Assembly: GCF_900100335.1 (NCBI RefSeq)
Contig: NZ_FNFE01000001.1
Location: 992,001-1,056,000, forward strand
Direction: 5' to 3'
DNA from: Natronorubrum texcoconense
Lineage (GTDB): Archaea > Halobacteriota > Halobacteria > Halobacteriales > Natrialbaceae
Length of the DNA: 64,000 nt
Shown here in pieces: positions 1 to 64,000 of the stretch (positions are counted from its first letter, which is position 1; each line of letters starts with the position of its first letter). The translations under genes and the position numbers were made by a program. Below the pieces are notes generated by a model. The model worked only from the letters and a program-made list of their open reading frames with translations, was not told the DNA's origin and ran no database searches.

Positions 1-179
1 TGCTCGCTGGCGTTGTGGTGGCCGAAACTGCCGCCGCCGTGGACGATCACGAGGTCCGTCGATCCGTCTTCAACCGCGCTCGCGACGGCGTCGGCGGCCC
101 GCTCGAGCGCCTCCCCGTCGAGCGTCTCCGGTCGATCCTTGTCCGTGATGACGCTGCCGCCGAGTTTCAGGACGATCAT
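1..179 (-). CDS. ipk: isopentenyl phosphate kinase, N-terminal part (runs off the window)
   Basis: Only the first 59 codons are present. They begin MIVLKLGGSVITDKD, the glycine-rich start of amino-acid-kinase-fold isopentenyl phosphate kinases, and include IVHGGGSFGHH, a second phosphate-binding loop. The enzyme phosphorylates isopentenyl phosphate to IPP in the archaeal variant of the mevalonate pathway. The ATG at 179 overlaps the TGA of mevalonate kinase (ATGA at 176-179), so the two are co-transcribed and probably translationally coupled. Pathway context and both loops make the call solid although most of the gene is missing. Confidence 0.88.
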   Translation of the reverse strand, partial: MIVLKLGGSVITDKDRPETLDGEALERAADAVASAVEDGSTDLVIVHGGGSFGHHNASE

Positions 180-1162
180 TCGAGTCGTTCCACCCCGGTT
201 TCGGAGAGTTCGGCGCGGAAGGTGTCCTCACAGCCCGGCGTGTACGACAGCGCCGTCTCGGTCTCGTCGGTCGGATCGAGGGCGACGATACAGCCGCCGC
301 CGCCAGCGCCCGTCAGCTTCGCGCCGTGGGCGCCGGCGTTTCTGGCCGCCCAGACCATCGAATCAAGCGAGCGCGAGGAGACGCCCAGCGCCGACAGCAG
401 GCCGTGATTGAAGTTCATCAGTCGACCGAGCTCCTCGACGTCCGCCGCGGCGAGCGCCTCCTCGCCGTTTCGGACGATGTCGCCGATCGATTCGACCGTG
501 TCCGCGGCGAACTCGTACTCCTCGCGGAGGTCGCGAACGCCGGCGACGAGTTTCCCGGTGTCGCCGGCCCCGCCGTCGAAGCCGACCACGATCGGGAGGT
601 CGGGTGCCTCGAGCGAGCGACAGTCGGCATCCTCGACGCGGACGGCCCCGCCCGTGGCCGAACAGAACGTATCGGCTCGAGACGCCTGTCCGCCCTGGAC
701 CTCGTACTCCGTCTGATAGGCCCGCTCGGCGAGTTCCGCGGTCTCGAGCGTCGTGCCGAGTTCGCGAGTGCCGGCGTCGATCGCGGCGACGGCGACGGCC
801 GCCGACGATCCCAGCCCCGCACCGAGCGGGATGTCGCTCTCGATCGTCACGTCGAAGCCGACCTCGTCCTCGCCGGTGACGTCCCGGACCTGCTCGATCG
901 CGCCGTCGACGTACCCCATCGCCGCGGTGAGTAGCGACTCCTGGACGTCCACGTCCGGCGGTCCGTCGGCCGTCCCGCCGTACTCGACGGTGAAGCCGTC
1001 CAGACTGAGATCCTCGGCGTGAATGCGCAGTTTGCTGTCCGCCCGTTGCTCAACGCCGACCCGCGCCCGCACCTCGATGGCGCACGGAACCGCGGGCTCG
1101 CCGTAGACCACCGCGTGCTCCCCGAACAAGTACACCTTCCCGGGAGCGCTCGAGACTGCCAT
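176..1162 (-). CDS. mvk: mevalonate kinase
   Basis: This 328-aa GHMP kinase phosphorylates mevalonate in the cytoplasm, feeding archaeal lipid and carotenoid isoprenoids. Motif 1 is visible near the start (APGKVYLFGEHAVVYGEPA). The ATP-binding loop PLGAGLGSSAAVAVAAID lies near residue 112, and the C-terminal glycine motif KLTGAGGGGCIVALD near residue 280. Length is normal for the family. It is followed directly by ipk with an ATGA overlap. A TATA-like AGCTATTAA on the minus strand about 28 nt upstream of the ATG indicates its own leaderless promoter, so it need not be read from the ribosomal operon. Confidence 0.95.
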   Translation of the reverse strand: MAVSSAPGKVYLFGEHAVVYGEPAVPCAIEVRARVGVEQRADSKLRIHAEDLSLDGFTVEYGGTADGPPDVDVQESLLTAAMGYVDGAIEQVRDVTGEDEVGFDVTIESDIPLGAGLGSSAAVAVAAIDAGTRELGTTLETAELAERAYQTEYEVQGGQASRADTFCSATGGAVRVEDADCRSLEAPDLPIVVGFDGGAGDTGKLVAGVRDLREEYEFAADTVESIGDIVRNGEEALAAADVEELGRLMNFNHGLLSALGVSSRSLDSMVWAARNAGAHGAKLTGAGGGGCIVALDPTDETETALSYTPGCEDTFRAELSETGVERLE

Positions 1163-1183
1163 GGCCGGCCGTTCGCACGACGA

Positions 1184-1200
1184 CGGTTAATAGCTATCTT
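1184..1200 (-). promoter_or_regulatory. mvk-ipk promoter (TATA box)
   Basis: The minus strand reads AAGATAGCTATTAACC. The A/T core is centred about 28 nt before the mvk ATG at 1162, which is the archaeal TATA spacing for a leaderless mRNA. Confidence 0.5.
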
Positions 1201-1246
1201 CTCGGGACGATGGCCGCTCCGATCGTGATAGCCAGTTGACTCCCGA

Positions 1247-1280
1247 CGGTGGTATTCGTGAGTGTTAACCAGCGGTGGTA
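1247..1280 (+). promoter_or_regulatory. direct repeat upstream of the PhnD-like gene
   Basis: CGGTGGTA occurs at 1247-1254 and again at 1273-1280, flanking a short A/T-containing box (GTGTTAACC, 1262-1270) about 25 nt before the start codon at 1293. Repeats around the core promoter could be an operator, for instance for the nearby ThiR-type regulator. This is inference from position only. Confidence 0.3.
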
Positions 1281-1292
1281 CCCAGTTCGTCT

Positions 1293-2309
1293 ATGAACCG
1301 GAGAACGTATCTCGGCGCAGTGACAGGAAGTCTCACAGCGGGTGCAGCGGGCTGTCTCGACGGCTTCGCCGGCTCGGATATCGACGACGACGAACACCCC
1401 GTCGGCGCGTGGGCCGACGGCAGTATCGAGTTCGGTCTGCCGCCGTTTCAGAGCCAGGAGGAACTCGAAGAACAGTACGCGGGCACGTTCGAGTGGCTCG
1501 CGGACGGTTTCGAAGAAATCGACAGCGTCGACGGCGTGCCGACGACGAACTACAGCGGCGTCGTCGAAAGCGTCGTCAACGGCCACACCGAACTGGCGAA
1601 CCTCTCGCCGTTCATCTTCGTCCTCGCTCAAGAGGACGACGTCCACCCGCTGGCGATCAACTGGTCGCACGGCTCGGACTCCTACCACACGTACATCGCG
1701 ACCAGAGCCGACACCGACGTCGAGGAGATCGGGGACCTCGAGGGGAAGACCGTCGCGATGGTCGACCCGATGTCCGCCAGCGGCGGGATGTTCCCCCGCC
1801 ACCGGCTCTCTCAGGAGGGACTGCACGCGGGCGACCTCGAGACCGACCCTGAGGACTTCGACATCCAGTGGGCCGGGAGCCACGACGCCGCGCTCCGCGT
1901 GCTCGAGGAGGGTCACGTCGACGCCGCAGCCTACGGCGACTTTCAACACCCCGACGACGACGAAATCGTCAAAATCGCCGAGAGCGATCCGATCCCGTTC
2001 GACGTGATCGTCGCCAAACCGGACACGCCCGAGGAAGTCCGCGAGGAACTCGCCGATCGACTCGTTGAGACGCCCGAGGAGGCGCTCGAGGACCACCGCG
2101 TCGACGAGTACGGCGAGTTCGATCCGGAGCTCTACGGCCACGTTCGCGACATCGCCGAGGAGATGGGCGTCGATATCGAGACGCTCGACGACGCCGAGGA
2201 CGAGGGTAGCGATGACGACGAAGACAACGGAACTGACGACGACGGAACCGAAACAGACGACGGTGACGACGGGGCCGAAACCGGCGACGGGAACGAGACC
2301 GACGAGTAA
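1293..2309 (+). CDS. phnD: PhnD-like ABC transporter substrate-binding lipoprotein
   Basis: The 338-aa protein starts MNRRTYLGAVTG, a Tat signal with NRR. It ends in AGAAGC, so it is probably exported folded and anchored as a lipoprotein. The body follows the phosphonate/phosphite-binding PhnD family: one lobe holds NYSGVVESVVNGHTELANL and ATRADTDVEEIGDLEGKTVAMVDP, and SASGGMFPRHRL is the family's ligand loop. The last ~45 residues are an Asp/Glu/Thr tail unique to this copy. A start six codons earlier (1275) is possible but would precede the Tat motif. ATPase and permease genes follow immediately. The ligand cannot be read from sequence; the downstream ThiN regulator raises a thiamine precursor as an alternative to phosphonate. 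Confidence 0.82.
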   Translation: MNRRTYLGAVTGSLTAGAAGCLDGFAGSDIDDDEHPVGAWADGSIEFGLPPFQSQEELEEQYAGTFEWLADGFEEIDSVDGVPTTNYSGVVESVVNGHTELANLSPFIFVLAQEDDVHPLAINWSHGSDSYHTYIATRADTDVEEIGDLEGKTVAMVDPMSASGGMFPRHRLSQEGLHAGDLETDPEDFDIQWAGSHDAALRVLEEGHVDAAAYGDFQHPDDDEIVKIAESDPIPFDVIVAKPDTPEEVREELADRLVETPEEALEDHRVDEYGEFDPELYGHVRDIAEEMGVDIETLDDAEDEGSDDDEDNGTDDDGTETDDGDDGAETGDGNETDE

Positions 2310-2315
2310 TCGCCC

Positions 2316-3017
2316 ATGCTCACCGTTTCCGGCCTCGAGAAACGCTACGACGACGTCGCGGCGGTAGCCGACGTCTCGTTCGAACTCGAGCCCGGGTCGC
2401 TCGCGGTGCTGGTCGGCCGGTCGGGTGCGGGGAAGACGACGCTGTTGCGGTGCATCGATGGGTTGGAACGGCCGGATTCTGGTTCGATTCGACTCGCGGG
2501 CGAGCCGCTCGAGCCGACAGACGCGGCGTTGGTCTTTCAGTCGGGCGCACTGCTCGACAACAAATCGGCCCTCGAGAACGTCCTCGACGGCGGACTCGCG
2601 CGCGAACCCGTCTGGCGGGAACTGCTCGGGTGGCACACGCCCGCGGCGAAGCGGGCCGCGATCGAACGGCTTCACGCGGTCGACCTGGCCGGCTACGCGG
2701 ACCGTCGCGTCGGCGACCTCTCGGGCGGCGAACGCCAGCGCGTGGGCATCGCTCGCGCACTCCAGCAGGAGCCGCGGGTGCTGCTGGCCGACGAACCGGT
2801 CGCCTCGCTCGATCCGGCGACCGCCCGCGCCGTCCTCGAGCGCCTCGCCGCGGTCGTTCGCCGCGAGAACCTGATCGGGCTCGTGAGCCTCCACCAGCCG
2901 CGACTGGCCCGTGAAGTTGCGGATCGGTACCTCGGGCTTTCCGACGGACGGCTCACGGTCAACGAGACGGCGACCGAGATGGATCCGGACCGAATCGCGG
3001 AGGTGTACCATGGCTGA
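2316..3017 (+). CDS. phnC: PhnC-like ABC transporter ATP-binding protein
   Basis: The 233-aa ATPase carries Walker A (GRSGAGKTT, near residue 34), a Q-loop (VFQSGALLDN), the signature LSGGERQRVGIARAL near residue 131, Walker B (VLLADEPVASLDP) and the switch His (SLHQPR). It energises import through the PhnE-like permease. It begins 6 nt after the binding-protein stop and overlaps phnE by 8 nt, so the three genes form one operon. The layout matches PhnC/MetN-type importers; substrate unknown. Confidence 0.88.
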   Translation: MLTVSGLEKRYDDVAAVADVSFELEPGSLAVLVGRSGAGKTTLLRCIDGLERPDSGSIRLAGEPLEPTDAALVFQSGALLDNKSALENVLDGGLAREPVWRELLGWHTPAAKRAAIERLHAVDLAGYADRRVGDLSGGERQRVGIARALQQEPRVLLADEPVASLDPATARAVLERLAAVVRRENLIGLVSLHQPRLAREVADRYLGLSDGRLTVNETATEMDPDRIAEVYHG

Positions 3018-3900
3018 TCCCGACGCCGGAGTGGACGATCGATCCGGATCTGCAGCCCCCTCCGTCGGCGAGGAGTTCGATCGAATACAGGCCCGCTGGC
3101 GACGCCGATTCGTCGTTCGGATCGGTGCCGTCGTCGGGCTGGTCGCCGTCGTCCTCGCGACCGCACGGTGGCTCGGCTTCGATCTGGCGTACCTCTACGC
3201 ACACCGCCGGAACCTGCGGGATGTTTTACTCGAGGAGATGCTCGCGCCCGCACAGCTCTGGGCGCAGTTGCAGTCGGACGGCTCGACGCTGGCGTCGGCG
3301 ACCCTCGAGACGCTGGCTATCGCGGGCGTCGGGACGGCGATCGGACTCCCGCTCGCGTTCTGTCTCGGGATCCTCGCCGCGAGCAACGTGACGCCGAGAA
3401 TCGTCCACGCCCCGCTGCGGCTGTTTCTGGGCGGCGTCCGCGCCGTGCCGAGCATGGTCTACGCGCTCCTGTTCGTGATCCTCGCCGGACTCGGCCCTGT
3501 CGCCGGCGCGCTCGCCATCGCGATGGGGACGGTCGGCGACCTCGGTCGACTCTTCGCCGACGAGATGGAGGAGATCGACCGTGCGCCGGTCGACGCCGTC
3601 GCCTCGAGCGGGGCCGGACTGCTGGCGACGACCGCCGCCGCTCGACTTCCGCAGGTGTCGACGGCCTACGTCGCGTGGACGCTGTTCTACCTCGAGATCA
3701 ACGCCCGCAAGAGTTCGGTGCTCGGCATCGTCGGTGCTGGCGGGATCGGCTACCCGCTGTTCATGGCGTTCAACGCCAGAAACTACACGCGCGTGATGGC
3801 GGCGATCGTGGCGATTCTCGTCCTCGTCGTGAGCGTCGAACTCGTCGCGAATCGGCTCCGGAGCCTGCTCGACGCCGATCGGCGGGCCGCACGGAACTGA
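3010..3900 (+). CDS. phnE: PhnE-like ABC transporter permease
   Basis: The 296-aa membrane protein has a short charged N terminus, then a helix near residues 35-55, a periplasm-side loop, and the BPD_transp_1 core with several helices (IAGVGTAIGLPLAFCLGILA, VYALLFVILAGLGPVAGAL). The EAA-type coupling loop reads DAVASSGAGLLATTAAARLP. The start at 3010 lies inside the end of phnC. It completes a three-gene importer with the genes at 1293 and 2316. The next gene, a ThiN-domain regulator, follows 80 nt downstream on the same strand. Confidence 0.86.
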   Translation: MADPDAGVDDRSGSAAPSVGEEFDRIQARWRRRFVVRIGAVVGLVAVVLATARWLGFDLAYLYAHRRNLRDVLLEEMLAPAQLWAQLQSDGSTLASATLETLAIAGVGTAIGLPLAFCLGILAASNVTPRIVHAPLRLFLGGVRAVPSMVYALLFVILAGLGPVAGALAIAMGTVGDLGRLFADEMEEIDRAPVDAVASSGAGLLATTAAARLPQVSTAYVAWTLFYLEINARKSSVLGIVGAGGIGYPLFMAFNARNYTRVMAAIVAILVLVVSVELVANRLRSLLDADRRAARN

Positions 3901-3980
3901 CCGGGGCGGTGAGATCGCTCGAGCGCGCTCGCTCGGCCGCGGTAGCCGGATTTAAGCCGGTGTCCGCGCTACGCGGTCGT

Positions 3981-4904
3981 ATGTCTCTCGTCCTGCCGAG
4001 CGAACTCGTCGTCGACCGGTTTCTCCCCACGGTTCGAGCGATGCTCGCGACCCGACTCGCCGATCGCGGCATGACTCAACAGGAGATCGCGGCCAACCTC
4101 GGCGTTACCCAGGCCGCCGTCAGCAAGTACGTCGGCGGCGAGAGCGGTGGCGACGATCGATTTCGCGAGCACCCCGAAACGGTCGCGACGGTCGACCGAA
4201 TCGCCGACGGGCTCTCGAGCGGCGAGATGGACGGCTACGACGCGCTGGCCGAACTCCTCGCGCTCGTCCGTACTCTCGAGGACCGCGGGCCGATCTGCGA
4301 ACTCCACGAGGAGGAGATGCCCGCCCTTCGCGGGCTCGGCTGTGACCTCTGCGTTCGCGGACTCGACGCCGACGTCCGGGCCGAACGCGACGTGCTCGCC
4401 GACGTGCGGACGGCCGCACGAACGCTGGCCGCGATTCCCGAGATGGCCGACTACGTGCCGAACGTCGGCACCAACGTCGGGATGTGTCTGCCGGAGCCGC
4501 GGGACGAGACCGACGTCGCCGCGATTCCGGGCCGAATCTACTCGATGGGTCGCCGGATCGAGATTCCCGCCAATCCCGAGTTCGGTGCGTCGAAACACGT
4601 CGCCACGGCTCTTCTCGCTGCTAACGCCGTTGATTCCGACGTCCGGGGTGCGATCAACGTCGCGACCGACGAAGGACTTCTCGAGGCCGCCGGAGAACTG
4701 GGGCTGGAACCGCTCGAGTTCGACGCCGATTACGAGGACCGCGGCGCTCATCTTCGGTCGCGCTTCGAGGGTCGGGGCGGGGTTCCGCTCGTGGCCTACC
4801 ACGAGGGGGCGTTCGGCATCGAACCGACGACGTTCGTGTTCGGGTCGACGACCGGTGACGCGGCCCAACTCGTGGACGAACTGGTCGCGATTGCGTCGTC
4901 GTAA
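3981..4904 (+). CDS. thiR: ThiR-type regulator: HTH plus ThiN domain
   Basis: The 307-aa protein joins an XRE-like helix-turn-helix (residues ~30-52, QQEIAANLGVTQAAVSKYV) to a middle segment with three Cys (PICELHEE, GCDLCVRG; possible metal site). A C-terminal ThiN domain (about 165-307) holds FGASKHVATALLAAN and HEGAFGIEPTTFVFG. ThiN binds thiamine phosphate, and HTH-ThiN proteins are known as ThiR, repressors of archaeal thiamine genes. No ThiD domain is present, so it is a regulator rather than a ThiDN synthase. No thiamine biosynthesis gene is in the window; its only co-directional upstream neighbours are the ABC importer genes. A truncated ThiN copy lies just downstream. Confidence 0.82.
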   Translation: MSLVLPSELVVDRFLPTVRAMLATRLADRGMTQQEIAANLGVTQAAVSKYVGGESGGDDRFREHPETVATVDRIADGLSSGEMDGYDALAELLALVRTLEDRGPICELHEEEMPALRGLGCDLCVRGLDADVRAERDVLADVRTAARTLAAIPEMADYVPNVGTNVGMCLPEPRDETDVAAIPGRIYSMGRRIEIPANPEFGASKHVATALLAANAVDSDVRGAINVATDEGLLEAAGELGLEPLEFDADYEDRGAHLRSRFEGRGGVPLVAYHEGAFGIEPTTFVFGSTTGDAAQLVDELVAIASS

Positions 4905-5481
4905 CGGTTCGTGCTGGCCCGGGCTATCGGAACCGAGTCGGCGTGTTTGCGAATCGAACTCGAGTTCGTCGTCGTTCGGCGACTCGAGTGTCACATCCTG
5001 CTCTCGCGGATATCCGTCGTTTTGTCAGTTGTGACGGATCCTCACTCGTCGCTTGCACCTCGAAACGAGCGTATTCGCCCTCGAGTGCGATACCGACTAC
5101 GAAGATAGCTGTGAGGATTTCCGGAATCGGTTCGACGAACGCGGTACGGTCACCCACGAAACATCCCACACCGGGGCGCGTTCGGGATCGAATCCACGAC
5201 GGACGTGTTCGACACGACGGCGATCGACGCAGCCGAAGGAGTCGATGAACTGCTCGAAACTATTCATCATCGTCATAAATACCGTTCAGGCAGACTCTGT
5301 TCGGCAGTTGCGACGGGTCTCGAGGCGCCAGCCAACGACGAGTTTTCCGTACTGTCAGCACAATTGCAACAGCCACAATTATCAATTAAACAATAGTCGT
5401 CGCGGTTTCGAGAGCGTGTACGGTTCTAAGACGCCGATAGTAATGCGTGTCAATTGTATAGAATTATCTGTCTTAGCACGA
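4905..5481. other. gene-poor gap between thiR and the DUF354 gene
   Basis: Apart from the ThiN remnant no gene is seen. The last ~200 nt (from about 5275) are clearly richer in A/T than the surroundings and run up to the DUF354 start, so they probably hold its promoter. The composition change suggests a join between segments of different origin. Confidence 0.5.
5053..5270 (+). pseudogene. ThiN-domain remnant with a +2 frameshift
   Basis: Frame 1 from 5053 reads FALECDTDYEDSCEDFRNRFDERG and then SHTG. After a GC dinucleotide gain near 5176-5179 the match continues in another frame as AFGIESTTDVFDTTAID and EGVDELLET. These align with the ThiR C terminus next door (LEFDADYEDRGAHLRSRF, HEGAFGIEPTTFVFGSTTGD, AAQLVDELVAIA). 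Only the last ~70 residues of the domain survive; no HTH portion is visible upstream. It is therefore a decayed partial duplicate or the tail of a lost second ThiN gene. Confidence 0.75.
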
Positions 5482-6633
5482 ATGGATATCATCATCACGA
5501 TCCAGCACGCGGCGAACGTCCACTTCTTCAAGCACGTCGTCCGTGAACTCGAGAGGACGGGACACGACGTGCACGTGTTCGCTCGTGAAAAGGGGGTGGC
5601 TGGACGCCTTCTCGACGCGTACGACATCGATCACGAACTGCTCTGTGGGGAACCCGACGGCTGGCTCGGATTGGGACTGACGCAACTATCGTACGAGGTG
5701 CGACTGCTCCGGCGGGCACGCGCTATCGACCCGGCGTACATCGTCAGCAGTCACGGTATCGCCGCGACGCACGTCGCCACGCTGGTCGGCGCGGAGAGCC
5801 ACGTCTACATCGATACCGAGACGGCGATCAACACCGGGAATCGACTGACCCTTCCGTTCGCGGACGCCCTCTACACGCCCGAGAGCTTCCGCGAAGAGTA
5901 CGGCGACGATCACGTCACCTACCCCGGCTACCACGAACTCGCCTACCTCCACCCGAATCGATTCGAACCCGATCCGTCGGTCCTGCGCCGACACGGCGTC
6001 GATCCCGACGAACGGTACGCGGTCCTCCGGTTCGGCGCGTGGAACGGCAACCACGACGTCGGCAAGGCGGGGATCTCTCCCGAGGGGCGTTGCGAAATCG
6101 TCGACCTGCTCGGCGCCGACGGACGGGTGTACGTCTCCGCGGAGGGCGACGGATCGATCCCCAGCGGCGGCGAGTCGCTCCCCGTCCCGCCCGAGGCGTT
6201 CCACCACCTGCTCGCGTTCGCCGACATCGTCGTCGGCGAGGTCGCGACGACCACGCTCGAGGCCGGCGTCCTCGGGACGCCGACCGTTCGCATCAGCCCG
6301 TTCGCGGGAGAGAACGAGATGGGGAAGTTCAGGGAGCTCGAGGAACGCGGACTCGTCCGGTCGTTCCACACGACTCACGAAGCCGAAGGCATCGAGGCCA
6401 TCGAGCGACTCTACCGCGATCCGAACGCCGCCGAGACGTGGGCGGACCGACGCGAGACGCTCCTCGAGGAGACGATCGACGTCAGCGAGTACGTGCTCGG
6501 GCAGCTTCTCGAGGATGTCGACGAACCGCCTCTGGAAACGGAACCACGGAGCGAGCCAGAACCAGCAACCGGAGCGCGGGTCGGGCTCGACCCAGCAACG
6601 GACGAACGCAACGAGCCGATTTCGAACCGATGA
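5482..6633 (+). CDS. DUF354 family protein (glycosyltransferase-fold)
   Basis: The 383-aa protein starts MDIIITIQHAANVHFFKHVV, the standard opening of DUF354 proteins, which share the GT-B/UDP-GlcNAc-epimerase fold. VSSHGIAATHVATLVGAES, YIDTETA and the C-terminal EVATTTLEAGVLGTPTVRIS match the family's nucleotide-sugar-binding half. The final ~35 residues are a low-complexity Glu/Pro tail. The ATG at 5482 is chosen because upstream in-frame codons belong to the A/T-rich gap and the ThiN remnant. It overlaps the next glycosyltransferase by ATGA, so the pair likely acts in one surface-glycan pathway. Exact reaction unknown. Confidence 0.78.
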   Translation: MDIIITIQHAANVHFFKHVVRELERTGHDVHVFAREKGVAGRLLDAYDIDHELLCGEPDGWLGLGLTQLSYEVRLLRRARAIDPAYIVSSHGIAATHVATLVGAESHVYIDTETAINTGNRLTLPFADALYTPESFREEYGDDHVTYPGYHELAYLHPNRFEPDPSVLRRHGVDPDERYAVLRFGAWNGNHDVGKAGISPEGRCEIVDLLGADGRVYVSAEGDGSIPSGGESLPVPPEAFHHLLAFADIVVGEVATTTLEAGVLGTPTVRISPFAGENEMGKFRELEERGLVRSFHTTHEAEGIEAIERLYRDPNAAETWADRRETLLEETIDVSEYVLGQLLEDVDEPPLETEPRSEPEPATGARVGLDPATDERNEPISNR

Positions 6634-7592
6634 GGACCATACGCGTCCTGAGTCTCACCACGACTGATTGGCGGAGCTTCTATCAGAGTCAGCTTGCTGC
6701 ACTCGGCGCTGCCGACGTCGAGGTGACGACTCTGCCCGTTCCGGGTGAACACCGCGCGCGCGACGACGACGTCGAGCAGCGAACGCCGATTGATTACGCC
6801 AGATATCTGCCGCAGGTACTCCGAGAAGCGGGCGACGACTACGACCTCGTTCACGCCAACTACGGGCTTACCTGTCCGTTCGCCGTCGCGGCGTCCTCGC
6901 TCCCGCGGACCGAGTTGCCGGTCGTCTGTACGCTCTGGGGCGGCGAGTATCGCGACAACCCCTACGCGTCGCTCATCGAACGGTTCGCCGCTCGAGCCGA
7001 CGAGGTCGTCGTTCCATCGAACGCGATGGCCGGTCGCGTCGACCGATCCTGTCACGTCGTTCCGTTCCCCGTCGACACGGAACAGTTCCGGCCGATTCCA
7101 CGGGCAGAGGCCCGCGAACGCGTCGGTTGGACGACCGACGAGCGGATCGTGCTCTTCCCCTACGCGCCGTCGCGCGAAGAGAAGAACTACCCGCTGGCGA
7201 AACGCGTCGTCGACGGACTCGAGGGAGACGTCAGCCTCCGGACCGTTGCCAACGAGCCCTACGCGGACGTGCCGTACTACCTGAACGCCGCCGACGCCGT
7301 CCTGCTCACGTCGCGATTCGAGAGCGGCCCGATGACGATCAAGGAGGCCGTCGCCTGTAACACTCCGGTGGTTTCGCGGGACGTCGGTTTCGCCCGCGAG
7401 GTGCTCGCGGATGTCTCGAACGCCGCGATCGCGGACGACGAGGAGACGCTTCGTGAGCGGTTGGCGGCCGTCCTCGAGACGGGCGAACCCGCGGACGGGA
7501 GACCGCAAATCACCGGGTACGGCACCGACGAGATGGGGGCGCGGCTCCGAGCTATTTACGAGCGCTGTCTCGAGCAAACGATGCGAGTGTGA
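6630..7592 (+). CDS. GT4-type glycosyltransferase
   Basis: The 320-aa protein has a GT-B layout. An N-terminal acceptor half (RVLSLTTTDWRSFYQSQLAAL, VHANYGLTCPFAVAAS) precedes PVVCTLWGGEYRDNPY and a linker at VVPFPVDTEQFRP. The C-terminal GT4 half has LFPYAPSREEKNYPLAKRV, ADAVLLTSRFESGPMTIKEA and ACNTPVVSRDVG, with the family E-x7-E region at ESGPMTIKEA. It probably transfers a sugar from a nucleotide donor. The ATG overlaps the DUF354 stop. A PATE-like element starts within ~10 nt of the stop codon, so the operon ends here. Confidence 0.82.
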   Translation: MRTIRVLSLTTTDWRSFYQSQLAALGAADVEVTTLPVPGEHRARDDDVEQRTPIDYARYLPQVLREAGDDYDLVHANYGLTCPFAVAASSLPRTELPVVCTLWGGEYRDNPYASLIERFAARADEVVVPSNAMAGRVDRSCHVVPFPVDTEQFRPIPRAEARERVGWTTDERIVLFPYAPSREEKNYPLAKRVVDGLEGDVSLRTVANEPYADVPYYLNAADAVLLTSRFESGPMTIKEAVACNTPVVSRDVGFAREVLADVSNAAIADDEETLRERLAAVLETGEPADGRPQITGYGTDEMGARLRAIYERCLEQTMRV

Positions 7593-7932
7593 CATCCTCT
7601 CCGCCGTAAACGGCAGAGCTTCCCACAAGCGAAGGCTTGCTGGTTTGGGAGATTTACGGTTTAACATTCCCGAGGGAATGCTGGCAGTGCCACGCTACCG
7701 TTACCCCTATCCGCCGTCGTGAGATGGGGATTCAGGGTTATCTTGTGCTTCCTGCACCCTGCTCATCTGATGGAAGGGGTGCCTTCCACGACGAAAGGGC
7801 GAATCCCGATATTGTCTCATTAGGATAGGGCGGGTAGACCGCCTCGGTTAGCATTCAGTACGCCGTAGAACCGCTTAAAACTACGCGCGGACGCTGTATC
7901 CCCGCGCTGAAGCGCGAGGTTTTAGCGCCCTA
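7590..7932. mobile_element. PATE-like non-coding IS200/IS605-family element
   Basis: The segment is bounded by two hairpins typical of haloarchaeal IS200/IS605 ends: CTCTCCGCCGTAAACGGCAG near 7598 and CCCGCGCTGAAGCGCGAGG near 7900. No transposase reading frame lies between them. Haloarchaea carry such palindrome-associated transposable elements (PATEs), thought to be moved in trans by TnpA. The same hairpin style occurs at the ends of the tnpB elements at 22.9 kb and 55.1 kb. Exact ends are not fixed. Confidence 0.5.
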
Positions 7933-8024
7933 ATCCGCTTGATAACGTGCCGTATCCGGCTCTCCGATCCAAATCTCTGTGACAGCGCGGACGAACGATC
8001 GTCGATCGGGCGACGAATCAGTAC

Positions 8025-8147
8025 TCAGAACCCGACGATAAGGCGGAACGGGATCCCGAGCGCGAAAATCGCGATCAGCGCCGCCGTCGCGACCACGACC
8101 GGGACCGGGATCGCCTTCTCTTCGAAATCGAACAGTGAATCGAACAT
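8025..8147 (-). CDS. 40-aa single-helix membrane protein
   Basis: The reading frame encodes MFDSLFDFEEKAIPVPV and then a hydrophobic helix (TAALIAIFALGIPFRLIVG). The acidic amphipathic head followed by one transmembrane segment is a common form for haloarchaeal small proteins. It lies 149 nt downstream of rps2 on the same strand. I do not recognise the family. Intact frame, consistent composition and a sensible topology support it as a gene; a standard ORF length cut-off would miss it. Confidence 0.6.
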   Translation of the reverse strand: MFDSLFDFEEKAIPVPVVVATAALIAIFALGIPFRLIVGF

Positions 8148-8296
8148 ACCTCCCGTTGGCACGGTTCCTACGTAACTCTGTTGTTCGTCTGTCCACTCGA
8201 GCGCGTCTCAGAGCGGTTCTCGGCGTTTGCACTCGGCAGTCGCTGACCGACTTCGTCGTCCACCCGAAAAACGAACAGTATCCGAATTCGAACGCG

Positions 8297-9112
8297 TTAG
8301 ACCATGCTCTCGAAGTCCTCGAGCGAGTAGGACGGCTCCGCGCCGCGCTTGTCGAGGACTTCGTTCGCGAGAAGCCAGTAGACGACCGAGAGGGCCTTGC
8401 GACCCTTGTTGTTCGTCGGGACGACGAGGTCGACGTTACTGACCTGGTTGTTCGAGTCACACATCGCGATGACCGGGATGCCGACCGTGATGGCCTCCTT
8501 GACGGCCTGGGCGTCGCCGATCGGGTCCGTGACGACGACCACGTCGGGTTCGATGTAGCCGTCGTACTTGGGGTTGGTCAGCGTGCCCGGGATGAAGCGG
8601 CCGGTGCGGGCGCGAGCGCCCACGGCTTCGGCGAACTTCTCGGCCGGGAAGCGACCGTACTGACGGCTCGAGGTGACCAGGATCTGCTCCGGGTCGTAGT
8701 TCGCGAGGAAGTCCGCGGCCGTGCGGATACGGCCGTCGGTCTTCGAGACGTCCAGCACGTAGAGACCGTCGGTTCGGACGCGGTGGATGAACCGCTCCAT
8801 GTCCTTGGTCTTCTGCTGGGTACCGATGTGGACACCGGCACCGAGGTAGTCCTCGACGGGGATGAGGAGGTCGGCCTCCTCGTCGCTCATGACGTCGTCG
8901 TCGAGCGTCGGCCCCTCGTCTTCGGGCTCCTCGTCGGTCACTGGTTCTGCGTCGGCGTCGGCCTCCTCGGCCTCGGCGTCGGCGGGCTGTTCCTCGGCTG
9001 GCTCGACGTCTTCCTCGGGATCGGCGGCGGGGCCAGGCCCTTCGGCTGGCTCCTCGTCGATCTCGTCTTCGGCGGCGTCGAGCCCTTCCTGGGTTGCGTC
9101 GTTATCTGTCAT
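8297..9112 (-). CDS. rps2: 30S ribosomal protein uS2
   Basis: The 271-aa protein has a ~70-residue Asp/Glu/Ala-rich N-terminal extension typical of haloarchaeal S2. The S2 core follows: [63 protein letters not shown] and [10 protein letters not shown]. It binds the 30S head/body junction. The ATG overlaps the enolase TGA (ATGA, 9109-9112), so it is the last gene of the ribosomal operon in this window. In this genome the mevalonate genes are about 7 kb further on rather than adjacent. Confidence 0.97.
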
Positions 9113-10320
9113 GTCGCGTCGTCTGCGATTCTGATGAGCTCGTTGAGCTTGGCGGTTCGCTCGCCGCCGACGGCACCCGTTTTGATGTAGGGTGCGTCGG
9201 TCGCGACGGCGAGGTGTGCGATCGTCGTGTCCTCGGTTTCGCCCGAGCGGTGAGAGATGACCGAGTCGTAGCCGTTCTGGGTCGCGAGTTCGATCGCGTC
9301 GAAGGCGTCGGTCAGCGTCCCGATCTGGTTCGGCTTGATCAGGATGCTGTTGGCCGCGTCGCGGTCGATGCCCTCGATGAGCCGATCCGTGTTCGTGACG
9401 AACAGGTCGTCACCACAGATCAGCGTCTGATCGCCGACCTCGTCGGTGAGTTCGGCGAAGGCGTCGTAGTCGTTCTCGTCGAGGGGATCCTCGACGTAGA
9501 CCAGATCGTACTCGCGGACCAGATCGGCGATGTACGCGATCTGTTCGTCCGTGTCGCGGCTGACGCCGGCGGACTCATACTCGTAGGTCTCCGACTCGTC
9601 GTCGTACATCTCGGCGGCTGCGACGTCGAGTCCGAAGCCGATACCGAAACCGACCTCGTCTTCGACCTGCGACACCGCCTCGTCGACGATTTCGAACGCC
9701 TCCTCGTCGTCGATCGACGGCGCCCACGCACCCTCGTCGCCCTTGCCTGACGGAACGCCTCGTTCCTCGAGCAGGTCGGCGACGGCGTCGTGGACGGCGG
9801 CGTTGGCGAAGACGGCGTCTTCGACGTTCGGCGCCCCGACGGGGGCGACGAGGAACTCCTGAATGTCGGTCGCGTCGGCGGCGTGTTCGCCGCCGCCGAC
9901 GACGTTGCCGAGCGGGATCGGGAAGTTCTCGCCGCGGAACGCACCGCCTAAGTGCTGGAACAGCGGCGCGCCGAGGACGTCGGCACCGGCTTTCGCGGCG
10001 GCCATCGAAATGGCGACCGCGCTGTTGGCGCCGATCTCCGAGAAGTCGTCCGTGCCGTCCGCAGCGCGGAGGATCGAGTCGACTTCTCGCTGGTTGCCCG
10101 CGTAGGCCTCACCGACGAGTCGGGGGACGGCGCGTTCGCGGGCCGCGGCGATCGCCTCGTTGGCGGGTCGCTCGACGGCCTCGTACTCGCCCGTGCTGGC
10201 ACCGCTGGGTGCTGCAGCGCGACCGAATCCGCCGCTCTCGGTGACGACGTCGGCCTCGACCGTCGGGTTGCCCCGGGAGTCGAGGATTCGACGCAGCCGA
10301 ACGTCGGTAATGCGCGTCAT
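9109..10320 (-). CDS. eno: enolase
   Basis: The 403-aa protein converts 2-phosphoglycerate to phosphoenolpyruvate. Markers are [15 protein letters not shown] at the start, [13 protein letters not shown] in the middle, [14 protein letters not shown] with metal-ligand acids, the catalytic Lys in [13 protein letters not shown], and the signature [18 protein letters not shown]. Length is normal for archaeal enolase. It overlaps rpoK by ATGA upstream and rps2 downstream. Eno in the ribosomal/RNAP operon is the usual haloarchaeal order and ties a glycolytic enzyme to growth-rate control. Confidence 0.97.
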
Positions 10321-10502
10321 TTCCGGTCGTACCCCCGCTTGACGGTAAACGGCAGGACGCCGGCATCGTACTCTTCGGCGGCGATGAGGATCGGTTCGGT
10401 CTGCTTCGTCTCGATCAACACCGGCGCGCCGTAGGACACCTGCAGCGCTCGCGCGCCGAGGATGCGTGCTTTCTCGTAGCGATTGTGACGTTCCTGTTGC
10501 AT
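10317..10502 (-). CDS. rpoK: RNA polymerase subunit Rpo6 (RpoK)
   Basis: The 61-aa protein is the archaeal omega/RPB6 homologue. [20 protein letters not shown] and [20 protein letters not shown] are conserved features; it clamps the large subunit's C terminus during RNAP assembly. The start at 10502 follows rpoN by one base and its stop overlaps eno. Longer in-frame upstream codons run through rpoN and are not used. Confidence 0.94.
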
Positions 10503-10503
10503 G

Positions 10504-10698
10504 TTACTGGTATGGGGAGACGACGTCGACGAGGTCGGTGTGGCTGACGAGCATGCGACGACAGCAGTAGCGGTCGACGCCGAGTTCGTCGAGAACCTTC
10601 TGTGGGTCCTCGTCGCCCTCGTTCGCTCGCTCGTCGAACTCCTCCCAGTGTTCGCCGACGACAGTGCCACAGGTGAAACACCGGACCGGTACCATCAT
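10504..10698 (-). CDS. rpoN: RNA polymerase subunit Rpo10 (RpoN)
   Basis: The 64-aa zinc-bundle protein shows [15 protein letters not shown] near the N terminus and [11 protein letters not shown] in the C-terminal part, the two halves of the RPB10 CX2C...CC site. It joins the Rpo3/Rpo11 assembly platform. Two Met codons open the gene; the second is equally plausible. It lies 12 nt after rps9. Confidence 0.95.
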
Positions 10699-10710
10699 AT
10701 CTGAATCACC

Positions 10711-11109
10711 TTAGCGGTAGGACTTCTGGTAGCGAGCCCGAGCTCCGGGGCCGCCCCACTTCTTCGGTTCGGACTGTCGAACGTCGTTGACCAGCAGCGA
10801 GCGGTCGAACTCCATGTAGGCGTCGCGGAGCTCCGCATCGTTGCTGTGCTGGACGATGCCGCGTGCGATGGCGGTGCGGACGGCGTCGGCCTGTCCGCTG
10901 ATTCCGCCACCCTCGACGCGAACGTCGATGTCCATCTCGCTGCGGAGGTCCTCGCCGGCGATGCGGAACGGCTCGAGCATCTTGAGGCGGGACATCTCCG
11001 GCTCGACCAGTTCGACCGGCTTGGAGTTGATTCGGACGCGACCCTCGCCCTCGCGAACGGTCGCGCGAGCGACGGCGGTCTTCTTCTTCCCACTTGTGTT
11101 CGTTACCAT
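10711..11109 (-). CDS. rps9: 30S ribosomal protein uS9
   Basis: The 132-aa protein contains [20 protein letters not shown] at the N terminus, a middle segment [19 protein letters not shown], and ends [14 protein letters not shown], the S9 tail that reaches the P-site tRNA anticodon. Start ATG lies inside the last codons of rpl13 (7-nt overlap). Standard size for the archaeal protein. Confidence 0.97.
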
Positions 11110-11552
11110 GTGACGTTAGCACCGAGTTGATCGGAGACTTCGCCCAGGTGGACGAAGCGGATGTTCGACAGGCGATCCAGCGACGTGTCCTCGAGAATCT
11201 CGGCCTCGCGGTCGTCGTCGTCCTCGTAGGGGTTGCCGACGTAGACGCGAACGTTCTCGAGCGCCTCGCGACCGCGCGTCTTCTTGTACGGCAACATCCC
11301 GCGAACGGAGCGCTTGAAGATCGTGTCCGGTCGCTTTGGGTAGTAGGGTCCGCGGTCGGAGCCCAGCTGGATGCGCGTGCGGTAGTTCTCGAAGATATCC
11401 TCCTTGTCGCCGGTGATGACGGCGTCTTCGGCGTTGACGATCGCGATGCGTTCGCCGTCGAGTGCGCGCTGTGCGACCTCGCTGGCGACGCGACCGAGAA
11501 TGCAGTCGCCGGCGTCGACGACGACGTCCGCGTCGAACTCTGCGATACTCAT
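11103..11552 (-). CDS. rpl13: 50S ribosomal protein uL13
   Basis: The 149-aa protein carries [39 protein letters not shown] and [19 protein letters not shown], all uL13 hallmarks. Start overlaps the rpl18e stop and its end overlaps rps9, indicating tightly coupled translation. Confidence 0.97.
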
Positions 11553-11902
11553 CGAATCACCCGGACGTTGGATCCTTCGGGGTTCTCTTCGAGCAGTTGC
11601 TCGAGCGGTACTGGCTCGCCGACCTGATCGATCTTCGTCTCTGCGGACGAAGAGAAGTTGACGGCGGCCACGGTGACGTTCTTCTGTAGTGCGCCGGAGC
11701 CCAGCACTTTGCCGGGAACGACGACAGTCTCTTCTTCGCGTGCGTATCGCTCGATGCGGCCCAGGTTCACCTCTGCGTGGGTGCGTCGGGGCTTCTCGAG
11801 TCGATCCGCAACGTCTCGCCAGACGTCGGCGTCCGCTTTGCGGGACGTCGACTTCAGCTCGGCGATGAGATCGTTGAGCCTCGGATTAGTTTTGCTACTC
11901 AT
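11549..11902 (-). CDS. rpl18e: 50S ribosomal protein eL18
   Basis: The 117-aa protein reads [17 protein letters not shown] and later [20 protein letters not shown], the archaeal L18e core. It is the first protein gene after tRNA-Leu in the transcription direction, preceded by a ~150-nt leader that contains the tRNA-derived hairpin at 12053-12128. Confidence 0.96.
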
Positions 11903-12052
11903 TGGTTTCCTCCAAATACTGCGGGCTCGAGAGCGAGCGCGTGCTCGCGTCCTCGAGCGTTCGTGGAATCGATATCGGTTCGATCGAACCGAGCGAGAGA
12001 CCGACCGCGGGTGGTCGTCTCTCTCCGGATCGATCGACTGCTGAGAAGTGGA

Positions 12053-12128
12053 TGCAGGGAGCAGGATTTGAACCGCCGGGAGACGGTCGGTTTTGCAACC
12101 GCTCGACTCCCGTGGCTCAAATCTGCAG
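12053..12128 (-). ncRNA. tRNA-Leu-derived long hairpin (pseudo-tRNA or structured RNA)
   Basis: The first 22 nt on the plus strand (12053-12074) exactly repeat the 3' end of the neighbouring tRNA-Leu (12170-12191). Instead of a cloverleaf the segment folds as one hairpin. Outer arms GATTTGAACC (12065-12074) pair with GGCTCAAATC (12114-12123), then GGGAG with CTCCC, then CGGTT/AACCG around a TTGC loop. No valid acceptor or anticodon stem forms, so it is not a working tRNA. It sits in the leader between tRNA-Leu and rpl18e and may be a processing or mobile-element scar. Confidence 0.5.
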
Positions 12129-12169
12129 TTCCATTTTCACGACTCTTCCGTTCGGTCGAGTCGGAAAAA

Positions 12170-12254
12170 TGCAGGGAGCAGGATTTGAACCTGCGGACTC
12201 CTACGAGACAGCGCCCTGAACGCTGCGCCGTTGGCCTGACTTGGCTATCCCTGC
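12170..12254 (-). tRNA. tRNA-Leu(CAG)
   Basis: Read on the minus strand, the acceptor GCAGGGA pairs with TCCCTGC plus discriminator A. The anticodon stem CAGCG/CGCTG encloses the loop TTCAGGG with anticodon CAG. A variable arm (class II, as expected for Leu) precedes the T arm GCAGG-TTCAAAT-CCTGC. Length 85 nt. It lies inside the ribosomal operon between rpoD and rpl18e. Confidence 0.95.
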
Positions 12255-12386
12255 TCGCACTTCTGTCTATCCGTCGCCCCTTCAAACCCCTTTCGATTCC
12301 AGTGGACGCCGCCGCGCCAGTCTCGTCGCTCGCGGCGCTGGCGAACGGGCGTACGTCCGTGTGGGTGTGGGGGCGATGAATCATCG

Positions 12387-13136
12387 TTACAGCTGTACTG
12401 CGTCTTCGAGTTCGGTCGCACGCGCCTCGATCGAGTCGACGGCTCGCGTGACCAGTTCTTCGACGGTAAAGGAGCCGTCCGTCTCCACGCGGAAGACGAA
12501 GGCGTTCGGGACGTCCTCGACTTCGACCTGCTTACCGGGGTACCGGTTCGAGAGATCGTGGTCGAACTCGCTGGTCGGCACGAGTTCGCCGTCGTCCTCG
12601 ATGACACCGCGGACGATCTGTGACTCCTGCTCTTCGAACTCCGGCAGGTCGTCGACGACCGACACGCGCTGGAGGTGTCGATACCCGACGGCGACACCGC
12701 CCTGATGTTTCGCGTGGTTCTTTCCGCGTTCGAGCACGGCGTCGGCCTCGGCCTCGAGGCGCTGGCCGTCTTTGAGCTCGATGATCGGCACGTTGTCGTC
12801 CGCGGGCTGGACGAGGTCGTCGCTCGAGACGAGATCGCCCGAGTAGGCGGTTGCCGGCCCTTCGACGTCGATCGAGAGCGTGACGGTGTCGTCCTCGACG
12901 AACTCGCCTTCCGGCGGGGTCGTCAGCGGGACGAGCCCGAGACGGAGCGCGAGTTGCTCGTCGAACATGACCGACGAGTTCTCGACGAACCGGACGGTAT
13001 CGATCGCCATCGTCGGCACGTCGGCGACCATCGCGCGACGGATACCGTTGGCGAACGCGGGCGTCACGCCGCGGACGAGGAAGCGTGCGTCACGATCCTC
13101 GCGTTCGACGAACTCGACGTCGTACTCTGCTGTCAT
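12387..13136 (-). CDS. rpoD: RNA polymerase subunit Rpo3 (RpoD)
   Basis: The 249-aa protein is the archaeal RPB3/alpha-like assembly subunit. [20 protein letters not shown] and [14 protein letters not shown] are the conserved dimerisation segments, and the C terminus has the helix region [18 protein letters not shown]. No CX2C ferredoxin-like cluster Cys set is seen in the middle domain, consistent with haloarchaeal forms lacking the Fe-S cluster. It follows rps11 by 3 nt. Confidence 0.96.
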
Positions 13137-13139
13137 GGG

Positions 13140-13529
13140 TTAGTAGCCGCCCTTGCCTTTCGGTGCGCGCGATCCGTCGTGCGGGATCGGCGTGACGTCT
13201 TCGATGCGGCCGATCTCGATGCCGGCACGGGCGAGCGCGCGGATCGTCGCCTGTGCACCTGGACCGGGAGACTTCTGCAAGTTGCCGCCGGGGCCACGGA
13301 CCCGAACGTGCAGGCCCGTGATGCCGGCCGCCTTGACCTCTTCGGCGATGGACTCGGCCATCTGCATGGCCGCGTACGGCGACGCCTCGTCGCGGTTCTG
13401 TTTGACCGCCGTCCCACCGGAGGACTTGGCGATCGTCTCCGCGCCCGTGAGGTCGGTCACGGTCATGACGGTGTTGTTGAACGATGCGTGTACGTGGGCA
13501 ACGCCCCACTTGTCGTCGTCCTGGCTCAT
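13140..13529 (-). CDS. rps11: 30S ribosomal protein uS11
   Basis: The 129-aa protein reads [20 protein letters not shown], then [20 protein letters not shown] and [20 protein letters not shown], all uS11 signatures on the 30S platform. The start MSQDDDKWG at 13529 is chosen over upstream in-frame Met codons that overlap rps4. Confidence 0.97.
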
Positions 13530-13530
13530 G

Positions 13531-14052
13531 TTATTGTCCCTCCGCTCGTTCCGGGTGGAGATCGTCCGCGAGTGGGCTGTTCTCGTCGAACGCGACGAGG
13601 TCTTCCTCGTCGACATCGACGACGTACGACGGGATGCAGTGACGCTGCTCCCCGATCACGATGTGGCCGTGGATGATGAACTGACGCGCCTGCTGTGGCG
13701 TGTTCGCCAGTCCCTTGCGGTAGGCGACCGTCTGGAGTCGTCGTTCGAGGACGTCTTCGATCTCGAGCGACAGGATGTCGCCGAGTTCGTCGCCCTCGTC
13801 GAGGACGCCGACGCGTTTGAGCCGACCGAGGAACTCCTCGGAGCGGCGGATGACGACCTCGTCGTCCTGGGCCTGGCCGAGCAGCTCTCGAGCCTCGCGC
13901 CGGTAGGAGCGAAGCTCGGACTGTGCTCGCCAGAGCTCTTCTTTGTTCGCGAGTCCGTAGCGGTCGAGCAGGGAGTGCTCGGAGGCGATCCGTTCACCCT
14001 GATACGGGTGGTTCGGCGTCTCGTACTGTTTGGTGTCGGTTCCGAGCGGCAT
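13531..14052 (-). CDS. rps4: 30S ribosomal protein uS4
   Basis: The 173-aa protein starts [20 protein letters not shown]. It has the S4 RNA-binding motif ([18 protein letters not shown] then [13 protein letters not shown]). It nucleates 30S assembly on 16S rRNA. Its ATG overlaps the rps13 stop by one base. Confidence 0.97.
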
Positions 14053-14576
14053 TATTCGTCATCCTCCTCTTCGGCGGCGGCTTCCTCCGCCTGCTCTTCG
14101 CGGATCTCTTCGACGTTGACTCCGATGGTGCCCTCCGTACGACCGGTGGACTTGGTTCGCTGACCGCGAACCTTCTGGCCGCGCTTGTGGCGCGAGCCCT
14201 TGTAGGAGTCGATCATCTTCATCCGGTTGATGTCGTGCTGACGGGTCAACTGGAGATCGTTGCCGATCTCGTGGGTCGTCTCCCCGGTGTAGAAGTCCGA
14301 CTGGCGGTTGGCGAGCCACTCGGGTACTTCGTCAGCGTAGTTCTCTACCTGTTCGACGACGGTCTCGATGACGTCGTCGTCGAGTCGACCGAACGTCGCT
14401 GTTCGATCGACACCCGCTTCGTCGGCGATGAGTCGGGCGGTCCGTCGACCGATACCGTTCATCTCCGAGAGCGAGCGCTCGACGGACTTCGTCCCATCGA
14501 GGTCGGTCTGACCGATGCGGACGAAGTACCGAAGATCTTCGTCGTCCTGTTGTTCTTGAGGTTCTTCCTCGCTCAT
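14052..14576 (-). CDS. rps13: 30S ribosomal protein uS13
   Basis: The 174-aa protein contains [37 protein letters not shown] (helix-hairpin-helix-like) and the basic tail [20 protein letters not shown]. An acidic C-terminal extension ([11 protein letters not shown]) is halophilic. The start [14 protein letters not shown] at 14576 is chosen; upstream in-frame codons run into the tRNA-Ser gene. Confidence 0.97.
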
Positions 14577-14647
14577 GTGTCGTGTATGGTTGTCTGGTCT
14601 GCGCGCGTTGCAAACGCAACTGGCGAAAGCACGCCAGCGTGTGTTGA

Positions 14648-14671
14648 ATACTGACGTCAGTTCGTCAGTAT
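14648..14671. repeat. hairpin just 3' of tRNA-Ser
   Basis: ATACTGACG and CGTCAGTAT form a perfect 9-bp inverted repeat around a 6-nt loop, starting 7 nt beyond the tRNA-Ser 3' end. In the transcript it separates the tRNA from rps13, so it may guide RNA processing or act as an attenuating stem. Confidence 0.5.
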
Positions 14672-14677
14672 ATCCGA

Positions 14678-14760
14678 CGTTGTGGCGGGGATTCGAACCC
14701 CGGAGGCTTGACGCCACATGGTTAGCAACCATGCGCCTTGGGCCGCTTGGCTACCACAAC
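14678..14760 (-). tRNA. tRNA-Ser(GCT)
   Basis: On the minus strand GTTGTGG pairs with CCACAAC, followed by discriminator G. The anticodon stem CATGGT/ACCATG holds the loop TTGCTAA with anticodon GCT. A long variable arm (class II) precedes the T arm CGGGG-TTCGAAT-CCCCG. It is the first gene of the rps13 operon. Confidence 0.95.
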
Positions 14761-14831
14761 ACCGTGTCTCTATCATCGCCCTCCCGGACTCGGGGACTGC
14801 TCCCCTACACGTATTGCACCCGAATTTACCC

Positions 14832-14856
14832 CCGACGGGTACTTAAGCGCAACGAA
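14832..14856 (-). promoter_or_regulatory. promoter of the tRNA-Ser/rps13 operon
   Basis: The minus strand reads CTTTCGTTGCGCTTAAGTACCC, a purine/C-rich BRE followed by an A/T core. It lies ~80 nt upstream of tRNA-Ser and is the only clear TATA-like site in the gap before the divergent acyl-CoA ligase. Confidence 0.45.
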
Positions 14857-14955
14857 AGGTGGCCGGGGTGGGCCGGATCGACCCGCCACGAACGACCGTC
14901 GATCGACCGCGACGCTCACCCTTTATGATGTAGGATCGGAAATTCCAGTATAGCC

Positions 14956-16953
14956 ATGGATCTATACGAGGCCGAAGCCGCGTTCGAACATCCGGTACTC
15001 GAGCTCGACACGTTAGCAGAGATGTTCGAGGCGAGCGTCGACCGAAACGGCGACCGACCCGCCCAGCGGTACAAGGGCGGCATCTACAGCCGATCGATCG
15101 CCGGCGACGGTGACGGGACGCCGCTCGAGCCCGCCCCAGACGGCGAGTACGCGGCGATCACCTACGACCGAATGGGCGAACTCGTCCGCCGGCTCGCGGC
15201 GGGCGTTCGCGATCTCGGTGTCGCCGACGGCGAACGCGTGGGAATCTTCGCGGACACGCGCATGGAGTGGGCGCTGTCGGACTTCGCGCTCTTAGCTGCC
15301 GGTGGCGTCGTGACGACCGTCTACAAGAGCTCTTCGCCCGACCAGATCCGGTACCTGCTCGACGACCCCGGTGCCTCGGGCGTCGTCGTCGAGAACGAGA
15401 AACTGCTCGAGCGCGTCCTCGAGGTCGAAGACGATCTCGCCCTCGAGTTCATCGTCGTGCTCGACGCCCTCGAAACCGACGAGTACGCGGACCGCGAGGA
15501 TATCCTCACGCTCGGTGATCTCTACCGCCGGGGTGCCGAGCGATTCGATCGCGACGAGTACGAGTCGTGGCTCGAGAGTCGCGATATCGACGACCTCGCG
15601 AGTCTAATTTACACCAGCGGGACGACGGGCCAGCCGAAAGGAGTTCGACTCACGCACGAGAACCTCCGCTCGAACATCAACCAGACCTACCGGCGCTACG
15701 GCCCGCGGCCGGACAAAGACGCGGACGATCCCACGATCGACGAGGAGACGCAGGTCGTCTCGTTCCTGCCGCTCGCACACGTCTTCGAACGCACCTGTGG
15801 CCACTTCATGCTCTTCGCGGCGGGCGGCTGCGTCGCCTACGCGGAGAGCCCCGAGACGCTCACCGAGGACCTCCCCGCGATTGCGCCGGACAGCATGACG
15901 AGCGTCCCGCGCGTCTACGAAAAACTGTACGACGGCATCCGGGAACGGGTCGGTCAGGACGAGGCGAAAGCCGACGTCTTCGAGTGGGCCGTCGACGTCG
16001 CCCGACGCTACCAGGCGGCCGACGACCCGAGCGACGAACTCGAGAGCGAACTGGCGAGCGCCGATCAACTGGTCTTCGCGGAGATCCGCGAGAGCATGGG
16101 CGGCAACATCGAGTCGCTCATCAGCGGCGGCGGCAGCCTCTCCCCGGAGCTCTGCCGGCTCTTCCACGGCATGGGCCTGCCCATCTACGAGGGCTACGGC
16201 ATGACCGAGGCGTCGCCGGTCGTCGCGACGAACCCGCCGGCGGACGCGCGCATCGGAACGATTGGACCGGCGCTCTCCGGCCTCGAGACGAAGATCGATA
16301 GCTCGGTCGTCGGCGACGACGATTTCGACGACGAGGGCGAGGTCGGCGAACTGCTCATCAGGGGGCCGAACGTCACGGACGGGTACTGGAACAAACCCGA
16401 CGCGACCGAGGGTGCGTTCACCGAGGACGAAGACGGCAACCGCTGGTTCCGAACCGGCGACATCATCCACGAACGCCCCGACGGCTACCTCGAGTTCCGC
16501 GAGCGGACGAAACAACTCGTCGTGCTCTCGACCGGGAAGAACGTCGCGCCGGCTCCCATCGAGGACGCCTTCGCCTCGGTCGACGTCGTCGAACAGTGTC
16601 TGGTCGTCGGCGACGGCGAGAAGTTCGTCGGGGCCCTGCTCGTTCCGAACGTCGACGCGCTTCGGAGTCGGGCGGAGAACGACGGCGTCACCCTTCCCGA
16701 CGACATCGAAACGCTCGTCGAGAACGAGTGGGTGCTCGAGCAGGTCGAGGCGGCCGTCGACGACGTCAACGAGGCGTTCGAATCCTACGAGACGATCAAG
16801 GCGTTCCGGCTGGTCCCCGAGGAGTTCACCGAGGCGAACGACCTCATGACGCCGACGATGAAGAAGAAGCGCTCGAAGATCGAAGACCGGTACGACCACC
16901 TCGTCGAGGAGATCTACGCCGCCGACGAGGCGGTCGGCAAAAGTTCGGACTGA
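14956..16953 (+). CDS. long-chain acyl-CoA synthetase (AMP-forming)
   Basis: The 665-aa adenylate-forming enzyme activates fatty acids with ATP and CoA. Motif A3 (YTSGTTGQPKGVRLTH) lies near residue 217, A5 (YEGYGMTEASPVV) near 411, A7 (WFRTGDIIHERPDGYLEF) near 498, and the hinge/catalytic end reads FRERTKQLVVLSTGKNVAP. Long insertion and length match the FACS (FadD15-like) group rather than acetyl-CoA synthetase. It is transcribed away from the ribosomal operon and appears monocistronic. Chain-length preference cannot be read from sequence. Confidence 0.9.
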   Translation: MDLYEAEAAFEHPVLELDTLAEMFEASVDRNGDRPAQRYKGGIYSRSIAGDGDGTPLEPAPDGEYAAITYDRMGELVRRLAAGVRDLGVADGERVGIFADTRMEWALSDFALLAAGGVVTTVYKSSSPDQIRYLLDDPGASGVVVENEKLLERVLEVEDDLALEFIVVLDALETDEYADREDILTLGDLYRRGAERFDRDEYESWLESRDIDDLASLIYTSGTTGQPKGVRLTHENLRSNINQTYRRYGPRPDKDADDPTIDEETQVVSFLPLAHVFERTCGHFMLFAAGGCVAYAESPETLTEDLPAIAPDSMTSVPRVYEKLYDGIRERVGQDEAKADVFEWAVDVARRYQAADDPSDELESELASADQLVFAEIRESMGGNIESLISGGGSLSPELCRLFHGMGLPIYEGYGMTEASPVVATNPPADARIGTIGPALSGLETKIDSSVVGDDDFDDEGEVGELLIRGPNVTDGYWNKPDATEGAFTEDEDGNRWFRTGDIIHERPDGYLEFRERTKQLVVLSTGKNVAPAPIEDAFASVDVVEQCLVVGDGEKFVGALLVPNVDALRSRAENDGVTLPDDIETLVENEWVLEQVEAAVDDVNEAFESYETIKAFRLVPEEFTEANDLMTPTMKKKRSKIEDRYDHLVEEIYAADEAVGKSSD

Positions 16954-17015
16954 TCCGACCCACCACGTCCGATGGGTCAATTTATTATCATACGGCCGCT
17001 AGCTCACGATAACTG

Positions 17016-18005
17016 GTGTCCCGATCGAGCCTCCTCCGTCGATTAGCTGTCGCCGCCTGCGCGATCGTCGCCATCGCGCTCGTGGCGGCGACCATCCGCT
17101 CGCCCCTCGAGACCGGCAGCGACGGCACGGGAGGTGGCAGCGGAGGCGGCGAGGGGGACGGCGTCGGCCAGCCGGCGCCGCCGGAGAGCGCCCCCGACGC
17201 GAGTGTGCCGGCGTTTCTCGAGTACCTGATCGTGCTGTTGCTCGTCGTCCTCGCGCTCGCGATCGTGTGGTATCTCCTCGCCCACCGACGCGAGGCGGTC
17301 AAACTGATCGCGATCGGTTTGGTCGTCCTCTTCGTCACGGCTGTGCTGGTGTACGCCGTGATGACCGTGTTGCCGTTCGTCGCGGGCGAGTTCGAACCGC
17401 CGGAGCAGTTCTCGGAGAGCGGGGAGGGAGGGGGCGGCGAGGGTGGCTCGTCCGGCTCCGAGGAGGACACCTCATTCTCTACCGGACCGATGTTCGTCCT
17501 CCTAGCGCTGCTCACGGCGATCTTCCTCGGCGGACTGTTCCTCTCTCGTGAGTCCGGCGGGGCCGAAGACCGACGGTCGGGCTCCGATCTCGCGGACGAC
17601 GACTCGCGGGTCGACGGGGAGACGACCGCTGCCGTCGGGACGGCCGCGGGCGCGGCGGCCGACCGACTCGAGGACACAGACGAGTTCGACAACGCCGTCT
17701 ACCGCGCCTGGCGGGAGATGACCCAGCCGCTCGAGGTCGATCGACCCGACTCGAGCACGCCGCGGGAGTTCGCCCGCGCCGCGACCGACGCCGGAATGGA
17801 CCGTACCGACGTCGACGAACTCACGCGGTTGTTCGAGGACGTCCGGTACGGCGACGCGCCGACCACGCCCGAGCGGGAGGCCCGGGCGATCGAGGTGCTC
17901 CGCCGGATCGAATCCGAGTACGCCGACCCGGATTCGGACTCGAACGACGGCCGAATCGATCCGCACCCCGTCGAGGAGCATCGATCCCGGGGTGAGAATC
18001 GGTGA
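17016..18005 (+). CDS. DUF4129 domain membrane protein
   Basis: The 329-aa protein begins at a GTG and has four membrane helices (AVAACAIVAIALVAATI; EYLIVLLLVVLALAIVWYLL; IAIGLVVLFVTAVLVYAVM; FVLLALLTAIFLGGLFL). A cytoplasmic C-terminal DUF4129 domain follows (NAVYRAWREMTQ, STPREFARAATDAG, LTRLFEDVRYG). Such proteins occur beside DUF58 genes and often transglutaminase or MoxR genes. Its TGA overlaps the next GTG, so it is coupled to the DUF58 gene. Role is presumed to be cell-envelope protein assembly or surface maintenance, inferred from neighbours only. Confidence 0.82.
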   Translation: MSRSSLLRRLAVAACAIVAIALVAATIRSPLETGSDGTGGGSGGGEGDGVGQPAPPESAPDASVPAFLEYLIVLLLVVLALAIVWYLLAHRREAVKLIAIGLVVLFVTAVLVYAVMTVLPFVAGEFEPPEQFSESGEGGGGEGGSSGSEEDTSFSTGPMFVLLALLTAIFLGGLFLSRESGGAEDRRSGSDLADDDSRVDGETTAAVGTAAGAAADRLEDTDEFDNAVYRAWREMTQPLEVDRPDSSTPREFARAATDAGMDRTDVDELTRLFEDVRYGDAPTTPEREARAIEVLRRIESEYADPDSDSNDGRIDPHPVEEHRSRGENR

Positions 18006-20041
18006 ACACCGCTCGCATCGCGGTGCTGTTCGGGAGCGTCACGTTCCTCGCGGCGATCGGCACGGTCGTCGGAGTGTTCGATCTCGGGTTGACGAGCGAG
18101 ACCATCGTCTTCGTCGGACTCGTCGCGTTCGGTATCGGGCTCGTCGGACTCTCCCGCGCACACGGCGACCACCATCACGCTGGGACGCCCGACCCCGAAC
18201 AACGGACCGAGGTTCCGGTTCCCGGTCGATCGCTCACCGACGCAGTCGATGCGTTTCGCGGGATGAAGTCGAGCGTCGTCGTCGACAGCAACCGGCTCAC
18301 TGCCAAGATCAGGACGGCTGCAATCGTTGCACTGACGCGCTTCGAGGGGCTCTCCGACGAGGAGGCGGTTCGACGCGTCGAGGACGGCACGTGGACCGAC
18401 GACCGAACGGCGGCGGCATTCCTCTCGGAGTCCGAAGAGCTTCCATCGCGGTCGATCCGTCGACGACTGGCGGCCGTCGTTAACCGGTCCGACGAAACCA
18501 GGTACCAGACCGGTATCCGACACGCGGTCGCCGCGGTCGTCGCCGTCAGCACCGAGCCGTTCGCCGACGAGGGCGACGGTTCGGGTGACGAATCCGATCG
18601 GTCGGCTGCCGAATTCAGTCGCCCCATCGACGACCGTAACCGATCGTCACTGTCCACGTACGGCCGCTCGTCCGTCTCGCACGCTCGGTCGCGGTCGAAC
18701 CGCCGAACGACGACCGACCCCGTCGAGGACGTTACAGCCCGTCGTCCTCGCCCGACCGGACACTGGTCCGGCGTCGGTGCCATCGCGCTCCTCGCCGTCG
18801 GTATCGGTGCCATCGCCGAATCCCCGGCCGTCGTCCTCGCCGGGGTCGTCGGCGTCGGCTACGCCGGCTTCGCCCACGCCACCGAGCCGCCGGCGCTCGA
18901 CATCTCCCTCGAGCGAACGGTCAGCGACGACGATCCGGAGCCCGGCGACGACCTCGAGGTCACCCTGACGATCACGAACGAGAGCGGCGCGTTCGTCCCC
19001 GACCTGCGACTCGTCGACGGCGTCCCCCCGGGAATGGCGGTCACTGAGGGGACGAGTCGCCTCGGAACCGCGCTGCGACCGGGGGAGTCGGTGACGCTCG
19101 AGTACGCCGTGACAGCCCGCCGAGGGAGCCACGCGTTCGATCCCGCACTCGTGCTCACCCGCGATCTGTCGCGGTCGACGGAACGCGAGCAGTTCGTCGG
19201 CGCCGAGACGACGGTCGTCTGCGAGCCATCGATGCGTCCGCTCGCGTCGGCGGTGCCGCTCCGAGACGCGACGGCGGCCTACGCCGGCCGAATTCGGACC
19301 GCAGAGGGCGGTTCCGGAACGACGATTCACTCCGTTCGAGAGTACCGAAAGAGCGATCCGCTCAACCGGATCGACTGGAATCGCCGCGCCAAGACGGGCG
19401 ACCTCGCGACCCTCGAGTTCCACGAGGAGCGGGCGGCTCGCGTTGTCGTGCTGGTCGACGCGCGACTGGCCGCCTATTGCGCGCCGCGGCCCGATGCGGC
19501 CCACGCCGTCGATCGGTCGGTCGACGCCGCGGGACGGATCGGCGCGTCGCTGCTCGCGACGGGCGAAGCGGTCGGTCTCGCGGCTATCGGGCCGGTCAGT
19601 CGCGACGCAACTGGACGGTCGTCGGGCGATCCGTGCTGGCTCGCGCCGGGATCGGGACGCCACCACGAGGTGCAGTTTCGGGAGTCCCTCGCAACCCATC
19701 CCCAGTTCGCAACGCTCCCGCCGGACGGTAACTGCCATTGGCGCCGACAGCTGCGGACGATTCGCCGGCAGCTCTCCGGCGACAGTCAGGTCGTCTTCCT
19801 GACGCCGCTGTGTGACAACGCGTCCGTCGAGATCGCCCGACAGCTCGAGGCCCACGGCCATCCGGTGACCGTCGTGAGCCCGGATCCGACGGCCGATCGG
19901 ACGGCCGGACAGCAGCTGTCGCGGGTCGCCCATCGGGTCCGAGCGATAGATCTCCAGCGAGCGGGGATTCCGGTCGTCGATTGGCCCGACGAGGAGTCGT
20001 TGGACACCGTGTTCGCACGCCACGCGGGTGGTCGTCGATGA
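18002..20041 (+). CDS. fused DUF7269-like / DUF58 membrane protein
   Basis: The 679-aa product starts at GTG 18002. The first ~190 residues have two helices (ARIAVLFGSVTFLAAIGTVV, TIVFVGLVAFGIGLVGL) and a helical soluble part that looks like the small separate protein usually lying between DUF4129 and DUF58 genes. Residues ~255 on are a typical DUF58 protein: two helices, a beta-rich CARDB-like segment (LEVTLTITNESGAFVPDL), and the DUF58 core (SVREYRKSDPLNRIDWNRRA) with a VWA-like end (VVVLVDARLAAY, QVVFLTPLCD). No stop separates the halves, so this is a fusion. No moxR gene is nearby. Confidence 0.8.
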   Translation: MNTARIAVLFGSVTFLAAIGTVVGVFDLGLTSETIVFVGLVAFGIGLVGLSRAHGDHHHAGTPDPEQRTEVPVPGRSLTDAVDAFRGMKSSVVVDSNRLTAKIRTAAIVALTRFEGLSDEEAVRRVEDGTWTDDRTAAAFLSESEELPSRSIRRRLAAVVNRSDETRYQTGIRHAVAAVVAVSTEPFADEGDGSGDESDRSAAEFSRPIDDRNRSSLSTYGRSSVSHARSRSNRRTTTDPVEDVTARRPRPTGHWSGVGAIALLAVGIGAIAESPAVVLAGVVGVGYAGFAHATEPPALDISLERTVSDDDPEPGDDLEVTLTITNESGAFVPDLRLVDGVPPGMAVTEGTSRLGTALRPGESVTLEYAVTARRGSHAFDPALVLTRDLSRSTEREQFVGAETTVVCEPSMRPLASAVPLRDATAAYAGRIRTAEGGSGTTIHSVREYRKSDPLNRIDWNRRAKTGDLATLEFHEERAARVVVLVDARLAAYCAPRPDAAHAVDRSVDAAGRIGASLLATGEAVGLAAIGPVSRDATGRSSGDPCWLAPGSGRHHEVQFRESLATHPQFATLPPDGNCHWRRQLRTIRRQLSGDSQVVFLTPLCDNASVEIARQLEAHGHPVTVVSPDPTADRTAGQQLSRVAHRVRAIDLQRAGIPVVDWPDEESLDTVFARHAGGRR

Positions 20042-20613
20042 CCGAGGACGGAGACGGCGGTGACCTCGGAGAAGGGGTCACCCGAAAGCCCACCGTCCTG
20101 CTGTGCATCGCCGCGGCCGTCGCCGCCTCAGTCAGCGTTCTCTCGACTGCCATCGGTCCGTCCAGTGCGGTCACGTTCGGTGCCGTCGGTGCGGTTATTT
20201 TCGCCGCCGGACTCGTCCGATCGCGCCAATCGGCGCTCGACGCCGGCGCGCTCGCTATCTTCGCCGGTATCGTCATCGGAGGCCTCGAGCAAACGGCGGT
20301 CGAACCGACCGTCGTCGGAACAATCGCCGTCGTCGTCGCGTGGGATCTCGGCCACAGCGCCGTCGCCCTCGGAGACCAACTCGGCCGCGAAGCGCAGACG
20401 CGCAGACTCGAGACGGTCCACGTCGTCTCGAGTCTCCTGATCGGGCTGTTCGCGGGGACGGTCGGCTACGCAGTTTACGTTGCGGGCGGCAGCCAGCCGG
20501 TCGCCGCGGCCGTGTTGCTGTTGCTCGCGGCGATCCTACTGATCGTCGGTCTCGGAAGACGACGTGGCCGGTCCGCCGTCGAGAGTCGATCGAGTCTCTC
20601 GCGAAACCGGTAA
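20038..20613 (+). CDS. multi-helix membrane protein of the DUF58 operon (DUF7519-like)
   Basis: The 191-aa protein has about six hydrophobic helices (TVLLCIAAAVAASVSVLS, AVTFGAVGAVIFAAGLV, ALAIFAGIVIGGL, VSSLLIGLFAGTVGYAVYVA, AAAVLLLLAAILLIVGL). The ATG overlaps the upstream stop (ATGA), so it ends the three-gene operon. From memory this place is filled by DUF7519 proteins in haloarchaea; I cannot verify the family here. Confidence 0.72.
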   Translation: MTEDGDGGDLGEGVTRKPTVLLCIAAAVAASVSVLSTAIGPSSAVTFGAVGAVIFAAGLVRSRQSALDAGALAIFAGIVIGGLEQTAVEPTVVGTIAVVVAWDLGHSAVALGDQLGREAQTRRLETVHVVSSLLIGLFAGTVGYAVYVAGGSQPVAAAVLLLLAAILLIVGLGRRRGRSAVESRSSLSRNR

Positions 20614-20644
20614 TCGCTCGAAAAGATAGTGTCCGGGTCGACGC

Positions 20645-21664
20645 TCAGATCTCCGCGTACTCGCCGACGTACTCGTCGTTGAGCTCCCACTCGCCGTCGC
20701 CGTTTTTGATCATGTACTCGCCGTAGTAGGGGACCCGGTTCGCGACGACGTCGCGGAACGCCTCGCGGATCTCGGGCTTGGTCATCTCGCCCATCGGCTT
20801 CAGATCGTCGTTGCGGTTGAGACAGCCCTTCAGGTAGCCTTCGTGGGTGACGCGGACCCGGTGGCAGTTCGCACAGAACGTGGCGTTCTCGACTGGGTCG
20901 ACGATTTCGACCATGCCGACACCGGGCGAATTCGGTGTGAGTTCGTCGATATCTTCCGCGTCGCTGCCACCGACCCAGTACCGTTTCCGGTCGTGCATCT
21001 CGCGGTGTTCGATCTCGATCGCCTGCTCGGCGAGCCAGTCGTGGACGCGCTGGATGTCGATATTCCACTCCGGTTTGCCGGTCAGTTCGGGCATGTACTC
21101 GATCAACTGCAGCTGGAGCCCCTCGTTTTCCGCGACGTGATCGACCATCTCCGGCACGTAGCCCGCGGTGTGCTCGAAGACGACCATGTTGAGCTTGACG
21201 GGGTCGAGGCCGGCCCCGAGGGCCGCATCGACGCCCTCGAGTACCTTGTCGTAGGCCCCGCTCTTGGTCACCGCCGCAAAGTCCTCCGGATCGAGCGCGT
21301 CCTGAGAGACGTTGACCCGCTCGAGACCGGCGTCGACGAGGCCCTCGGCGCGACCCGGGAGGAAGGTCCCGTTGGTCGTCAGCGAGACCTCCATCTGGTC
21401 CGGCGTTCGTCGGATAATCTCCTCGAGATCCTGTCGGAGCATCGGTTCGCCGCCGGTGAACTTGACCGCGTCGACGTCGAACTCGGCGGCGACCTCGAGG
21501 AAGCGAACGACGTCGTCGGTCGACATCTCGTCGTCCTGCGGATCCATCGGTCCGCGGGTATCGCCCAGCCCCTCGTTGTGACAGTAGACGCAGTCGAAGT
21601 TACACCGATCGGTGAGGGAAACCCGAACTCCGGTTACCTCCCGCCCGAACTCGTCGGTGAGCAT
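20645..21664 (-). CDS. moaA: GTP 3',8-cyclase MoaA
   Basis: The 339-aa radical SAM enzyme makes the first committed molybdopterin step from GTP. The N-terminal cluster motif is [17 protein letters not shown] (CX3CX2C), followed by [15 protein letters not shown]. The C-terminal second [4Fe-4S] site is built by [20 protein letters not shown]. The start [20 protein letters not shown] at 21664 fits MoaA; upstream in-frame codons are not conserved-looking. It converges on the DUF58 operon. Confidence 0.93.
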
Positions 21665-21852
21665 ACCACCCGATTGCAGGCGGATCCGCTTAAGCACGCT
21701 GGGTGTTCCCACGGCCACGTAACCTATTTCGGTTTCATTAGTGACAGCCACCGATCTATTTCTCCGTCGCTTCTCGGTTCGGGGTCATCGTGGCGCAATC
21801 GGTCTCGGTTTCGGATCGATTACTATTTGGGATGGACGTGGTAGTGGCCGCC

Positions 21853-22518
21853 ATGAGTACGATCGCAGAGCTGACGATCCCAGCCGAGGAGTTCGCGCTC
21901 AGAGAGTCGCTCGAGACCACGGACTCCCTCGGTGTCGAGATCGAGCGCGTCGTCGCGTACGATCCCGACTACGTCATGCCGTACGTCTGGTTCGAGGGCG
22001 ACGAATCGACGCTCGAAACGCTCGACGCCGCGCTCGCCGACGATCCGAGCGTCGACGAGTACGAACTGCTTACCGACCTCGACGACGAACGGCTCTACCG
22101 GCTGAACTGGGTGGACGACGTCACCGTCATCATCCACCTGTTGACCGAGGAGCAAGCGACGATCCTGGACGCGAGCGTCGAGGGGACCCACTGGCGGTTC
22201 CGAGTGCTCTTTCCCGAACGCGACTCGCTCTCGAGCACGTACGACTTCGCGACCGAACACGGGCTCACCGTCGATATCCGGAAGATCCACCAGCTCGAGG
22301 ACGACAGACAGGGCCTCTACGGGCTGACCGACGCCCAGTACGAGACGCTGGTCGAAGCGCTCGATCGGGGCTACTACCAGATTCCTCGAGACATGGACAT
22401 GGAAACGCTCTCGGACGAGCTCGGCATCTCCCATCAGGCGCTCTCCGAGCGGCTCCGGCGCGCCCATCAGACGCTCGTCCAGGAGGCCATCGACGTCGGC
22501 ACCGACGACGAGCGGTGA
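21853..22518 (+). CDS. Bat-type HTH_10 transcriptional regulator (copy 1)
   Basis: The 221-aa protein has an N-terminal sensory half of the bacterioopsin-activator type (MSTIAELTIPAEEFALRES) and a C-terminal HTH_10 domain (LTDAQYETLVEALDRGYYQ, then LSDELGISHQALSERLRRAH). It shares the whole architecture and many residues with the protein at 46304, so they are paralogues. No PAS or GAF domain. Target genes are unknown; it stands alone between moaA and a small gene. Confidence 0.85.
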   Translation: MSTIAELTIPAEEFALRESLETTDSLGVEIERVVAYDPDYVMPYVWFEGDESTLETLDAALADDPSVDEYELLTDLDDERLYRLNWVDDVTVIIHLLTEEQATILDASVEGTHWRFRVLFPERDSLSSTYDFATEHGLTVDIRKIHQLEDDRQGLYGLTDAQYETLVEALDRGYYQIPRDMDMETLSDELGISHQALSERLRRAHQTLVQEAIDVGTDDER

Positions 22519-22614
22519 TCGCGTGATGCCGTCGCCTGGGCGGATTTCAATCGGTCGAGCGGGGCCGAAGCGGCCGGCGCAAGAACTACCCGACCGACCG
22601 TCGAACGCTACCGC

Positions 22615-22839
22615 ATGGACGAGGACATGCTCGAGGACCAGCGCCGCCTCGTGGAACTCATCGAAGCGGAGGGCTGGGACGTGACCGATCTCGAGATTTC
22701 GGCGTACGACAGCCCGTGGGCCGACGAGGACGATCCCGAGGCGACGGTGACGATCACGGCGCGAAAGCCGTACGAGAGCGACGAGGGTGATGGTAATTCG
22801 GGCGACGAAGACGACGAGAACCCCTTTCGGCTGAAGTAG
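22615..22839 (+). CDS. 74-aa acidic protein, unrecognised
   Basis: MDEDMLEDQRRLVELIEAEG and WDVTDLEISAYDSPWADEDD precede a beta-like stretch ATVTITARKPYES and a low-complexity acidic end. Composition and frame use are typical of real haloarchaeal small soluble proteins. No domain is recognised. It lies 96 nt after the HTH_10 gene on the same strand. Confidence 0.65.
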   Translation: MDEDMLEDQRRLVELIEAEGWDVTDLEISAYDSPWADEDDPEATVTITARKPYESDEGDGNSGDEDDENPFRLK

Positions 22840-22884
22840 ACGTGTACGGGACGGCTTCGTTCCGGGCGACCCTCACACTGTATT

Positions 22885-24216
<1,332 letters not shown>

Positions 24217-24217
<1 letters not shown>

Positions 24218-24540
24218 ATTGGATGAGGGAGTCGGCCAGCCATCGAGCGTGGTTTGTGTCCGTGTTGTCGGTTTCCTCCCGCGCCTGAAGTCGCTGGTTT
24301 CCGCCTTGCAGTCATTATAAAAGTCGGACGGCGTATCCGGTTTTTGGGCTGTTTGCCGGCCTCGGTGGTGGAAACACCGGTTCGGCGCGAAGCTCCGTAC
24401 AATTCATCTCGATCACGGTACTCGAACGCCGGTTACGAGGTTCCTTTTTTCGCCGTCGCCGGTCACCGGCCCCTCCATTTTCTCCGTTTCATTTCGATCA
24501 CTTCGAAAAAGGTGTTGCAGTTTCGTGAGCAGCGCCGGTA
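24217..24540. other. non-coding gap downstream of the element's left end
   Basis: No gene is supported here. A TATAAAA stretch occurs near 24311 without an obvious start codon at the right distance. Base composition is mixed. Confidence 0.4.
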
Positions 24541-24747
24541 ATGGATCAGGAGCCATCGACCGCTCGAGGGGACGGGGACGGCGGCCGTACGACCCGATCC
24601 CCCGAGTCGTCTTTCGCCGATAGTATCCTCGATGGCGAACGAAAGACCGTGACCGTCCTCGAGACGCCTGAGGAAGACGCCACGTTCGACGAACTCGATC
24701 TATCAATCTATCGATCGTTCGCACGTCAGTCTCTTCGCGACTCGTGA
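24541..24747 (+). CDS. 68-aa hypothetical protein, possibly a truncated gene
   Basis: MDQEPSTARGDGDGGRTTRS is followed by ADSILDGERKTVTVLETP, then FDELDLSIYRSFARQSLRDS. The second half looks like a helical domain but the protein ends abruptly. Codon use is haloarchaeal. I cannot name a family. It lies close to the tnpB element and may be the N-terminal stub of a longer lost gene. Confidence 0.4.
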   Translation: MDQEPSTARGDGDGGRTTRSPESSFADSILDGERKTVTVLETPEEDATFDELDLSIYRSFARQSLRDS

Positions 24748-24855
24748 GATGCACCGCGACGTATCCGGATGTCGAATCCCGAGCCGGAGGCGGTACCTCT
24801 CGAGTCTACGCAGTGCTCCCGTCCGTATCGAACGAAGAGCGGTTCGGCGTCGTGG

Positions 24856-26328
24856 TCACCCCTTGATGTTACACACGGGGAACGTCCGCGCCACCCTGTC
24901 GCCGATGCCGAGTTCGTCCGAGACGCGGACGACCTCGTCGACATCCTTGTAGACGCCCGGCGCCTCCTCGGCCACCGTCGCACCCGACTGCGCTTTGACG
25001 TAGATCTGATCCTGCTCCTCGAGGTCCTGCTGGACGTCGCCGCCCCAGAACTCGTCTTTGGCCTGCGTGCGGCTCATCAGCCGGCCCGCGCCGTGGGCCG
25101 TCGAGCCGAACGTGAGGTCCATCGAATTCTCGCCGCCCCGAAGGACGTAGCTGCCGGCACCCATGCTGCCGGGGATGATCACCGGCTGGCCGACGTCGCG
25201 GTAAGCCGCCGGAACCTCGGGGTGGCCCGCAGGGAAGGCCCGCGTCGCGCCCTTCCGGTGGACGTAGAGTTCCCGCTGGTCCCCGTCCTCGCCGACCGTG
25301 TGAGTCTCCTTCTTGGCGATGTTGTGCGCCACGTCGTACAGCAGGTCCATCTCCATCTCCTGCCACGAGCGGTCGAAGACCCGCTCGAAGACCTCCCGCG
25401 TGCGGTGCATGATCAGCTGGCGGTTGACCCACGCGAAGTTGATCGCCGCGTTCATCGCGCCGTAGTAGTCCTCGGCGAGCTGTGAGCCGGCCGGCGCGGC
25501 CGCCAGCTCCTTGTCCGGAAGCTGATCGAGGAGCCCCTGGTGTTGCTTCTCGATTTTGCGCAGGTAGTCGTTACACGTCTGGTGGCCCAGCCCGCGCGAG
25601 CCGCAGTGAATGAGGACGACGATCTGGTCTTCCTCGAGGCCGTACGCCTCCCCTACGTCGCCGTCGAAGACGTCGGTCACGCGCTGGACCTCGAGGAAGT
25701 GGTTCCCCGAGCCGAGCGAGCCGATCTGATTCTTCCCGCGATCTTTGGCCTTCTGGCTCACCTTGTCGGGATCTGCACCCTTGCGCATCCCCTCGTCCTC
25801 GCAATGCAGGAGGTCCTCTTCGACGGCGTGGCCGTTCTCGAGGGCCCAGTCCACCCCACGAGAAAGGATCTCGTCGACGGTGTCGATGCCGGCTTCGACG
25901 ATGCCGCCGCCGCCGAGACCCGACGGAACGTTGGCGAATAGCGAGTCGACGAGCTCCCGTTCGTTGCCCTGTAGCTCGTCGTAGGTCAGGTTCGTCCGCA
26001 TCATCCGGACGCCGCAATTGATGTCGTATCCGACCGCGCCCGGCGAAATACAACCGTTCTCGGCGTCGAGTGCGCCGACCCCGCCGACCGGGAAGCCGTA
26101 GCCCTGGTGGCCGTCGGGCATACAGATCGCGTAGTTGGTGATTCCGGGCAGGTGGGTCGTGTTTTTGATCTGCTCGAGCGTTTTGTCGTCCTGAATCTGC
26201 TCGAGGAGCGCTTCGCTCGCGAGCACTCGCGCAGGGACGCGCATGTCGCCCTCCCGCGGAATCTCCCAGACGTATTCACGCACTTTCTCGAGCGTGATGC
26301 CGTCGGCGTCGAACGTGGTGTTGCTCAT
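24856..26328 (-). CDS. rtcB: RtcB tRNA-splicing ligase
   Basis: The 490-aa RNA ligase joins 2',3'-cyclic phosphate to 5'-OH ends with GTP and Mn2+, completing tRNA exon ligation. Motifs: the metal Cys in YDINCGVRMMRTN, GSLGSGNHFLEVQRV, VLIHCGSRGLGHQTCND, MGAGSYVLRGGENS and STAHGAGRLMSRTQAK with the guanylated His. No intein. Its activator archease lies 1.8 kb away on the same strand (28156), separated by a lipoprotein and a DoxX protein. Confidence 0.96.
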   Translation of the reverse strand: MSNTTFDADGITLEKVREYVWEIPREGDMRVPARVLASEALLEQIQDDKTLEQIKNTTHLPGITNYAICMPDGHQGYGFPVGGVGALDAENGCISPGAVGYDINCGVRMMRTNLTYDELQGNERELVDSLFANVPSGLGGGGIVEAGIDTVDEILSRGVDWALENGHAVEEDLLHCEDEGMRKGADPDKVSQKAKDRGKNQIGSLGSGNHFLEVQRVTDVFDGDVGEAYGLEEDQIVVLIHCGSRGLGHQTCNDYLRKIEKQHQGLLDQLPDKELAAAPAGSQLAEDYYGAMNAAINFAWVNRQLIMHRTREVFERVFDRSWQEMEMDLLYDVAHNIAKKETHTVGEDGDQRELYVHRKGATRAFPAGHPEVPAAYRDVGQPVIIPGSMGAGSYVLRGGENSMDLTFGSTAHGAGRLMSRTQAKDEFWGGDVQQDLEEQDQIYVKAQSGATVAEEAPGVYKDVDEVVRVSDELGIGDRVARTFPVCNIKG

Positions 26329-26492
26329 ACGTACAACTGGACGCCGGACGGTGAAAGAAGTTCGTCTCTGCCGCCGCCGTCGCGAGTCGGAATCGCCGTC
26401 ACCGAACGTTCGAAACCGATCTCGTGCGGTCGATCGGTAACGGGGTTTGACCGCCCCGTCCGTATTTGGTCGTCCCTCGAGTTGGGAGGCGT

Positions 26493-26936
26493 ATGAAGCG
26501 ACGAACTGCGCTCGCGGCTGCGGGGACCGGCGGATTCGGCCTCGTCGCCGGCTGTCTCGGCCGGCTTCCGCTCGTCGGCTCGAGCGTGCAGACGGAGTTC
26601 GAACTCGTCGATCCCGAACTCGAGGTCGAGGACGATCCGGACGTGAGGGTCGAGGACGATACCGTCAGGGTTTCGGGAACGGTCGAGTACGCCTCGAGCG
26701 AGTGCGGCACGGTCGATCTGGCACACGTCGAGTACGAGGCCTCACAGGACCGACTGGACGTGCTCGTCGTCGCCGCGGACGACGGCGGCGGACTCCGCGG
26801 GTGTACGGACGATATCGTCCAGACGGGTTATCGTCTCGAGGCCGTGGTCGACGGACGGCTTCGCCGCGTCTCGGCGACCGAACATCACGCCTTCGGCGAC
26901 ACGTACTCGACGTCCGTCGACGGACTCGACCGGTGA
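26493..26936 (+). CDS. Tat lipoprotein, unrecognised
   Basis: The 147-aa protein starts MKRRTALAAAGTGGFGLVAGCLG, a twin-arginine signal ending in a lipobox Cys at residue 21. The mature part is beta-rich with a Cys pair (SSECGTVD, GLRGCTDD) that could form a disulfide outside the cell. No domain is recognised. It is transcribed toward the convergent DoxX gene. Confidence 0.75.
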   Translation: MKRRTALAAAGTGGFGLVAGCLGRLPLVGSSVQTEFELVDPELEVEDDPDVRVEDDTVRVSGTVEYASSECGTVDLAHVEYEASQDRLDVLVVAADDGGGLRGCTDDIVQTGYRLEAVVDGRLRRVSATEHHAFGDTYSTSVDGLDR

Positions 26937-26946
26937 GACGTGCGGG

Positions 26947-28041
26947 TCACTCGGTGCTGGTCGAGAGGGTCTCGACGCGCTCGTCGTCGATCCCGAGCCG
27001 CTCGAGGTGGCCGTCGGCGGCGTACGGACCGCCGCCCGTGATGAGCAAAACGGAGGCCATTCCGAACAGCGCGACGTGGGCGAGCACGGGATCGTCGGGG
27101 AGGGCAAACAGCGTGAGCGTGAAGATCGCGATCGCCGTCCCGGCGCTCGCTCGGGTGAACAGACCAGCGATCAACGCCAGCCCGAGGGCGACTTCGGCGA
27201 GGCCCGCGCCCAGGACCCACAGCTCGGGGCTGGCAGGAACGGTCGCGGTCAGATCGTAGCGATCGACGACCGCGAGCGCGAGTCCAGGTTGGAGGAGTTT
27301 CTGTGTCAGGCCGAGATAGATGAACGTCGATCCAAGACCGAGTCGGACGACCGTCGGGAGGTAGCGTCGGTAGTCGTCGACCCGCTCCTGTAGCGCTCGC
27401 GCGCGGTCGTACACCGGATCGACTCGGCCGTAGACGGTCCCCCGCGTCCCCGCGACCCGTTGGAGGACGTGATCTGCGCTCGGCCGGCCGCTCCCGATCA
27501 GCGCGATCGCGAGCAGGCCGCCGACGAACTCCAACTGTAGGAGGAGTATCGGCCAGATCGAGACGCCGACGAGATAGGCCGCGAGAGCGATCAGCGCGAC
27601 GACCCGCGTCGCAAGCCCGAACAGCAGGCAGAAGCCGAGCGCCACCTGCAGAATCCGCAGGTCGACCTCGAGTGCGGGACTGACGAAGTAGCCCGTGAAG
27701 CCGGCGCCGATCAGCGGGATCCCCAGTGAGATGCGCAACAGCCAGGGGACGTAGTCGGTGTACTCTCCCATCGCCGTCTGGAACGCGCCGAGGTCCCGCT
27801 GGAACGGCCGGAAGCGGAGATAGCCCGCGATGACGGCGACGACGGCGAGCGCGCCCGCTAACAGGGGCCCGACGACGAACGGGTCGGTGAGCGCGTCGTC
27901 GAAAAACGTCGCGACGTCGACGTCGCGTTCCTCGTCGACGACGTACTCCTCGTGTGCGGCGACCGTGCCAGTAGCGACGACTGCGAGAGAGGCGATACTC
28001 GCGGCGAGAAATCTCGAAACCAGGCGACGTCTCTGATCCAC
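26947..28041 (-). CDS. DoxX-family membrane protein
   Basis: The 364-aa protein opens with a signal-like helix (LAASIASLAVVATGTVAA) and an extracytoplasmic acidic segment. About eight further helices follow. DoxX-like repeats are seen twice, at WLLRISLGIPLIGAGFTGYF and VVRLGLGSTFIYLGLTQKLL, the second with a typical EVALGLALIAGLFTRASAGTA. DoxX proteins are linked to thiol/redox systems and terminal oxidases, but the role here is unknown. Confidence 0.78.
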   Translation of the reverse strand: MDQRRRLVSRFLAASIASLAVVATGTVAAHEEYVVDEERDVDVATFFDDALTDPFVVGPLLAGALAVVAVIAGYLRFRPFQRDLGAFQTAMGEYTDYVPWLLRISLGIPLIGAGFTGYFVSPALEVDLRILQVALGFCLLFGLATRVVALIALAAYLVGVSIWPILLLQLEFVGGLLAIALIGSGRPSADHVLQRVAGTRGTVYGRVDPVYDRARALQERVDDYRRYLPTVVRLGLGSTFIYLGLTQKLLQPGLALAVVDRYDLTATVPASPELWVLGAGLAEVALGLALIAGLFTRASAGTAIAIFTLTLFALPDDPVLAHVALFGMASVLLITGGGPYAADGHLERLGIDDERVETLSTSTE

Positions 28042-28155
28042 TCTCGAGCGTACCGTGGCGAGCGTGAAAACACGTCTGCCGTTCGGCCGTGCGTGCGAAT
28101 CGGCGTCCAGCTGCGTTGGGCGTCCAGCCGCGGATGGGTGCGAAGACCTGGAAGG

Positions 28156-28647
28156 TCACACGTCGAAGACGACGTACGCCTCCCAGCCGCCCTCGTCGGT
28201 CGCTCCAGCCTCGACTCGCTCGAGGCGCATCTCCGAGTAGGTCACGGCCTTCACCTCGCGCGCGTCGACCTCGTCCAGTGGGACGCCACGCGTGCTAGCC
28301 TCGAGGGTCCACTCGGTCTCGTCGTCACCAGCTGTCCCGTCTCCCGGACTGATTTCGCCGACCGTCTCGATCCGTTCGACGCGGTGATCGACCGGGAGCG
28401 CCGCTCGTACGTCCCGTTCGTAGATCAGTTCGTCGAGATAATCGAACAGCAGGGCCTCGCGGCTCTCCGCGCTCACGGAGAGCGGAAATCGGTCCCCCGC
28501 CGCCTCGGGGATGTCGTCGGCCGAGGCGGCCGCGAGGCCGTCGGCGACCGCGGCGAAGACGGCCTCGAGCGTGTCGCCGGTCGCCGCGACCGCGATGTCT
28601 GCCGTGTGGTCGCGGAGTTCGAATCGTCCGCCCTGCGCTCGTGTCAT
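28156..28647 (-). CDS. archease
   Basis: The 163-aa protein promotes RtcB guanylation and multiple turnover. FELRDHTADIAVAATG has the archease DHTAD metal motif. LLFDYLDELIYERDV and AREVKAVTYSEMRLE are also conserved, and the C terminus is beta-rich (GGWEAYVVFDV). Start 28647 (MTRAQGGRFEL) is chosen because the motif must lie near the N terminus. Its presence close to rtcB supports an intact RNA ligation module. Confidence 0.92.
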   Translation of the reverse strand: MTRAQGGRFELRDHTADIAVAATGDTLEAVFAAVADGLAAASADDIPEAAGDRFPLSVSAESREALLFDYLDELIYERDVRAALPVDHRVERIETVGEISPGDGTAGDDETEWTLEASTRGVPLDEVDAREVKAVTYSEMRLERVEAGATDEGGWEAYVVFDV

Positions 28648-28850
28648 CGGTTGCTGGCTCGGACTTCGACGACCGGGATGGTATGCCCGTCGGTTTCGCC
28701 GGCGCATGGTTTCGCCATCCCGAGATCCCGCAGGGACGTTTCGGTCGACGACCGATTGACGCTGCGGTTCTCGAAGCCGGTCACTCGTTTGACGATACGA
28801 ACCGCCGAGTGCCGGTGGAATTATATTGGCGACGATGGTAGGGTGAAATA

Positions 28851-29327
28851 GTGAGCGTCAATATCGACAGCTGCGTCGTCACGCCGGGGAGTGACGACTA
28901 CGTCGACGAAGCCTGGCAGCTCAAAGAGGAGATCAACGAGCGGGAAGGCGTGCTCAAACAGCGCCACGATTTCTTCTCCGACGCCTACCGTCGGTCGACG
29001 GTCCACTGCTACGTCCGAGAGGGGGAGCTGATCGGATTCGCGGCCGTTCGACGCGACGGCTACATTCTCTTTCTGGCGGTCTCTCCGAAGCTCCGCGGCG
29101 AGGGCATCGGCAAACAGCTCGTCGCCCGCGTGGCCGAAGACCACGACACGATCACGTGCCACGCCCGGACGAGCAACGAGAACGCCCTCCAGTTCTACGA
29201 ACACCTCGGCTTCGAGATCAAACGCCGCATCGACGACTATTACGAGGACGGCGGCGACGCCTACTACCTGAAACTCGGCTCCGACGTCGGCATCACCGAC
29301 AAGATTTCGGAACTGATGCGTCGCTAA
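28851..29327 (+). CDS. GNAT N-acetyltransferase
   Basis: The 158-aa protein starts at GTG 28851. The acetyl-CoA loop is SPKLRGEGIGKQLVARVAE (R/Q-x-x-G-x-G), preceded by GYILFLAVSP and followed by NALQFYEHLGFEI, giving the standard GNAT order A-B. Substrate unknown. It stands alone and divergent from archease. Confidence 0.85.
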   Translation: MSVNIDSCVVTPGSDDYVDEAWQLKEEINEREGVLKQRHDFFSDAYRRSTVHCYVREGELIGFAAVRRDGYILFLAVSPKLRGEGIGKQLVARVAEDHDTITCHARTSNENALQFYEHLGFEIKRRIDDYYEDGGDAYYLKLGSDVGITDKISELMRR

Positions 29328-29541
29328 AGCGGCCGTTTTCCAATCGGAGTAAACCGGAACTCGATCTCGTATTGGATCCGACAGCGCTCGAGACGTTCTC
29401 GTTCCGAGTCGCGATATCTTCGACCGTGAGCTCCGACGTGAGTCCGGCATCGCGAGGTGATCGGGAGCAGACTCGTAGCCGTCGTTCAGCGGAACGGCCG
29501 CAAGGGCCAAAGTGTATGTCTCGTGCCAACTGATCACACTC

Positions 29542-30336
29542 ATGACTGAGCACGGGGACACGGTCGAGACCGGTTCACTCCAGCGTCGAGGCACCGTCGA
29601 CTACATGCGGATGGCCGGCCGGCGCAGCGTCGTTCACGGACTCGTCGAGGTCGACGTCACCGAGGCAAAACGGCGCATTCGCAACCGAGAATCGAACACG
29701 GGAGAACGTCTCTCGTTCACGGCGTTTCTCGTGTGCTGTCTGGCTCGAGCCATCGACGCCCATCCACACGTTCAGGCGTACCGGGACTGGCGAGGTCGGA
29801 CCGTCCAGTTCGACGATGTCGACGTAAACGTCCTCGTCGAACGGCAGATAGACGGCGAGCAGATCGGGGTTCCACACGTCGTCAGGGCGGCCGATCGGCG
29901 TTCACTGCAGTCGATCCACGACGAGATACGAGCGGCCCAGACGGATCCGGTCGGCGGACGACTGACCGGAACGGCGTCTCTGGGTCTCCGGCTACCCGGC
30001 CCGATCCGGCGGCAGTTGTGGCGCATTCCGCAGCTGTTTCCTCGGCGCTGGAAACGCATCGCGGGCACCGCCGCCGTAACGTCCGTCGGAATGTTCGGTA
30101 CCGGCGGCGGCTGGGGAATCAGCCCGACGAACTACACCCTCCAGCTCACGGTCGGCGGAATCGAACGGAAGCCGGGAATCGCCGACGACGAAATCGTGCC
30201 TCGAGAGCTCTTGAGCCTCACCGTGACGTTCGACCACGACGTCGTCGACGGCGCGCCCGCCGCCCGATTCGTCCGGCACTTGACGGAACGCATCGAAGCG
30301 GCCGACGGGATCGAAACGGAACTCGAGTCGTTGTGA
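29542..30336 (+). CDS. stand-alone 2-oxoacid dehydrogenase acyltransferase-like (CAT fold) protein
   Basis: The 264-aa protein is only the catalytic domain of E2 acyltransferases; no lipoyl domain or peripheral-subunit-binding domain precedes it. It shows SFTAFLVCCLARAIDAHP, VDVNVLVERQIDGEQIGVPH and TVTFDHDVVDGAPAARFVRH. The last keeps catalytic His and Asp (H-x3-DG), with Asp in place of the usual Arg. SVGMFGTGGGWGISPT replaces the usual SxFG/NxG stretch. Substrate unknown; free acyl-CoA or another thiol carrier is possible. Confidence 0.75.
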   Translation: MTEHGDTVETGSLQRRGTVDYMRMAGRRSVVHGLVEVDVTEAKRRIRNRESNTGERLSFTAFLVCCLARAIDAHPHVQAYRDWRGRTVQFDDVDVNVLVERQIDGEQIGVPHVVRAADRRSLQSIHDEIRAAQTDPVGGRLTGTASLGLRLPGPIRRQLWRIPQLFPRRWKRIAGTAAVTSVGMFGTGGGWGISPTNYTLQLTVGGIERKPGIADDEIVPRELLSLTVTFDHDVVDGAPAARFVRHLTERIEAADGIETELESL

Positions 30337-30413
30337 TCGGGATCCCTCGAGCGCGCCACCGCCACCGAACGCGTCGAGCGTGCAGGGCACCAGTACGGTC
30401 GGGAGTTCACGTC

Positions 30414-30761
30414 TCACTCCGGTTCGCCACCGAGTAGGTACCTGAACGCAACGTACAACACGGCGAACAGCACGACGAAGACTAATAGCCCCTGAGCGAC
30501 CATCGTGAGCCGGCTCTTGGCGCCGGTCTCGGCTTTCTCGTCAGCAGTCGGTTCGTCGTCTGCAATCGGTTCGTCGCCGGCAGTCGCCTCGTCGTCGCGT
30601 CGTTCGTCGAGTGATTCACCGATCGTTTCGTCGACGGCCTCGAGAATTGGGTCACGTAACGGCGTCTCCAGTCCAGCGCGCACCGCTTCCGAGACGAACA
30701 GTTGGATCAGGTCGTTCTCCAGGTCGACGTCGTCGAGTACCGCATCGAGTGACGGAGCCAT
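30414..30761 (-). CDS. 115-aa C-terminally anchored acidic protein
   Basis: MAPSLDAVLDDVDLENDLIQ begins a helical soluble region. A Asp/Glu/Ala-rich linker follows, and then one membrane helix (MVAQGLLVFVVLFAVLYVAF) close to the C terminus, so it is tail-anchored. The start at 30761 is preferred over an upstream Met seven codons earlier. No family recognised. It converges with the acyltransferase-like gene. Confidence 0.65.
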   Translation of the reverse strand: MAPSLDAVLDDVDLENDLIQLFVSEAVRAGLETPLRDPILEAVDETIGESLDERRDDEATAGDEPIADDEPTADEKAETGAKSRLTMVAQGLLVFVVLFAVLYVAFRYLLGGEPE

Positions 30762-31082
30762 TGGTCTGTCACGTGAGTACACTGTGCAGTCGGATAACTG
30801 TTACACGAGAGGCCGGATCGGTAGCACGCCTATCGTCCACCGATTCGAGCGTGAGATCGAATCGGCTCCCACCGGGTACGATCTCTGCCAGTCTATGGAG
30901 AACTCGTAATCGGGTGACGTATCGATGGACGAGACAACTGTACTCGAGGGGGTCTGTGACAAGCATCTAATCGCCGTCCTAACAGCGAAAAACCAGCATT
31001 CGAAAACCTGTTTTCGCCTTACGACAAGCACATCGTGATTGTAGCGGATGAACGCGGCCCGAACGGGTTACTACTAATCCTC

Positions 31083-31164
31083 ATACGGTCTGCTGTAACT
31101 GTTTTCTGGAACGACCGTAAGACGGCCCGCTGTCACTCCGGAAATGACTTACAGTAGACCGTAT
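31083..31164. repeat. 82-bp MITE-like inverted repeat
   Basis: ATACGGTCTGCTGTAA (31083-31098) and TTACAGTAGACCGTAT (31149-31164) are inverted copies with one mismatch, enclosing 50 nt. The pattern resembles transposon termini lying back to back or a miniature element. Confidence 0.6.
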
Positions 31165-31185
31165 CAGCACCTCACAAAGCCGTTA

Positions 31186-31440
31186 GTTGAGAAACCCGTT
31201 TGCCGAGTTGTGTGTAACGATCAGAAACAAGCGGACGGTGAACTCCACGAAGACCAGCTCGTTGACTTTCTCGCCACCGTTCTCATCAAAGCATTACACG
31301 CTATACCTCGGTGAGAACGCAGAAGTCGATCCAGGCCATCTTCGAGGGTCTCCTCGGCGTGACCGCCGGCGGGACCTCAATTTTTCACTCTGCGAGAAGA
31401 GTACGGGAGCATCCGAAGGAAGACTATTGTCCTTAATTAG
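31186..31440 (+). pseudogene. decayed ISH3-like transposase N terminus
   Basis: One frame gives KQADGELHEDQLVDFLATVL. A second gives ENAEVDP and a third IFEGLLGVTAGGTSIF. Together they resemble the N terminus of ISH3-family transposases (KQADGEIHEDQLLNFLV...; NAEI..EDIYEVLVGACADGTS) from memory. At least two frameshifts break it and the catalytic core is absent. Confidence 0.55.
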
Positions 31441-31471
31441 TTAATTATTCATCATTTGGTGAGGGGACTCC

Positions 31472-32716
31472 CTATTCACCGTCATCATCATCATGATTAT
31501 TTAGACATCCACTTGGGCCACAAATCGGCGGGCTATAAATCTCTGGCAAATTAGAGGGTTCACCTTCACTATTTTCTGGGAATTCCACTGTCCAAGAAGT
31601 GTGTTCTCTATTTTCGAGCCAATTTTCGAGATTTATGTCATCCGCTAATTTTTCTCCTCTGACAAATGAATCCGCCACGTTGTATTCATCCTCAAAACGG
31701 ATTCGATAGGACTCTCCAACTGGAACAAATATCGAGAAATAACAGTGGTGCTCAAATGCCCATTGGCCAGTACTTACTCCACCAGATTCATACAAGTAGG
31801 AGTCTCCGCTAAATTCCTCAGAACCGCTATCTGGCTGCCCCACTAACTCTGCGGCGAGAGCAGTTCCACTGAGTGCTATACCGCCGGTCTTAAGAACGGT
31901 AGCCAACCCTCCCGTTCCAACCGTTGAACCAACTCCAAGAAGAAGCCCTATTCCGTTAGTAAGTGCTCCTGGTTCACCCATATTATAATCTGCCTCGTCA
32001 AAGTCTACATCTGTTACCCAATCAGAACTACTACCCAGTACATCTTCACCATTTATTTCTCCAAACATATCGTCCCCGACTTTAATCAACTGATCATCAG
32101 GGCGCATAACATTTTCGAGACTGCGTGGACCACTCACACCTTCTACCCCGATTTTATGTCCGCTTTGTGAGAAGGTACAGACTGAACGGCCAGGATCATC
32201 ATTGGTAGAACAATTGATGATTGTGTCACTTCCTGATTTTTCTGCATCAGCGCCGAAAGATGTTAGCGCAAAATCATATTTATGGCATGGTCCAGTATCA
32301 AGTCGATCATCACCTCTTGAGAGATAATTCCAGTTTCGGAATTGAAGAGCTCGGTGAACACCAACACCATATTCTGAAGTGGGGCTTGGACCACTCCGAT
32401 AAGAAAAGTCTTGAAGCCCATCATCACAGGACCATTCTTCATTGAGATAATAGGTCTGTGTTTTATCCCAGCCATCGACGTTTTCTACGTCATTAAATAT
32501 TGACGATTCTGAGTCTACAGCAGAACCGACTGCAGAAAGACCACTAAGCCCAATTATTGTAGCGGCACTCGTTTTAAGAACGGATCTCCTATTTGTACTA
32601 TTGAATTTCTCTCTTATACAATTAATAGCTATATTATAGAATAATAAACCTTCTGGTAAGCCATCTCTTTCCCACCACAGTTTTATCGGCCACTGAATTA
32701 CCATTGTTATATTCAA
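31472..32716 (-). CDS. Tat-exported protein of unknown family with a Gly-rich hydrophobic centre
   Basis: The 414-aa frame contains a Tat motif (NRRSVLKTSAATIIGLSGLS, residues ~43-62) preceded by an atypically long N terminus. The true start may be an unusual codon nearer the RR. No lipobox follows. Several Cys (SCDD, PCHKY, NCSTN, VCTFS, HHCYF, ICGPSGC) suggest disulfides. Residues ~250-290 are a Gly/Ala-rich hydrophobic stretch (NGIGLLLGVGSTVGTGG, LKTGGIALSGTALAAEL) resembling a membrane-inserting hairpin. GC content is far below the neighbours, so it is probably acquired. The next gene, divergent, is a small membrane protein. A halocin-like secreted toxin is one possibility, unproven. Confidence 0.6.
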   Translation of the reverse strand: MNITMVIQWPIKLWWERDGLPEGLLFYNIAINCIREKFNSTNRRSVLKTSAATIIGLSGLSAVGSAVDSESSIFNDVENVDGWDKTQTYYLNEEWSCDDGLQDFSYRSGPSPTSEYGVGVHRALQFRNWNYLSRGDDRLDTGPCHKYDFALTSFGADAEKSGSDTIINCSTNDDPGRSVCTFSQSGHKIGVEGVSGPRSLENVMRPDDQLIKVGDDMFGEINGEDVLGSSSDWVTDVDFDEADYNMGEPGALTNGIGLLLGVGSTVGTGGLATVLKTGGIALSGTALAAELVGQPDSGSEEFSGDSYLYESGGVSTGQWAFEHHCYFSIFVPVGESYRIRFEDEYNVADSFVRGEKLADDINLENWLENREHTSWTVEFPENSEGEPSNLPEIYSPPICGPSGCLNNHDDDDGE

Positions 32717-32738
32717 ATATAATATATTTTATTATAAT

Positions 32739-32758
32739 AGCCCTGTATCCAGGGCTAT
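32739..32758. repeat. perfect hairpin in the divergent promoter region
   Basis: TAGCCCTG and CAGGGCTA are inverted around TATC, between the two divergent starts of the low-GC pair. It could be an operator or a transcript stem for either gene. Confidence 0.45.
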
Positions 32759-32795
32759 AGAAAAGTATATCTTCAAATAGTTGGCATCGTATTAT

Positions 32796-33032
32796 ATGGA
32801 AGAACGCAACCAAAATCCGGTCTTAGGCAGTCTCACCTTCGCTATCTTTGCGGTAGTGATGTATCTCCAGAGCAATTTCATTGCTATGACTATGTGCTTA
32901 GTTTTGCTTGTATGGTCTTTAATATACTCGTTATCAGAAAACGTAAACAAGTGGGTAGATGACAACCTTGCGGTTGTGGTCTCTATAGCAGTAGTTGTTG
33001 TACTAATTGCGGTTGTAGATATGATGAATTAG
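32796..33032 (+). CDS. small membrane protein divergent from the exported protein
   Basis: The 78-aa protein MEERNQNPVLGSLTFAIFAV has three hydrophobic helices (LTFAIFAVVMYL; FIAMTMCLVLLVWSLIYSL; LAVVVSIAVVVVLIAVVDM) and little else. It is as A/T-rich as its divergent neighbour, so the two probably arrived together. An immunity or transport role for the exported protein is conceivable. A TTG start five codons earlier is also possible. Confidence 0.6.
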   Translation: MEERNQNPVLGSLTFAIFAVVMYLQSNFIAMTMCLVLLVWSLIYSLSENVNKWVDDNLAVVVSIAVVVVLIAVVDMMN

Positions 33033-33328
33033 AACTATTGTTACGGCTGCGTTAGCATACCGGCTACTTGGGCCCGACGAACTCCCGTTCGCACAGGGCC
33101 TTCCACTAGAGTACGAATTTGCGGGTAGGTGTAAGAAGGCTGCTCGCAACAGATTGGGAACGCCGTCCCGTTCGGTCTCGCGAAGTCATTGGCACAGCAC
33201 ATCCTCACCGATGAGGCGCCGAGTCTCAAGATCGACGACAGTGAACCACAGTGACGATTCTCCGCCGCGACCGGCACCCCGAGAATGTGTTCACCGCTGT
33301 AGATTCACCTGAGATAAACCCACGCTAG
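33033..33328. other. non-coding end of the low-GC island
   Basis: No gene is supported. Composition returns to high GC here. A minus-strand fragment reading LWFTVVDLETRRLIGEDVLC near 33191-33255 might be a gene scrap, but no family could be named. Confidence 0.4.
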
Positions 33329-34021
33329 TTACTTGGTACGCTTATTCCCGGAGGCGATCGTCTCGACGCCGGGGCTGTAGAAGTGAACCGGGTCGGACTC
33401 CGGCGTCGAGAACCCGTTGGCGCGAAAGAGCGTGTTGGTCTCGATCTCGACGGCGGCGTCGTACAGTGGCCACGGCTCGTGATCGATGGTTGCGTAGCGA
33501 AGCGTTCCGTCCGGGGCTTCGGTGTAGTAGCGGTAGCGTGCCGTGAGAAACGCGGCGAGCGTGCCCGGTTCGGCACTGTAGCGGTCGCCGACCGGGCCGT
33601 AGGTCGCGTCGAACTGGACCGGTCTGGCCCCCGGATGACGTCGGCGATTCGTGAATCGAACACGACCGTTTGTCGTGCGAAGATCGATCTTCGCGTAGTA
33701 GTACGGGAGATAATGGAAGAGCCGAGCGCCGAGCACCGCGAGGAGCCCGTCCGCGTCGAGGCTGAAGAAGTACACGCCCGGCGCGCCGTCGTGGCTCACG
33801 TAGGTCCGGAGGTTGAGTTCGGGGAGCGGAATCCCCGCGCCGGACGGGAGCATTCGCGGTCGGACATCGACGTTCGTAAACGGAACGACCGAGAGCCACG
33901 CCCGTCCGTCGTGGGTCTCGAGTGTGAGCGCCTCCGGGAGGTGGGGTTCGACTACGGCCGGATCAACCGGCCAGTTCGCGAAGAGGACGTGACGCCAGCC
34001 CATGTGCAGTGACCCGAGCAT
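33329..34021 (-). CDS. DUF2071 (YqjF-like) family protein
   Basis: The 230-aa protein fits DUF2071: MGWRHVLFANWPVDPAVVEP at the start, then GRAWLSVVPFTNVDVRP, PELNLRTYVSHDGAPGVYFF, and the mid-segment ARLFHYLPYYYAKIDL, with a WPLYDAAVEIETNTLF end. The start at 34021 gives the family's usual N terminus; an earlier ATG (34078) adds 19 residues without resemblance and crowds the divergent primase promoter. Function of the family is unknown. Confidence 0.8.
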   Translation of the reverse strand: MLGSLHMGWRHVLFANWPVDPAVVEPHLPEALTLETHDGRAWLSVVPFTNVDVRPRMLPSGAGIPLPELNLRTYVSHDGAPGVYFFSLDADGLLAVLGARLFHYLPYYYAKIDLRTTNGRVRFTNRRRHPGARPVQFDATYGPVGDRYSAEPGTLAAFLTARYRYYTEAPDGTLRYATIDHEPWPLYDAAVEIETNTLFRANGFSTPESDPVHFYSPGVETIASGNKRTK

Positions 34022-34120
34022 CGGTTCACGATAACGGAAGACGACGAGACGGAAATAGCTGCGTTCGGAGTCGACCATCCGGCAGGATTATACCCCCGCA
34101 CGCACGACTACCCCAGACGC

Positions 34121-35296
34121 ATGGAGGAGCGAACGAGGGCCTATCTTCGCGGTCGATTTCGTGATCACTACCGGCGGACGGAGATCACGCCGCCGCCCGC
34201 GGCCAACGAACGCGAGTGGGGCTACATCCCCTGGACCGAGGGCCCGGATACGACGATGGTCCGCCACCGGTCGCTCCTCGAGCTAGGCGATCTTTCGGAG
34301 TTTCTCGTTCGAAAACGACCGCAGCACGTCTACTTCTCGGCGGGACGGTTTCGCGATCCCGGCGCCAGTTCGATGCACGCGAAAGATTGGCAGTCGGCAG
34401 ATCTCGTCTTCGACTTAGACGCGGACCACCTGCCGAGTGTGACCCTCGGCGAGGACTCCTACGCCGAGATGCTCGCGAAGTGTAAGGACGCACTGTTCCG
34501 GCTGATCGAGTTCCTGGAGGACGATTTCGGCTTCGAAGAACTCGAGTTCGTCTTCTCGGGCGGCCGCGGCTATCACGTCCACGTCCGCGACGAGAACGTC
34601 CTGCATCTGGATCGAGAACACCGCCGAGAGATCGTCGACTACGTTCGGGGAATCGGAATGGACTATGAGGAACTGATCGACACCGAGACCGTCGCAGGGC
34701 TCGGGCGAAAGACGCCGACGGAGCGACGAACGCTCGAGATCGACGGCGGCTGGGGCGCCCGAACCCACGACCACCTGATGGCGTTCGTCGAAGACCTGCT
34801 TGCGATGGACGACGAGGACGCCTTGGAGCGCCTCCAAGAGTTCGACGGCATCGGCGAGGGGAAGGCGACGGCGACGCTCAACGCGGCCCGGAACAACCGC
34901 GAACAGCTCGAGGCCGGTAACGTCACCGTCCACACCGCGGTCTCCCAACTGGCAGAGCGATTCGCCAGTCAGGCGGTCGAGCGCGACAACGCGCCGATCG
35001 ACGAGCCGGTGACGACCGACACGAACCGGCTCATCCGCTTGCCGGGGAGTCTCCACGGTGGCAGCGGACTGAAAACGGTGCGACTCGAGCGGGACGAGCT
35101 CGTGGAGTTCGACCCCTTAGACGACGCCGTCCCCGAGACGTTCCGGGGCCACGAGATCACCGTCGACGTCACCCGCGGCGGCGAGGTCGAACTCGGGGGG
35201 GATAGTTTTACGGTCACGGAGGGTGACCAGTCACTACCAGAGTACGTTGCCGTGTTCCTGATGGCACGCGGCCGCGCCGAGAAGGAGAAAGAATGA
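34121..35296 (+). CDS. priS: DNA primase small subunit PriS
   Basis: The 391-aa archaeo-eukaryotic primase catalytic subunit makes primers for replication. The metal acids are in LVFDLDADHLP and the phosphate-binding segment is VFSGGRGYHVHVRD. RLIRLPGSLHGGSGL is the conserved C-terminal His-containing motif. The ATG is at 34121. The stop overlaps the GINS start (ATGA), which links primer synthesis with the helicase accessory complex. Confidence 0.95.
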   Translation: MEERTRAYLRGRFRDHYRRTEITPPPAANEREWGYIPWTEGPDTTMVRHRSLLELGDLSEFLVRKRPQHVYFSAGRFRDPGASSMHAKDWQSADLVFDLDADHLPSVTLGEDSYAEMLAKCKDALFRLIEFLEDDFGFEELEFVFSGGRGYHVHVRDENVLHLDREHRREIVDYVRGIGMDYEELIDTETVAGLGRKTPTERRTLEIDGGWGARTHDHLMAFVEDLLAMDDEDALERLQEFDGIGEGKATATLNAARNNREQLEAGNVTVHTAVSQLAERFASQAVERDNAPIDEPVTTDTNRLIRLPGSLHGGSGLKTVRLERDELVEFDPLDDAVPETFRGHEITVDVTRGGEVELGGDSFTVTEGDQSLPEYVAVFLMARGRAEKEKE

Positions 35297-36234
35297 ATTT
35301 AGACGAGTTGCGTTCGGTCCAGAGCAAGGAGCGCCAGAAGGATAGCCTCCAGAATCTGCGCCCCTCGTTCTACCAGGAGGTCGGCGAGTATATCGCCGAT
35401 CTCGAGGACGAACGCGACCGCGTTGCAGAACAGGCCGACGACCCCTTTTCCTCGCCCGAAGTCGGCCGGCTCACCGACGAGATCGAGACTGCCAAGGACG
35501 TCGTCGAAGCCGTCTACGAGCGACGCATGGGCAAACTCGTCAAACAGGCCAGCCTCGCCGCGGCGGGGATGCCGGCCGACGACGACGGGCTGACCGCGGA
35601 GGAGGCCGACCTCTTCGACGACCTCGTCGATCGCATCTCGTCGAACAAGACTCGTGTGCTCGACGTTCTCGAGGGACTGGATACTGAGCCAGCGGCAGGT
35701 GCAACTGACGAAGCGGCTCCCGAAGCTGGAACGGACGCCAGTGTTGACCCCGATCCCACGACCGTCGAACGCGACCCCACGGCCGTCGATCCGATCGACG
35801 ATTCCGGCACGACGGAGCCAAAGGCCCCGCCCGAGGACGCGCCACCGGTGCCACCGCAGGATGCGCCGACCGACGTCGACTCGGGCCCCGAACCCGACGG
35901 AAGCGAGACGGCCGACGATGGGTCCGACGACTCGAGCGGCGTCACGCCCGCGGACGTCATGGGCGGCAGCGGACCGGAGATCGACGATTCAGCGTCGCCG
36001 TCGGAGGGGGCTCCGGCACCGCCGGAGGACGTCGGCGACGACGGGAATGCGGGTGCAAACGATGGCAGCGAAACCGACGTCGACCGCGTCACCGTCAAAA
36101 TCACCCGCGACATCGGTTCGATTCTCGGTGTCGACGACCGCGAATACTCGCTGTCGACGGACGACATCGTCACCCTTCCCGAACAGAACGCGACGCCGTT
36201 GCTCGAGCAGGAAGCGGCCGAACCGCTCGAGTAG
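35293..36234 (+). CDS. GINS complex subunit
   Basis: The 313-aa protein has a helical GINS A domain (MNLDELRSVQSKERQKDSL to ~120), a long Asp/Pro/Gly-rich linker (~130-255) and a small C-terminal B domain (VTVKITRDIGSILGVDDREY and LSTDDIVTLPEQNATPLLEQ). The A-then-B order with a long linker is the Gins51/15 arrangement. It associates with the MCM helicase in CMG-like complexes. It is translationally coupled to priS. Confidence 0.9.
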   Translation: MNLDELRSVQSKERQKDSLQNLRPSFYQEVGEYIADLEDERDRVAEQADDPFSSPEVGRLTDEIETAKDVVEAVYERRMGKLVKQASLAAAGMPADDDGLTAEEADLFDDLVDRISSNKTRVLDVLEGLDTEPAAGATDEAAPEAGTDASVDPDPTTVERDPTAVDPIDDSGTTEPKAPPEDAPPVPPQDAPTDVDSGPEPDGSETADDGSDDSSGVTPADVMGGSGPEIDDSASPSEGAPAPPEDVGDDGNAGANDGSETDVDRVTVKITRDIGSILGVDDREYSLSTDDIVTLPEQNATPLLEQEAAEPLE

Positions 36235-37126
36235 CATCTCTGAACCTGGTGTTGTTGTGAGTATCCGGTCCGCTCAAGCGGGCTGTAGACACTGCCAACG
36301 GTGATCTCTCCGACCTCTCCAACCGAGTTTCGCTCACGGATGCTCCGAGACGTCCAAGTTTGTGCTCACAGAGTTCGCGTATTATCGATCTAAAAGTAGT
36401 CTTATTTCCTCCGTATTCTACTTCCCATCGCTTCGATTATGGTTTCGAAAGCCCTCAGCGGCCTCGCGGTCGCTGCGGCGGATATCCTCCTTTCAGTCGG
36501 ATAGGGCCGCCGCAGCGACTCCACTGCGACGCGAGCCCACTTCGCCCTTTCAGTCCGCCAGGGTCGGCTGTATGCCTACCCTCCCCCGGTGAGGGGAAGC
36601 TTTGCTTTCGCGATGCTCGGAAGCGCACGCGCTTCCGTAGGATCGTGCGGCTCTCGCAGCGCTCGAGCCCCACTCTCGGCCATGGCGCGCGCTGACGGCG
36701 CGCCCGAGCACTACGAGGGTGCGCCGTCGACATTGTGCGAGGGGCGAGTGAGCGTAGCGAACGAGTCGGCTGGGGAGGATGGGGGCCTGTGGGTGGGACT
36801 GAAAGGGGCCGGCGCGTTGAGCGAACGCGAAGCGTTCGCGATGCTCGGGAGAGCTTGCTCTCCCGATGTTCGAGGAAGGCAGGCGACGCAAGGACCGCAA
36901 CCGACTGCAAGGAGGTGAGGCCCGCAGCGAGCCTCCCGACTCGAGCGCGCCGGGGGCTTTCGAGGTCGTTCCGTCTATTTTCCTCTTCTCTCCGTTACAT
37001 ACCGTGGACTGATGTTACTACAAACCAACCGATAACGCCTTCGTCGATACCGAATACGAGTATCGATCCGAAATCAAGCCGTCCCTAAACCACAACGCAT
37101 ACATCGACCCTCGCTAACAGACGGCC
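36235..37126. other. long gene-free stretch around a hairpin-rich element
   Basis: Open frames exist on both strands but overlap each other and consist of repeated Arg/Ser/Ala-rich runs without domain resemblance; they are taken as non-coding. Most of the stretch is the element at 36443-36965. The last ~110 nt up to the peroxiredoxin start are A/T-richer and probably hold its promoter. Confidence 0.6.
36443..36965. repeat. hairpin-rich palindromic element with inverted-repeat ends
   Basis: TCGAAAGCCC at 36445-36454 is the exact inverse of GGGCTTTCGA at 36954-36963. Beyond these, CGGTCGCTGCGGCGG on the left partly mirrors CCCGCAGCGAGCC on the right. Inside are several hairpins (GAAGCGCACGCGCTTCC; GAACGCGAAGCGTTC; GGGAGAGCTTGCTCTCCC; GTCGCTGCGGCGG/CCGCCGCAGCGAC). 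CTTTCAGTC occurs twice and its inverse GACTGAAAG once. Two copies of a unit with TTCGCGATGCTCGG between hairpins lie ~230 nt apart. No protein-coding evidence. Confidence 0.6.
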
Positions 37127-37606
37127 ATGCTCGACGTCGGCGACGAAGCACCCGAGTTCGAACTATCTAACCAGCACGGCGAGACCGTCCGCCGCTCAGA
37201 TTTCGACGGCGAGCGACTCGTCGTCTACTTCTACCCGCGCGCGAACACCGACGGCTGTACCACCGAAGCCTGCGGGTTCAACGACGCGCTCGCCGAGTTC
37301 GACGACCGCGACGTGAACGTCGTCGGCATCAGCGACGACCCGGTCGAGGACCTCGAGTCGTTCGCCGCAGAGTACGACCTCGAGTTCGATCTCCTCTCGG
37401 ACGAACTCGGCGAGGTCGCGACGCTGTACGACTCCTACGGCGAAAAGAAGATGTTCGGTAACACCTTCGACGGCGTCTTCCGCAACACGTACGTCGTCGG
37501 CCCGGACGGCTCCGTCGAGGCCGTCTACGAGGGTGTCACCCCCGAGGGACACGCCGAGGAGGTGCTCGACGATCTCGAGGACTCGTCGGCAGAACTCGCG
37601 CAGTAA
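37127..37606 (+). CDS. bcp: thioredoxin-dependent thiol peroxidase (BCP/PrxQ)
   Basis: The 159-aa peroxiredoxin reduces peroxides. YFYPRANTDGCTTEACGFND carries the peroxidatic Cys44 and a resolving Cys49 four residues later, the PrxQ (BCP) arrangement. The N terminus has DEAPEFELSNQHGETVRRSD and the end has TYVVGPDGSVEAVYEGV. It appears monocistronic. Confidence 0.95.
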   Translation: MLDVGDEAPEFELSNQHGETVRRSDFDGERLVVYFYPRANTDGCTTEACGFNDALAEFDDRDVNVVGISDDPVEDLESFAAEYDLEFDLLSDELGEVATLYDSYGEKKMFGNTFDGVFRNTYVVGPDGSVEAVYEGVTPEGHAEEVLDDLEDSSAELAQ

Positions 37607-37841
37607 CCGACTCGCAAGTTCCGTTCGCGGTGGCTCCCTGACTGACTTCAGCAGCCGCTTTGCCGACTGGTCGTCGCTCGAGACCGGTGTCGCCAGTCGT
37701 CCTCCGAGACCCGGTCGACCAGGTCGGTTTGCTCGAGTCCATATCACCGAAGCCGTCGCTACGCGGGGTTCGATGCGTCAGAAAAATCGCACGCGGTAAC
37801 TGAGAACGTCTCAGTTCGCCTTCGATCGCTCGAGACCGCCC

Positions 37842-40109
37842 TTACTGGAAGGTGCGGCCGAGCTGATCCTGTTCCTGGGCCGGTTCGGCCTGCTGGAACT
37901 GCTCTTCGATCTCCTCGTAACGCTCGCGCGTCTCGGGAGTCACGCTCGGGAGGACTTCATTGAGCGCGTGTTCGAAGTGCTCCTTGCTGATGCGGACGTT
38001 ACCGATGGAGTCGGGCATGTCCTCGGGATCGACGGAGTTGATGAACTCGCGGCTGGCGGCCATCGACGCCTCGCGGCAGACCGCTTCGATGTCGGCACCG
38101 ACGTAGCCTTGCGTCTCGCTCGCGAGCCAGCCGAGGTCGATCGCGTCGGCCAGCGGCTTGTTGCGGGTGTGGACCTCGAAGATCTTCTCGCGCGCCTCCT
38201 CGTCGGGGACGGGAACGTGCACGTGTCTGTCGAGGCGGCCCGGCCGGAGCAACGCCTTGTCGATCAGGTCGGGACGGTTGGTCGTCGCGATGACGACGAC
38301 GTCCTCGAGCTCCTCGAGGCCGTCGAGCTCCGTCAGGAGCTGGCTGACGACCCGTTCGCCGACGCCGGAGTCGCTCTGGTTCTTCCCGCGTTCGGTGGCG
38401 ATCGAGTCGATCTCGTCGAAGAAGATCACGGTCGGTGCGTTCGACCGCGCCTTCTCGAAGATCTCTCGGACGCCCTTCTCGGACTCCCCGACGTACTTGT
38501 TCAGCAGTTCGGGGCCCTTGATCGAGATGAAGTTCGACTCGGCCTCGTTGGCGACGGCCTTGGCGAGCAGGGTCTTCCCCGTGCCCGGCGGGCCGAACAT
38601 CATGACGCCCTTGGCGGCTTCCATGTCCATGGCCTCGAAGACCTCGGGGTAGTCGAGGGGCCACTGGATCGTCTCGCGGAGGCGTTCTTTGGTGTCGCCG
38701 AGTCCGCCGACGTCGTTCCAGGTGACGTCGGGGACTTCGACGAAGACCTCGCGCATCGCGGAGGGCTGGATGCCCTTGAGCGCCTCCTTGAAGTCTGCCT
38801 TCGTGACCTGCAGCGACTCGAGCACCTCGGCGTCGATCTCGTCTTCCTCCAAGTCGAGGTCGGGACGGATGCGACGCAGCGCGTTCATCGCGCTCTCGCG
38901 AGCGAGGCTCTCGAGGTCGGCACCGACGAAGCCGTGCGTGTTGGACGCGTAGTGGTCCAGGTCGACCGAGTCCACGAGCGGCATGCCGCGGGTGTGGACC
39001 TGCAGGATCTCCTTGCGGCCGTCCTTGTCCGGGACGCCGATCTCGATCTCGCGGTCGAACCGACCGCCGCGACGGAGCGCGGGGTCGATGTCGTCGACGC
39101 GGTTCGTCGCGGCGATGACGGTGACGCGGCCGCGTTCCTCGAGCCCGTCCATCAGGCTCAGGAGCTGAGCGACCACGCGCCGTTCGACGTCGCCGCCGGC
39201 GTCTTCACGTTTCGCGGCGATCGAGTCGAGTTCGTCGATGAAGACGATCGCGGGGGCGTTCTCCTCGGCCTCTTCGAAGACCTCGCGGAGCTTCTCCTCG
39301 CTCTCGCCGTAGTACTTCGACATGATCTCCGGGCCGGAGATCGTCTCGAAGTGGGCGTCGATCTCGTTGGCGACGGCTTTCGCCATCAGGGTCTTCCCGG
39401 TGCCCGGTGGGCCGTGCAGGAGGACGCCCTTCGGCGGTTCGATCCCTAACTGCTGGAACAGTTCGGGGTGGCGCATCGGCAGTTCGATCATCTCGCGGAC
39501 CTGATCGAGTTCGCTGTCCAGGCCGCCGATGTCCTCGTAGGTGACGTTCGGAACGCCCTCGGCGGAGCCGCCGGGGCCGCCCGAGCTAACCTGTTCGGCC
39601 GGCGTTTCGGAGATCTCGATGTTCGTCGAGTCCGTGATGACCACGGTGCCCGACGGCGACGTGCTCGCGATCTTCAGCGGCACCGACTGGCCGGAGCTGG
39701 CCATCGGACCGAACGAAAGCGAGAACGGGACGGTCTGGCCTTCGGTGACGGCCTGTCCCGAGAGTTTGTCGCGGACGAGCGGGCCGATGTCTCCGCGAAT
39801 ACGGAGATTCTGGGGGAGCGCGACGGTGACCGATTTGGCGGGGTTGACGTCCGCGGGCTCGATCTCGACGCGGTCGTCGATCCCGACGTCGGCCTCCTGG
39901 CGGAGGCGACCGTCGATGCGGACGATCCCGCGACCCTCGTCTTCGGGGTAGCCGGGCCACACTCGCGCGACGGCCTGGCTGTCGCCCTTGCCGTCGATGA
40001 CGATGTAGTCGCCGTTCTCGAGATCGAGTTCGCGCATCGATACGCGGTCGATCGCGGCCAGTCCACGCCCTGCATCCTTCTGTTTGAGTGGTTTAACTGT
40101 GAGTTTCAT
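37842..40109 (-). CDS. cdc48: CDC48/VCP-type AAA+ ATPase
   Basis: The 755-aa ATPase has the double-psi beta-barrel N domain ([20 protein letters not shown]) and two AAA cassettes. Walker A is GPPGTGKT near residue 235 and again near 508; Walker B ends are FIDELDSIA and [12 protein letters not shown] arginines sit in [15 protein letters not shown] and [15 protein letters not shown]. It unfolds proteins for the proteasome and remodels complexes. The ATG overlaps the stop of a small upstream gene, so both are read from the strong promoter at 40385. Confidence 0.97.
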
Positions 40110-40354
40110 AGGTCACCTTCTAGCTCGACAGTGAGGACGCCGTTTTTCATAAACGTGTGCGCGTCGTCTGCACCGTCGGGAAGATCGAATTCGTACTGCT
40201 GATCGTCAGCGACTACGATAACCGTGTCGTCGACGAGGTCGACCGTGGCCTCGATTCCGTGGGCCCCGAAGTCGACGGCCAGCACCGAACTGTCGTCGTA
40301 CTGGTACTGGCGTGCTAACTGCCCTTCGTTCCGGGTGAATTGTTCGAGTGTCAT
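40106..40354 (-). CDS. 82-aa Hsp20-like small protein upstream of cdc48
   Basis: [20 protein letters not shown] opens a short all-beta protein. [19 protein letters not shown] and [20 protein letters not shown] with TVELEGDL recall the end of the alpha-crystallin domain (NGVL-V-L), where a client-facing IXI-like edge lies. It lacks a full alpha-crystallin domain. It is co-transcribed with cdc48 (ATGA overlap), so it could be a CDC48 cofactor. From memory such genes are grouped as a haloarchaeal DUF; the number cannot be verified. Confidence 0.75.
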
Positions 40355-40382
40355 GCTTCAACTAACCCAAGGTAAGCATCCA

Positions 40383-40401
40383 AAGTATATAAATCTTTCG
40401 C
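40383..40401 (-). promoter_or_regulatory. strong BRE/TATA promoter of the Hsp20-like/cdc48 operon
   Basis: On the minus strand CGAAAGA (BRE) is followed directly by TTTATATACTTTG. The box centre is about 35 nt before the ATG at 40354, so transcription starts roughly 10 nt upstream of the start codon. It is the clearest promoter in the window. Confidence 0.8.
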
Positions 40402-40609
40402 CAACTAAGGCGCAGACGGGGCCGTTTTCGGAGAAAGAGCATTGTTCGTAGTTCACACCAAATCGTGGCCGAGTTAGATGACCGCTTCTCTCGAAGAACG
40501 GGGCTCGGGTCGACCGGGCTGTGTCCGCCCACGAGTTCGTCGACCGGCTGGTTCCGATTCGGACTCGAGGCGAACTGAGCGAGGACTGGCATCGGTGCGA
40601 CGCTCCTCG

Positions 40610-40620
40610 AGAATTTAAGC
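40610..40620 (+). promoter_or_regulatory. TATA box of the alpha/beta hydrolase gene
   Basis: GAATTTAAGC lies ~28 nt before the ATG at 40644, which predicts a leaderless transcript and supports that start. Confidence 0.6.
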
Positions 40621-40643
40621 CACCACCCCTCGTTCGAACGAGT

Positions 40644-41444
40644 ATGGAGACGGTAACACACCACGGCCGAGAGACGGCCTACGACGTCGCCGACCGCGGC
40701 GGAGACGGCTCGCCGATCTGTTTCGTCCACGGAAGCGGCGGGTCGCGAGACGTCTGGTCCGCCCAGCATCGCCTTGCCGACCGAAACCCCGTCGTCACGC
40801 TCGATCTGAGCGGTCACGGCGAATCCGACGATATCGACGCCCAGGCCGGCTACACGACGCTCTCCGCCTACGCTGACGACGTGTTGGCCGTCGTCGAGGC
40901 GACCGAGAGCAGGGTTCTGGTAGGCAACTCGCTGGGTGGTGCCGTCGTCATGCAACTCCTGATCGAGCGCGACCCGGATATCGACGCCGCCGTGCTGGTG
41001 GGGACCGGCGCCCGTCTGGGCGTCCTCGAGGATCTTCTCGACTGGCTCGAAGACGATTTCGAACGCGCGATCGAGTTCTTACACGGGCCGGATCGCCTCT
41101 TTCACGACCCCGACCCGGCGCTCCAGGAGGAGTCGATCGAACAACTCCGCGAGACCGGCCAGGCAGTCACCCATCGGGATTTCTTGACGTGCCACGAGTT
41201 CGACGTTCGCGGCGAGCTGTCGGCGATCGACTGTCCCGCGCTCGCAGTCTACGGCGAACACGATAAGCTGACGCCGCCGAGATACCACGACTACCTCGCC
41301 GAGGAGATCGACGACGCCTGGATCGCGGCGCTCGAGGACGCCGCACATCTGGCGATGATCGAGCAACCCGAGGCGTTCAATGCGGCGATCGACGAGTTTC
41401 TGGATATCGTCTCCGAGCAGGGTGGAGACACCACCGAGGAGTGA
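40644..41444 (+). CDS. alpha/beta hydrolase
   Basis: The 266-aa protein has the oxyanion segment FVHGSGGSRDVWS, nucleophile elbow GNSLGGAVV, acid GEHDKLTPP and His in LEDAAHLAMIEQPEAF, so the Ser-Asp-His triad is complete. A cap domain follows the elbow (~ residues 130-185). Substrate unknown; the size fits esterases and epoxide/haloalkane-type hydrolases. Start 40644 is supported by the TATA box; an upstream in-frame ATG at 40521 is rejected. Confidence 0.88.
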   Translation: METVTHHGRETAYDVADRGGDGSPICFVHGSGGSRDVWSAQHRLADRNPVVTLDLSGHGESDDIDAQAGYTTLSAYADDVLAVVEATESRVLVGNSLGGAVVMQLLIERDPDIDAAVLVGTGARLGVLEDLLDWLEDDFERAIEFLHGPDRLFHDPDPALQEESIEQLRETGQAVTHRDFLTCHEFDVRGELSAIDCPALAVYGEHDKLTPPRYHDYLAEEIDDAWIAALEDAAHLAMIEQPEAFNAAIDEFLDIVSEQGGDTTEE

Positions 41445-41645
41445 CGGCAGCCGACCGACCCGACGCGAGAACAGTCGACGATTTCGGCGACGACTGCGTC
41501 CCGACGAAAGCGGGAAACGCGTGGCGTCCTCGGAGGCGATAGCGATGTCTCGACGCCGAAGCCACATTTCGAATCTGCGGCCGAACCGTGCGTGTCTGCA
41601 CCAGCGGAACTCGTTTCTGCGGTTGCGAAACTCGCCTCGTTGCGA

Positions 41646-42458
41646 TCAGTAGAGCTCCTCGAGGTCGCTCTCCTCGTGGCTGTGTTCGTCGGCGGGGAAC
41701 TCGCCGGATTCGACGGCCGAGACGTAGTCGTTGACGGCCGACTCCATTTCGGCGCGGACGTTCCCAAACTGCTCGGAGAACGTGGGCGTCCACTCGCTGA
41801 TACCGACGGCGTCGTCGAAGACCAGCACCTGGCCGTCGCAGTGGGGCCCCGCGCCGATGCCGATCGTCGGAATGTCCAGCGCGTCGGTGATTTCGGCCGC
41901 CAGATTCGAGGGCACGTGCTCGAGCACCAGCGAGAACGCGCCCGCCTCCTCGTGTTCGATCGCGAGTTCGAGCATTCGTTCGGCGGCCGCCTGATCGGTT
42001 CCCTGTCGGGGGTAGCCGCCGTACTGGTTGACGTGCTGTGGCGTGAGGCCGAGATGGGCCATCACCGGAATGCCAAGCTGAACCATCTTCTCGGTCAGTT
42101 CGACGGTGTGGGGGCCGCTCTCGAGTTTGACCGCCTCCGCACCCTCCTCTTTGAGCATCCGTCCGGCGTTCTCGAGGCTGTCTTTCTCGTCGACGCCGAA
42201 GGAGAGAAACGGCATGTCGGCGACGACCAACGCGTCTTCGGTCGCGCGCGAGACCGCGCCGACGTGATGGGCGATCCCGTCGACGGAGACGGGAACCGTC
42301 GTCTCGTGGCCGAGCACCACGTTACCGACGCTGTCGCCGACGAGAATAACGTCGACGCCGGCGTCGTCGACGATTCCGGCCGTCGGCGCATCGTAGGCCG
42401 TCAACATCGTGATCCGTTCGTCGCCTGCTTTCTCTCTGATATCCCGCACGGTAGCCAT
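41646..42458 (-). CDS. panB: ketopantoate hydroxymethyltransferase PanB
   Basis: The 270-aa TIM-barrel enzyme adds a hydroxymethyl group to ketoisovalerate for pantothenate/CoA. ITMLTAYDAPTAGIVDDAGV, ILVGDSVGNVVLGHETTVPV (Mg-binding), AVKLESGPH, PVMAHLGLTPQHVNQYGGYP and IPTIGIGAGPHCDGQVLVFD are family motifs. Start at 42458 (MATVRDIREKAG). Here CoA synthesis begins with the bacterial-type PanB. Confidence 0.95.
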   Translation of the reverse strand: MATVRDIREKAGDERITMLTAYDAPTAGIVDDAGVDVILVGDSVGNVVLGHETTVPVSVDGIAHHVGAVSRATEDALVVADMPFLSFGVDEKDSLENAGRMLKEEGAEAVKLESGPHTVELTEKMVQLGIPVMAHLGLTPQHVNQYGGYPRQGTDQAAAERMLELAIEHEEAGAFSLVLEHVPSNLAAEITDALDIPTIGIGAGPHCDGQVLVFDDAVGISEWTPTFSEQFGNVRAEMESAVNDYVSAVESGEFPADEHSHEESDLEELY

Positions 42459-42605
42459 ACCCACAGGTTCGTCGCCGACGATTAAATGCCACCGTTCTTC
42501 GGCGAGACCGACAGGAGGGGGTCGAGACTGCCGTACGACCGACTCGTTCGCGGACGAACGTGCACTCACGCCTACGTTCGAGCGGAACGCCGAAGCGTCG
42601 AACAC

Positions 42606-42618
42606 GGAGAAATTAAGA
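42606..42618 (+). promoter_or_regulatory. TATA box for the gene at 42642
   Basis: GAGAAATTAAGAG lies ~30 nt upstream of the GTG at 42642, giving a leaderless start. Confidence 0.5.
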
Positions 42619-42641
42619 GGGCTGGGTCGCCACTGTCGGTC

Positions 42642-42875
42642 GTGCCAGAACCCGTCGAAACGACCACCCCCGAGGGCGTCGACTACGGCTGGGTGATGCA
42701 GGTCACCTTCGTCGCCACGATCCTCGTCGGTGCACCGATCGTCGCCCTGCTCTCGGTGAACGCCGATCTCCCGAGTTGGGGCGCTCGAGCCGAGTTCGCG
42801 ATCCGCGTCGGAGCCCCGATCTGGTTTCTGACGGCGATCGCCGTCTTCGCGTACGCGAAGCGAACGCAGGGGTAG
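42642..42875 (+). CDS. 77-aa two-helix membrane protein
   Basis: A GTG at 42642 begins PEPVETTTPEGVDYG. Two hydrophobic helices follow (MQVTFVATILVGAPIVALLS and FAIRVGAPIWFLTAIAVFAY), ending in a basic tail AKRTQG. The proline/threonine head is typical for small haloarchaeal membrane proteins. Function unknown; it lies between panB and a HAD phosphatase gene, which converges on it. Confidence 0.7.
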   Translation: MPEPVETTTPEGVDYGWVMQVTFVATILVGAPIVALLSVNADLPSWGARAEFAIRVGAPIWFLTAIAVFAYAKRTQG

Positions 42876-42896
42876 TCGACGGAGCCGAACAGCCCG

Positions 42897-43436
42897 TTAG
42901 ACGCCCGCCGGACCGTCGTCCACGAACTCGAACGCGACGCCCGCTCGTTCTGCCGTCAGTCGATCTCGCGGCGAATCTCCGACGAACAGCGACGTTTCAG
43001 GCTCCGCCTCGAGCGTCCGAACCGTCTCGAGCAGCGGCTCCGGATGGGGCTTTTGCGTGCCGACCGTATCTCGGCCGACGACTGTATCGACCGCGTCGAG
43101 CAGATCGTGCGTCTCGAGTGCGATTCGACAGGCCGCCTCGCAGTTGAGCGAGCAGACGCCGACGGGGACCGTTTGCTTGAGTAACTCGTCCGCGTGAGTG
43201 AGCCGCGGTGCGGTCTCGGCGCCGGTCCGTTCGTGGGCGGCGATGGCAGACTCGACGTCCACACCCAACCCCACGTCGCTCGCGGTCTCGAGCAGTTCCC
43301 ACAGGTCCTGGCCCGGTGGCTCGACGTCAGCGCGCTCGTAGACCTCGAGGACGTCGGTAGCCACGGCGTCCCAGTCGACGTCGAGGTCGACGAGCGTTCC
43401 GTCCAGATCGTAGACGACAGCGTCGTAATTGGTCAC
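42897..43436 (-). CDS. HAD-superfamily hydrolase
   Basis: The 179-aa protein starts at a GTG (VTNYDAVVYDLDGTLVDLD), with nucleophile Asp in DLDGT. SLNCE (motif II region), then GTQKPHPEPLLE (Lys of motif III) and FVGDSPRDRLTA (motif IV) follow. A small helical cap sits between. The GTG at 43436 places motif I at the N terminus as in the family; upstream in-frame ATG 43535 would add 33 unlikely residues. Probably a phosphoglycolate phosphatase-like enzyme; exact substrate unknown. Confidence 0.85.
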   Translation of the reverse strand: MTNYDAVVYDLDGTLVDLDVDWDAVATDVLEVYERADVEPPGQDLWELLETASDVGLGVDVESAIAAHERTGAETAPRLTHADELLKQTVPVGVCSLNCEAACRIALETHDLLDAVDTVVGRDTVGTQKPHPEPLLETVRTLEAEPETSLFVGDSPRDRLTAERAGVAFEFVDDGPAGV

Positions 43437-43591
43437 GCCTCGTGATACGAGCGGTGAACGAATAGTGACTTCGGTCGCGAGAGCGAGGTCGACTGCGAAC
43501 GCCGTGCGAGGATCTGGAGTGACAGTTGTTAACATGACTGTGGCGCTTCAATTATTGACCGTGGCAGATTACCATAGGTACAGGAGAATCG

Positions 43592-43604
43592 GAAATACTA
43601 TTTA
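43592..43604 (+). promoter_or_regulatory. promoter of the first tandem lipoprotein
   Basis: GAAATACTATTTA ends exactly 24 nt before the ATG at 43628. The identical 13-mer at the same spacing precedes the paralogue at 44999. Confidence 0.7.
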
Positions 43605-43627
43605 ATTATACTATTATCAGTGACACG

Positions 43628-44788
43628 ATGGTGGAGGATATTTCACGACGGAACTTCGTCCGAAACGCAAGCGCAAGTGCACTCGCAGTTGGGATAGCCG
43701 GACTCGCCGGCTGTACGAGCAGTCTCCCGGTCGTGGGCGATAGTTCCAGTGGACCTGGGGTGGAGAACTGGCTTGCTGCGCCTTCGTTTGCCGATATTCT
43801 CGACGAAGACGAACTAGGGGAGTACTACGAAGACCCCGAGTTCGAGGCGGCCGAAGCAGGAACGCGGGCGTTCGAGTACACCGTTCCCGAGCCGTTCTTC
43901 GACAACGAGGAGGAGACGAACGCCTACTCACAGCTCAGTACCGGTAGCGAGTTCCGAAGCAGAGTCGGCGTGTCGGCGACCGAGATCGACTGGCAGCTCT
44001 CCTCGCGTACGAACTGGGAGTTCGAGTTTACACACACCGAGCGAGACAGAAGCGGCGAGGAGTACGAACAGGACGGGTCCGCTAGCACGAACGTCGAGAT
44101 GCGGGGGATCTCGGGAGCGTTTGACCCTGAGGATATCGAGGAGAGTCTCGAGCGCTGGGCGGAAGAGGAGTACGACGACGAGGAGGAACTCTCGAGCGAA
44201 GGCAACCGCGAAGGGCTCGACCTCTACGAGATCGACGACAGTGCGCTCGCCGTCGGCGAGGAGTACGTGCTGCAGGTAACCGTCGGCCAACACGTCGAGC
44301 CGATCGCCGCGCTCGAGACGGTCATCGACGCTCGTTGGCACGGCGACGAGCTCTGGGTCGACGATGACGACGACGCCCGGACCCTCTTGGACCAACTGCC
44401 GTCGGGGGACGACGTCAACGGGTTGTTCTTCGAGCCGATGACGCTCGAGAACGCCTTCGAAGACGAGTTCGGTGACGAGTACGACGATATCGACGAGCTG
44501 CCTGACTACCAGCGCGAGTCGTTCGAAGACCAACACGACTACGACGACTGGCAGTCCGGCCTCATGGGTACGATCTCGGCGAGCGAAATCGACGGCGAGA
44601 CGACCGACATCACGACCGTCTTCCTGTACGAAAACGAACGGGACGCGGACGCGGATGCCCTCCGTGAGCACGTCGACGCCAATCGGAATCTCGGAGAGGA
44701 GTGGGAAACGCTCGAGGACCAGTCCGTCAGCGACGAGGGTCGAACGCTGATCCTCACCGGAACCGTCCGCTCGCGGGCCGTCTTCTAG
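43628..44788 (+). CDS. tandem Tat lipoprotein paralogue A, unrecognised family
   Basis: The 386-aa protein has a twin-Arg signal (SRRNFVRNASASALAVGIAG) and the lipobox LAGC, then GCTSSLPVVGDSSSGP. The mature protein is Asp/Glu-rich and elongated, with segments such as LDEDELGEYYEDPEFE, DPEDIEESLERWAEEEYDD and DDIDELPDYQRESFEDQHD. It aligns end to end with the next gene, at roughly equal length. No domain recognised; substrate or partner unknown. Confidence 0.78.
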   Translation: MVEDISRRNFVRNASASALAVGIAGLAGCTSSLPVVGDSSSGPGVENWLAAPSFADILDEDELGEYYEDPEFEAAEAGTRAFEYTVPEPFFDNEEETNAYSQLSTGSEFRSRVGVSATEIDWQLSSRTNWEFEFTHTERDRSGEEYEQDGSASTNVEMRGISGAFDPEDIEESLERWAEEEYDDEEELSSEGNREGLDLYEIDDSALAVGEEYVLQVTVGQHVEPIAALETVIDARWHGDELWVDDDDDARTLLDQLPSGDDVNGLFFEPMTLENAFEDEFGDEYDDIDELPDYQRESFEDQHDYDDWQSGLMGTISASEIDGETTDITTVFLYENERDADADALREHVDANRNLGEEWETLEDQSVSDEGRTLILTGTVRSRAVF

Positions 44789-44962
44789 ACTGGCGACGAC
44801 TGATTTTTTCAGCGACGTCGAACGCTGCGATTCGATCGCGACACGACGGTCGAACTGCGAGGCGTGTTTCCCCGGTTCTCACACGTTCGTGAGGATGATT
44901 CGTCGGGAGCCAGCGCGGATCGAGGACCGAAATATGCGTCATAATAACATGCAAGATAGCCA

Positions 44963-44975
44963 GAAATACTATTTA
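44963..44975 (+). promoter_or_regulatory. promoter of the second tandem lipoprotein
   Basis: The same GAAATACTATTTA as upstream of paralogue A, again ending 24 nt before the ATG (44999). Each gene thus has its own copy of the promoter. Confidence 0.7.
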
Positions 44976-44998
44976 GAGATACTGTCTCTTCAGACGTG

Positions 44999-46150
44999 AT
45001 GAGAGGGGACATTTCACGACGGACGCTTCTTCGAAACGGGGGGATCGGGCTCGTTGCGATGAGCAGTGCAGGACTGGCCGGCTGTACGAGCAGCCTTCCG
45101 GTCGTCGGCGACGACGGTGCATCGGGGCCGGCGGTCGACCGCTGGCTCGTCGATCTCTCGTTTGCCGATCTCTTCGACGAGGACGAACTGACCGACGAGT
45201 ACGACGACGCTGAACTCGAGGGGTACGACCGGACCGGGTTCGAGTTCGACACCGTCGTTCCACAGGCGGTCTTCGACAACGAAGAAGAACTCGTCGTCTA
45301 CTGGCCGCTCGAGCAGGGGTCGGAGCTTCGAAGCACGGCCGGCGTGGCCGCGACGGATCTCGACTGGGAGCTCACCCAGCGCGTCGAGTGGGAGTACGAC
45401 GTAAGCTACACGCGAGAAACCTGGGACGGGACCCAGTCGTCCGAGGACGAGCGGAGCGCATCGATCGATATCGGGACGCTCGCCGGTACGTTCGCTCCCG
45501 CGGACGTCGAGGAGAGTCTCGAGGACTGGGCCGAAGATCGGTCCGTTGAGGATGCGGAACTTTCCAGCGAAGGTGAGTACGAGGGGTTCGATCTGTACGC
45601 CTTCGAGGGCTACGCTTTCGGCGTCAGCGAGGCGTACGTCGTCAGGGTCGCCGGCAGCCAGCCTCTCGATTCGCTCGAGGCGCTCGAAGCCGTGATCGAC
45701 GTCCAGACGACGTCTGTCGGCGGCCTGTCCGAGACGGACGACGGCGACGCGCTGCTGGCGCAGTTCGAATCGGCCCACCTCGCGAGCGGCGAACTCCACG
45801 AGCCGCGGTCGGTCGAGTCCGAAATAGAGCGCCAGTACGGCGATATCGACGACGTTCCGGAGTGGCAGCGCGACGACCTCGAGGAGGAGTTCGAAGATCG
45901 ACTCGACGACTGGGAGCTGGGGCTCGTCGGGTCGGCGAGCGCGTACGAGTTCGACGGCGACACGACCGACGTCCACGAGGTCTACCTCTACGAAACCCAG
46001 AGCGATGCGGACGCGGGCGAACTCCGCGCCCACGTCGAGTCGAACCGCGATATCACCGATCAGTGGGCGACGATCGAAGAGCTCTCGATCGACGACGCGG
46101 GACGGGCGCTCGTCCTGTCCGGACGGGTTCGAACGCGGGCGCTGCTGTGA
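44999..46150 (+). CDS. tandem Tat lipoprotein paralogue B, unrecognised family
   Basis: The 383-aa protein starts MRGDISRRTLLRNGGIG and ends its signal in LAGC, followed by GCTSSLPVVGDDG, almost the same as paralogue A. Shared landmarks are FADLFDEDELTDEYDDAELE, PADVEESLEDWAED, LSSEGEYEGFDLY, DVPEWQRDDLEEEFED and the end GRALVLSGRVRTRALL. A GTG one codon earlier is also possible. The pair arose by tandem duplication that included the promoter. Confidence 0.78.
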   Translation: MRGDISRRTLLRNGGIGLVAMSSAGLAGCTSSLPVVGDDGASGPAVDRWLVDLSFADLFDEDELTDEYDDAELEGYDRTGFEFDTVVPQAVFDNEEELVVYWPLEQGSELRSTAGVAATDLDWELTQRVEWEYDVSYTRETWDGTQSSEDERSASIDIGTLAGTFAPADVEESLEDWAEDRSVEDAELSSEGEYEGFDLYAFEGYAFGVSEAYVVRVAGSQPLDSLEALEAVIDVQTTSVGGLSETDDGDALLAQFESAHLASGELHEPRSVESEIERQYGDIDDVPEWQRDDLEEEFEDRLDDWELGLVGSASAYEFDGDTTDVHEVYLYETQSDADAGELRAHVESNRDITDQWATIEELSIDDAGRALVLSGRVRTRALL

Positions 46151-46303
46151 ACGGGAGCCGCTGAGCGACACGATCTCGGACGCCTAGTTGCTCGCGCATC
46201 GTCGGAGCCCGAATCGTGAACGGGCACGACAGGGTCCGCGACGAGCCTGTATCATTGTCGGCCGTCAGCTGCTTGAACGGCCGTGCTGGCGGTACTCACC
46301 GCC

Positions 46304-46981
46304 TTAGTCGGTTGCCAACTCTCCCGATGGGTCGTCCAGTTGCTCGCTCGCGAGCACGCGGTTCGCGCGGCGAAGCCGCTCGGAGAGCGCCTGATGGGAG
46401 ATGTCGAGTTTGTCCGCCAGTTCCTCGAGCGAGATTTCGCGCGGCACGTCGTAGTAGCCCTGCCGGTAGGCCTCGGAGATAGCCTCCTGCTGGGGTTCGG
46501 TTAGTGCGGCCGTCGTCTCGAGGTCGTCGTCCTGGCCGGCTTCGACCATCCGGCGGACGTCGACGCGAACGCCCTGGTTCTCGATGGCGGAGACGGTTTC
46601 GGAGAGCTCCTCTCGCTCGGGAAAGAGCAGTCGGAGCGTCCACTGGCCGTCGGCGACCTGCGCGTCGAGGACGGTGCCGCCGTTGGCGTAGACCGATCCG
46701 CAGACGGAGCTGACGTCTTCGCCGTACTGGAGGCGGTAGAACCACTCGCCGTCGTCGGCGGTCTCGAGCAGACACTGGAAGTCGTCGACGGTCGGATCCG
46801 CGTCGAGCGCCGCCTCGAGGTCTTCGGGATCGTCGGTCGAGAACCAGACGAGGGGCATCGTTCGCGTCGGCCCCTCGGCGACGACGCTCTCGACCCTGAC
46901 CGTCAGGTCCGGCAGTCGGTGGAGCGTCTTCGCGAGCGCGAACTCGTCGGTCGACAGCGTGAGTTCCGCAATCGTCGTCAT
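46304..46981 (-). CDS. Bat-type HTH_10 transcriptional regulator (copy 2)
   Basis: The 225-aa protein begins MTTIAELTLSTDEFALAKTL and ends with LTEPQQEAISEAYRQGYYD, then LADKLDISHQALSERLRRAN, matching copy 1 at 21853 over its length. It has a sensor-like N half that includes a Cys at SSVCGSVYANG. Regulon unknown. The gene is divergent from nothing nearby and is followed by the tandem lipoproteins on the other strand. Confidence 0.85.
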   Translation of the reverse strand: MTTIAELTLSTDEFALAKTLHRLPDLTVRVESVVAEGPTRTMPLVWFSTDDPEDLEAALDADPTVDDFQCLLETADDGEWFYRLQYGEDVSSVCGSVYANGGTVLDAQVADGQWTLRLLFPEREELSETVSAIENQGVRVDVRRMVEAGQDDDLETTAALTEPQQEAISEAYRQGYYDVPREISLEELADKLDISHQALSERLRRANRVLASEQLDDPSGELATD

Positions 46982-47356
46982 CGGTCGATCACCCCGTACG
47001 CCAGGCTCGAGTCCGGTTGATGAACGGTGCGGCTATCGTAGGTAGATCGGGACTCGAATCGTGTCATAGTACCACGTCGATCCGCGCGTCGGGGTGGCGA
47101 GCACGTCTCGTCAGCGTTTCGTCGATGAGAGTCGCTGCCCGCCCGTGACACTCCCGCTTGGATCGTGCTACCACTCGATAGCGCGCCGATCCGATTGATG
47201 AGCGGGCTTTTGTGTTCCAGCCGTTTAAGACAGCACCTCACGGTCGGTGACGGTCAGTGAGGCGTCAGTGTCGAACGGACGCGGTGGGACGGCGGTAGTA
47301 TCGAACGGTCTCAGAGAGACGGTATCGAACGGTCTCAGCGAGTCACCTGAACCGTC
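46982..47356. other. gap with short tandem repeats before a HAD gene end
   Basis: No gene. GTATCGAACGGTCTCAG is repeated at 47298-47314 and 47322-47338, and a partial copy GTGTCGAACGG lies at 47269-47279. The repeats sit at the 3' end of the HAD gene and far from any start codon. Confidence 0.45.
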
Positions 47357-48631
47357 TTAATCGAGGCGGGCCAGCCGGTTCAGCGCGTACACCGTCCGGA
47401 GGATGTCGACGCTCTTCCCGCGGTCGAAGACGAGTTCGTCCGTCTCGAGAACGTGCTCTAAGGTATCTTGCGAGGCGTGTTCGGGTGCGGCCGCGATTCC
47501 CGCGTCGGTTTCGTCGACCCACTGCATGACGCGCAGATCGCTCTTCGAGTCGCCCATCACGAGGCTAAACGGATCGTCGACGTCCAGGACGTCGAGCGCC
47601 CGCTCGACGCCGACGACCTTGTTCAGTTCGAGACTACCGATTTCGGCCGCGTCAGCCTCGTAGTAGGCGACGTCGATCCGCTCGAGGACGTCAGCGAGCG
47701 TGTCGGGGACGGCGTCGGGTTCGAGGTCGGGGTACGCTCCCTCGCTCTCGAGGACGCCCCTGATTTCGGGGTCCTGATCGGCGTAGAAGGCGCGCGTCCA
47801 GTCGACGACCGTCTCGTCGTCGAGTACGGCCGTACCGTTCCCGTCGTCGTTCGACTCGAGTGCCGTTCCGACGGCGTCGGCGAGCAGGTCGATCAGGTAG
47901 ACCAGCGCCGTATCGATGGTCTCTCTGGCCTTCGTCGAGCCGGTCTCGTAGTTCGGCTTCATCGTGACGTTGAACTCGTTGCCCTGCAGGTGACAGCCCC
48001 GCCGGAGGTCCTCTGGGGCCTCCGGGAGCACTCGCGAGCGAACGTCGTCGAAGACGTCCCGGATCTCGTCGTCCAGTTCCTCGTAGAGGAGCTGTTTCGT
48101 GTCCGCACCGTGGCCCGGCGTGAAGACGCCCGTTCCGGCCTCGTAGACGATAGAGAGCTCACCCGAGTGGACGATTTCGCTTCCCAGTCCCTGAATCGCG
48201 AACCCCTTGACGTTCTCCAAGGTCTGGCCCGTACAGATGACGATGGGAACGCCGGCCTCGTGGAACTCGGTCAGTTCGTGAAGCGTGTCGCGTGGAATCT
48301 CGTTGTCGGTGCTGCCGGCCGACCGTAGCGTCTCGTCGACGTCCAAAACCAGTACGTTCACCGCGCGGCCGTACTTGGCCTCGAGATCCAGCGCCGTGAA
48401 GGCCTGATCCCGGTTGGCTCGAGAGGCGACCTCCGCGAACGTCTCGCCGGATGCGAAGTCGGATCGAATCTCGTTCTTCCGGTGCTCGAGTTCCTCGTTC
48501 GCACCCTGCCAGTGCTCTAACGCGACGCGGGAGTCGACCGCCGGGAAGACGTCGACGAACGCCTGATACTCACGTAGCGTCTCGGTATCGTAGTCGTCGT
48601 ACAGCTGATAGACGAGATCGTAGCGCTCCAT
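47357..48631 (-). CDS. HAD-superfamily phosphatase-like protein, large
   Basis: The 424-aa protein has ~110 helical N-terminal residues (MERYDLVYQLYDDYDTETLR) and then the HAD core: VLVLDVDETLRSAG (motif I), VPIVICTGQTLENV (motif II) and SLVMGDSKSDLRVMQW (motif IV). A long cap with DDVRSRVLPEAPEDLRRG and a Lys-rich MKPNYETGSTKA lies between, as in Cof-type phosphatases. Substrate unknown. Start 48631 is chosen over a longer frame starting at 48694 with no likeness. Confidence 0.78.
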   Translation of the reverse strand: MERYDLVYQLYDDYDTETLREYQAFVDVFPAVDSRVALEHWQGANEELEHRKNEIRSDFASGETFAEVASRANRDQAFTALDLEAKYGRAVNVLVLDVDETLRSAGSTDNEIPRDTLHELTEFHEAGVPIVICTGQTLENVKGFAIQGLGSEIVHSGELSIVYEAGTGVFTPGHGADTKQLLYEELDDEIRDVFDDVRSRVLPEAPEDLRRGCHLQGNEFNVTMKPNYETGSTKARETIDTALVYLIDLLADAVGTALESNDDGNGTAVLDDETVVDWTRAFYADQDPEIRGVLESEGAYPDLEPDAVPDTLADVLERIDVAYYEADAAEIGSLELNKVVGVERALDVLDVDDPFSLVMGDSKSDLRVMQWVDETDAGIAAAPEHASQDTLEHVLETDELVFDRGKSVDILRTVYALNRLARLD

Positions 48632-48862
48632 GCGTACAACAGGCGGGAGCAGGCAGATAATCGTTTTCAGTACCAGTCGTCCGGGAAGGGTCACTCGAGG
48701 ACGGGGCGTACAGGGTGTACTGGGGACGGTCTCTTGGACTCTACTGGTCGGCGAATCTTCGATTCGGCTCGATATCGGACCGGTTTGCGTTCTGCGGACG
48801 GCTAACGCCGTGGGTTTTCACCTCGCAACTTCTATAAAAACGGCGCTCGAAATCCCAGTTAT

Positions 48863-49513
48863 ATGAAAAACGTCGACGACCTGATCGAGAGCGCGGCCGA
48901 GCTCGCAGCGCGCGGGCTCTCGAAGGGGGAGATCGCGGACGAACTGAACGTCTCGCGGGAGACTGCGAGCTGGCTCGTCGAACGCAGCGGCGCGACGACG
49001 GAGCCGACGGATCAGCCGACACAGGCCACCCAACCCGCGGGCGGCCCACAGGACATCCACGTCGACTGGTCCGCGATTGGAAGGGACAGCAAACGGATGG
49101 GAGCGATCGCGGAAGCCATGGCCGACATGCTCGCCAAACACGGCGAGGACGTCGATCTGACGATCGGTATCGAGAAAGCCGGCGGTCCGATCGCGACGCT
49201 CATCGCGCGCGAGCTCGAGACGGATCTGGGGACGTACACTCCGGCGAAACACCAGTGGGAGGAAGGCGATATCGAGGAGCTCGGCGGTACGTTCAGCCGG
49301 AACTTCGCGGGGATCCGAAACCGCGAGTGTTACATCGTCGACGACACCATCACCAGCGGAACGACGATGCGCGAGACCATCGAGGCCATCCGGGCCGAAG
49401 GCGGCGAACCGCTCGCCTGTGTCGTCCTCGCGGACAAACAGGGACTCGAGGAGCTCGAGGAGGTCCCGGTCTACTCGCTGTTGCAGGTCATCAGCGTCGG
49501 GAAGGAGGAGTAG
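48863..49513 (+). CDS. gfcR: GfcR-type regulator: HTH plus phosphoribosyltransferase-like domain
   Basis: The 216-aa protein has an HTH near residues 20-42 (KGEIADELNVSRETASWLV), a Pro/Thr linker and a PRT domain with the PRPP loop CYIVDDTITSGTTMRETIEA. It resembles haloarchaeal GfcR, a DNA-binding OPRT-like protein that switches glycolytic/gluconeogenic promoters, named in Haloferax. The PRT active loop looks intact, so a ligand-binding role is likely. A TATA-like ACTTCTATAAAA lies ~25 nt before the ATG. Confidence 0.85.
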   Translation: MKNVDDLIESAAELAARGLSKGEIADELNVSRETASWLVERSGATTEPTDQPTQATQPAGGPQDIHVDWSAIGRDSKRMGAIAEAMADMLAKHGEDVDLTIGIEKAGGPIATLIARELETDLGTYTPAKHQWEEGDIEELGGTFSRNFAGIRNRECYIVDDTITSGTTMRETIEAIRAEGGEPLACVVLADKQGLEELEEVPVYSLLQVISVGKEE

Positions 49514-49813
49514 CCGAGTCGGACGCGATCGACGTATCAGACCCTGTTTACGAGTTTCTCGAGTGAACCGATCAAGGCTGCAACGATGCGGGTAACTACC
49601 CGTTTTCGGACGCCGTATCGATCGACGCCCACTGCGGGTTTCGGCTGAAACGGTCGCCAGTCGAACCCATCAGTGTGCCAATCAAAACGTCGTCGACCCA
49701 CGTCTATTTTCACGGCACAATCAGTTCGATATAACAGCCGTTTGTCGCCCAATCACTGATACTAGGCTCCGAATTCTATTGACCATCAGTCGCCCCGTGT
49801 TGAGTGGAGAGAG
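49514..49813. other. gene-free gap between gfcR and the acidic lipoprotein
   Basis: No gene or clear structure is seen. The last ~60 nt contain ATTCTATTGACC near 49775-49785, a possible weak promoter for the downstream lipoprotein gene. Confidence 0.4.
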
Positions 49814-50107
49814 ATGACAGATCGACTCACACGCCGACGACTGATCGCACTAAGCGGCGCAGTCAGTTTCGCTGCGATCGCTGGATGTAACGACAACGGG
49901 GAAGGCCCCGGCGAGGACGAGGAAGATGTCGAGGACGACGTGGAGGACGACGAAGAGGACCTCGAGGACGATGCGGAAGATGAGGAAGACGACCTCGAGG
50001 ACGATGAAGAGGATCTCGAGGACGACGCGGAAGATGAGGAAGAGGATCTCGAGGACGACGAAGACGATGCAGAGGACGACCTCGAGGACGACGAAGACGA
50101 CGTATAG
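49814..50107 (+). CDS. Tat lipoprotein made of acidic repeats
   Basis: The 97-aa protein has a Tat signal (TRRRLIALSGAVSFAAIAGC, lipobox Cys at residue 25). The mature ~70 residues contain almost only Asp and Glu with spaced Leu/Val/Ala. EEDLEDDAEDE and DDLEDDEEDL recur every ~12 residues, giving coiled-coil-like spacing. The DNA is correspondingly repetitive (GAGGACCTCGAGGAC). It may be a surface polyanion or an elongated spacer; no domain can be assigned. Confidence 0.7.
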   Translation: MTDRLTRRRLIALSGAVSFAAIAGCNDNGEGPGEDEEDVEDDVEDDEEDLEDDAEDEEDDLEDDEEDLEDDAEDEEEDLEDDEDDAEDDLEDDEDDV

Positions 50108-50466
50108 GAGTCTTCAGTCGGGGAGTACGAGCAGTCGGAAGCGATTCGCGGAACGGCTCGTTCTTCTCTCGTCCCGCTTCGATGCGAACGACGCTTCGGA
50201 CGGGATCGGCTGCGCGTTCTGGGAGGGCCGATTTGCCTAGCGACAGCGACGACTGGCAACGGAAACGAAGCCATAGCAAGGGCAGGGCGTGAGCTTTTCG
50301 ACGCGAAAGCGCGAGCTAGCGGTACCGCTCGTCGGCTCACTGCCGTGCTCGCAACCGGTGAGGGACAGGCATCTCAGGCGCGGGACTGGTCGCCTGCTGG
50401 AGTACGCCCCCAGAAATGTGACCGCCCGATTTCGAGCCGCAGTGTGGACCGAGCGATCGAGTTACT
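50108..50466. other. gene-free gap after the acidic lipoprotein
   Basis: 359 nt without a supportable gene; no repeat or clear promoter except near the next gene's start. Composition is ordinary. Confidence 0.4.
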
Positions 50467-51084
50467 ATGACACGATCATCGACACGACGACGATATCTCA
50501 CGGCGAGCGTTACAGCCAGTATTGTGGCGCTCGCAGGCTGTAGCGATCTGATAGAAGATTACGACGAAGACGACGGTCCCGAGGAGGAAAACGGCGACGG
50601 GGAGCAGGTCGAAGACGTCGATCACGAGAATCCGGAGGGCGAACTCGAGGTCGTGAGTCCGGACGACGGCGACGAGGTGACGTCCCCCGTCGAGATCGAG
50701 ATGGACGTCGAGGACTTCGAACTGCAGGCGGTCGAAGACGACGACGGCGACGACGATGAGGCCGACGCTCCCGACGACGGCGCCGGACACCTTCACGTCA
50801 TCGTCGACGAGGGCTGTGTCGATCCGGGGTACCTGATCCCGCTCGAGGACGGCTACCACCACCTGAGCGAGGGCGAAACCGAGACCGAACTCGACCTAGA
50901 GCCGGGAGAGTACGACCTCTGTGCACAGGCCGGCGACGATCAGCACAACGCCTACGACATGACCGACGAGCTCTCGATCGAGATCGTCGAGGAGGATGCC
51001 GACACTGACGACGAAAGCGAGACCGACGATGACGGCGGAACTGGAACTGGTGACGGCGACGACGATGGCAATGACGAGAACTGA
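50467..51084 (+). CDS. Tat lipoprotein with a DUF4399 domain
   Basis: The 205-aa protein starts TRSSTRRRYLTASVTASIVA and reaches the lipobox LAGC. After an acidic linker comes a DUF4399 domain: GAGHLHVIVDEGCVDPGYLI, then DGYHHLSEGETETELDLEPG and EYDLCAQAGDDQHNAYD, with conserved His and Cys. The tail is Asp/Glu/Thr/Gly-rich. DUF4399 function is unknown; His residues suggest metal binding outside the cell. Confidence 0.82.
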   Translation: MTRSSTRRRYLTASVTASIVALAGCSDLIEDYDEDDGPEEENGDGEQVEDVDHENPEGELEVVSPDDGDEVTSPVEIEMDVEDFELQAVEDDDGDDDEADAPDDGAGHLHVIVDEGCVDPGYLIPLEDGYHHLSEGETETELDLEPGEYDLCAQAGDDQHNAYDMTDELSIEIVEEDADTDDESETDDDGGTGTGDGDDDGNDEN

Positions 51085-51285
51085 GGCGACGATATCTGAC
51101 GCCCGACGACGAAACAACACCGCCACGGCCGGCATCCGTGAGGGGAATAGATCGATGCGGATGGCGCCGGTGCGGACGACATCGATGCGGACGAGTAATC
51201 ACACGATCCGTCGGGACGCGTTGCTCGCTGCAGATGCTGGCTTCCGATCGATCGTGTAAAAATGATGAACTGGTGAGCGGACGAG

Positions 51286-52248
51286 TTAGCCGTGGATTCC
51301 CATCGCTTCGATCTGTTCCTGATAGCGGTTCCGGATCGTGACCTCGGTCACCTGGGCCACGTCAGCGACTTCACGCTGGGTCTTCTTCTCGTTGCAGAGC
51401 AACGATGCAGCGTAGATCGCGGCGGCGGCGTAGCCGGTCGGCGACTTGCCCGAGAGAAGCCCTTCTTCGGCCGTCTTCTCGATGATTTCGTTGGCCTTGG
51501 TCTGGACCTCTTCGGAGAGTTCGAGTTCGGAACAGAAGCGAGGGACGTACTTTTTCGGGTCGACGGGGCGCATCTCGAGACCGAGTTCCTGCGAGATGTA
51601 CCGATAGGTGCGACCGATTTCTTTGCGTTCGACGCGTGAGACTTCCGAAATCTCCTCGAGACTTCGCGGGATTCCTTCCTTACGACAGGCGGCGTACAGT
51701 GCGGACGTCGCCACACCTTCGATCGATCGGCCGCGGATGAGGTCTTCTTTGAGCGCGCGTCGATAGATGACGGACGCGACCTCGCGGACCGAGCGCGGAA
51801 CACCCAGTGCGGACGCCATTCGATCGATTTCGCTCAGTGCGAACTGCAGGTTTCGCTCCCCGGCGTCTTTGGTACGAATGCGTTCCTGCCACTTACGCAG
51901 GCGGTGCATCTGGCTGCGCTTTTTCGAGGAAATAGACCGGCCGTATGCGTCTTTGTCCTTCCAGTCGATCGTCGTCGTCAGTCCCTTGTCGTGCATCGTC
52001 TGCGTCGTCGGCGCGCCGACGCGGGACTTCTCCTGGCGCTCCTGGTGGTTGAACGCACGCCACTCAGGACCCGGATCGATCTTTTCTTCCTCCACGACGA
52101 GCCCACAGTCTTCACAGATGAGCTCACCCCTGTCGGAGTCCTTTACGAGATTGTCCGATTCACACTCGGGGCAGGCACGCACCCCTTCCTGATCCTCGGT
52201 CTCGTCCGTCTCACGCGTTCGCTCCCGCTGGCGGGTGGACCGTGTCAT
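51286..52248 (-). CDS. tfb: transcription initiation factor TFB
   Basis: The 320-aa TFIIB homologue has a zinc ribbon ([16 protein letters not shown] and [12 protein letters not shown]), the B-finger/linker stretch [20 protein letters not shown], and two cyclin folds (from ~130 and ~225). The C-terminal BRE-reading HTH is [20 protein letters not shown]. Haloarchaea have several TFBs; which paralogue this is cannot be told. It has a strong promoter of its own (52275-52284). Confidence 0.96.
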
Positions 52249-52272
52249 CGCACTTTTATAGTAGTATCACCA

Positions 52273-52290
52273 TAGTATATAAATCCTTGG
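52273..52290 (-). promoter_or_regulatory. TATA promoter of tfb
   Basis: On the minus strand CCAAGGATTTATATACTATG, with TTTATATAC centred about 30 nt upstream of the ATG at 52248, gives a leaderless start. Confidence 0.75.
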
Positions 52291-52410
52291 TGGGCGCTTT
52301 GGTCTATCCACGCTAATGTGCCGAAATGGGGCGACAGAGCTCTTCAAGATCGGGATTTACAATTCGGAACCGGAAAGACTTTATCCGGCTCTCGACGACA
52401 ACAGCCACGA

Positions 52411-53004
52411 ATGCCGGTTATCGAGTGCGACGTCGAGACGGCTCGAGAGCGACTCGAGGAAGCGGGTGTGACGGTCGAATCCGGAAACACGGACCACGAG
52501 CGCTGGCGTGCGAGCCGCGGTGGCGCGACCGCTGTCGCGTACGACGACAAAGTCGTCATCCAGGGCGGGGACCCACAGGATATCGAGGCACTGCTACGCG
52601 AGGGTGGTGGTCGCGCACACGCATACTTCGACGGCGCGTGTCGCGGGAATCCCGGTCCCGCAGCGACCGGCTGGGTGATCGTCAGCGGCGACGGGATCGT
52701 CGCCGAAGGGGGCGACCGGATCGGCACCGCGACGAACAATCAGGCCGAGTACGAGGCGCTGATCGCGGCTCTCGAGGCCGCTCGCGACTACGGGTTCGAC
52801 GAACTCCACGTGCGCGGCGACTCCGAACTCATCGTCAAGCAGGTTCGCGGCGAGTACGACACCAACAACCCCGAACTGCGGGAGAAGCGCGTGACCGTCC
52901 ACGAACTCCTCGCCGCGTTCGACGAGTGGTCCTTAGAACACGTTCCCCGGGAGGTCAACGACCGCGCGGACGAGCTCGCCAACGAGGCGCTGGATCAGGG
53001 CTGA
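52411..53004 (+). CDS. rnhA: ribonuclease HI
   Basis: The 197-aa protein has an N-terminal ~65-residue domain seen in haloarchaeal RNase HI (MPVIECDVETARERLEEAGV, GGATAVAYDDKVVIQGG). The RNase H fold holds the catalytic acids in YFDGACRGNPGP (Asp), NNQAEYEALIAAL (Glu), RGDSELIVKQVRG (Asp) and NDRADELANEAL (Asp). It degrades RNA in RNA-DNA hybrids. A TATA-like GACTTTATCC lies ~35 nt upstream. It is followed by its usual operon partner. Confidence 0.94.
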   Translation: MPVIECDVETARERLEEAGVTVESGNTDHERWRASRGGATAVAYDDKVVIQGGDPQDIEALLREGGGRAHAYFDGACRGNPGPAATGWVIVSGDGIVAEGGDRIGTATNNQAEYEALIAALEAARDYGFDELHVRGDSELIVKQVRGEYDTNNPELREKRVTVHELLAAFDEWSLEHVPREVNDRADELANEALDQG

Positions 53005-53077
53005 GACCGAGAGCAGACGTCACCACCGAAGCCCAGACCAGCAAGGGAAAAAACCCTCGAGCGCGTACCGATCGTTA

Positions 53078-53725
53078 ATGTCCGATTCGAACGACCCGTC
53101 CGCCGGCTCCGGTCGGGAGCCCGAGGGGTCCCAGCCTGGGAGGGATACTACTGCCGACGAAGAGCTTCCTGCCGAAATCGTCGACGAAGCGGAGCGGCTC
53201 ACGCGGCTCGAGCGCACCGTCTCCGACGAGGGCGAAGCACAGGCTCACGCCGAGCGACGCGACAAGCTTCTCGACGACCACGACTTCACCTTTCGGATCC
53301 GCGAGGACGATGGCGACGACGTACTCGTACTCCACCCCGATGAGTGGCACGACGACGAGGCGGGCGTCATCCGAACCGACCGCATCGACGACATCTCGCG
53401 GGGCGTCGAGATCCCGCTCGAAGGCGCGGCGGATCCCGACGACTGGGACGCAGTGGAAACGCACAACCGCGACCTCGTCGAACGCGTCAGGGAACGCCAC
53501 GGCGACGTACACGGTGATAATGCCTCGCTGCTCGCCGACTTCGTCGGCAACCACTACGCGAAGCACATCGAGGACCTGGCCGGCGCGGAGCTACGGGAGT
53601 TCCGGTCGGAGTACTTCGTTAGAAACGCCTGGCCGTCGGACGCACAACGAGACGCGCTCGAGGAGTCGATCACGCTCGTCTACGAGACGGCCGGGGTATC
53701 GGTCCCTGAACGGCGGGTCCGGTGA
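53078..53725 (+). CDS. rnhA-operon protein, haloarchaeal family of unknown function
   Basis: The 215-aa protein has an unstructured N terminus (MSDSNDPSAGSGREPEGSQP), then LPAEIVDEAERLTRLERT, HDFTFRIREDDGDDVLVLHP and the C-terminal DFVGNHYAKHIEDLAGAELR with EFRSEYFVRNAWPSDAQ. It occupies the place next to rnhA where the 'rnhA operon protein' of haloarchaea (DUF7108, from memory) is annotated. No catalytic motif is visible. Confidence 0.8.
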   Translation: MSDSNDPSAGSGREPEGSQPGRDTTADEELPAEIVDEAERLTRLERTVSDEGEAQAHAERRDKLLDDHDFTFRIREDDGDDVLVLHPDEWHDDEAGVIRTDRIDDISRGVEIPLEGAADPDDWDAVETHNRDLVERVRERHGDVHGDNASLLADFVGNHYAKHIEDLAGAELREFRSEYFVRNAWPSDAQRDALEESITLVYETAGVSVPERRVR

Positions 53726-53728
53726 ATC

Positions 53729-53807
53729 GCCTCGGGGTCAAGTGGTTCGAGAATCGAAGATTCTCGTCATCACGAGAGACCTTTGCTCTCTCGATCGACC
53801 CCGAGGC
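53729..53807 (-). ncRNA. right-end structured region (candidate omega RNA) of the second tnpB element
   Basis: GCCTCGGGGTC (53729-53739) pairs with GACCCCGAGGC (53797-53807). Inside are CGAGAATC/GATTCTCG and CGAGAGA/TCTCTCG hairpins. The region overlaps the 3' end of tnpB, where IS200/IS605 guide RNAs are made. Confidence 0.5.
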
Positions 53808-55086
53808 TTCCTGATTCAACGACGCGCTTTGCAGACACGCGCTGAAAGTCAGCGGTGTCCGTAGGGAGCGCAGTCTCCACAGGCGTGTCTTCGGGCCATC
53901 CCAACCCTAATTTAGAAAATCCACGTTGTAGGACGTTCATCGCCGTCGCAAAATCGCACGCGATTTTGCTGCCCGTCAGACGTAGTCTGACGACCGCGTT
54001 CGCATCTCTATCCGTCTCAAACCCGCAAGACGGACACGAATGTTCACGTACCCAGATAGGCTTTGCCGTCTTCACGCCACACGATGCACACTCTTTCGTC
54101 GTTCCACGAGCAGGTACTTGCACAACGTGTGTACCGTACAAGTCGCCCTTATATTCGAGGAGTGTGATGAACTGTCGCCACGCTACATCCTGCTTATTCC
54201 GAGCGTTCCCATCGCTCTGGAGCATTCCAGCTACGTCGAGGTCTTCGACGAATACGGCGTCGTACTCTGTGACGAGCCACGTTGTGATTTTGTGCTGGTA
54301 GTCCAGCACTTTTCGCTGAATCTTCCGCTTGACCTTGGCGACTTCTTGGCGTTGTTTCTCCCAGTTGTTCGACCCTTGCTCCTTGCGCGAGAGTTTGCGC
54401 TGTTCTCGGCGCAAGCGTTCGTACTCATCTTCGAGGTCGATCCAATCCACGGTCTTACCGTCGCTGGTGTGGATGTAGTTCAAGATACCGAGGTCGATTC
54501 CGACGCTATTTCTCGCGTTAAGCGAGTCTACGTCGGGTTTCTCTGGAACGTGTTCGTCGTCCGTTTCGAGACTGAACGAGACGAACCACTCACCCGTTAC
54601 TTCCTTCTTCAGCGTGACTTCTTTGATAGTGGAGTGTTCGGTGAGTGGGCGGTGGTATCGGATTTTCACCCAGCCGATTTTACTGAAGCGGACGTACGCG
54701 AACCCGTTTCGGCCCCTCTTGTTATCAAGGTCGAAGCCTGACTGGTTGTACGTGACGCTTCGGTATTCGGCGGGTGATTGCCGTTTGAGCCATCCTACGT
54801 TGTATCCTTTCTCTTTCTTCTTGCGAAGGTTTGAGAGGTTGTCGTGGAAGCGTGCGACAGTGGCTTGGGCGGCTTTCGAGTGAAGTTCCGCGAATACGGG
54901 CCACCGCCGTTTCCACTCTGGGAGTTTGTTGTTCTGCTGGTATTCGCTTGGTTTGTCGTCGTCGGGACTGATAGTGTAGTCCCATCGGACGTGGTTGTAG
55001 AGTTGGCGATGAACATCCAGGTGATGTTCGGCAGCCGTCGCTACCTCGCCGCTTGGATAGGCGCGGTAACGGTGGCTGTATTCCAT
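53770..55086 (-). CDS. tnpB: TnpB with an in-frame palindromic insertion
   Basis: The 438-aa protein starts MEYSHRYRAYPSGEVATAAE. RuvC acids are in VGIDLGILNYIHTSDG (Asp) and AVFVEDLDVAGML (Glu). The zinc ribbon is KECASCGVKTAKP with SCPSCGFETDRDANA. The third RuvC motif normally reads DRDxNAA-xNxLxRG; here DRDANA is followed by 18 extra residues (VVRLRLTGSKIACDFATA) before MNVLQRG. The extra 54 nt are two perfect palindromes in frame, so the catalytic Asp is retained. Activity is uncertain. Confidence 0.9.
   Translation of the reverse strand: MEYSHRYRAYPSGEVATAAEHHLDVHRQLYNHVRWDYTISPDDDKPSEYQQNNKLPEWKRRWPVFAELHSKAAQATVARFHDNLSNLRKKKEKGYNVGWLKRQSPAEYRSVTYNQSGFDLDNKRGRNGFAYVRFSKIGWVKIRYHRPLTEHSTIKEVTLKKEVTGEWFVSFSLETDDEHVPEKPDVDSLNARNSVGIDLGILNYIHTSDGKTVDWIDLEDEYERLRREQRKLSRKEQGSNNWEKQRQEVAKVKRKIQRKVLDYQHKITTWLVTEYDAVFVEDLDVAGMLQSDGNARNKQDVAWRQFITLLEYKGDLYGTHVVQVPARGTTKECASCGVKTAKPIWVREHSCPSCGFETDRDANAVVRLRLTGSKIACDFATAMNVLQRGFSKLGLGWPEDTPVETALPTDTADFQRVSAKRVVESGSLGVDRESKGLS
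53942..53995. repeat. 54-nt double palindrome inside tnpB
   Basis: GCAAAATCG-CACG-CGATTTTGC (53948-53969) and CGTCAGAC-GTA-GTCTGACG (53974-53992) lie side by side and encode 18 residues absent from the normal TnpB motif. Length is a multiple of three, so the frame is kept. Confidence 0.75.
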
Positions 55087-55225
55087 CGCTATCTACGTGT
55101 TAGAATTTTGTCTACTTAATGGTTAGCTTCGCTATGCCTATCGGATTCATCCCCGACCTCAAGGGTCGGGATATTCTCCTCTACCGCTGATAAAAACGTC
55201 TGGTGGAGTTGGTCGGGTCGCGCGT

Positions 55226-55585
55226 TCAGTAGCTGTTCTCGACGATCTCGCTGATCTCTTCGGCGCGGTCGTCGCCGGTGACGACCTTCGAGAGCGTCCA
55301 CTGGATGCCGTCGAGGACGGCGTCGTAGCCGTCGTCGGTCAGCGAGTACTGGTTCGTTCGCTTGTCGAGTTCGCTCTTCTCGACGAGACCCAGATCGACG
55401 AGTTCGTCGAGGTTGGGGTAGAGACGGCCGTGGTTCACTTCGGTCCCGTAGTACTCCTCGAGTTCGCGCTTGATAGCCAGCCCGTACATCGGCTCTTTCG
55501 CGAGGATAACGAGGATGTTGTTCTGGAACGCGGTAAGTTCGCGTGCAATACTCTGATCGCCGCTGATTGATTGTGCCTCTGACAT
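55226..55585 (-). CDS. PadR-like winged-helix regulator (RosR-like)
   Basis: The 119-aa protein (MSEAQSISGDQSIARELTAF) contains the PadR motif: NNILVILAKEPMYGLAIKRE, EEYYGTEVNHGRLYPNLDEL and DLGLVEKSELDKRTNQYSLT. It resembles haloarchaeal RosR, a regulator of the response to reactive oxygen, from memory. No ligand-binding extension is present, as in that group. A TATA box (CTTAAATAG on the minus strand, 55607-55615) sits 26 nt upstream, so the message is leaderless. Confidence 0.85.
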   Translation of the reverse strand: MSEAQSISGDQSIARELTAFQNNILVILAKEPMYGLAIKRELEEYYGTEVNHGRLYPNLDELVDLGLVEKSELDKRTNQYSLTDDGYDAVLDGIQWTLSKVVTGDDRAEEISEIVENSY

Positions 55586-55604
55586 ACCTGTGCAAATGTC
55601 ATCA

Positions 55605-55618
55605 GACTATTTAAGACT
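55605..55618 (-). promoter_or_regulatory. TATA box of the padR-like gene
   Basis: CTTAAATAG on the minus strand is centred ~26 nt upstream of the start codon at 55585. Confidence 0.6.
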
Positions 55619-55750
55619 TGTCAACCATTTCTCGGTATCCACCGATCGCCCGCGGGCAGATCGGGTACCGCAACGCCGAATACTGGTGGATTCGGTCGAA
55701 TCACGTCTTGGTGGTATCTGATGACCTTCACCCGTAAGCTGACATCGATT

Positions 55751-55767
55751 ACGAAAATACTTTTTGA
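55751..55767 (+). promoter_or_regulatory. promoter of ppa
   Basis: ACGAAAATACTTTTTG combines a BRE-like CGAAAA with an A/T core, centred ~30 nt before the ATG at 55790. Confidence 0.6.
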
Positions 55768-55789
55768 TCGGCCATGAAGCCTCGGGTGC

Positions 55790-56320
55790 ATGGGTAATCT
55801 CTGGGAAGATCTCGAGACTGGACCGAATCCACCCGAAGAGATTTACGCCGTCGTCGAGTGCCTCAAGGGCGAACGCAACAAGTACGAGTACGACAAGGAC
55901 GTCCCCGGCGTCGTCCTCGACCGCGTGCTTCACAGCAACGTCCACTATCCGAGCGACTACGGCTTCATCCCGCAATCGTACTACGACGACGAGGATCCCT
56001 TCGACGTACTCGTCCTCGTCGAGGACCAGACGTTCCCCGGCTGTATCATCGAAGCTCGCCCCGTCGCGCTGATGAAGATGGACGACGACGGCGAGCAGGA
56101 CGACAAGGTCATCGCCGTTCCCTCCGAGGATCCGCGCTACGATCACATCGAGGACCTCGAGGACATCACCCAACAGCAACTCGACGAGATCGACGAGTTC
56201 TTCTCGAGCTACAAGAACCTGGAGGAAGGAAAGGAAGTCGAAACCCAGGGCTGGGAGGATAAACAGGCCGCCTACGACGCGATCGAACACGCGCAGGAAC
56301 TCTACGAAGAGAACTTCTAA
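55790..56320 (+). CDS. ppa: inorganic pyrophosphatase (family I)
   Basis: The 176-aa enzyme hydrolyses PPi and drives biosynthesis forward. VECLKGERNKYEYDK is the family Lys/Arg/Glu-containing region. VHYPSDYGFIPQSYYDDEDP and FDVLVLV give the D-x-D-P-x-D metal site. KVIAVPSEDPRYDHIEDLED also binds metals. Full length. A GCCGTTTTTTGG stretch 30 nt downstream is a possible terminator. Confidence 0.96.
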   Translation: MGNLWEDLETGPNPPEEIYAVVECLKGERNKYEYDKDVPGVVLDRVLHSNVHYPSDYGFIPQSYYDDEDPFDVLVLVEDQTFPGCIIEARPVALMKMDDDGEQDDKVIAVPSEDPRYDHIEDLEDITQQQLDEIDEFFSSYKNLEEGKEVETQGWEDKQAAYDAIEHAQELYEENF

Positions 56321-56665
56321 GAGCCGTCTACCGGTTCGTTACGCGCCGTTTTTTGGATCAACACTCCCCAAGCCTCCGCTCTCGCTCTCTCATCGCACCA
56401 CAGCGTATATCGCCACCATGATACACCCGTCCTCGTGTCGCGTTTGGTACCGTTCACGTCTCGTTACTCTTTGACTTCGTTCAGTCTCCCGTGACCGGAA
56501 CACCTCACAACTCGCCCCGACACCGGACCCGTGCGGATGCACTGACGGTCACCGCTCTGTCGTCGCGGTAGCCACCGGATTCACGAGAGTTATGTTCGCC
56601 TGTTCGGCTCATGCATTATGAGCATGAGTAATTTTATCCGGCTTCCCGTCGTAGCTAGACTCGTT
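56321..56665. other. gene-free gap between ppa and a small gene
   Basis: Contains the T-run near 56350 and, at 56628-56639, GTAATTTTATCC, a TATA box matching the start of the small gene at 56666. Nothing else is seen. Confidence 0.4.
56345..56357 (+). terminator. possible T-run terminator of ppa
   Basis: GCCGTTTTTTGG lies ~30 nt past the ppa stop; oligo-T tracts end transcription in archaea. Single short tract, so low confidence. Confidence 0.35.
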
Positions 56666-56800
56666 ATGGCAGCAACCAACCCGTCCGCACGAACGTCCGC
56701 TTCGGCAGACGATCCAGCCGAATCCGGTGCCGGTATGGCCCATCTGACGGTCGTCCCCGCGAACTTCGAGGCGTCCGAGCAGGACGGGGACGAGGACTGA
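56666..56800 (+). CDS. 44-aa acidic protein
   Basis: MAATNPSARTSASADDPAES and then GAGMAHLTVVPANFEASEQD, ending in an acidic tail. The start at 56666 is favoured because a TATA box lies ~30 nt upstream; a start at 56618 would put the box inside the gene. No family is recognised and no helix or metal motif is seen. Possibly a regulatory or stress microprotein (inference). Confidence 0.5.
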   Translation: MAATNPSARTSASADDPAESGAGMAHLTVVPANFEASEQDGDED

Positions 56801-56964
56801 GTTCGTCAGTCGAGGAGGGAGTTTCAGCCAGTTCGCTCGAGCCGGCCCGGACGAGCGCGCACTCGAACGCGTACGAACGGAGAAGTACGTGAGGAGATGG
56901 CACGCCGTCTCAATACAGTGTCTCGAAACGAACCTTCTTGTATGCGGTCGAACTACGTCCGTCC

Positions 56965-58308
56965 ATGGGTCTGTTCGATCGATTGCGGGGCGACGGAGCT
57001 CCCCGAGTCGCATTTATTGGGGTCGACGGCGTGCCGTACAGTCTCCTATCGGAGAACGAGGAACTGTTTCCAAACTTCGCTGCGATCGCCGACGAAGGGA
57101 CGGCTGGCGAGATTTCGAGTATCGTCCCACCGGAATCCAGCGCCTGCTGGCCGTCGCTGACGACCGGGATGAACCCCGGCGAAACGGGTGTCTACGGCTT
57201 CCAGGACCGGGAGGTCGGTACCTACGACACCTACGTCCCGATGGGACGAGAGGTCCAGGCCGACCGGGTCTGGGACCGCGTTCAGGAGGACGGTCGCCGC
57301 GCGACCGTGATGAACGTCCCCGTCACCTTCCCGCCCCAGCGAAACGTCCAGCGGATGGTCTCGGGCTTTCTCTCGCCGGGGCTGGACAAGGCGGCGTACC
57401 CCGACGACGTCCGCGACTACCTCGAGACGCTCGACTACCGAATCGACGTCAATCCGAAACTCGGCCACCAGGGCGACAAGGCCGAATTCATCCAGGACGC
57501 CCACGAGACGATCGACGCTCGCTTCGAGGCGTTCGAACACTACATCGAGGAGGACGACTGGGATCTGTTCTTCGGCGTCTTCATGACGACCGACCGAGTC
57601 AACCACTTCCTGTTCAAAGACTACGAGCGCGACGGCGAGTACCACGACGAGTTCATCGAGTTCTACCAGAAGGTCGACGACTACATCGGCCAGCTCCGCG
57701 AGGCGCTGCCCGACGACGTCACCATGATCGTCGCCTCCGACCACGGGTTTACGAGTCTCGACTACGAGGTCCACTTCAACGAGTGGCTCCGAGAGGAGGG
57801 CTGGCTCTCCTTCGGCACGGACGAACCGGAAGAACTTGGCGACATCTCCGACGACACCAAGGCCTACTCGTTCATCCCCGGACGGTTCTACATCAACCTC
57901 GAGGGTCGCGAACCTCGCGGTGCCGTCCCTGAGGACGAGTACGACGCGGTCCGCGACGAACTCAAGGCCGATCTCGAGGCGCTCGAGGGGCCGGACGGCA
58001 AGAAGGTCGTCGAGCGCGTCGTCGAGAAGGAAGCCGCGTTCCGGGGCGACCACGACGATATCGCGCCCGATCTGGTCGCGATTCCGAACAAGGGCTTCGA
58101 CCTCAAGTCCGGCTTCAAGGCCGATTCGGACATCTTCACCACCGGACCCCGAAACGGTATGCACAGCTTCGACGATACCTCGCTGTACATCGACCACCCC
58201 GAGGCGACGATCGGCGACGCGGACCTCTTCGACATCACGCCGACGATCCTCGATCTACTGGACGTCGAGTACAGCCGCGGCGAGTTCGACGGCGCGAGTC
58301 TCGTCTGA
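56965..58308 (+). CDS. alkaline-phosphatase-superfamily phosphodiesterase/nucleotidase-like enzyme
   Basis: The 447-aa protein has the AP core: RVAFIGVDGVPYSLLSENE (first metal Asp), the nucleophile region PPESSACWPSLTTGMNPGE, FGVFMTTDRVNHFLF, and VTMIVASDHGFTSLDYEVHF (Asp-His metal ligands). The C-terminal GMHSFDDTSLYI ends the fold. It lacks a signal peptide, so it is cytoplasmic. Related archaeal enzymes act on nucleotide-sugar or phosphonoacetate-like diesters; substrate not readable. Start 56965 (MGLFDRLRGDG) is chosen. Confidence 0.85.
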   Translation: MGLFDRLRGDGAPRVAFIGVDGVPYSLLSENEELFPNFAAIADEGTAGEISSIVPPESSACWPSLTTGMNPGETGVYGFQDREVGTYDTYVPMGREVQADRVWDRVQEDGRRATVMNVPVTFPPQRNVQRMVSGFLSPGLDKAAYPDDVRDYLETLDYRIDVNPKLGHQGDKAEFIQDAHETIDARFEAFEHYIEEDDWDLFFGVFMTTDRVNHFLFKDYERDGEYHDEFIEFYQKVDDYIGQLREALPDDVTMIVASDHGFTSLDYEVHFNEWLREEGWLSFGTDEPEELGDISDDTKAYSFIPGRFYINLEGREPRGAVPEDEYDAVRDELKADLEALEGPDGKKVVERVVEKEAAFRGDHDDIAPDLVAIPNKGFDLKSGFKADSDIFTTGPRNGMHSFDDTSLYIDHPEATIGDADLFDITPTILDLLDVEYSRGEFDGASLV

Positions 58309-58365
58309 GCGTCGTCCCCCGGTAGCGATCGAAACGGTTTTTGTCATTCAGTTGGACTGTAACGC

Positions 58366-58734
58366 GTGAACGATTCGAGAGTCGTCGGTTTCTCGCTCCT
58401 CCTCGCCGTCGGTCTCGCTGGCGTCGTCAGCGTCGTGACCGACAGTCTCGCAATTCTCGGGCAGACACCGATCGGGCTGGCGATCTACCTCGCCGTCGGG
58501 ATCGGACTGCCCCAATTCGTACTCGCTCGACGAACCGGATCGCCGCTTCGGCTCGGGCTGGCAGCGCTCGCAATCGGCGGGGCCGCGTTAGCCGTCCTCG
58601 GCGGCGCTGCGATGGGCTCGCTGACCGAGGAGTGGCGCCTCGGAATCGTGCCGATCCTCTTCCTCGCCGTGTTCGGAATGCTGATCGGCAGCATCGTTCG
58701 TGAGTTTCGTACCGGTTTTCGGACGCGGTCGTGA
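58366..58734 (+). CDS. 122-aa four-helix membrane protein
   Basis: A GTG at 58366 starts NDSRVVGFSLLLAVGLAGVV. Helices are ~8-28, ~35-53 (IGLAIYLAVGIGLPQFVLA), ~65-85 (LAALAIGGAALAVLGGAAMG) and ~92-112 (LGIVPILFLAVFGMLIGSIV), with a basic end. No family recognised. It lies 57 nt after the AP-superfamily gene on the same strand. Confidence 0.7.
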   Translation: MNDSRVVGFSLLLAVGLAGVVSVVTDSLAILGQTPIGLAIYLAVGIGLPQFVLARRTGSPLRLGLAALAIGGAALAVLGGAAMGSLTEEWRLGIVPILFLAVFGMLIGSIVREFRTGFRTRS

Positions 58735-58797
58735 CGTGGGCACACCGACAGTGATCGAATTCGAGGCCGTTTTCCGGCCCGCAACGAACTGCTGGGC

Positions 58798-59211
58798 ATG
58801 GAAGAGATCATCCGCGCCCGCGGCCACGAACACGTTAGCGCCGAACACTCGAGCACGTTCGAAATTACGACCGACGACTTCCTCACGCCAGCCGGCGACT
58901 GCATTCTCGCGATCGAGGCCGACCGAGCGCCGGCCGATTTCGACTCCGAGTTCGTGGAGGCCTGCCGGGATGCCGACGCGACGATCACCGTGACCATCGA
59001 GGCCGGCGAGTACGCGGATTCGGTGACGGGACGGGGAGATCCCGACCTCGAGTTCACGAACGAGCGCAGCGCGGTGGGTCGAACGAGCGAGTACGTCGAC
59101 GACCGAACGATCGTCAACGACGCCGAGTTCGCGGCCGCGGGGTTCGACCGGAATCTGGTTACCGCGCTGGCCGATGGGACCGAGGTGACGGTAACGATCA
59201 GCGTCGAGTGA
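58798..59211 (+). CDS. DUF371 family protein
   Basis: The 137-aa archaeal protein matches DUF371: ARGHEHVSAEHSSTFEITTD (His-x-His at the start), FLTPAGDCILAIEADRAP and FTNERSAVGRTSEYVDDRT. The function is unknown; the fold is thought to be beta-rich. It overlaps an in-frame GTG of the endonuclease III gene, so the two may be coupled. Confidence 0.85.
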   Translation: MEEIIRARGHEHVSAEHSSTFEITTDDFLTPAGDCILAIEADRAPADFDSEFVEACRDADATITVTIEAGEYADSVTGRGDPDLEFTNERSAVGRTSEYVDDRTIVNDAEFAAAGFDRNLVTALADGTEVTVTISVE

Positions 59212-59264
59212 CCGGAGCGGAATCGTCCGTCGCGGTTTTGATTCGCGAGACCGTACGCGGTGGT

Positions 59265-60104
59265 ATGAGCGACGAGCCGGACCTCGAGTCGGATCGCGAA
59301 CCGTCGATGAACATCAGCGGCGGCGTCGAGGGCGGCGGTATCGCGGCTGACTTCGATCCCGCGACCGCGGACACCCGCGCCGAGGAGGTCGTCGATCGAC
59401 TCGGCGAACTGTACTGGCAGAAGACCTACGGCGGACAGGATGCCTTCACCTGTCTCGTCCGGACGATACTGAGTCAGAACACCAGCGATAAGGCGAGCCA
59501 GCCGGCCCACGACGCGCTGATCGAGCGGTACAATGCCGAGGACGTCGATCTCGCGGGGTCGCTCGCGAACGCGGAACAGTCCGAACTCGCCGAGACGATC
59601 AGCGGTGCAGGGCTCTACAACCAGAAATCCGAGACGCTGATCGACACTGCAGAGTGGGTCTTAGCGGAGTTCGGCTCCGCCGCCGCGTTCGACGCCTACG
59701 TGAAAGACGAGGAACCCTCGGACGTCCGCGAGACGCTCCTCTCCGTCCGCGGCGTCGGGCCGAAGACCGCCGACTGCGTCCTCCTCTTTGCGGGCGGCCG
59801 CGGCGGCGTCTTCCCCGTCGACACCCACGTCCACCGGATCTATCGCCGGCTGGGAATCGCCCCGGCAGACGCGGATCACGAGGAAGTCCGTGCCATCCTC
59901 GAGCGCGACGTTCCCGCCGCGAAATGTGGCTTCGCCCACACGGCGACGATCCAGTTCGGCCGCGAGTACTGCACGGCGCGGAACCCGGCCTGTCTCGAGG
60001 ATCCCGACGCCTGTCCGATGGGCGATCTCTGCGATCAAGTCGGGGTCTATCCCGAGACGAACGAGGTCGTCGACCCGGCTGAGGCACCCGAAGCGGACGA
60101 CTGA
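59265..60104 (+). CDS. nth: endonuclease III-like DNA glycosylase/AP lyase
   Basis: The 279-aa enzyme repairs oxidised pyrimidines. The HhH is SVRGVGPKTADCVLLFAGG with catalytic Lys, followed by the catalytic Asp in VFPVDTHVHRIYRRLG. The C-terminal [4Fe-4S] site CTARNPACLEDPDACPMGDL plus C has spacing C-X6-C-X6-C-X5-C; the usual middle gap is X2. The start at ATG 59265 gives the expected MSDEP... N terminus; a GTG at 59208 overlapping DUF371 is an alternative. Confidence 0.9.
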   Translation: MSDEPDLESDREPSMNISGGVEGGGIAADFDPATADTRAEEVVDRLGELYWQKTYGGQDAFTCLVRTILSQNTSDKASQPAHDALIERYNAEDVDLAGSLANAEQSELAETISGAGLYNQKSETLIDTAEWVLAEFGSAAAFDAYVKDEEPSDVRETLLSVRGVGPKTADCVLLFAGGRGGVFPVDTHVHRIYRRLGIAPADADHEEVRAILERDVPAAKCGFAHTATIQFGREYCTARNPACLEDPDACPMGDLCDQVGVYPETNEVVDPAEAPEADD

Positions 60105-60178
60105 CATCGAACGAGCGTGACCACGCTCTCGAGTCGCTGCAACTGTTCGGTATCGATCGACGCCCGCCCCGATCACTG

Positions 60179-60190
60179 CGTTTATACAAC
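60179..60190 (+). promoter_or_regulatory. TATA box of bluB
   Basis: CGTTTATACAAC is centred ~28 nt before the ATG at 60212, predicting a leaderless message. Confidence 0.65.
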
Positions 60191-60211
60191 CATGCTTTAT
60201 CTACTGAATCA

Positions 60212-60883
60212 ATGGTTTCATTTACGGCGGCCGAGCGGGACGCGGTCTACAAGACCATCTACGCTCGGCGTGATATCAGACGGTTTCGGCCGGAGCCGAT
60301 TCCCGAGGACGTTCTCGAGCGACTGATTCAAGCCGCCCATCACGCCCCGAGTGTCGGCTTCTCGCAGCCGTGGGACCTAATCGTCGTCCGAGAGGACGAG
60401 ACGAAAACCGAGGTCGCCGAGATCGCGGATCGGGCTATCGCGGCGGCTCGCGAGGGCTACGAGGAGCCCCGCCGATCCGACTTCGCCGACCTGAAACTCG
60501 AGGGAATCCGTGAGTCACCGATCAATATCTGCGTGACTTGCGATCCGACGCGCGGAGCGCCCCACGTCCTCGGTCGAAGTTCAATGAGACGCACGGACGT
60601 CTACTCGACCTGTCTCGCGGTCCAAAACCTCTGGCTGGCCGCCCGCGCGGAGGGCGTCGGCGTCGGCTGGGTGAGCGTGCTCTACCCCTACGAGGTCCAG
60701 GAGGTGCTGGGGATCCCGCCACACGTCAAGCCGGTCGCCTATCTCTGTCTGGGTTACCCCGAGGACGGCTTTCCGGACGAACCCGTGCTCCAACAGGAGG
60801 GCTGGCGCGAGCGCCTCGCGGTCGAGGAACTCGTCCACGAGGAGGGTTGGGAGGGCGAGCGGAACCGCGACGACGACGCGTAA
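60212..60883 (+). CDS. bluB: 5,6-dimethylbenzimidazole synthase BluB
   Basis: The 223-aa flavin-fragmenting nitroreductase-like enzyme makes the lower ligand of cobalamin from FMNH2. IYARRDIRRFRPEPIPEDVL, AAHHAPSVGFSQPWDLIVVR, VTCDPTRGAPHVLGRSSMRR and VGVGWVSVLYPYEVQEVLGI are the BluB stretch order, with the catalytic-pocket GRSSM segment. No other cobalamin gene is near. Confidence 0.93.
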   Translation: MVSFTAAERDAVYKTIYARRDIRRFRPEPIPEDVLERLIQAAHHAPSVGFSQPWDLIVVREDETKTEVAEIADRAIAAAREGYEEPRRSDFADLKLEGIRESPINICVTCDPTRGAPHVLGRSSMRRTDVYSTCLAVQNLWLAARAEGVGVGWVSVLYPYEVQEVLGIPPHVKPVAYLCLGYPEDGFPDEPVLQQEGWRERLAVEELVHEEGWEGERNRDDDA

Positions 60884-60908
60884 CCTGCGTTCGTGAACCC
60901 GACGAGGG

Positions 60909-61322
60909 TTAGCTCGCGAGCAGGACGACCGCCAGTATTGCGAAGGCGATCCCGAGCAGGTCCGTCGGTGCGAGCGACTCGCCGAGGAACACCGCGGCGA
61001 GAATTACGGCGACGATGAAGTACATCGCCGAGACGGTCGTGACGATCCCCGCCCGCCCGGCGTTCAGACCGACGTAGAACGCGACGGCACCGATACCGGC
61101 GAACACCCCCGCGACGAGCGCGAGCACCACGCCCGTTCGCTCGAGCGAGACGGGGTCGTTCAACACCGAGACGTAGCCGACGGCCACGGCGACGGCGGCG
61201 GAGTAGGACAGAATCATCGCGAGTTCGGGATCGATCGTTCGGGTGGCCTCGTTCGCGATCACCGTCCAGACGCCCCAACTGAGCATCGCGACCACGGCCA
61301 GTGAGACGGCGTATCGACTCAT
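60909..61322 (-). CDS. EamA half-size drug/metabolite transporter
   Basis: The 137-aa membrane protein holds a single EamA repeat: SLAVVAMLSWGVWTVIANEA, then VVLALVAGVFAGIGAVAFYV, GLNAGRAGIVTTVSAMYFIV and VILAAVFLGESLAPTDLLGI, giving about five helices. A 10-helix transporter would need a dimer. Start at 61322. Substrate unknown. Confidence 0.82.
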   Translation of the reverse strand: MSRYAVSLAVVAMLSWGVWTVIANEATRTIDPELAMILSYSAAVAVAVGYVSVLNDPVSLERTGVVLALVAGVFAGIGAVAFYVGLNAGRAGIVTTVSAMYFIVAVILAAVFLGESLAPTDLLGIAFAILAVVLLAS

Positions 61323-61457
61323 GATCGAACGAACGGTATCCGGCTCCGAATAGGCGTCGAAAGAGCGCCCGTAACAGCCGTCTATTGCGGCGTTCGGCCG
61401 GCACTCGCAGGCCAACCGCGAATGAAATTTCGAACGTGAGAGACGATCCCGAGGCGG

Positions 61458-63395
61458 TTAGAGGAACCGGAACGTCTCGAGGTTCTTCGGCGCGAAGGTG
61501 CGCATGTTGTAGTCGTGGTAGAGCGCCGAGGAGAGATCCTGCGTGGATCGCTCGTCGCCGTGGACACAGAGGACCTTCTCGGGTCGGGGGTTCATCGTCT
61601 TGACGAAGTTCTCGAGGCCGGCGCGGTCCGCGTGGCCGGAGAAGCCGTCGACGGTTTCGACGTTCATGTTCAGCGACAGCGTCCCGCGGCCGTTGCCGCT
61701 CGAGCCCATCGCACCGACCTCGCTGGTCGGAATCTCGTCCCAGCCGTTCTGGATTCGGCGGCCGAGGGTTCCCTGGGCCTGGTAGCCGACGAAGACGAGC
61801 GTCGAGTCCGGGTCGGGGCCGAGGTGGCCGAGCCAGGACATGATCGGACCGCCGGTAACCATACCGGACGTCGAGAGGATGATGCAGGGTTCGCCGTCGG
61901 CGACCTCCTGTCGCTCCTCCTCGCCGGCGTCGATGTGATTGAACTCCTCGGCGAGGAACGGGTTCTCGTCGTCGTGGAAGATACGATCTCGGAGGTCGTC
62001 GCGCAGATACTCCGGATAGGTCGTGTGGATCGCGGTTGCCTCCCAGATCATCCCGTCCAAGTGGACCGGCATCTCGGGGATGTCGCCGCTGCGCATCGCC
62101 TGCTCGAGAACGAGCATAATCTCCTGTGAGCGACCCACCGCGAACGCGGGGATGACGACTTTACCGCCCCTCTCGTAGGTCTCCGTGATGACCTCTTTGA
62201 GCTTTGCTTCGGAGTCTTGCTGATCGGTCTGGTAATCGTTGCGACCGCCGTAGGTCGACTCGAGGACGAGCGTCTCCACCCGCGGGAAGTCGTTGGTCGC
62301 GCCGTTGAACAGCCGCGTGTCCTCGTAGTGAATGTCACCCGAGAAACAGACGTTGTAGAGGCCGTCGCCGATGTGGAAGTGCGAGACGGCCGAGCCCAGA
62401 ATGTGACCGGCGTTGTGGAAGGTGAGTTTGACGTCGGGTGCGATGTCCGTGACGTCGCCGTACTCGAGCGGGATACAGTGTTTGATCGCCTCACGAACCT
62501 GCTCCGACTCGTACGGCGGCGCGCGGCCTTCCTTGGCCGCGACGTCAAGGTAGTCAAGCGTGAGCAGCCCCATCAGATCTCGCGTGGGCTCGGTACAGTA
62601 GATCGGGCCGTCGTAGCCGTACTTGAACAGCAGCGGGATGAGCGCGGAGTGGTCGAGGTGGGCGTGAGTGAGGACGACCGCGTCGATGGTCTGGGGACCC
62701 GCACCGAGCGCCTCGGGGGCGTGGAGATACGGCACTTCGCCTTCCGCGCCGGGCTTGTCTCCGCAGTCGATGAGAATGCGGGTTTCCGAGGTCGAGAGGA
62801 TAAACGAGGCGCGACCGACCTCGCGACAGCAGCCGAGCGTAGTGATGCGGACGTACTCGTCGTCGGACATCTCCTCGCGGTGGATCTGTCGACCGACCTT
62901 CTCTAAAATGTCGCGTCGCTCGTCGCGTTCCTGTTTGAGGAAACTCCGAACGTTCGAGACCGTCGAGGACTCGATCGGCGGCGTGCGGACGACTTCCGGC
63001 GTCCAGCCGACGCTCTTCGTGATATCGCGAAGCGTCGAGCCGTGACGGCCGATCACCATCCCGGGCTTTTCGGCTTCGATGACGACCTCGCCGGTATCGG
63101 CGTGGAAGTCCAGATCCGTGACCCCCGCCTCCTCGGGGATGACGTTCATAATCTGCTCGCGAGCCTCGTCGGGCCGCGAGAGGACGCTCGGGTCCGGGCG
63201 AACGGTGATCCGCTTTCGGAGTTTACTCGCGAGTTTTCGAATGAGGTCGCCCTGCTGGGCGAACTTCTTCGGGTCGCGGGTGTAGACCACCAGTTCGGGG
63301 CCTTCGTACTTCACCGAGGAGACCGAGATATCGGTCGGTAACTCGCTCGTGATCTCTGCTTTCAAATCGTCGAGTTGCTGCTCTACAGTACTCAT
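61458..63395 (-). CDS. archaeal CPSF1/FttA (beta-CASP ribonuclease, transcription terminator)
   Basis: The 645-aa protein has two KH-type domains (~10-165; MVIGRHGSTLRDITKSVGWT holds the KH GxxG). A metallo-beta-lactamase core follows, with HAHLDHSALIPLLFKYG and NAGHILGSAVSHFHIG, plus a beta-CASP insert with STSGMVTGGPIMSW. The C terminus is the dimer-forming ETFRFL end typical of the family. aCPSF1 (FttA) cleaves RNA at U-rich sites and terminates transcription. The start at 63395 (MSTVEQQLDDLKAE) is chosen over a longer frame at 63446. Confidence 0.95.
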   Translation of the reverse strand: MSTVEQQLDDLKAEITSELPTDISVSSVKYEGPELVVYTRDPKKFAQQGDLIRKLASKLRKRITVRPDPSVLSRPDEAREQIMNVIPEEAGVTDLDFHADTGEVVIEAEKPGMVIGRHGSTLRDITKSVGWTPEVVRTPPIESSTVSNVRSFLKQERDERRDILEKVGRQIHREEMSDDEYVRITTLGCCREVGRASFILSTSETRILIDCGDKPGAEGEVPYLHAPEALGAGPQTIDAVVLTHAHLDHSALIPLLFKYGYDGPIYCTEPTRDLMGLLTLDYLDVAAKEGRAPPYESEQVREAIKHCIPLEYGDVTDIAPDVKLTFHNAGHILGSAVSHFHIGDGLYNVCFSGDIHYEDTRLFNGATNDFPRVETLVLESTYGGRNDYQTDQQDSEAKLKEVITETYERGGKVVIPAFAVGRSQEIMLVLEQAMRSGDIPEMPVHLDGMIWEATAIHTTYPEYLRDDLRDRIFHDDENPFLAEEFNHIDAGEEERQEVADGEPCIILSTSGMVTGGPIMSWLGHLGPDPDSTLVFVGYQAQGTLGRRIQNGWDEIPTSEVGAMGSSGNGRGTLSLNMNVETVDGFSGHADRAGLENFVKTMNPRPEKVLCVHGDERSTQDLSSALYHDYNMRTFAPKNLETFRFL

Positions 63396-63730
63396 AATCG
63401 CCAATTGTGGCTTGCGTGAACTCGCCGCCAGGGAGCGGACGTCCAACAGGATACGTGGAGTCGGGATCCAGTCCTCGAGTCAGTGGCCGCGCGAGAACCG
63501 CCACGCGCCGGCTGCGTCGTCGAGAGCCGTGGTTCTGAAACAACGTCGGTCGTCTGCAGTCCAGTATCCCGGATCATCGCGTTGTACCGTGCTGTGACAA
63601 ACACGCTCCCAGAACGGTTGTCCTGGTTCGTGCGGGAAGATTCCAGGGAGAACCCGCTTATTCGACGCTATTCTTTGCGTCGTATATAAGCCTTCGCAAA
63701 ACCCAGGGCCGTTCGGCACGAACGGGGGGT
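63396..63730. other. divergent intergenic region, no gene
   Basis: Between aCPSF1 and the next gene no coding evidence was seen. A TATA box is present only for the plus-strand gene (63681-63690). Confidence 0.4.
63680..63692 (+). promoter_or_regulatory. TATA promoter of the gene at 63731
   Basis: CGTATATAAGCC precedes the ATG at 63731 by ~45 nt, so transcription starts roughly 18 nt upstream of the start codon. Confidence 0.6.
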
Positions 63731-64000
63731 ATGCACCTGACACCGGAGCGCGTCGCAAACGAGCGTACCTGGGTCGCTGAACGGGTCGAGACTGTCGTTC
63801 CGATCATCAACGGCGTCCGCGACGATCTCGGCGAGATCTTCGACACCGACGTCGACCACGTTACCGAAAGTCAGTATCTCGAGGAAGTCGACGTCGTCTT
63901 CGCGGACGGGGATCTGGCGGTCAACGTCGCCGCGATGGTCGCGATTCTCCGGGATCTCGACGTCGAGGGCGACTATCCCGGCTTCGTCGTCGACGAAATC
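63731..64000 (+). CDS. unrecognised protein, N-terminal part (runs off the window)
   Basis: Ninety residues are visible: MHLTPERVANERTWVAERVE, VVPIINGVRDDLGEIFDTDV and a regular alpha/beta-looking continuation (VDVVFADGDLAVNVAAMVAI). Composition and the promoter support a real gene. The family cannot be named from this part. Confidence 0.7.
   Translation, partial: MHLTPERVANERTWVAERVETVVPIINGVRDDLGEIFDTDVDHVTESQYLEEVDVVFADGDLAVNVAAMVAILRDLDVEGDYPGFVVDEI

Follow-up and report, generated by a model that had tools for sequence, protein, structure and literature searches.

Intergenic mosaics of hairpin units of 20-40 nt, occurring both solo and as inverted pairs, are familiar from bacteria as REP, REPIN and BIME elements. 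For the archaeal order that includes Natronorubrum texcoconense, the nearest counterparts are the MITEs, PATEs and SMRs of Haloquadratum, as defined in the accessible text of a 2011 paper (PMC3119063). According to that text, the palindrome-associated transposable elements (PATEs) of Haloquadratum walsbyi lack terminal inverted repeats by definition, and the mobility of SMRs is enigmatic. A 489-bp PATE, strongly transcribed at one end, has been described in Halorubrum virus HRTV-DL1 and its host in the accessible portion of PMC10544981. The corresponding portion of PMC12558985, which deals with archaeal omega RNAs, yielded nothing on MITEs, PATEs or orphan copies, those of PMC7921747 and PMC2841640 yielded nothing relevant to the element treated here, and no description of the family with module order A-D-C-B' was found in open-access texts, supplementary files aside. 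The present analysis concerns a non-coding stretch of N. texcoconense, which is best explained (probability about 0.7) as a member of a family of haloarchaeal mobile elements, non-coding and non-autonomous, that extends across the order.

The window, i.e. the whole 64,000-nucleotide stretch of DNA that was analysed, belongs to a genome of 4.64 Mb. Within it, the 892-bp gap between a GINS gene and a peroxiredoxin gene (36235-37126) holds the core of the element, and a codon-score gene caller placed no gene inside 36234-37127. The features of the locus are as follows.

Upstream of the core, before the GINS gene: primase small subunit gene (PF01896)
35293-36234: GINS gene, downstream of the primase small subunit gene; Sld5 and Gins51_C matches, each just below cut-off
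36382-37035, + strand: proposed whole mobile element, with putative exact ends at the outer inverted repeats TTATCG (36382-36387) and CGATAA (37030-37035)
36443-36966, + strand: core A-D-C-B', a module order found again at other loci
36444-36562, + strand: module A, a long hairpin with an inner TATCC/GGATA helix and the foot GAAAGCCCTC..CTCGCCCTTTCAGTCCRCCAGG; aligned with 49 other A units
36445-36454, + strand: left inner inverted end TCGAAAGCCC (stem P1)
36545-36556, + strand: 5' strand of stem P3, CCCTTTCAGTCC, a 12-bp exact complement
36575-36682, + strand: module D, which begins with the stem P4 strand CCTACCCTCCCC and carries a double-hairpin insert
36587-36637, + strand: copy 1 of the double-hairpin insert with TTCGCGATGCTCGG, in module D; copy 2 is 36815-36865, in module B'
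36683-36785, + strand: module C, TGGCGCGCGCTG..GCGAGGGGCGAG..CGGCTGGGGAGGATG, which has further solo or paired copies in the genome
36772-36783, + strand: 3' strand of stem P4, GGGGAGGATGGG, 83% complementary to 36575-36586
36795-36966, - strand: module B as its reverse complement (B'), with solo copies at L002 and L003
36796-36807, + strand: 3' strand of stem P3, GGACTGAAAGGG, complement of 36545-36556
36954-36963, - strand: right inner inverted end GGGCTTTCGA (stem P1)
37127-37606: peroxiredoxin gene (AhpC/TSA), downstream of the core

All the features that a sequence-only reading had described at this place were borne out. The inverted ends are exact over 10 bp and extend imperfectly, at 82% over 22 bp; strong internal hairpins lie at 36469-36481/36507-36519 (13 bp), 36694-36705/36717-36728 and 36845-36854/36857-36866, with others in the predicted folds; and the location after primase and GINS genes was recovered by domain matches to both. 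The motif CTTTCAGTC, said to occur three times, does so within 36489-36498 (+), 36546-36555 (+) and 36797-36806 (-), the second and third copies pairing as a long-range stem and the first lying in a hairpin loop and not being kept in other copies of the element. The repeated unit around TTCGCGATGCTCGG proved to lie in a direct repeat of 51 bp whose two copies, 36587-36637 and 36815-36865, are 73% alike; the one in module D is not in the aligned copies of the element from genome G030. The boundaries first given, 36443-36965, match the core, but the mobile element is probably some 60-70 bp longer on each side.

The core is modular. Modules A and B, in units of approximately 110-125 nt, have the outer end GAAAGCCCTC and the inner end CTCGCCCTTTCAGTCCRCCAGG in common and differ in their middles, the inner end of the window's own module B being GGCCCCTTTCAGTCCCACCC; module C has ends of its own, module D joins A to C, and the long-range stems P1, P3 and P4 nest the modules within one another. 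Nine further loci, from three other genera, have the order A-D-C-B': L078, L079 and L080 (G025), L085, L087, L088 and L249 (G030) and, in another family of the order, L256 and L257. L248 (G030) has the same module order with a shortened B'. Elsewhere, modules stand singly or in inward-facing pairs. The 112 named loci contain 70 adjacent module pairs less than 1 kb apart, of which 49 are inward-facing (29 of them A with C), two face away, and 19 are in tandem, some of the latter being split matches of one module. Core-deleted remnants of 41-55 nt, with only both unit ends left, were seen at L118, L134, L140, L142 and L148; by eye, L134 looks like the orthologue of full-length L124 in another Halonotius species.

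The element is neither unique nor the sole bearer of its ends, for copies exist and the ends are shared elsewhere. A search of its own genome with a 601-bp query gives 21 places, the window among them, and the other 20 match only in part: L002 and L003 over the right 175 bp (solo B), L005-L021 over the middle 100 bp or pieces thereof, and L004 over the preceding piece. Matches to parts occur in 45 of 61 genomes, again counting the window's own. Among 145 genomes of the order, a covariance model of module A has matches in 101 at E≤1e-3, a level at which weak matches may be chance, and in 49 at a best E≤1e-10, often with at least 20 copies each, matches being counted up to 23 per genome; in the window's genome there is one A unit. 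The inner-end motif is present in at least 119 stretches in named genomes, and all 80 of those listed bear haloarchaeal names. In keeping with local amplification, resemblance among A units is greatest inside one genome (0.82, 61 pairs), lower within a genus (0.74, 66 pairs) and lowest between genera (0.66, 434 pairs), 34 of the 50 aligned rows being labelled for this comparison. The setting is overwhelmingly intergenic, in that 110 of 128 pattern units lie between called genes, 17 lie at locus edges and one overlaps a gene. No annotated feature underlies any of the 10 plasmid matches. Exact GGGACTGAAAGG matches at L041 and L044 (two of five in the genome) fall inside ORFs without a module and were taken as chance. 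Viral contigs gave no matches to the core motif, and phage records gave one 36-bp match and nothing more. That match, in haloarchaeal virus HJTV-4 (OP374082.1, 13600-13635), shares 89% identity with a piece of module A (E 0.004), falls under a gene whose annotation is hypothetical protein, and is possibly chance.

Two individual patterns of distribution can be described further. In the window's own genome, module C (L005-L021, e.g. L006 and L008) is a dispersed repeat, solo or in inward-facing pairs, whose copies have, by eye, common flanks beyond GGGGAGGAYGTGG (ATCATCGCCGCCAGCG..) and an outer end near ..GTGCGG. In genus g46, a single A unit occupies one orthologous place in all seven genomes searched, within a block that aligns over more than 1.6 kb at 11 loci (among L259-L267, L269 and L273) and that is present in two or three copies in some genomes. 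This A unit lies upstream of an ORF (L277:528-1679) whose RPA-type OB match is weak and below cut-off (PF16900, E 0.0037); its candidacy as an rRNA-operon neighbour was dropped, since no rRNA match was found and the neighbour is that ORF.

Comparison of orthologous sites reveals the element as an insertion. A peroxiredoxin orthologue is present at 27 loci, the window included, and the end of the GINS gene was located at 21 of them (at L233 by a weak match). Against 892 bp in the window, the GINS-peroxiredoxin gap spans 40-168 bp in 18 of the 20 relatives with both gene ends located. The two long gaps among relatives measure 723 bp (G003) and 624 bp (L237), and that of G003 holds an unrelated insert without any module, because of which this closest relative is not a clean empty site. 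For a second copy, L077 of G009, the orthologous sites are nearly empty in G006, G007 and G008 (about 13 bp) and in G001 and G004 (about 48 bp), and are occupied by other inserts in G003 and G005. The unrelated inserts at the window site (G003) and the L077 site (G003, G005), of roughly 0.4-0.8 kb, make these gaps look like insertion hot spots. The replication-linked site once suggested is not supported, since the same gap in relatives is without the element and the intergenic surroundings of the other copies are diverse.

Homology between the window and G003 is lost at 36384 and picked up again at 37048, and the flanks outside the core resemble those of non-orthologous copies: the left flank resembles that of L076 (score 57, shuffle maximum 33), and both resemble those of L077 (right, 48 against a shuffle maximum of 38; left, 36 against 32). 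The right flank has no similarity to L076 (19, shuffle maximum 33). From the homology break, together with the flank similarity to L076 on the left and to L077 on both sides, the whole insertion probably spans 36382-37035 and is thus larger than the core. The outer repeats of the window are short and imperfect, and are not the best inverted match found. In ten congeneric genomes, this outer repeat is present at the window only, save for one weak match each in G001 and G009, at loci without any module. The ends are far clearer in G030, in which homology extends 70-90 bp beyond the inner repeats and finishes in a 19-bp terminal inverted repeat. That repeat has nine matches in the genome (a reversed-pattern control gave none), and four facing pairs of it delimit gene-less elements of 560, 607, 625 and 677 bp, within which the core A-D-C-B' is enclosed. 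No target-site duplication was recognised at these four elements.

Of the identities proposed from sequence alone, those of a genome-wide dispersed repeat and a non-autonomous transposon are supported, by the numerous loci and species in which related copies occur, the absence from orthologous sites and the true terminal inverted repeats in G030. The preferred reading of a non-autonomous mobile family draws on these dispersed copies, the empty orthologous sites, the module order, co-varying stems, the G030 terminal repeats and the lack of an internal gene. Its architecture would be an inverted-repeat nest of outer terminal repeats, an inner 10-bp repeat, and modules A, D, C and inverted B, which stems P1, P3 and P4 would hold together, such that one core strand could fold on itself. 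A transposase or recombinase supplied in trans may recognise the ends or the hairpins and move the element between intergenic sites, and recombination between similar modules could generate the solo modules, inward-facing pairs and core-deleted remnants. Searches that distant partners may escape found no transposase-bearing element with the same terminal repeats in G030 and no transposase partner in ten congeneric genomes of the window. As candidates for an autonomous copy, three facing pairs with a spacing of 1.5-2 kb were rejected, for what they enclose is ordinary genes.

One alternative names the mobiliser. In it, the element is a PATE proper, i.e. a transposase-less derivative of the IS200/IS605 type moved as single-stranded DNA by a Y1 transposase (TnpA) that reads near-terminal hairpins. 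Hairpins near the termini, a non-coding nature, the lack of a visible target duplication and core-deleted forms of 41-55 nt all agree with PATEs as the accessible text of PMC3119063 describes them, and two paralogous tnpB elements of the same genome have a right end to which the 3' half of module C is similar (E 0.002, compared with 0.8 for the best control on the opposite strand), a lead suggesting that module C may descend from an IS605-type end. Nevertheless, the composite carries terminal inverted repeats, neither module A nor module B resembles the tnpB loci (best E 0.25 and 0.26), and Y1_Tnp (IS200/IS605) is absent from eight of 16 hand-picked copy-rich genomes, including G030, G060, G086 and G171, and is present in 14 of 16 hand-picked genomes without an A unit; such an origin is thus unlikely. 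The window's genome has only two Y1 matches, both at contig ends (G000:C2:3-326 and G000:C5:6-305), and 18 scattered matches above cut-off to the tnpB zinc ribbon; the window itself contains two of the latter (about 23061-23270 and 53989-54180).

Other alternatives put the fold itself first. As DNA, the core 36443-36966 folds better than every one of 100 dinucleotide shuffles (z -4.9), and the same is true of it as RNA, on either strand (z -6.0 and -6.3). From 143 extracted units (58 A, 56 B and 29 unclassified), an A alignment of 50 rows (49 units kept by type and by a length of 115-137, plus the window) and a B alignment of 31 of 33 kept units (L163 and L203 were omitted as A-like or odd) were built. 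Double compensatory changes appear at 20 of 32 predicted pairs in the A alignment. Stem P3 has two variable bases, and these agree across the stem in 20 of 22 facing pairs and disagree in the other two; among those that agree, orthologous L256 and L257 have GA/GA and one other has AA/AA. Between G030 copies, three pairwise comparisons gave 3-8 double changes alongside 3-8 broken pairs. Covariation and strong folding fit DNA and RNA alike, and the fold may act as DNA, in hairpin or cruciform, or as RNA. A bolder proposal, which is improbable as matters stand, is of an order-wide archaeal class in which the selected unit would be the four-module fold, with its covarying hairpins and nested stems, interchangeable hairpin ends A, B and C and lineage-specific outer repeats, and in which propagation would use neither Y1/HUH nor a recognised DDE enzyme but possibly a folded ssDNA or RNA intermediate.

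The structured RNA that was another early suggestion holds as far as the pairing, which does covary, but not as to a preferred strand or a known family. As a non-coding RNA family, its transcript would fold as A-D-C-B' and have a cellular or selfish function, with mobility secondary. Module A covariation, the co-changes in P3 and the strong fold speak for this, and the transcribed PATE of HRTV-DL1, as reported in the accessible text of PMC10544981, means that transcription of such elements is possible. However, GU:AC cells on the + strand number 13:39 for A and 40:32 for B, pointing to opposite strands as aligned and hence to no strand preference. Of 16 loci tried, all but L182 gave a full core, and 14 of these 15 copies fold better on the given strand, five of the 15 being B/B or A/B pairs with C unchecked and with an arbitrary or less certain orientation. 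In the window, this offset is mirrored by the shuffles (-254.9 versus -234.5) and so is owed to composition; better folding of one strand was therefore ruled out as evidence for RNA. Moreover, orthologous copies L256 and L257 have no double compensatory changes and 7-8 broken pairs, while change is rarer at their paired positions (13 of 299) than at their unpaired ones (13 of 110), and Rfam gave no match to the core at gathering score or E≤5 (best, 18.6 bits against a cut-off of 65.3). Such an RNA gene family, with mobility secondary, is quite unlikely.

A host-serving palindromic site akin to a BIME, acting as a transcription terminator or in nucleoid or gyrase binding, would fit an intergenic mosaic of palindromic units such as that of bacterial BIMEs, but is very doubtful given that the same site in relatives is without the element, that units have no clear gene-orientation preference (<< 36, <> 28, >< 23 and >> 23, with a background over all gaps of at least 60 bp of >> 154, <> 142, << 141 and >< 77), and that convergent gaps, the expected place of a terminator, are not clearly enriched (23 of 110 versus 77 of 514).

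A family that extends through much of the haloarchaeal order, with at least 20 copies in several genomes, goes unannotated. Its defined ends, modules and stems provide a testable element for how transposase-free haloarchaeal repeats move, and, should the fold matter, archaea would have in it a selfish element driven by structure.

Comparison with the described systems places the element among several of them. It has in common with REP, REPIN and BIME elements an intergenic mosaic of hairpin units, solo and in inverted pairs; unlike these, it is archaeal, its units are approximately 110-125 nt, and half of the copy-rich genomes tested have no Y1 of any kind. Common ground with PATEs, as the accessible text of PMC3119063 presents them, includes the lack of genes and of a transposase, heterogeneous copies, core-deleted short forms and no recognised target duplication. 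The palindromes near the termini also have their equivalent, in that modules A and B are long hairpins beside the inner ends, and so does a size too small for a transposase, the G030 elements being 560-677 bp and the window being without a called gene. Departures from PATEs are the terminal inverted repeats (10-bp inner repeats, and 19-bp repeats on the four G030 elements), the four ordered modules with long-range stems, and perhaps the A and B hairpins: palindromes of PATEs are related to the ends of IS605-type transposons, and those of A and B are unlike the tnpB loci compared, though the 3' half of C is similar to two tnpB right ends. From the same text, SMRs also have terminal inverted repeats and up to dozens of copies, and the lack of a known transposon partner and of a visible target duplication may be further common ground, but SMR-A is about 110 bp and HqIRS41 80 bp, whereas the G030 elements are 0.56-0.68 kb. 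The ISH2-type MITE HqIRS32 described there (about 520 bp) is comparable in size, terminal inverted repeats, lack of a gene and presumed movement in trans; the present element differs from it in that no transposon with matching ends was found and the internal structure is far richer, and perhaps in the target duplication that MITEs often have, none being recognised at the four G030 elements. Thus, the element shares traits with PATEs, SMRs and MITEs, while departing from PATEs in a defining trait, the lack of terminal repeats, and from SMRs in size.

What the first reader, a model, noticed from the sequence alone, without database searches (positions are those of the whole stretch)
53942..53995. 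In-frame palindromic insertion inside the third RuvC motif of a TnpB
The conserved DRD-x-NA...N-x-L-x-RG block is split by exactly 54 nt made of two perfect palindromes (22 and 19 nt). They add 18 residues while keeping the frame and the catalytic Asp. Coding-region palindromic insertions are known in Rickettsia (RPEs) but are not something I know in haloarchaeal transposases. The insert could be a new small mobile repeat or a self-limiting change of the nuclease.
Basis: seen in the sequence. Interest (0 to 1): 0.6.

Follow-up and report, generated by a model that had tools for sequence, protein, structure and literature searches.

The report
Mobile double-hairpin insert in haloarchaeal TnpB
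A 51-letter piece of DNA made of two hairpins sits in frame inside a salt-loving archaeon's TnpB nuclease gene; it belongs to a family of tiny, apparently mobile double hairpins that recur at fixed spots in transposon genes and sometimes in ordinary genes.

Summary
The insert is 51 nt (17 residues; 53944-53994, minus strand), not 54, placed three residues after the third RuvC Asp of an intact 438-aa TnpB. The same unit occurs at exactly the same codon in all 24 matches found in a collection of 84,980 species, all haloarchaea. On a 147-gene tnpB tree, 19 carriers need 17 changes. The unit is 95% identical between carriers, while flanks fall to 54-74% between subfamilies.

It belongs to a wider family of 46-60-bp double hairpins flanked by CG dinucleotides (NCG|..RACG|), in either orientation and with different stems. 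They recur at several fixed sites in the last ~200 nt of tnpB (the omegaRNA-coding end), upstream of tnpB, and in tnpA. They also occur in frame in two non-transposon genes: acs of this genome (+17 aa) and an ABC transporter (+19 aa), both empty in close relatives.

Best reading: an archaeal, REPIN/Rickettsia-RPE-like mobile mini-element that often hits IS200/IS605 transposons. The enzyme is unknown; a Y1 (HUH) transposase in trans is the leading guess. No transposition was observed.

The parts
53770..55086 (-). tnpB (IS200/IS605, IS1341-type), intact ORF of 438 aa, RNA-guided endonuclease family
53944..53994 (-). 51-nt double-hairpin unit (site A): GTCGTCAGACTACGTCTGACGGGCAGCAAAATCGCGTGCGATTTTGCGACG, 17 in-frame residues VVRLRLTGSKIACDFAT
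   Evidence: comparison with empty homologues
53974..53992 (-). hairpin 1 of the unit, 8-bp arms, 3-nt loop (TAC on the minus strand)
53948..53969 (-). hairpin 2 of the unit, 10-bp arms, 2-nt loop (GT on the minus strand)
53995..53996 (-). left flanking CG; also present in the empty site
53944..53946 (-). right-end ACG of the unit (second copy of CG)
54004..54012 (-). DRD of the third RuvC motif; its last Asp (D361) stands three residues before the insert
53722..53943 (-). presumed omegaRNA-coding 3' end up to the right-end TTCAC motif; hot region for such units
53748..53793 (-). second double-hairpin unit (site E class), in the loop of the terminal right-end hairpin
53729..53807 (-). terminal right-end hairpin, arms GCCTCGGGGTC / GACCCCGAGGC (53729-53739 and 53797-53807)

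Best explanation
The insert is one copy of a non-coding mobile mini-element, 46-60 bp long: CGTY - hairpin 1 - short linker - hairpin 2 - RACG. It enters DNA at a CG dinucleotide, leaves a CG on both sides, and can go in either way round. Copies survive where they do little harm: in frame in coding sequence, and in loops or junctions of the omegaRNA that overlaps the 3' end of tnpB. Shown here: a discrete unit, a conserved skeleton, CG flanks, both orientations, repeated gain or loss at one codon, empty sites in close relatives, and copies in tnpA, acs and an ABC transporter gene. Inferred: that it moves as a hairpin-forming single strand, cut and joined in trans by a Y1 (HUH) transposase of the IS200/IS605 type, as REPINs are thought to be by RAYTs (about 40% likely). 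Mobility by some enzyme is the part I hold at about 80%.
For: (1) Same unit at the same codon in 13/13 sites of 392 haloarchaeal genomes and 24/24 in the 84,980-species collection, including divergent ADYNA-type TnpBs. (2) 19 carriers need 17 changes on the tnpB tree (shuffled mean 18.1; starred branches alone force 8). (3) Unit 95% identical, flanks 74% left and 54% right between subfamilies; third codon positions 56/94/63%. (4) Skeleton GTCnTCAGA..TCTGAYGKGC..RACG shared by sites A, B, F and codon 118, with different but self-complementary stems; both tags in 41 of 61 unique double hairpins. (5) Reverse orientation at the same site in L164 and both orientations at the upstream hot spot. (6) In-frame copies absent from relatives: acs, 51 nt, empty in nine homologous copies incl. 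one 96% identical; ABC transporter, 57 nt with repeat GACGT, empty in seven incl. one 96% identical. (7) tnpA genes also carry units. (8) Length is a multiple of 3 at sites A (21/24), B and F, but 46 nt at site C, where the unit supplies the stop. (9) Y1 transposases occur in this genome and in 21 of 26 sampled.
Against: No strain-level polymorphism or excision was seen. In tnpB one unit type goes with one site (A at A, B at B), which short-tract recombination between tnpB copies could also explain; the last 9 nt left of the unit are 91% identical. Units do not flank tnpA systematically as REPs flank RAYT genes (8 of 30 tnpA loci have any double hairpin). Insertion in both orientations with a CG on both sides would also suit a recombinase with a CG core. 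D- and E-class hairpins, including the second pair in the window, do not obey the CG rule fully.
Confidence: 0.75

Rival explanations
1. The unit arose once in an ancestral tnpB and has been passed to other tnpB copies by homologous recombination or gene conversion, with many losses; it is not itself mobile.
For: One unit type per site; conserved left flank AACGCG; tnpB copies are numerous and could recombine.
Against: Flanks return to the recipient's own subfamily within a few codons on the right. Related units lie in acs, an ABC transporter and tnpA, where tnpB homology cannot guide exchange. Reverse orientation at the same site.
Confidence: 0.15
2. The hairpins are a functional module of the omegaRNA (stability, TnpB loading, guide display), kept by selection at the RNA level.
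For: Most tnpB units lie in the omegaRNA-coding end; B, F and E map to unpaired parts of the predicted omegaRNA and C to a bulge; the window RNA folds far better than shuffles (z -5.2) with both hairpins autonomous.
Against: Most tnpBs lack any given unit and no clade keeps site A. Loops and stems vary freely. Similar units lie in acs and an ABC transporter. A strong z-score is expected from any palindrome.
Confidence: 0.1
3. A mobile unit, but moved by a site-specific recombinase with a CG core (serine- or tyrosine-type) or by template switching, rather than by a Y1 transposase.
For: A palindromic 2-bp core would explain a CG on both sides and both orientations.
Against: No recombinase gene was linked to the units here; hairpin pairs are typical of Y1/HUH substrates (established knowledge of IS200/IS605 and REP elements).
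Confidence: 0.3
4. Chance palindromes or an assembly artefact.
For: GC-rich genomes hold many short palindromes (93 in the window against 43-66 in controls).
Against: 0 and 0.04 chance matches in shuffles; independent assemblies of many organisms carry the same unit.
Confidence: 0.01

Closest known systems
REPINs / BIMEs with RAYT transposases (bacteria; PMC3116915)
   Same: Two short hairpins in inverted arrangement, tagged ends, non-coding, thought to be moved in trans by a Y1 transposase.
   Different: CG-flanked CGTY/RACG ends instead of GTAG; no linked RAYT seen; concentrated in IS605 genes and found inside coding sequence; archaeal.
CGTC-tagged REPs, including Rickettsia RPE-4 and RPE-6 (PMC3733652)
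   Same: CGTC-like tag, dimers, in-frame copies inside genes, no dedicated transposase known.
   Different: Their loops are 4-5 nt and stems begin with complementary A/T pairs; here loops are mostly 3 nt and stems begin TCAGA, GCAAA, CGAAA. No archaeal members are reported there.
SMR-A small mobile repeats of Haloquadratum (PMC3119063)
   Same: Transposase-free repeats of a haloarchaeon that preferentially hit IS605-type transposons and PATEs; mobilisation enigmatic.
   Different: About 110 bp, terminal inverted repeats, mostly in untranslated ends; here 46-60 bp, two hairpins, inside ORFs too.
PATEs of Haloquadratum, incl. 52-bp terminal-only forms (PMC3119063)
   Same: Tiny palindrome-bearing elements related to IS605 ends; a 52-bp form may be mobile.
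   Different: Derived from fused transposon ends by core deletion; similarity of the present units to IS605 ends was not shown.
Mitochondrial double-hairpin elements and yeast GC clusters (PMC2800124, PMC4478555; comparison partly from memory)
   Same: Hairpins with a short linker, tens of bp, patchy and apparently mobile, sometimes in coding genes.
   Different: Organelle genomes of eukaryotes; no sequence relation tested.

Membership tests
REPIN/REP (GTAG class) | GTAG tag at one end of each hairpin | tested here: not met
   ends are CGTY / RACG in 41 of 61 unique units
REPIN/REP (GTAG class) | units flank a RAYT gene | tested here: inconclusive
   Y1 genes are present, but only 8 of 30 tnpA loci have a double hairpin nearby or inside
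CGTC-tagged REPs (incl. Rickettsia RPE-4/6) | terminal CGTC tag | tested here: met
   CGTC/CGTT (or CGGTC) left, RACG right; one CG also exists in the empty site
CGTC-tagged REPs (incl. Rickettsia RPE-4/6) | 8-9-bp stems starting with A/T pairs, loops of 4-5 nt | tested here: not met
   stems 7-10 bp starting TCAGA/GCAAA/CGAAA, loops mostly 3 nt, 2 nt in hairpin 2 of this copy
SMR-A | about 110 bp with terminal inverted repeats, no target duplication | tested here: not met
   46-60 bp; CG or a longer short repeat on both sides
SMR-A | preference for IS605-type transposons | tested here: met
   8 of 23 sampled double hairpins lie at tnpB genes; over 50 in the last 75 codons or right end of 143 tnpB loci, 1 in codons 1-362 (some loci were fetched because they carry the unit)
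PATE (IS605-derived) | ends related to IS605 transposon ends | not tested
   unit sequences were not compared with mapped left and right ends of resident tnpA elements
IS200/IS605 TnpB (the host gene) | OrfB_IS605 and TNB zinc-ribbon domains, DRDxNA RuvC motif | tested here: met

The most novel reading that the evidence does not exclude
The site-A unit is a homing mini-element: it recognises one conserved codon block of tnpB (the DxNA of RuvC III) and re-inserts there in any TnpB lineage, a hyperparasite of RNA-guided-nuclease transposons that uses a TnpB-, omegaRNA- or TnpA-dependent step.
Probability: 0.25. Interest if true: 0.85.

Novelty: new variant of a known kind. Interest (0 to 1): 0.62.

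Why it matters
In-frame palindromic mobile elements are known from Rickettsia and some other bacteria; no archaeal family was found in the papers searched. This one reshapes TnpB and TnpA proteins and the region coding the TnpB guide RNA, and it adds 17-19 residues to metabolic and transport enzymes while leaving them in frame. It offers ready pairs of filled and empty genes to ask how TnpB tolerates extra residues next to its catalytic Asp, and a test case for what moves REP-like elements that have no transposase of their own.

Tried and rejected
AlphaFold2 with a 40-row alignment gave pLDDT 64 overall and about 22-24 over the insert, so it cannot say whether the insert is a surface loop. Rfam gave no omegaRNA match above threshold. 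The phage collection had no match. A comparison of ORF integrity (12/19 carriers against 121/128 empty genes open upstream) was dropped: empty genes had been collected by protein match, carriers by DNA pattern. The 'RuvC-specific' reading was rejected because related units occur at other tnpB sites and in other genes. Chance in a GC-rich genome was rejected by shuffles and by independent assemblies.

Full report
WHAT IS THERE. The tnpB gene lies on the minus strand at 55086-53770 and reads as an intact protein of 438 aa. It matches OrfB_IS605 and the Cas12f1-like TNB domain, and solved TnpB structures. Three residues after the last Asp of the third RuvC motif (DRDANA) it carries VVRLRLTGSKIACDFAT, absent from close homologues (DRDANAAMNVL). 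The DNA is GTC-[GTCAGAC TAC GTCTGAC]-GGGCA-[GCAAAATCGC GT GCGATTTTGC]-GACG: two hairpins and a short linker. Neither is expected by chance.

SAME UNIT, SAME CODON, ELSEWHERE. An exact search for hairpin 2 in 392 genomes of the order found 13 sites, all at this codon of tnpB or of a tnpB remnant. A search for hairpin 1 plus linker in one genome for each of 84,980 species found 24 loci, all haloarchaea, all at this codon, including TnpBs with ADYNA instead of DRDANA. Plasmid remnants add versions with other stems (GCAAACGC, GCAAACTTGT, GCAAAGTCGC, GCAAGATCGC), mostly still self-complementary. In L164 the unit sits at the same place but reversed relative to tnpB. Hairpin loops occur as both reverse complements (GT/AC, TAC/GTA), so single hairpins appear to flip in place.

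REPEATED GAIN OR LOSS. On a tree of 147 tnpB genes built only from sequence upstream of the site, 19 carriers need 17 changes, about as many as shuffled labels (18.1); branches with strong support alone force 8. The insert is 95% identical among 17 carriers. Between subfamilies the 30 nt on the left are 74% and on the right 54% identical; third codon positions are 56% left, 94% inside and 63% right. The unit therefore moves, or is exchanged, as a discrete piece.

A WIDER FAMILY. In 143 tnpB loci, more than 50 double hairpins lie in the part from site A to the right end, and one in codons 1-362; another cluster lies 125-560 nt upstream of the start codon. About a dozen of these loci had been fetched because they carry the unit, so the counts are not frequencies. 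Fixed sites recur: A (this one), B (before TPVETA, 57-60 nt), C (after SAKRV, 46 nt, supplies a stop), D (terminal stem), E (terminal loop; the window has one at 53748-53793), and F (54 nt). Units at A, B, F and codon 118 share the skeleton GTCnTCAGA..TCTGAYGKGC..RACG with different stems. Of 61 unique double hairpins, 41 carry a CGTY-type tag on the left and RACG on the right; comparison with empty sites shows that one CG is already present in the target. Because CG is a palindrome, this rule also allows both orientations.

IN FRAME WHERE IT MUST BE. Site-A units are 48 or 51 nt in 21 of 24 loci. When the 10-bp stem has the usual 3-nt loop the unit is 52 nt and breaks the frame (L218, L229; L228 is also 52 nt). 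Sites B and F are multiples of three; site C, close to the C-terminus, is 46 nt. This looks like selection on what survives rather than a property of insertion.

OUTSIDE TNPB. Related units lie inside Y1 tnpA genes, two of them in frame in one gene (L275). An ABC transporter of genome G145 has gained 19 residues: TACGACGT|TCGAAAGAGC...GATTCTGATGACGT|CGATCG. Seven homologues in relatives, one 96% identical, are empty. In the window's own genome the acetyl-CoA synthetase gene has a 51-nt unit starting with a CGTCAGAC hairpin. Nine homologous copies are empty (one 96% identical), and a decayed copy sits in G371. In 864 kb sampled from this genome, 23 double hairpins were found against 2 in a control, 8 of them at tnpB genes; the sample included tnpB-bearing stretches on purpose, so the ratio is not a genome-wide estimate.

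OMEGARNA. The 3' end of tnpB overlaps its guide RNA; in Halobacterium these are the sotRNAs (PMC12558985). Consensus folds of empty copies place site B in an unpaired junction, F in an internal loop, C at a bulge, E in the terminal loop, D in the terminal stem, and A about 40 nt upstream of the first hairpin. The window RNA folds with both inserted hairpins autonomous (z -5.2). Self-folding units in loops would be tolerated both by the RNA and, if in frame, by the protein. This can explain why survivors cluster there, though not the exact reuse of one codon.

HOW IT PROBABLY WORKS (inference). Most likely a non-autonomous element of REPIN type: two tagged hairpins recognised as single strand by a Y1 transposase, joined at a CG. 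Y1 genes are present here and in most relatives, but the units are not systematically attached to them, and CG on both sides would also suit a recombinase with a palindromic core. Movement itself was not observed. Whether the 17 residues change TnpB activity is unknown; the AlphaFold model is uninformative there.

COMPARISON. REPINs (PMC3116915) and CGTC-tagged REPs, which include Rickettsia RPE-4/6 (PMC3733652), are the nearest in design; Haloquadratum SMR-A elements (PMC3119063) are the nearest in habit, as transposase-free repeats that attack IS605 transposons. Defining features of each were tested and not fully met, so I file the family as a new variant of the double-hairpin/REP-doublet kind, not as a member of any of them. 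Eight literature searches found no archaeal description; most subscription papers were not searchable.

Noticed in passing
G000:C3:106774-106818 (L199:6773-6817): In-frame 51-nt double-hairpin unit in the acetyl-CoA synthetase gene of the same genome; relatives lack it, G371 has a decayed copy.
   Followed up: yes
window 36821-36866: Another double hairpin (GCGAACGC..GCGTTCGC, TCGGGAGAGC..GCTCTCCCGA) with no convincing gene over it; a GGYTGGGGAGGAYG motif also stands beside similar pairs at L176:124 and L201:11867, possibly one repeated non-coding element.
   Followed up: partly
window 53808-53883 minus: Sub-threshold match to RAGATH-18 RNA (21.9 bits, gathering 44.9; E 0.23), a family reported to be the guide RNA of IS607-type TnpB (PMC11061315), inside the presumed omegaRNA.
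   Followed up: no
window 53722-53726: The right-end TTCAC of the element overlaps the TGA stop of the neighbouring plus-strand gene (53078-53725), so the omegaRNA guide would read into that gene.
   Followed up: no
L275 (G174:C6:31900-33500): A Y1 tnpA gene with two in-frame double-hairpin inserts and an open 176-codon frame.
   Followed up: partly
L193:5319-5364 (G000:C8): A site-A-like 52-nt unit at codon ~118 of another tnpB of this genome splits that gene by frameshift.
   Followed up: partly
L001, L002, L004, L007 and others, hairpin loops: Loops of single hairpins appear in both reverse-complement forms, as if each hairpin flips in place.
   Followed up: partly
125-560 nt upstream of tnpB in L109, L112, L122, L126, L143, L145, L157, L159: A second hot spot of units, in both orientations, upstream of tnpB; in several loci a small ribbon-helix-helix-like ORF lies next to it.
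   Followed up: partly
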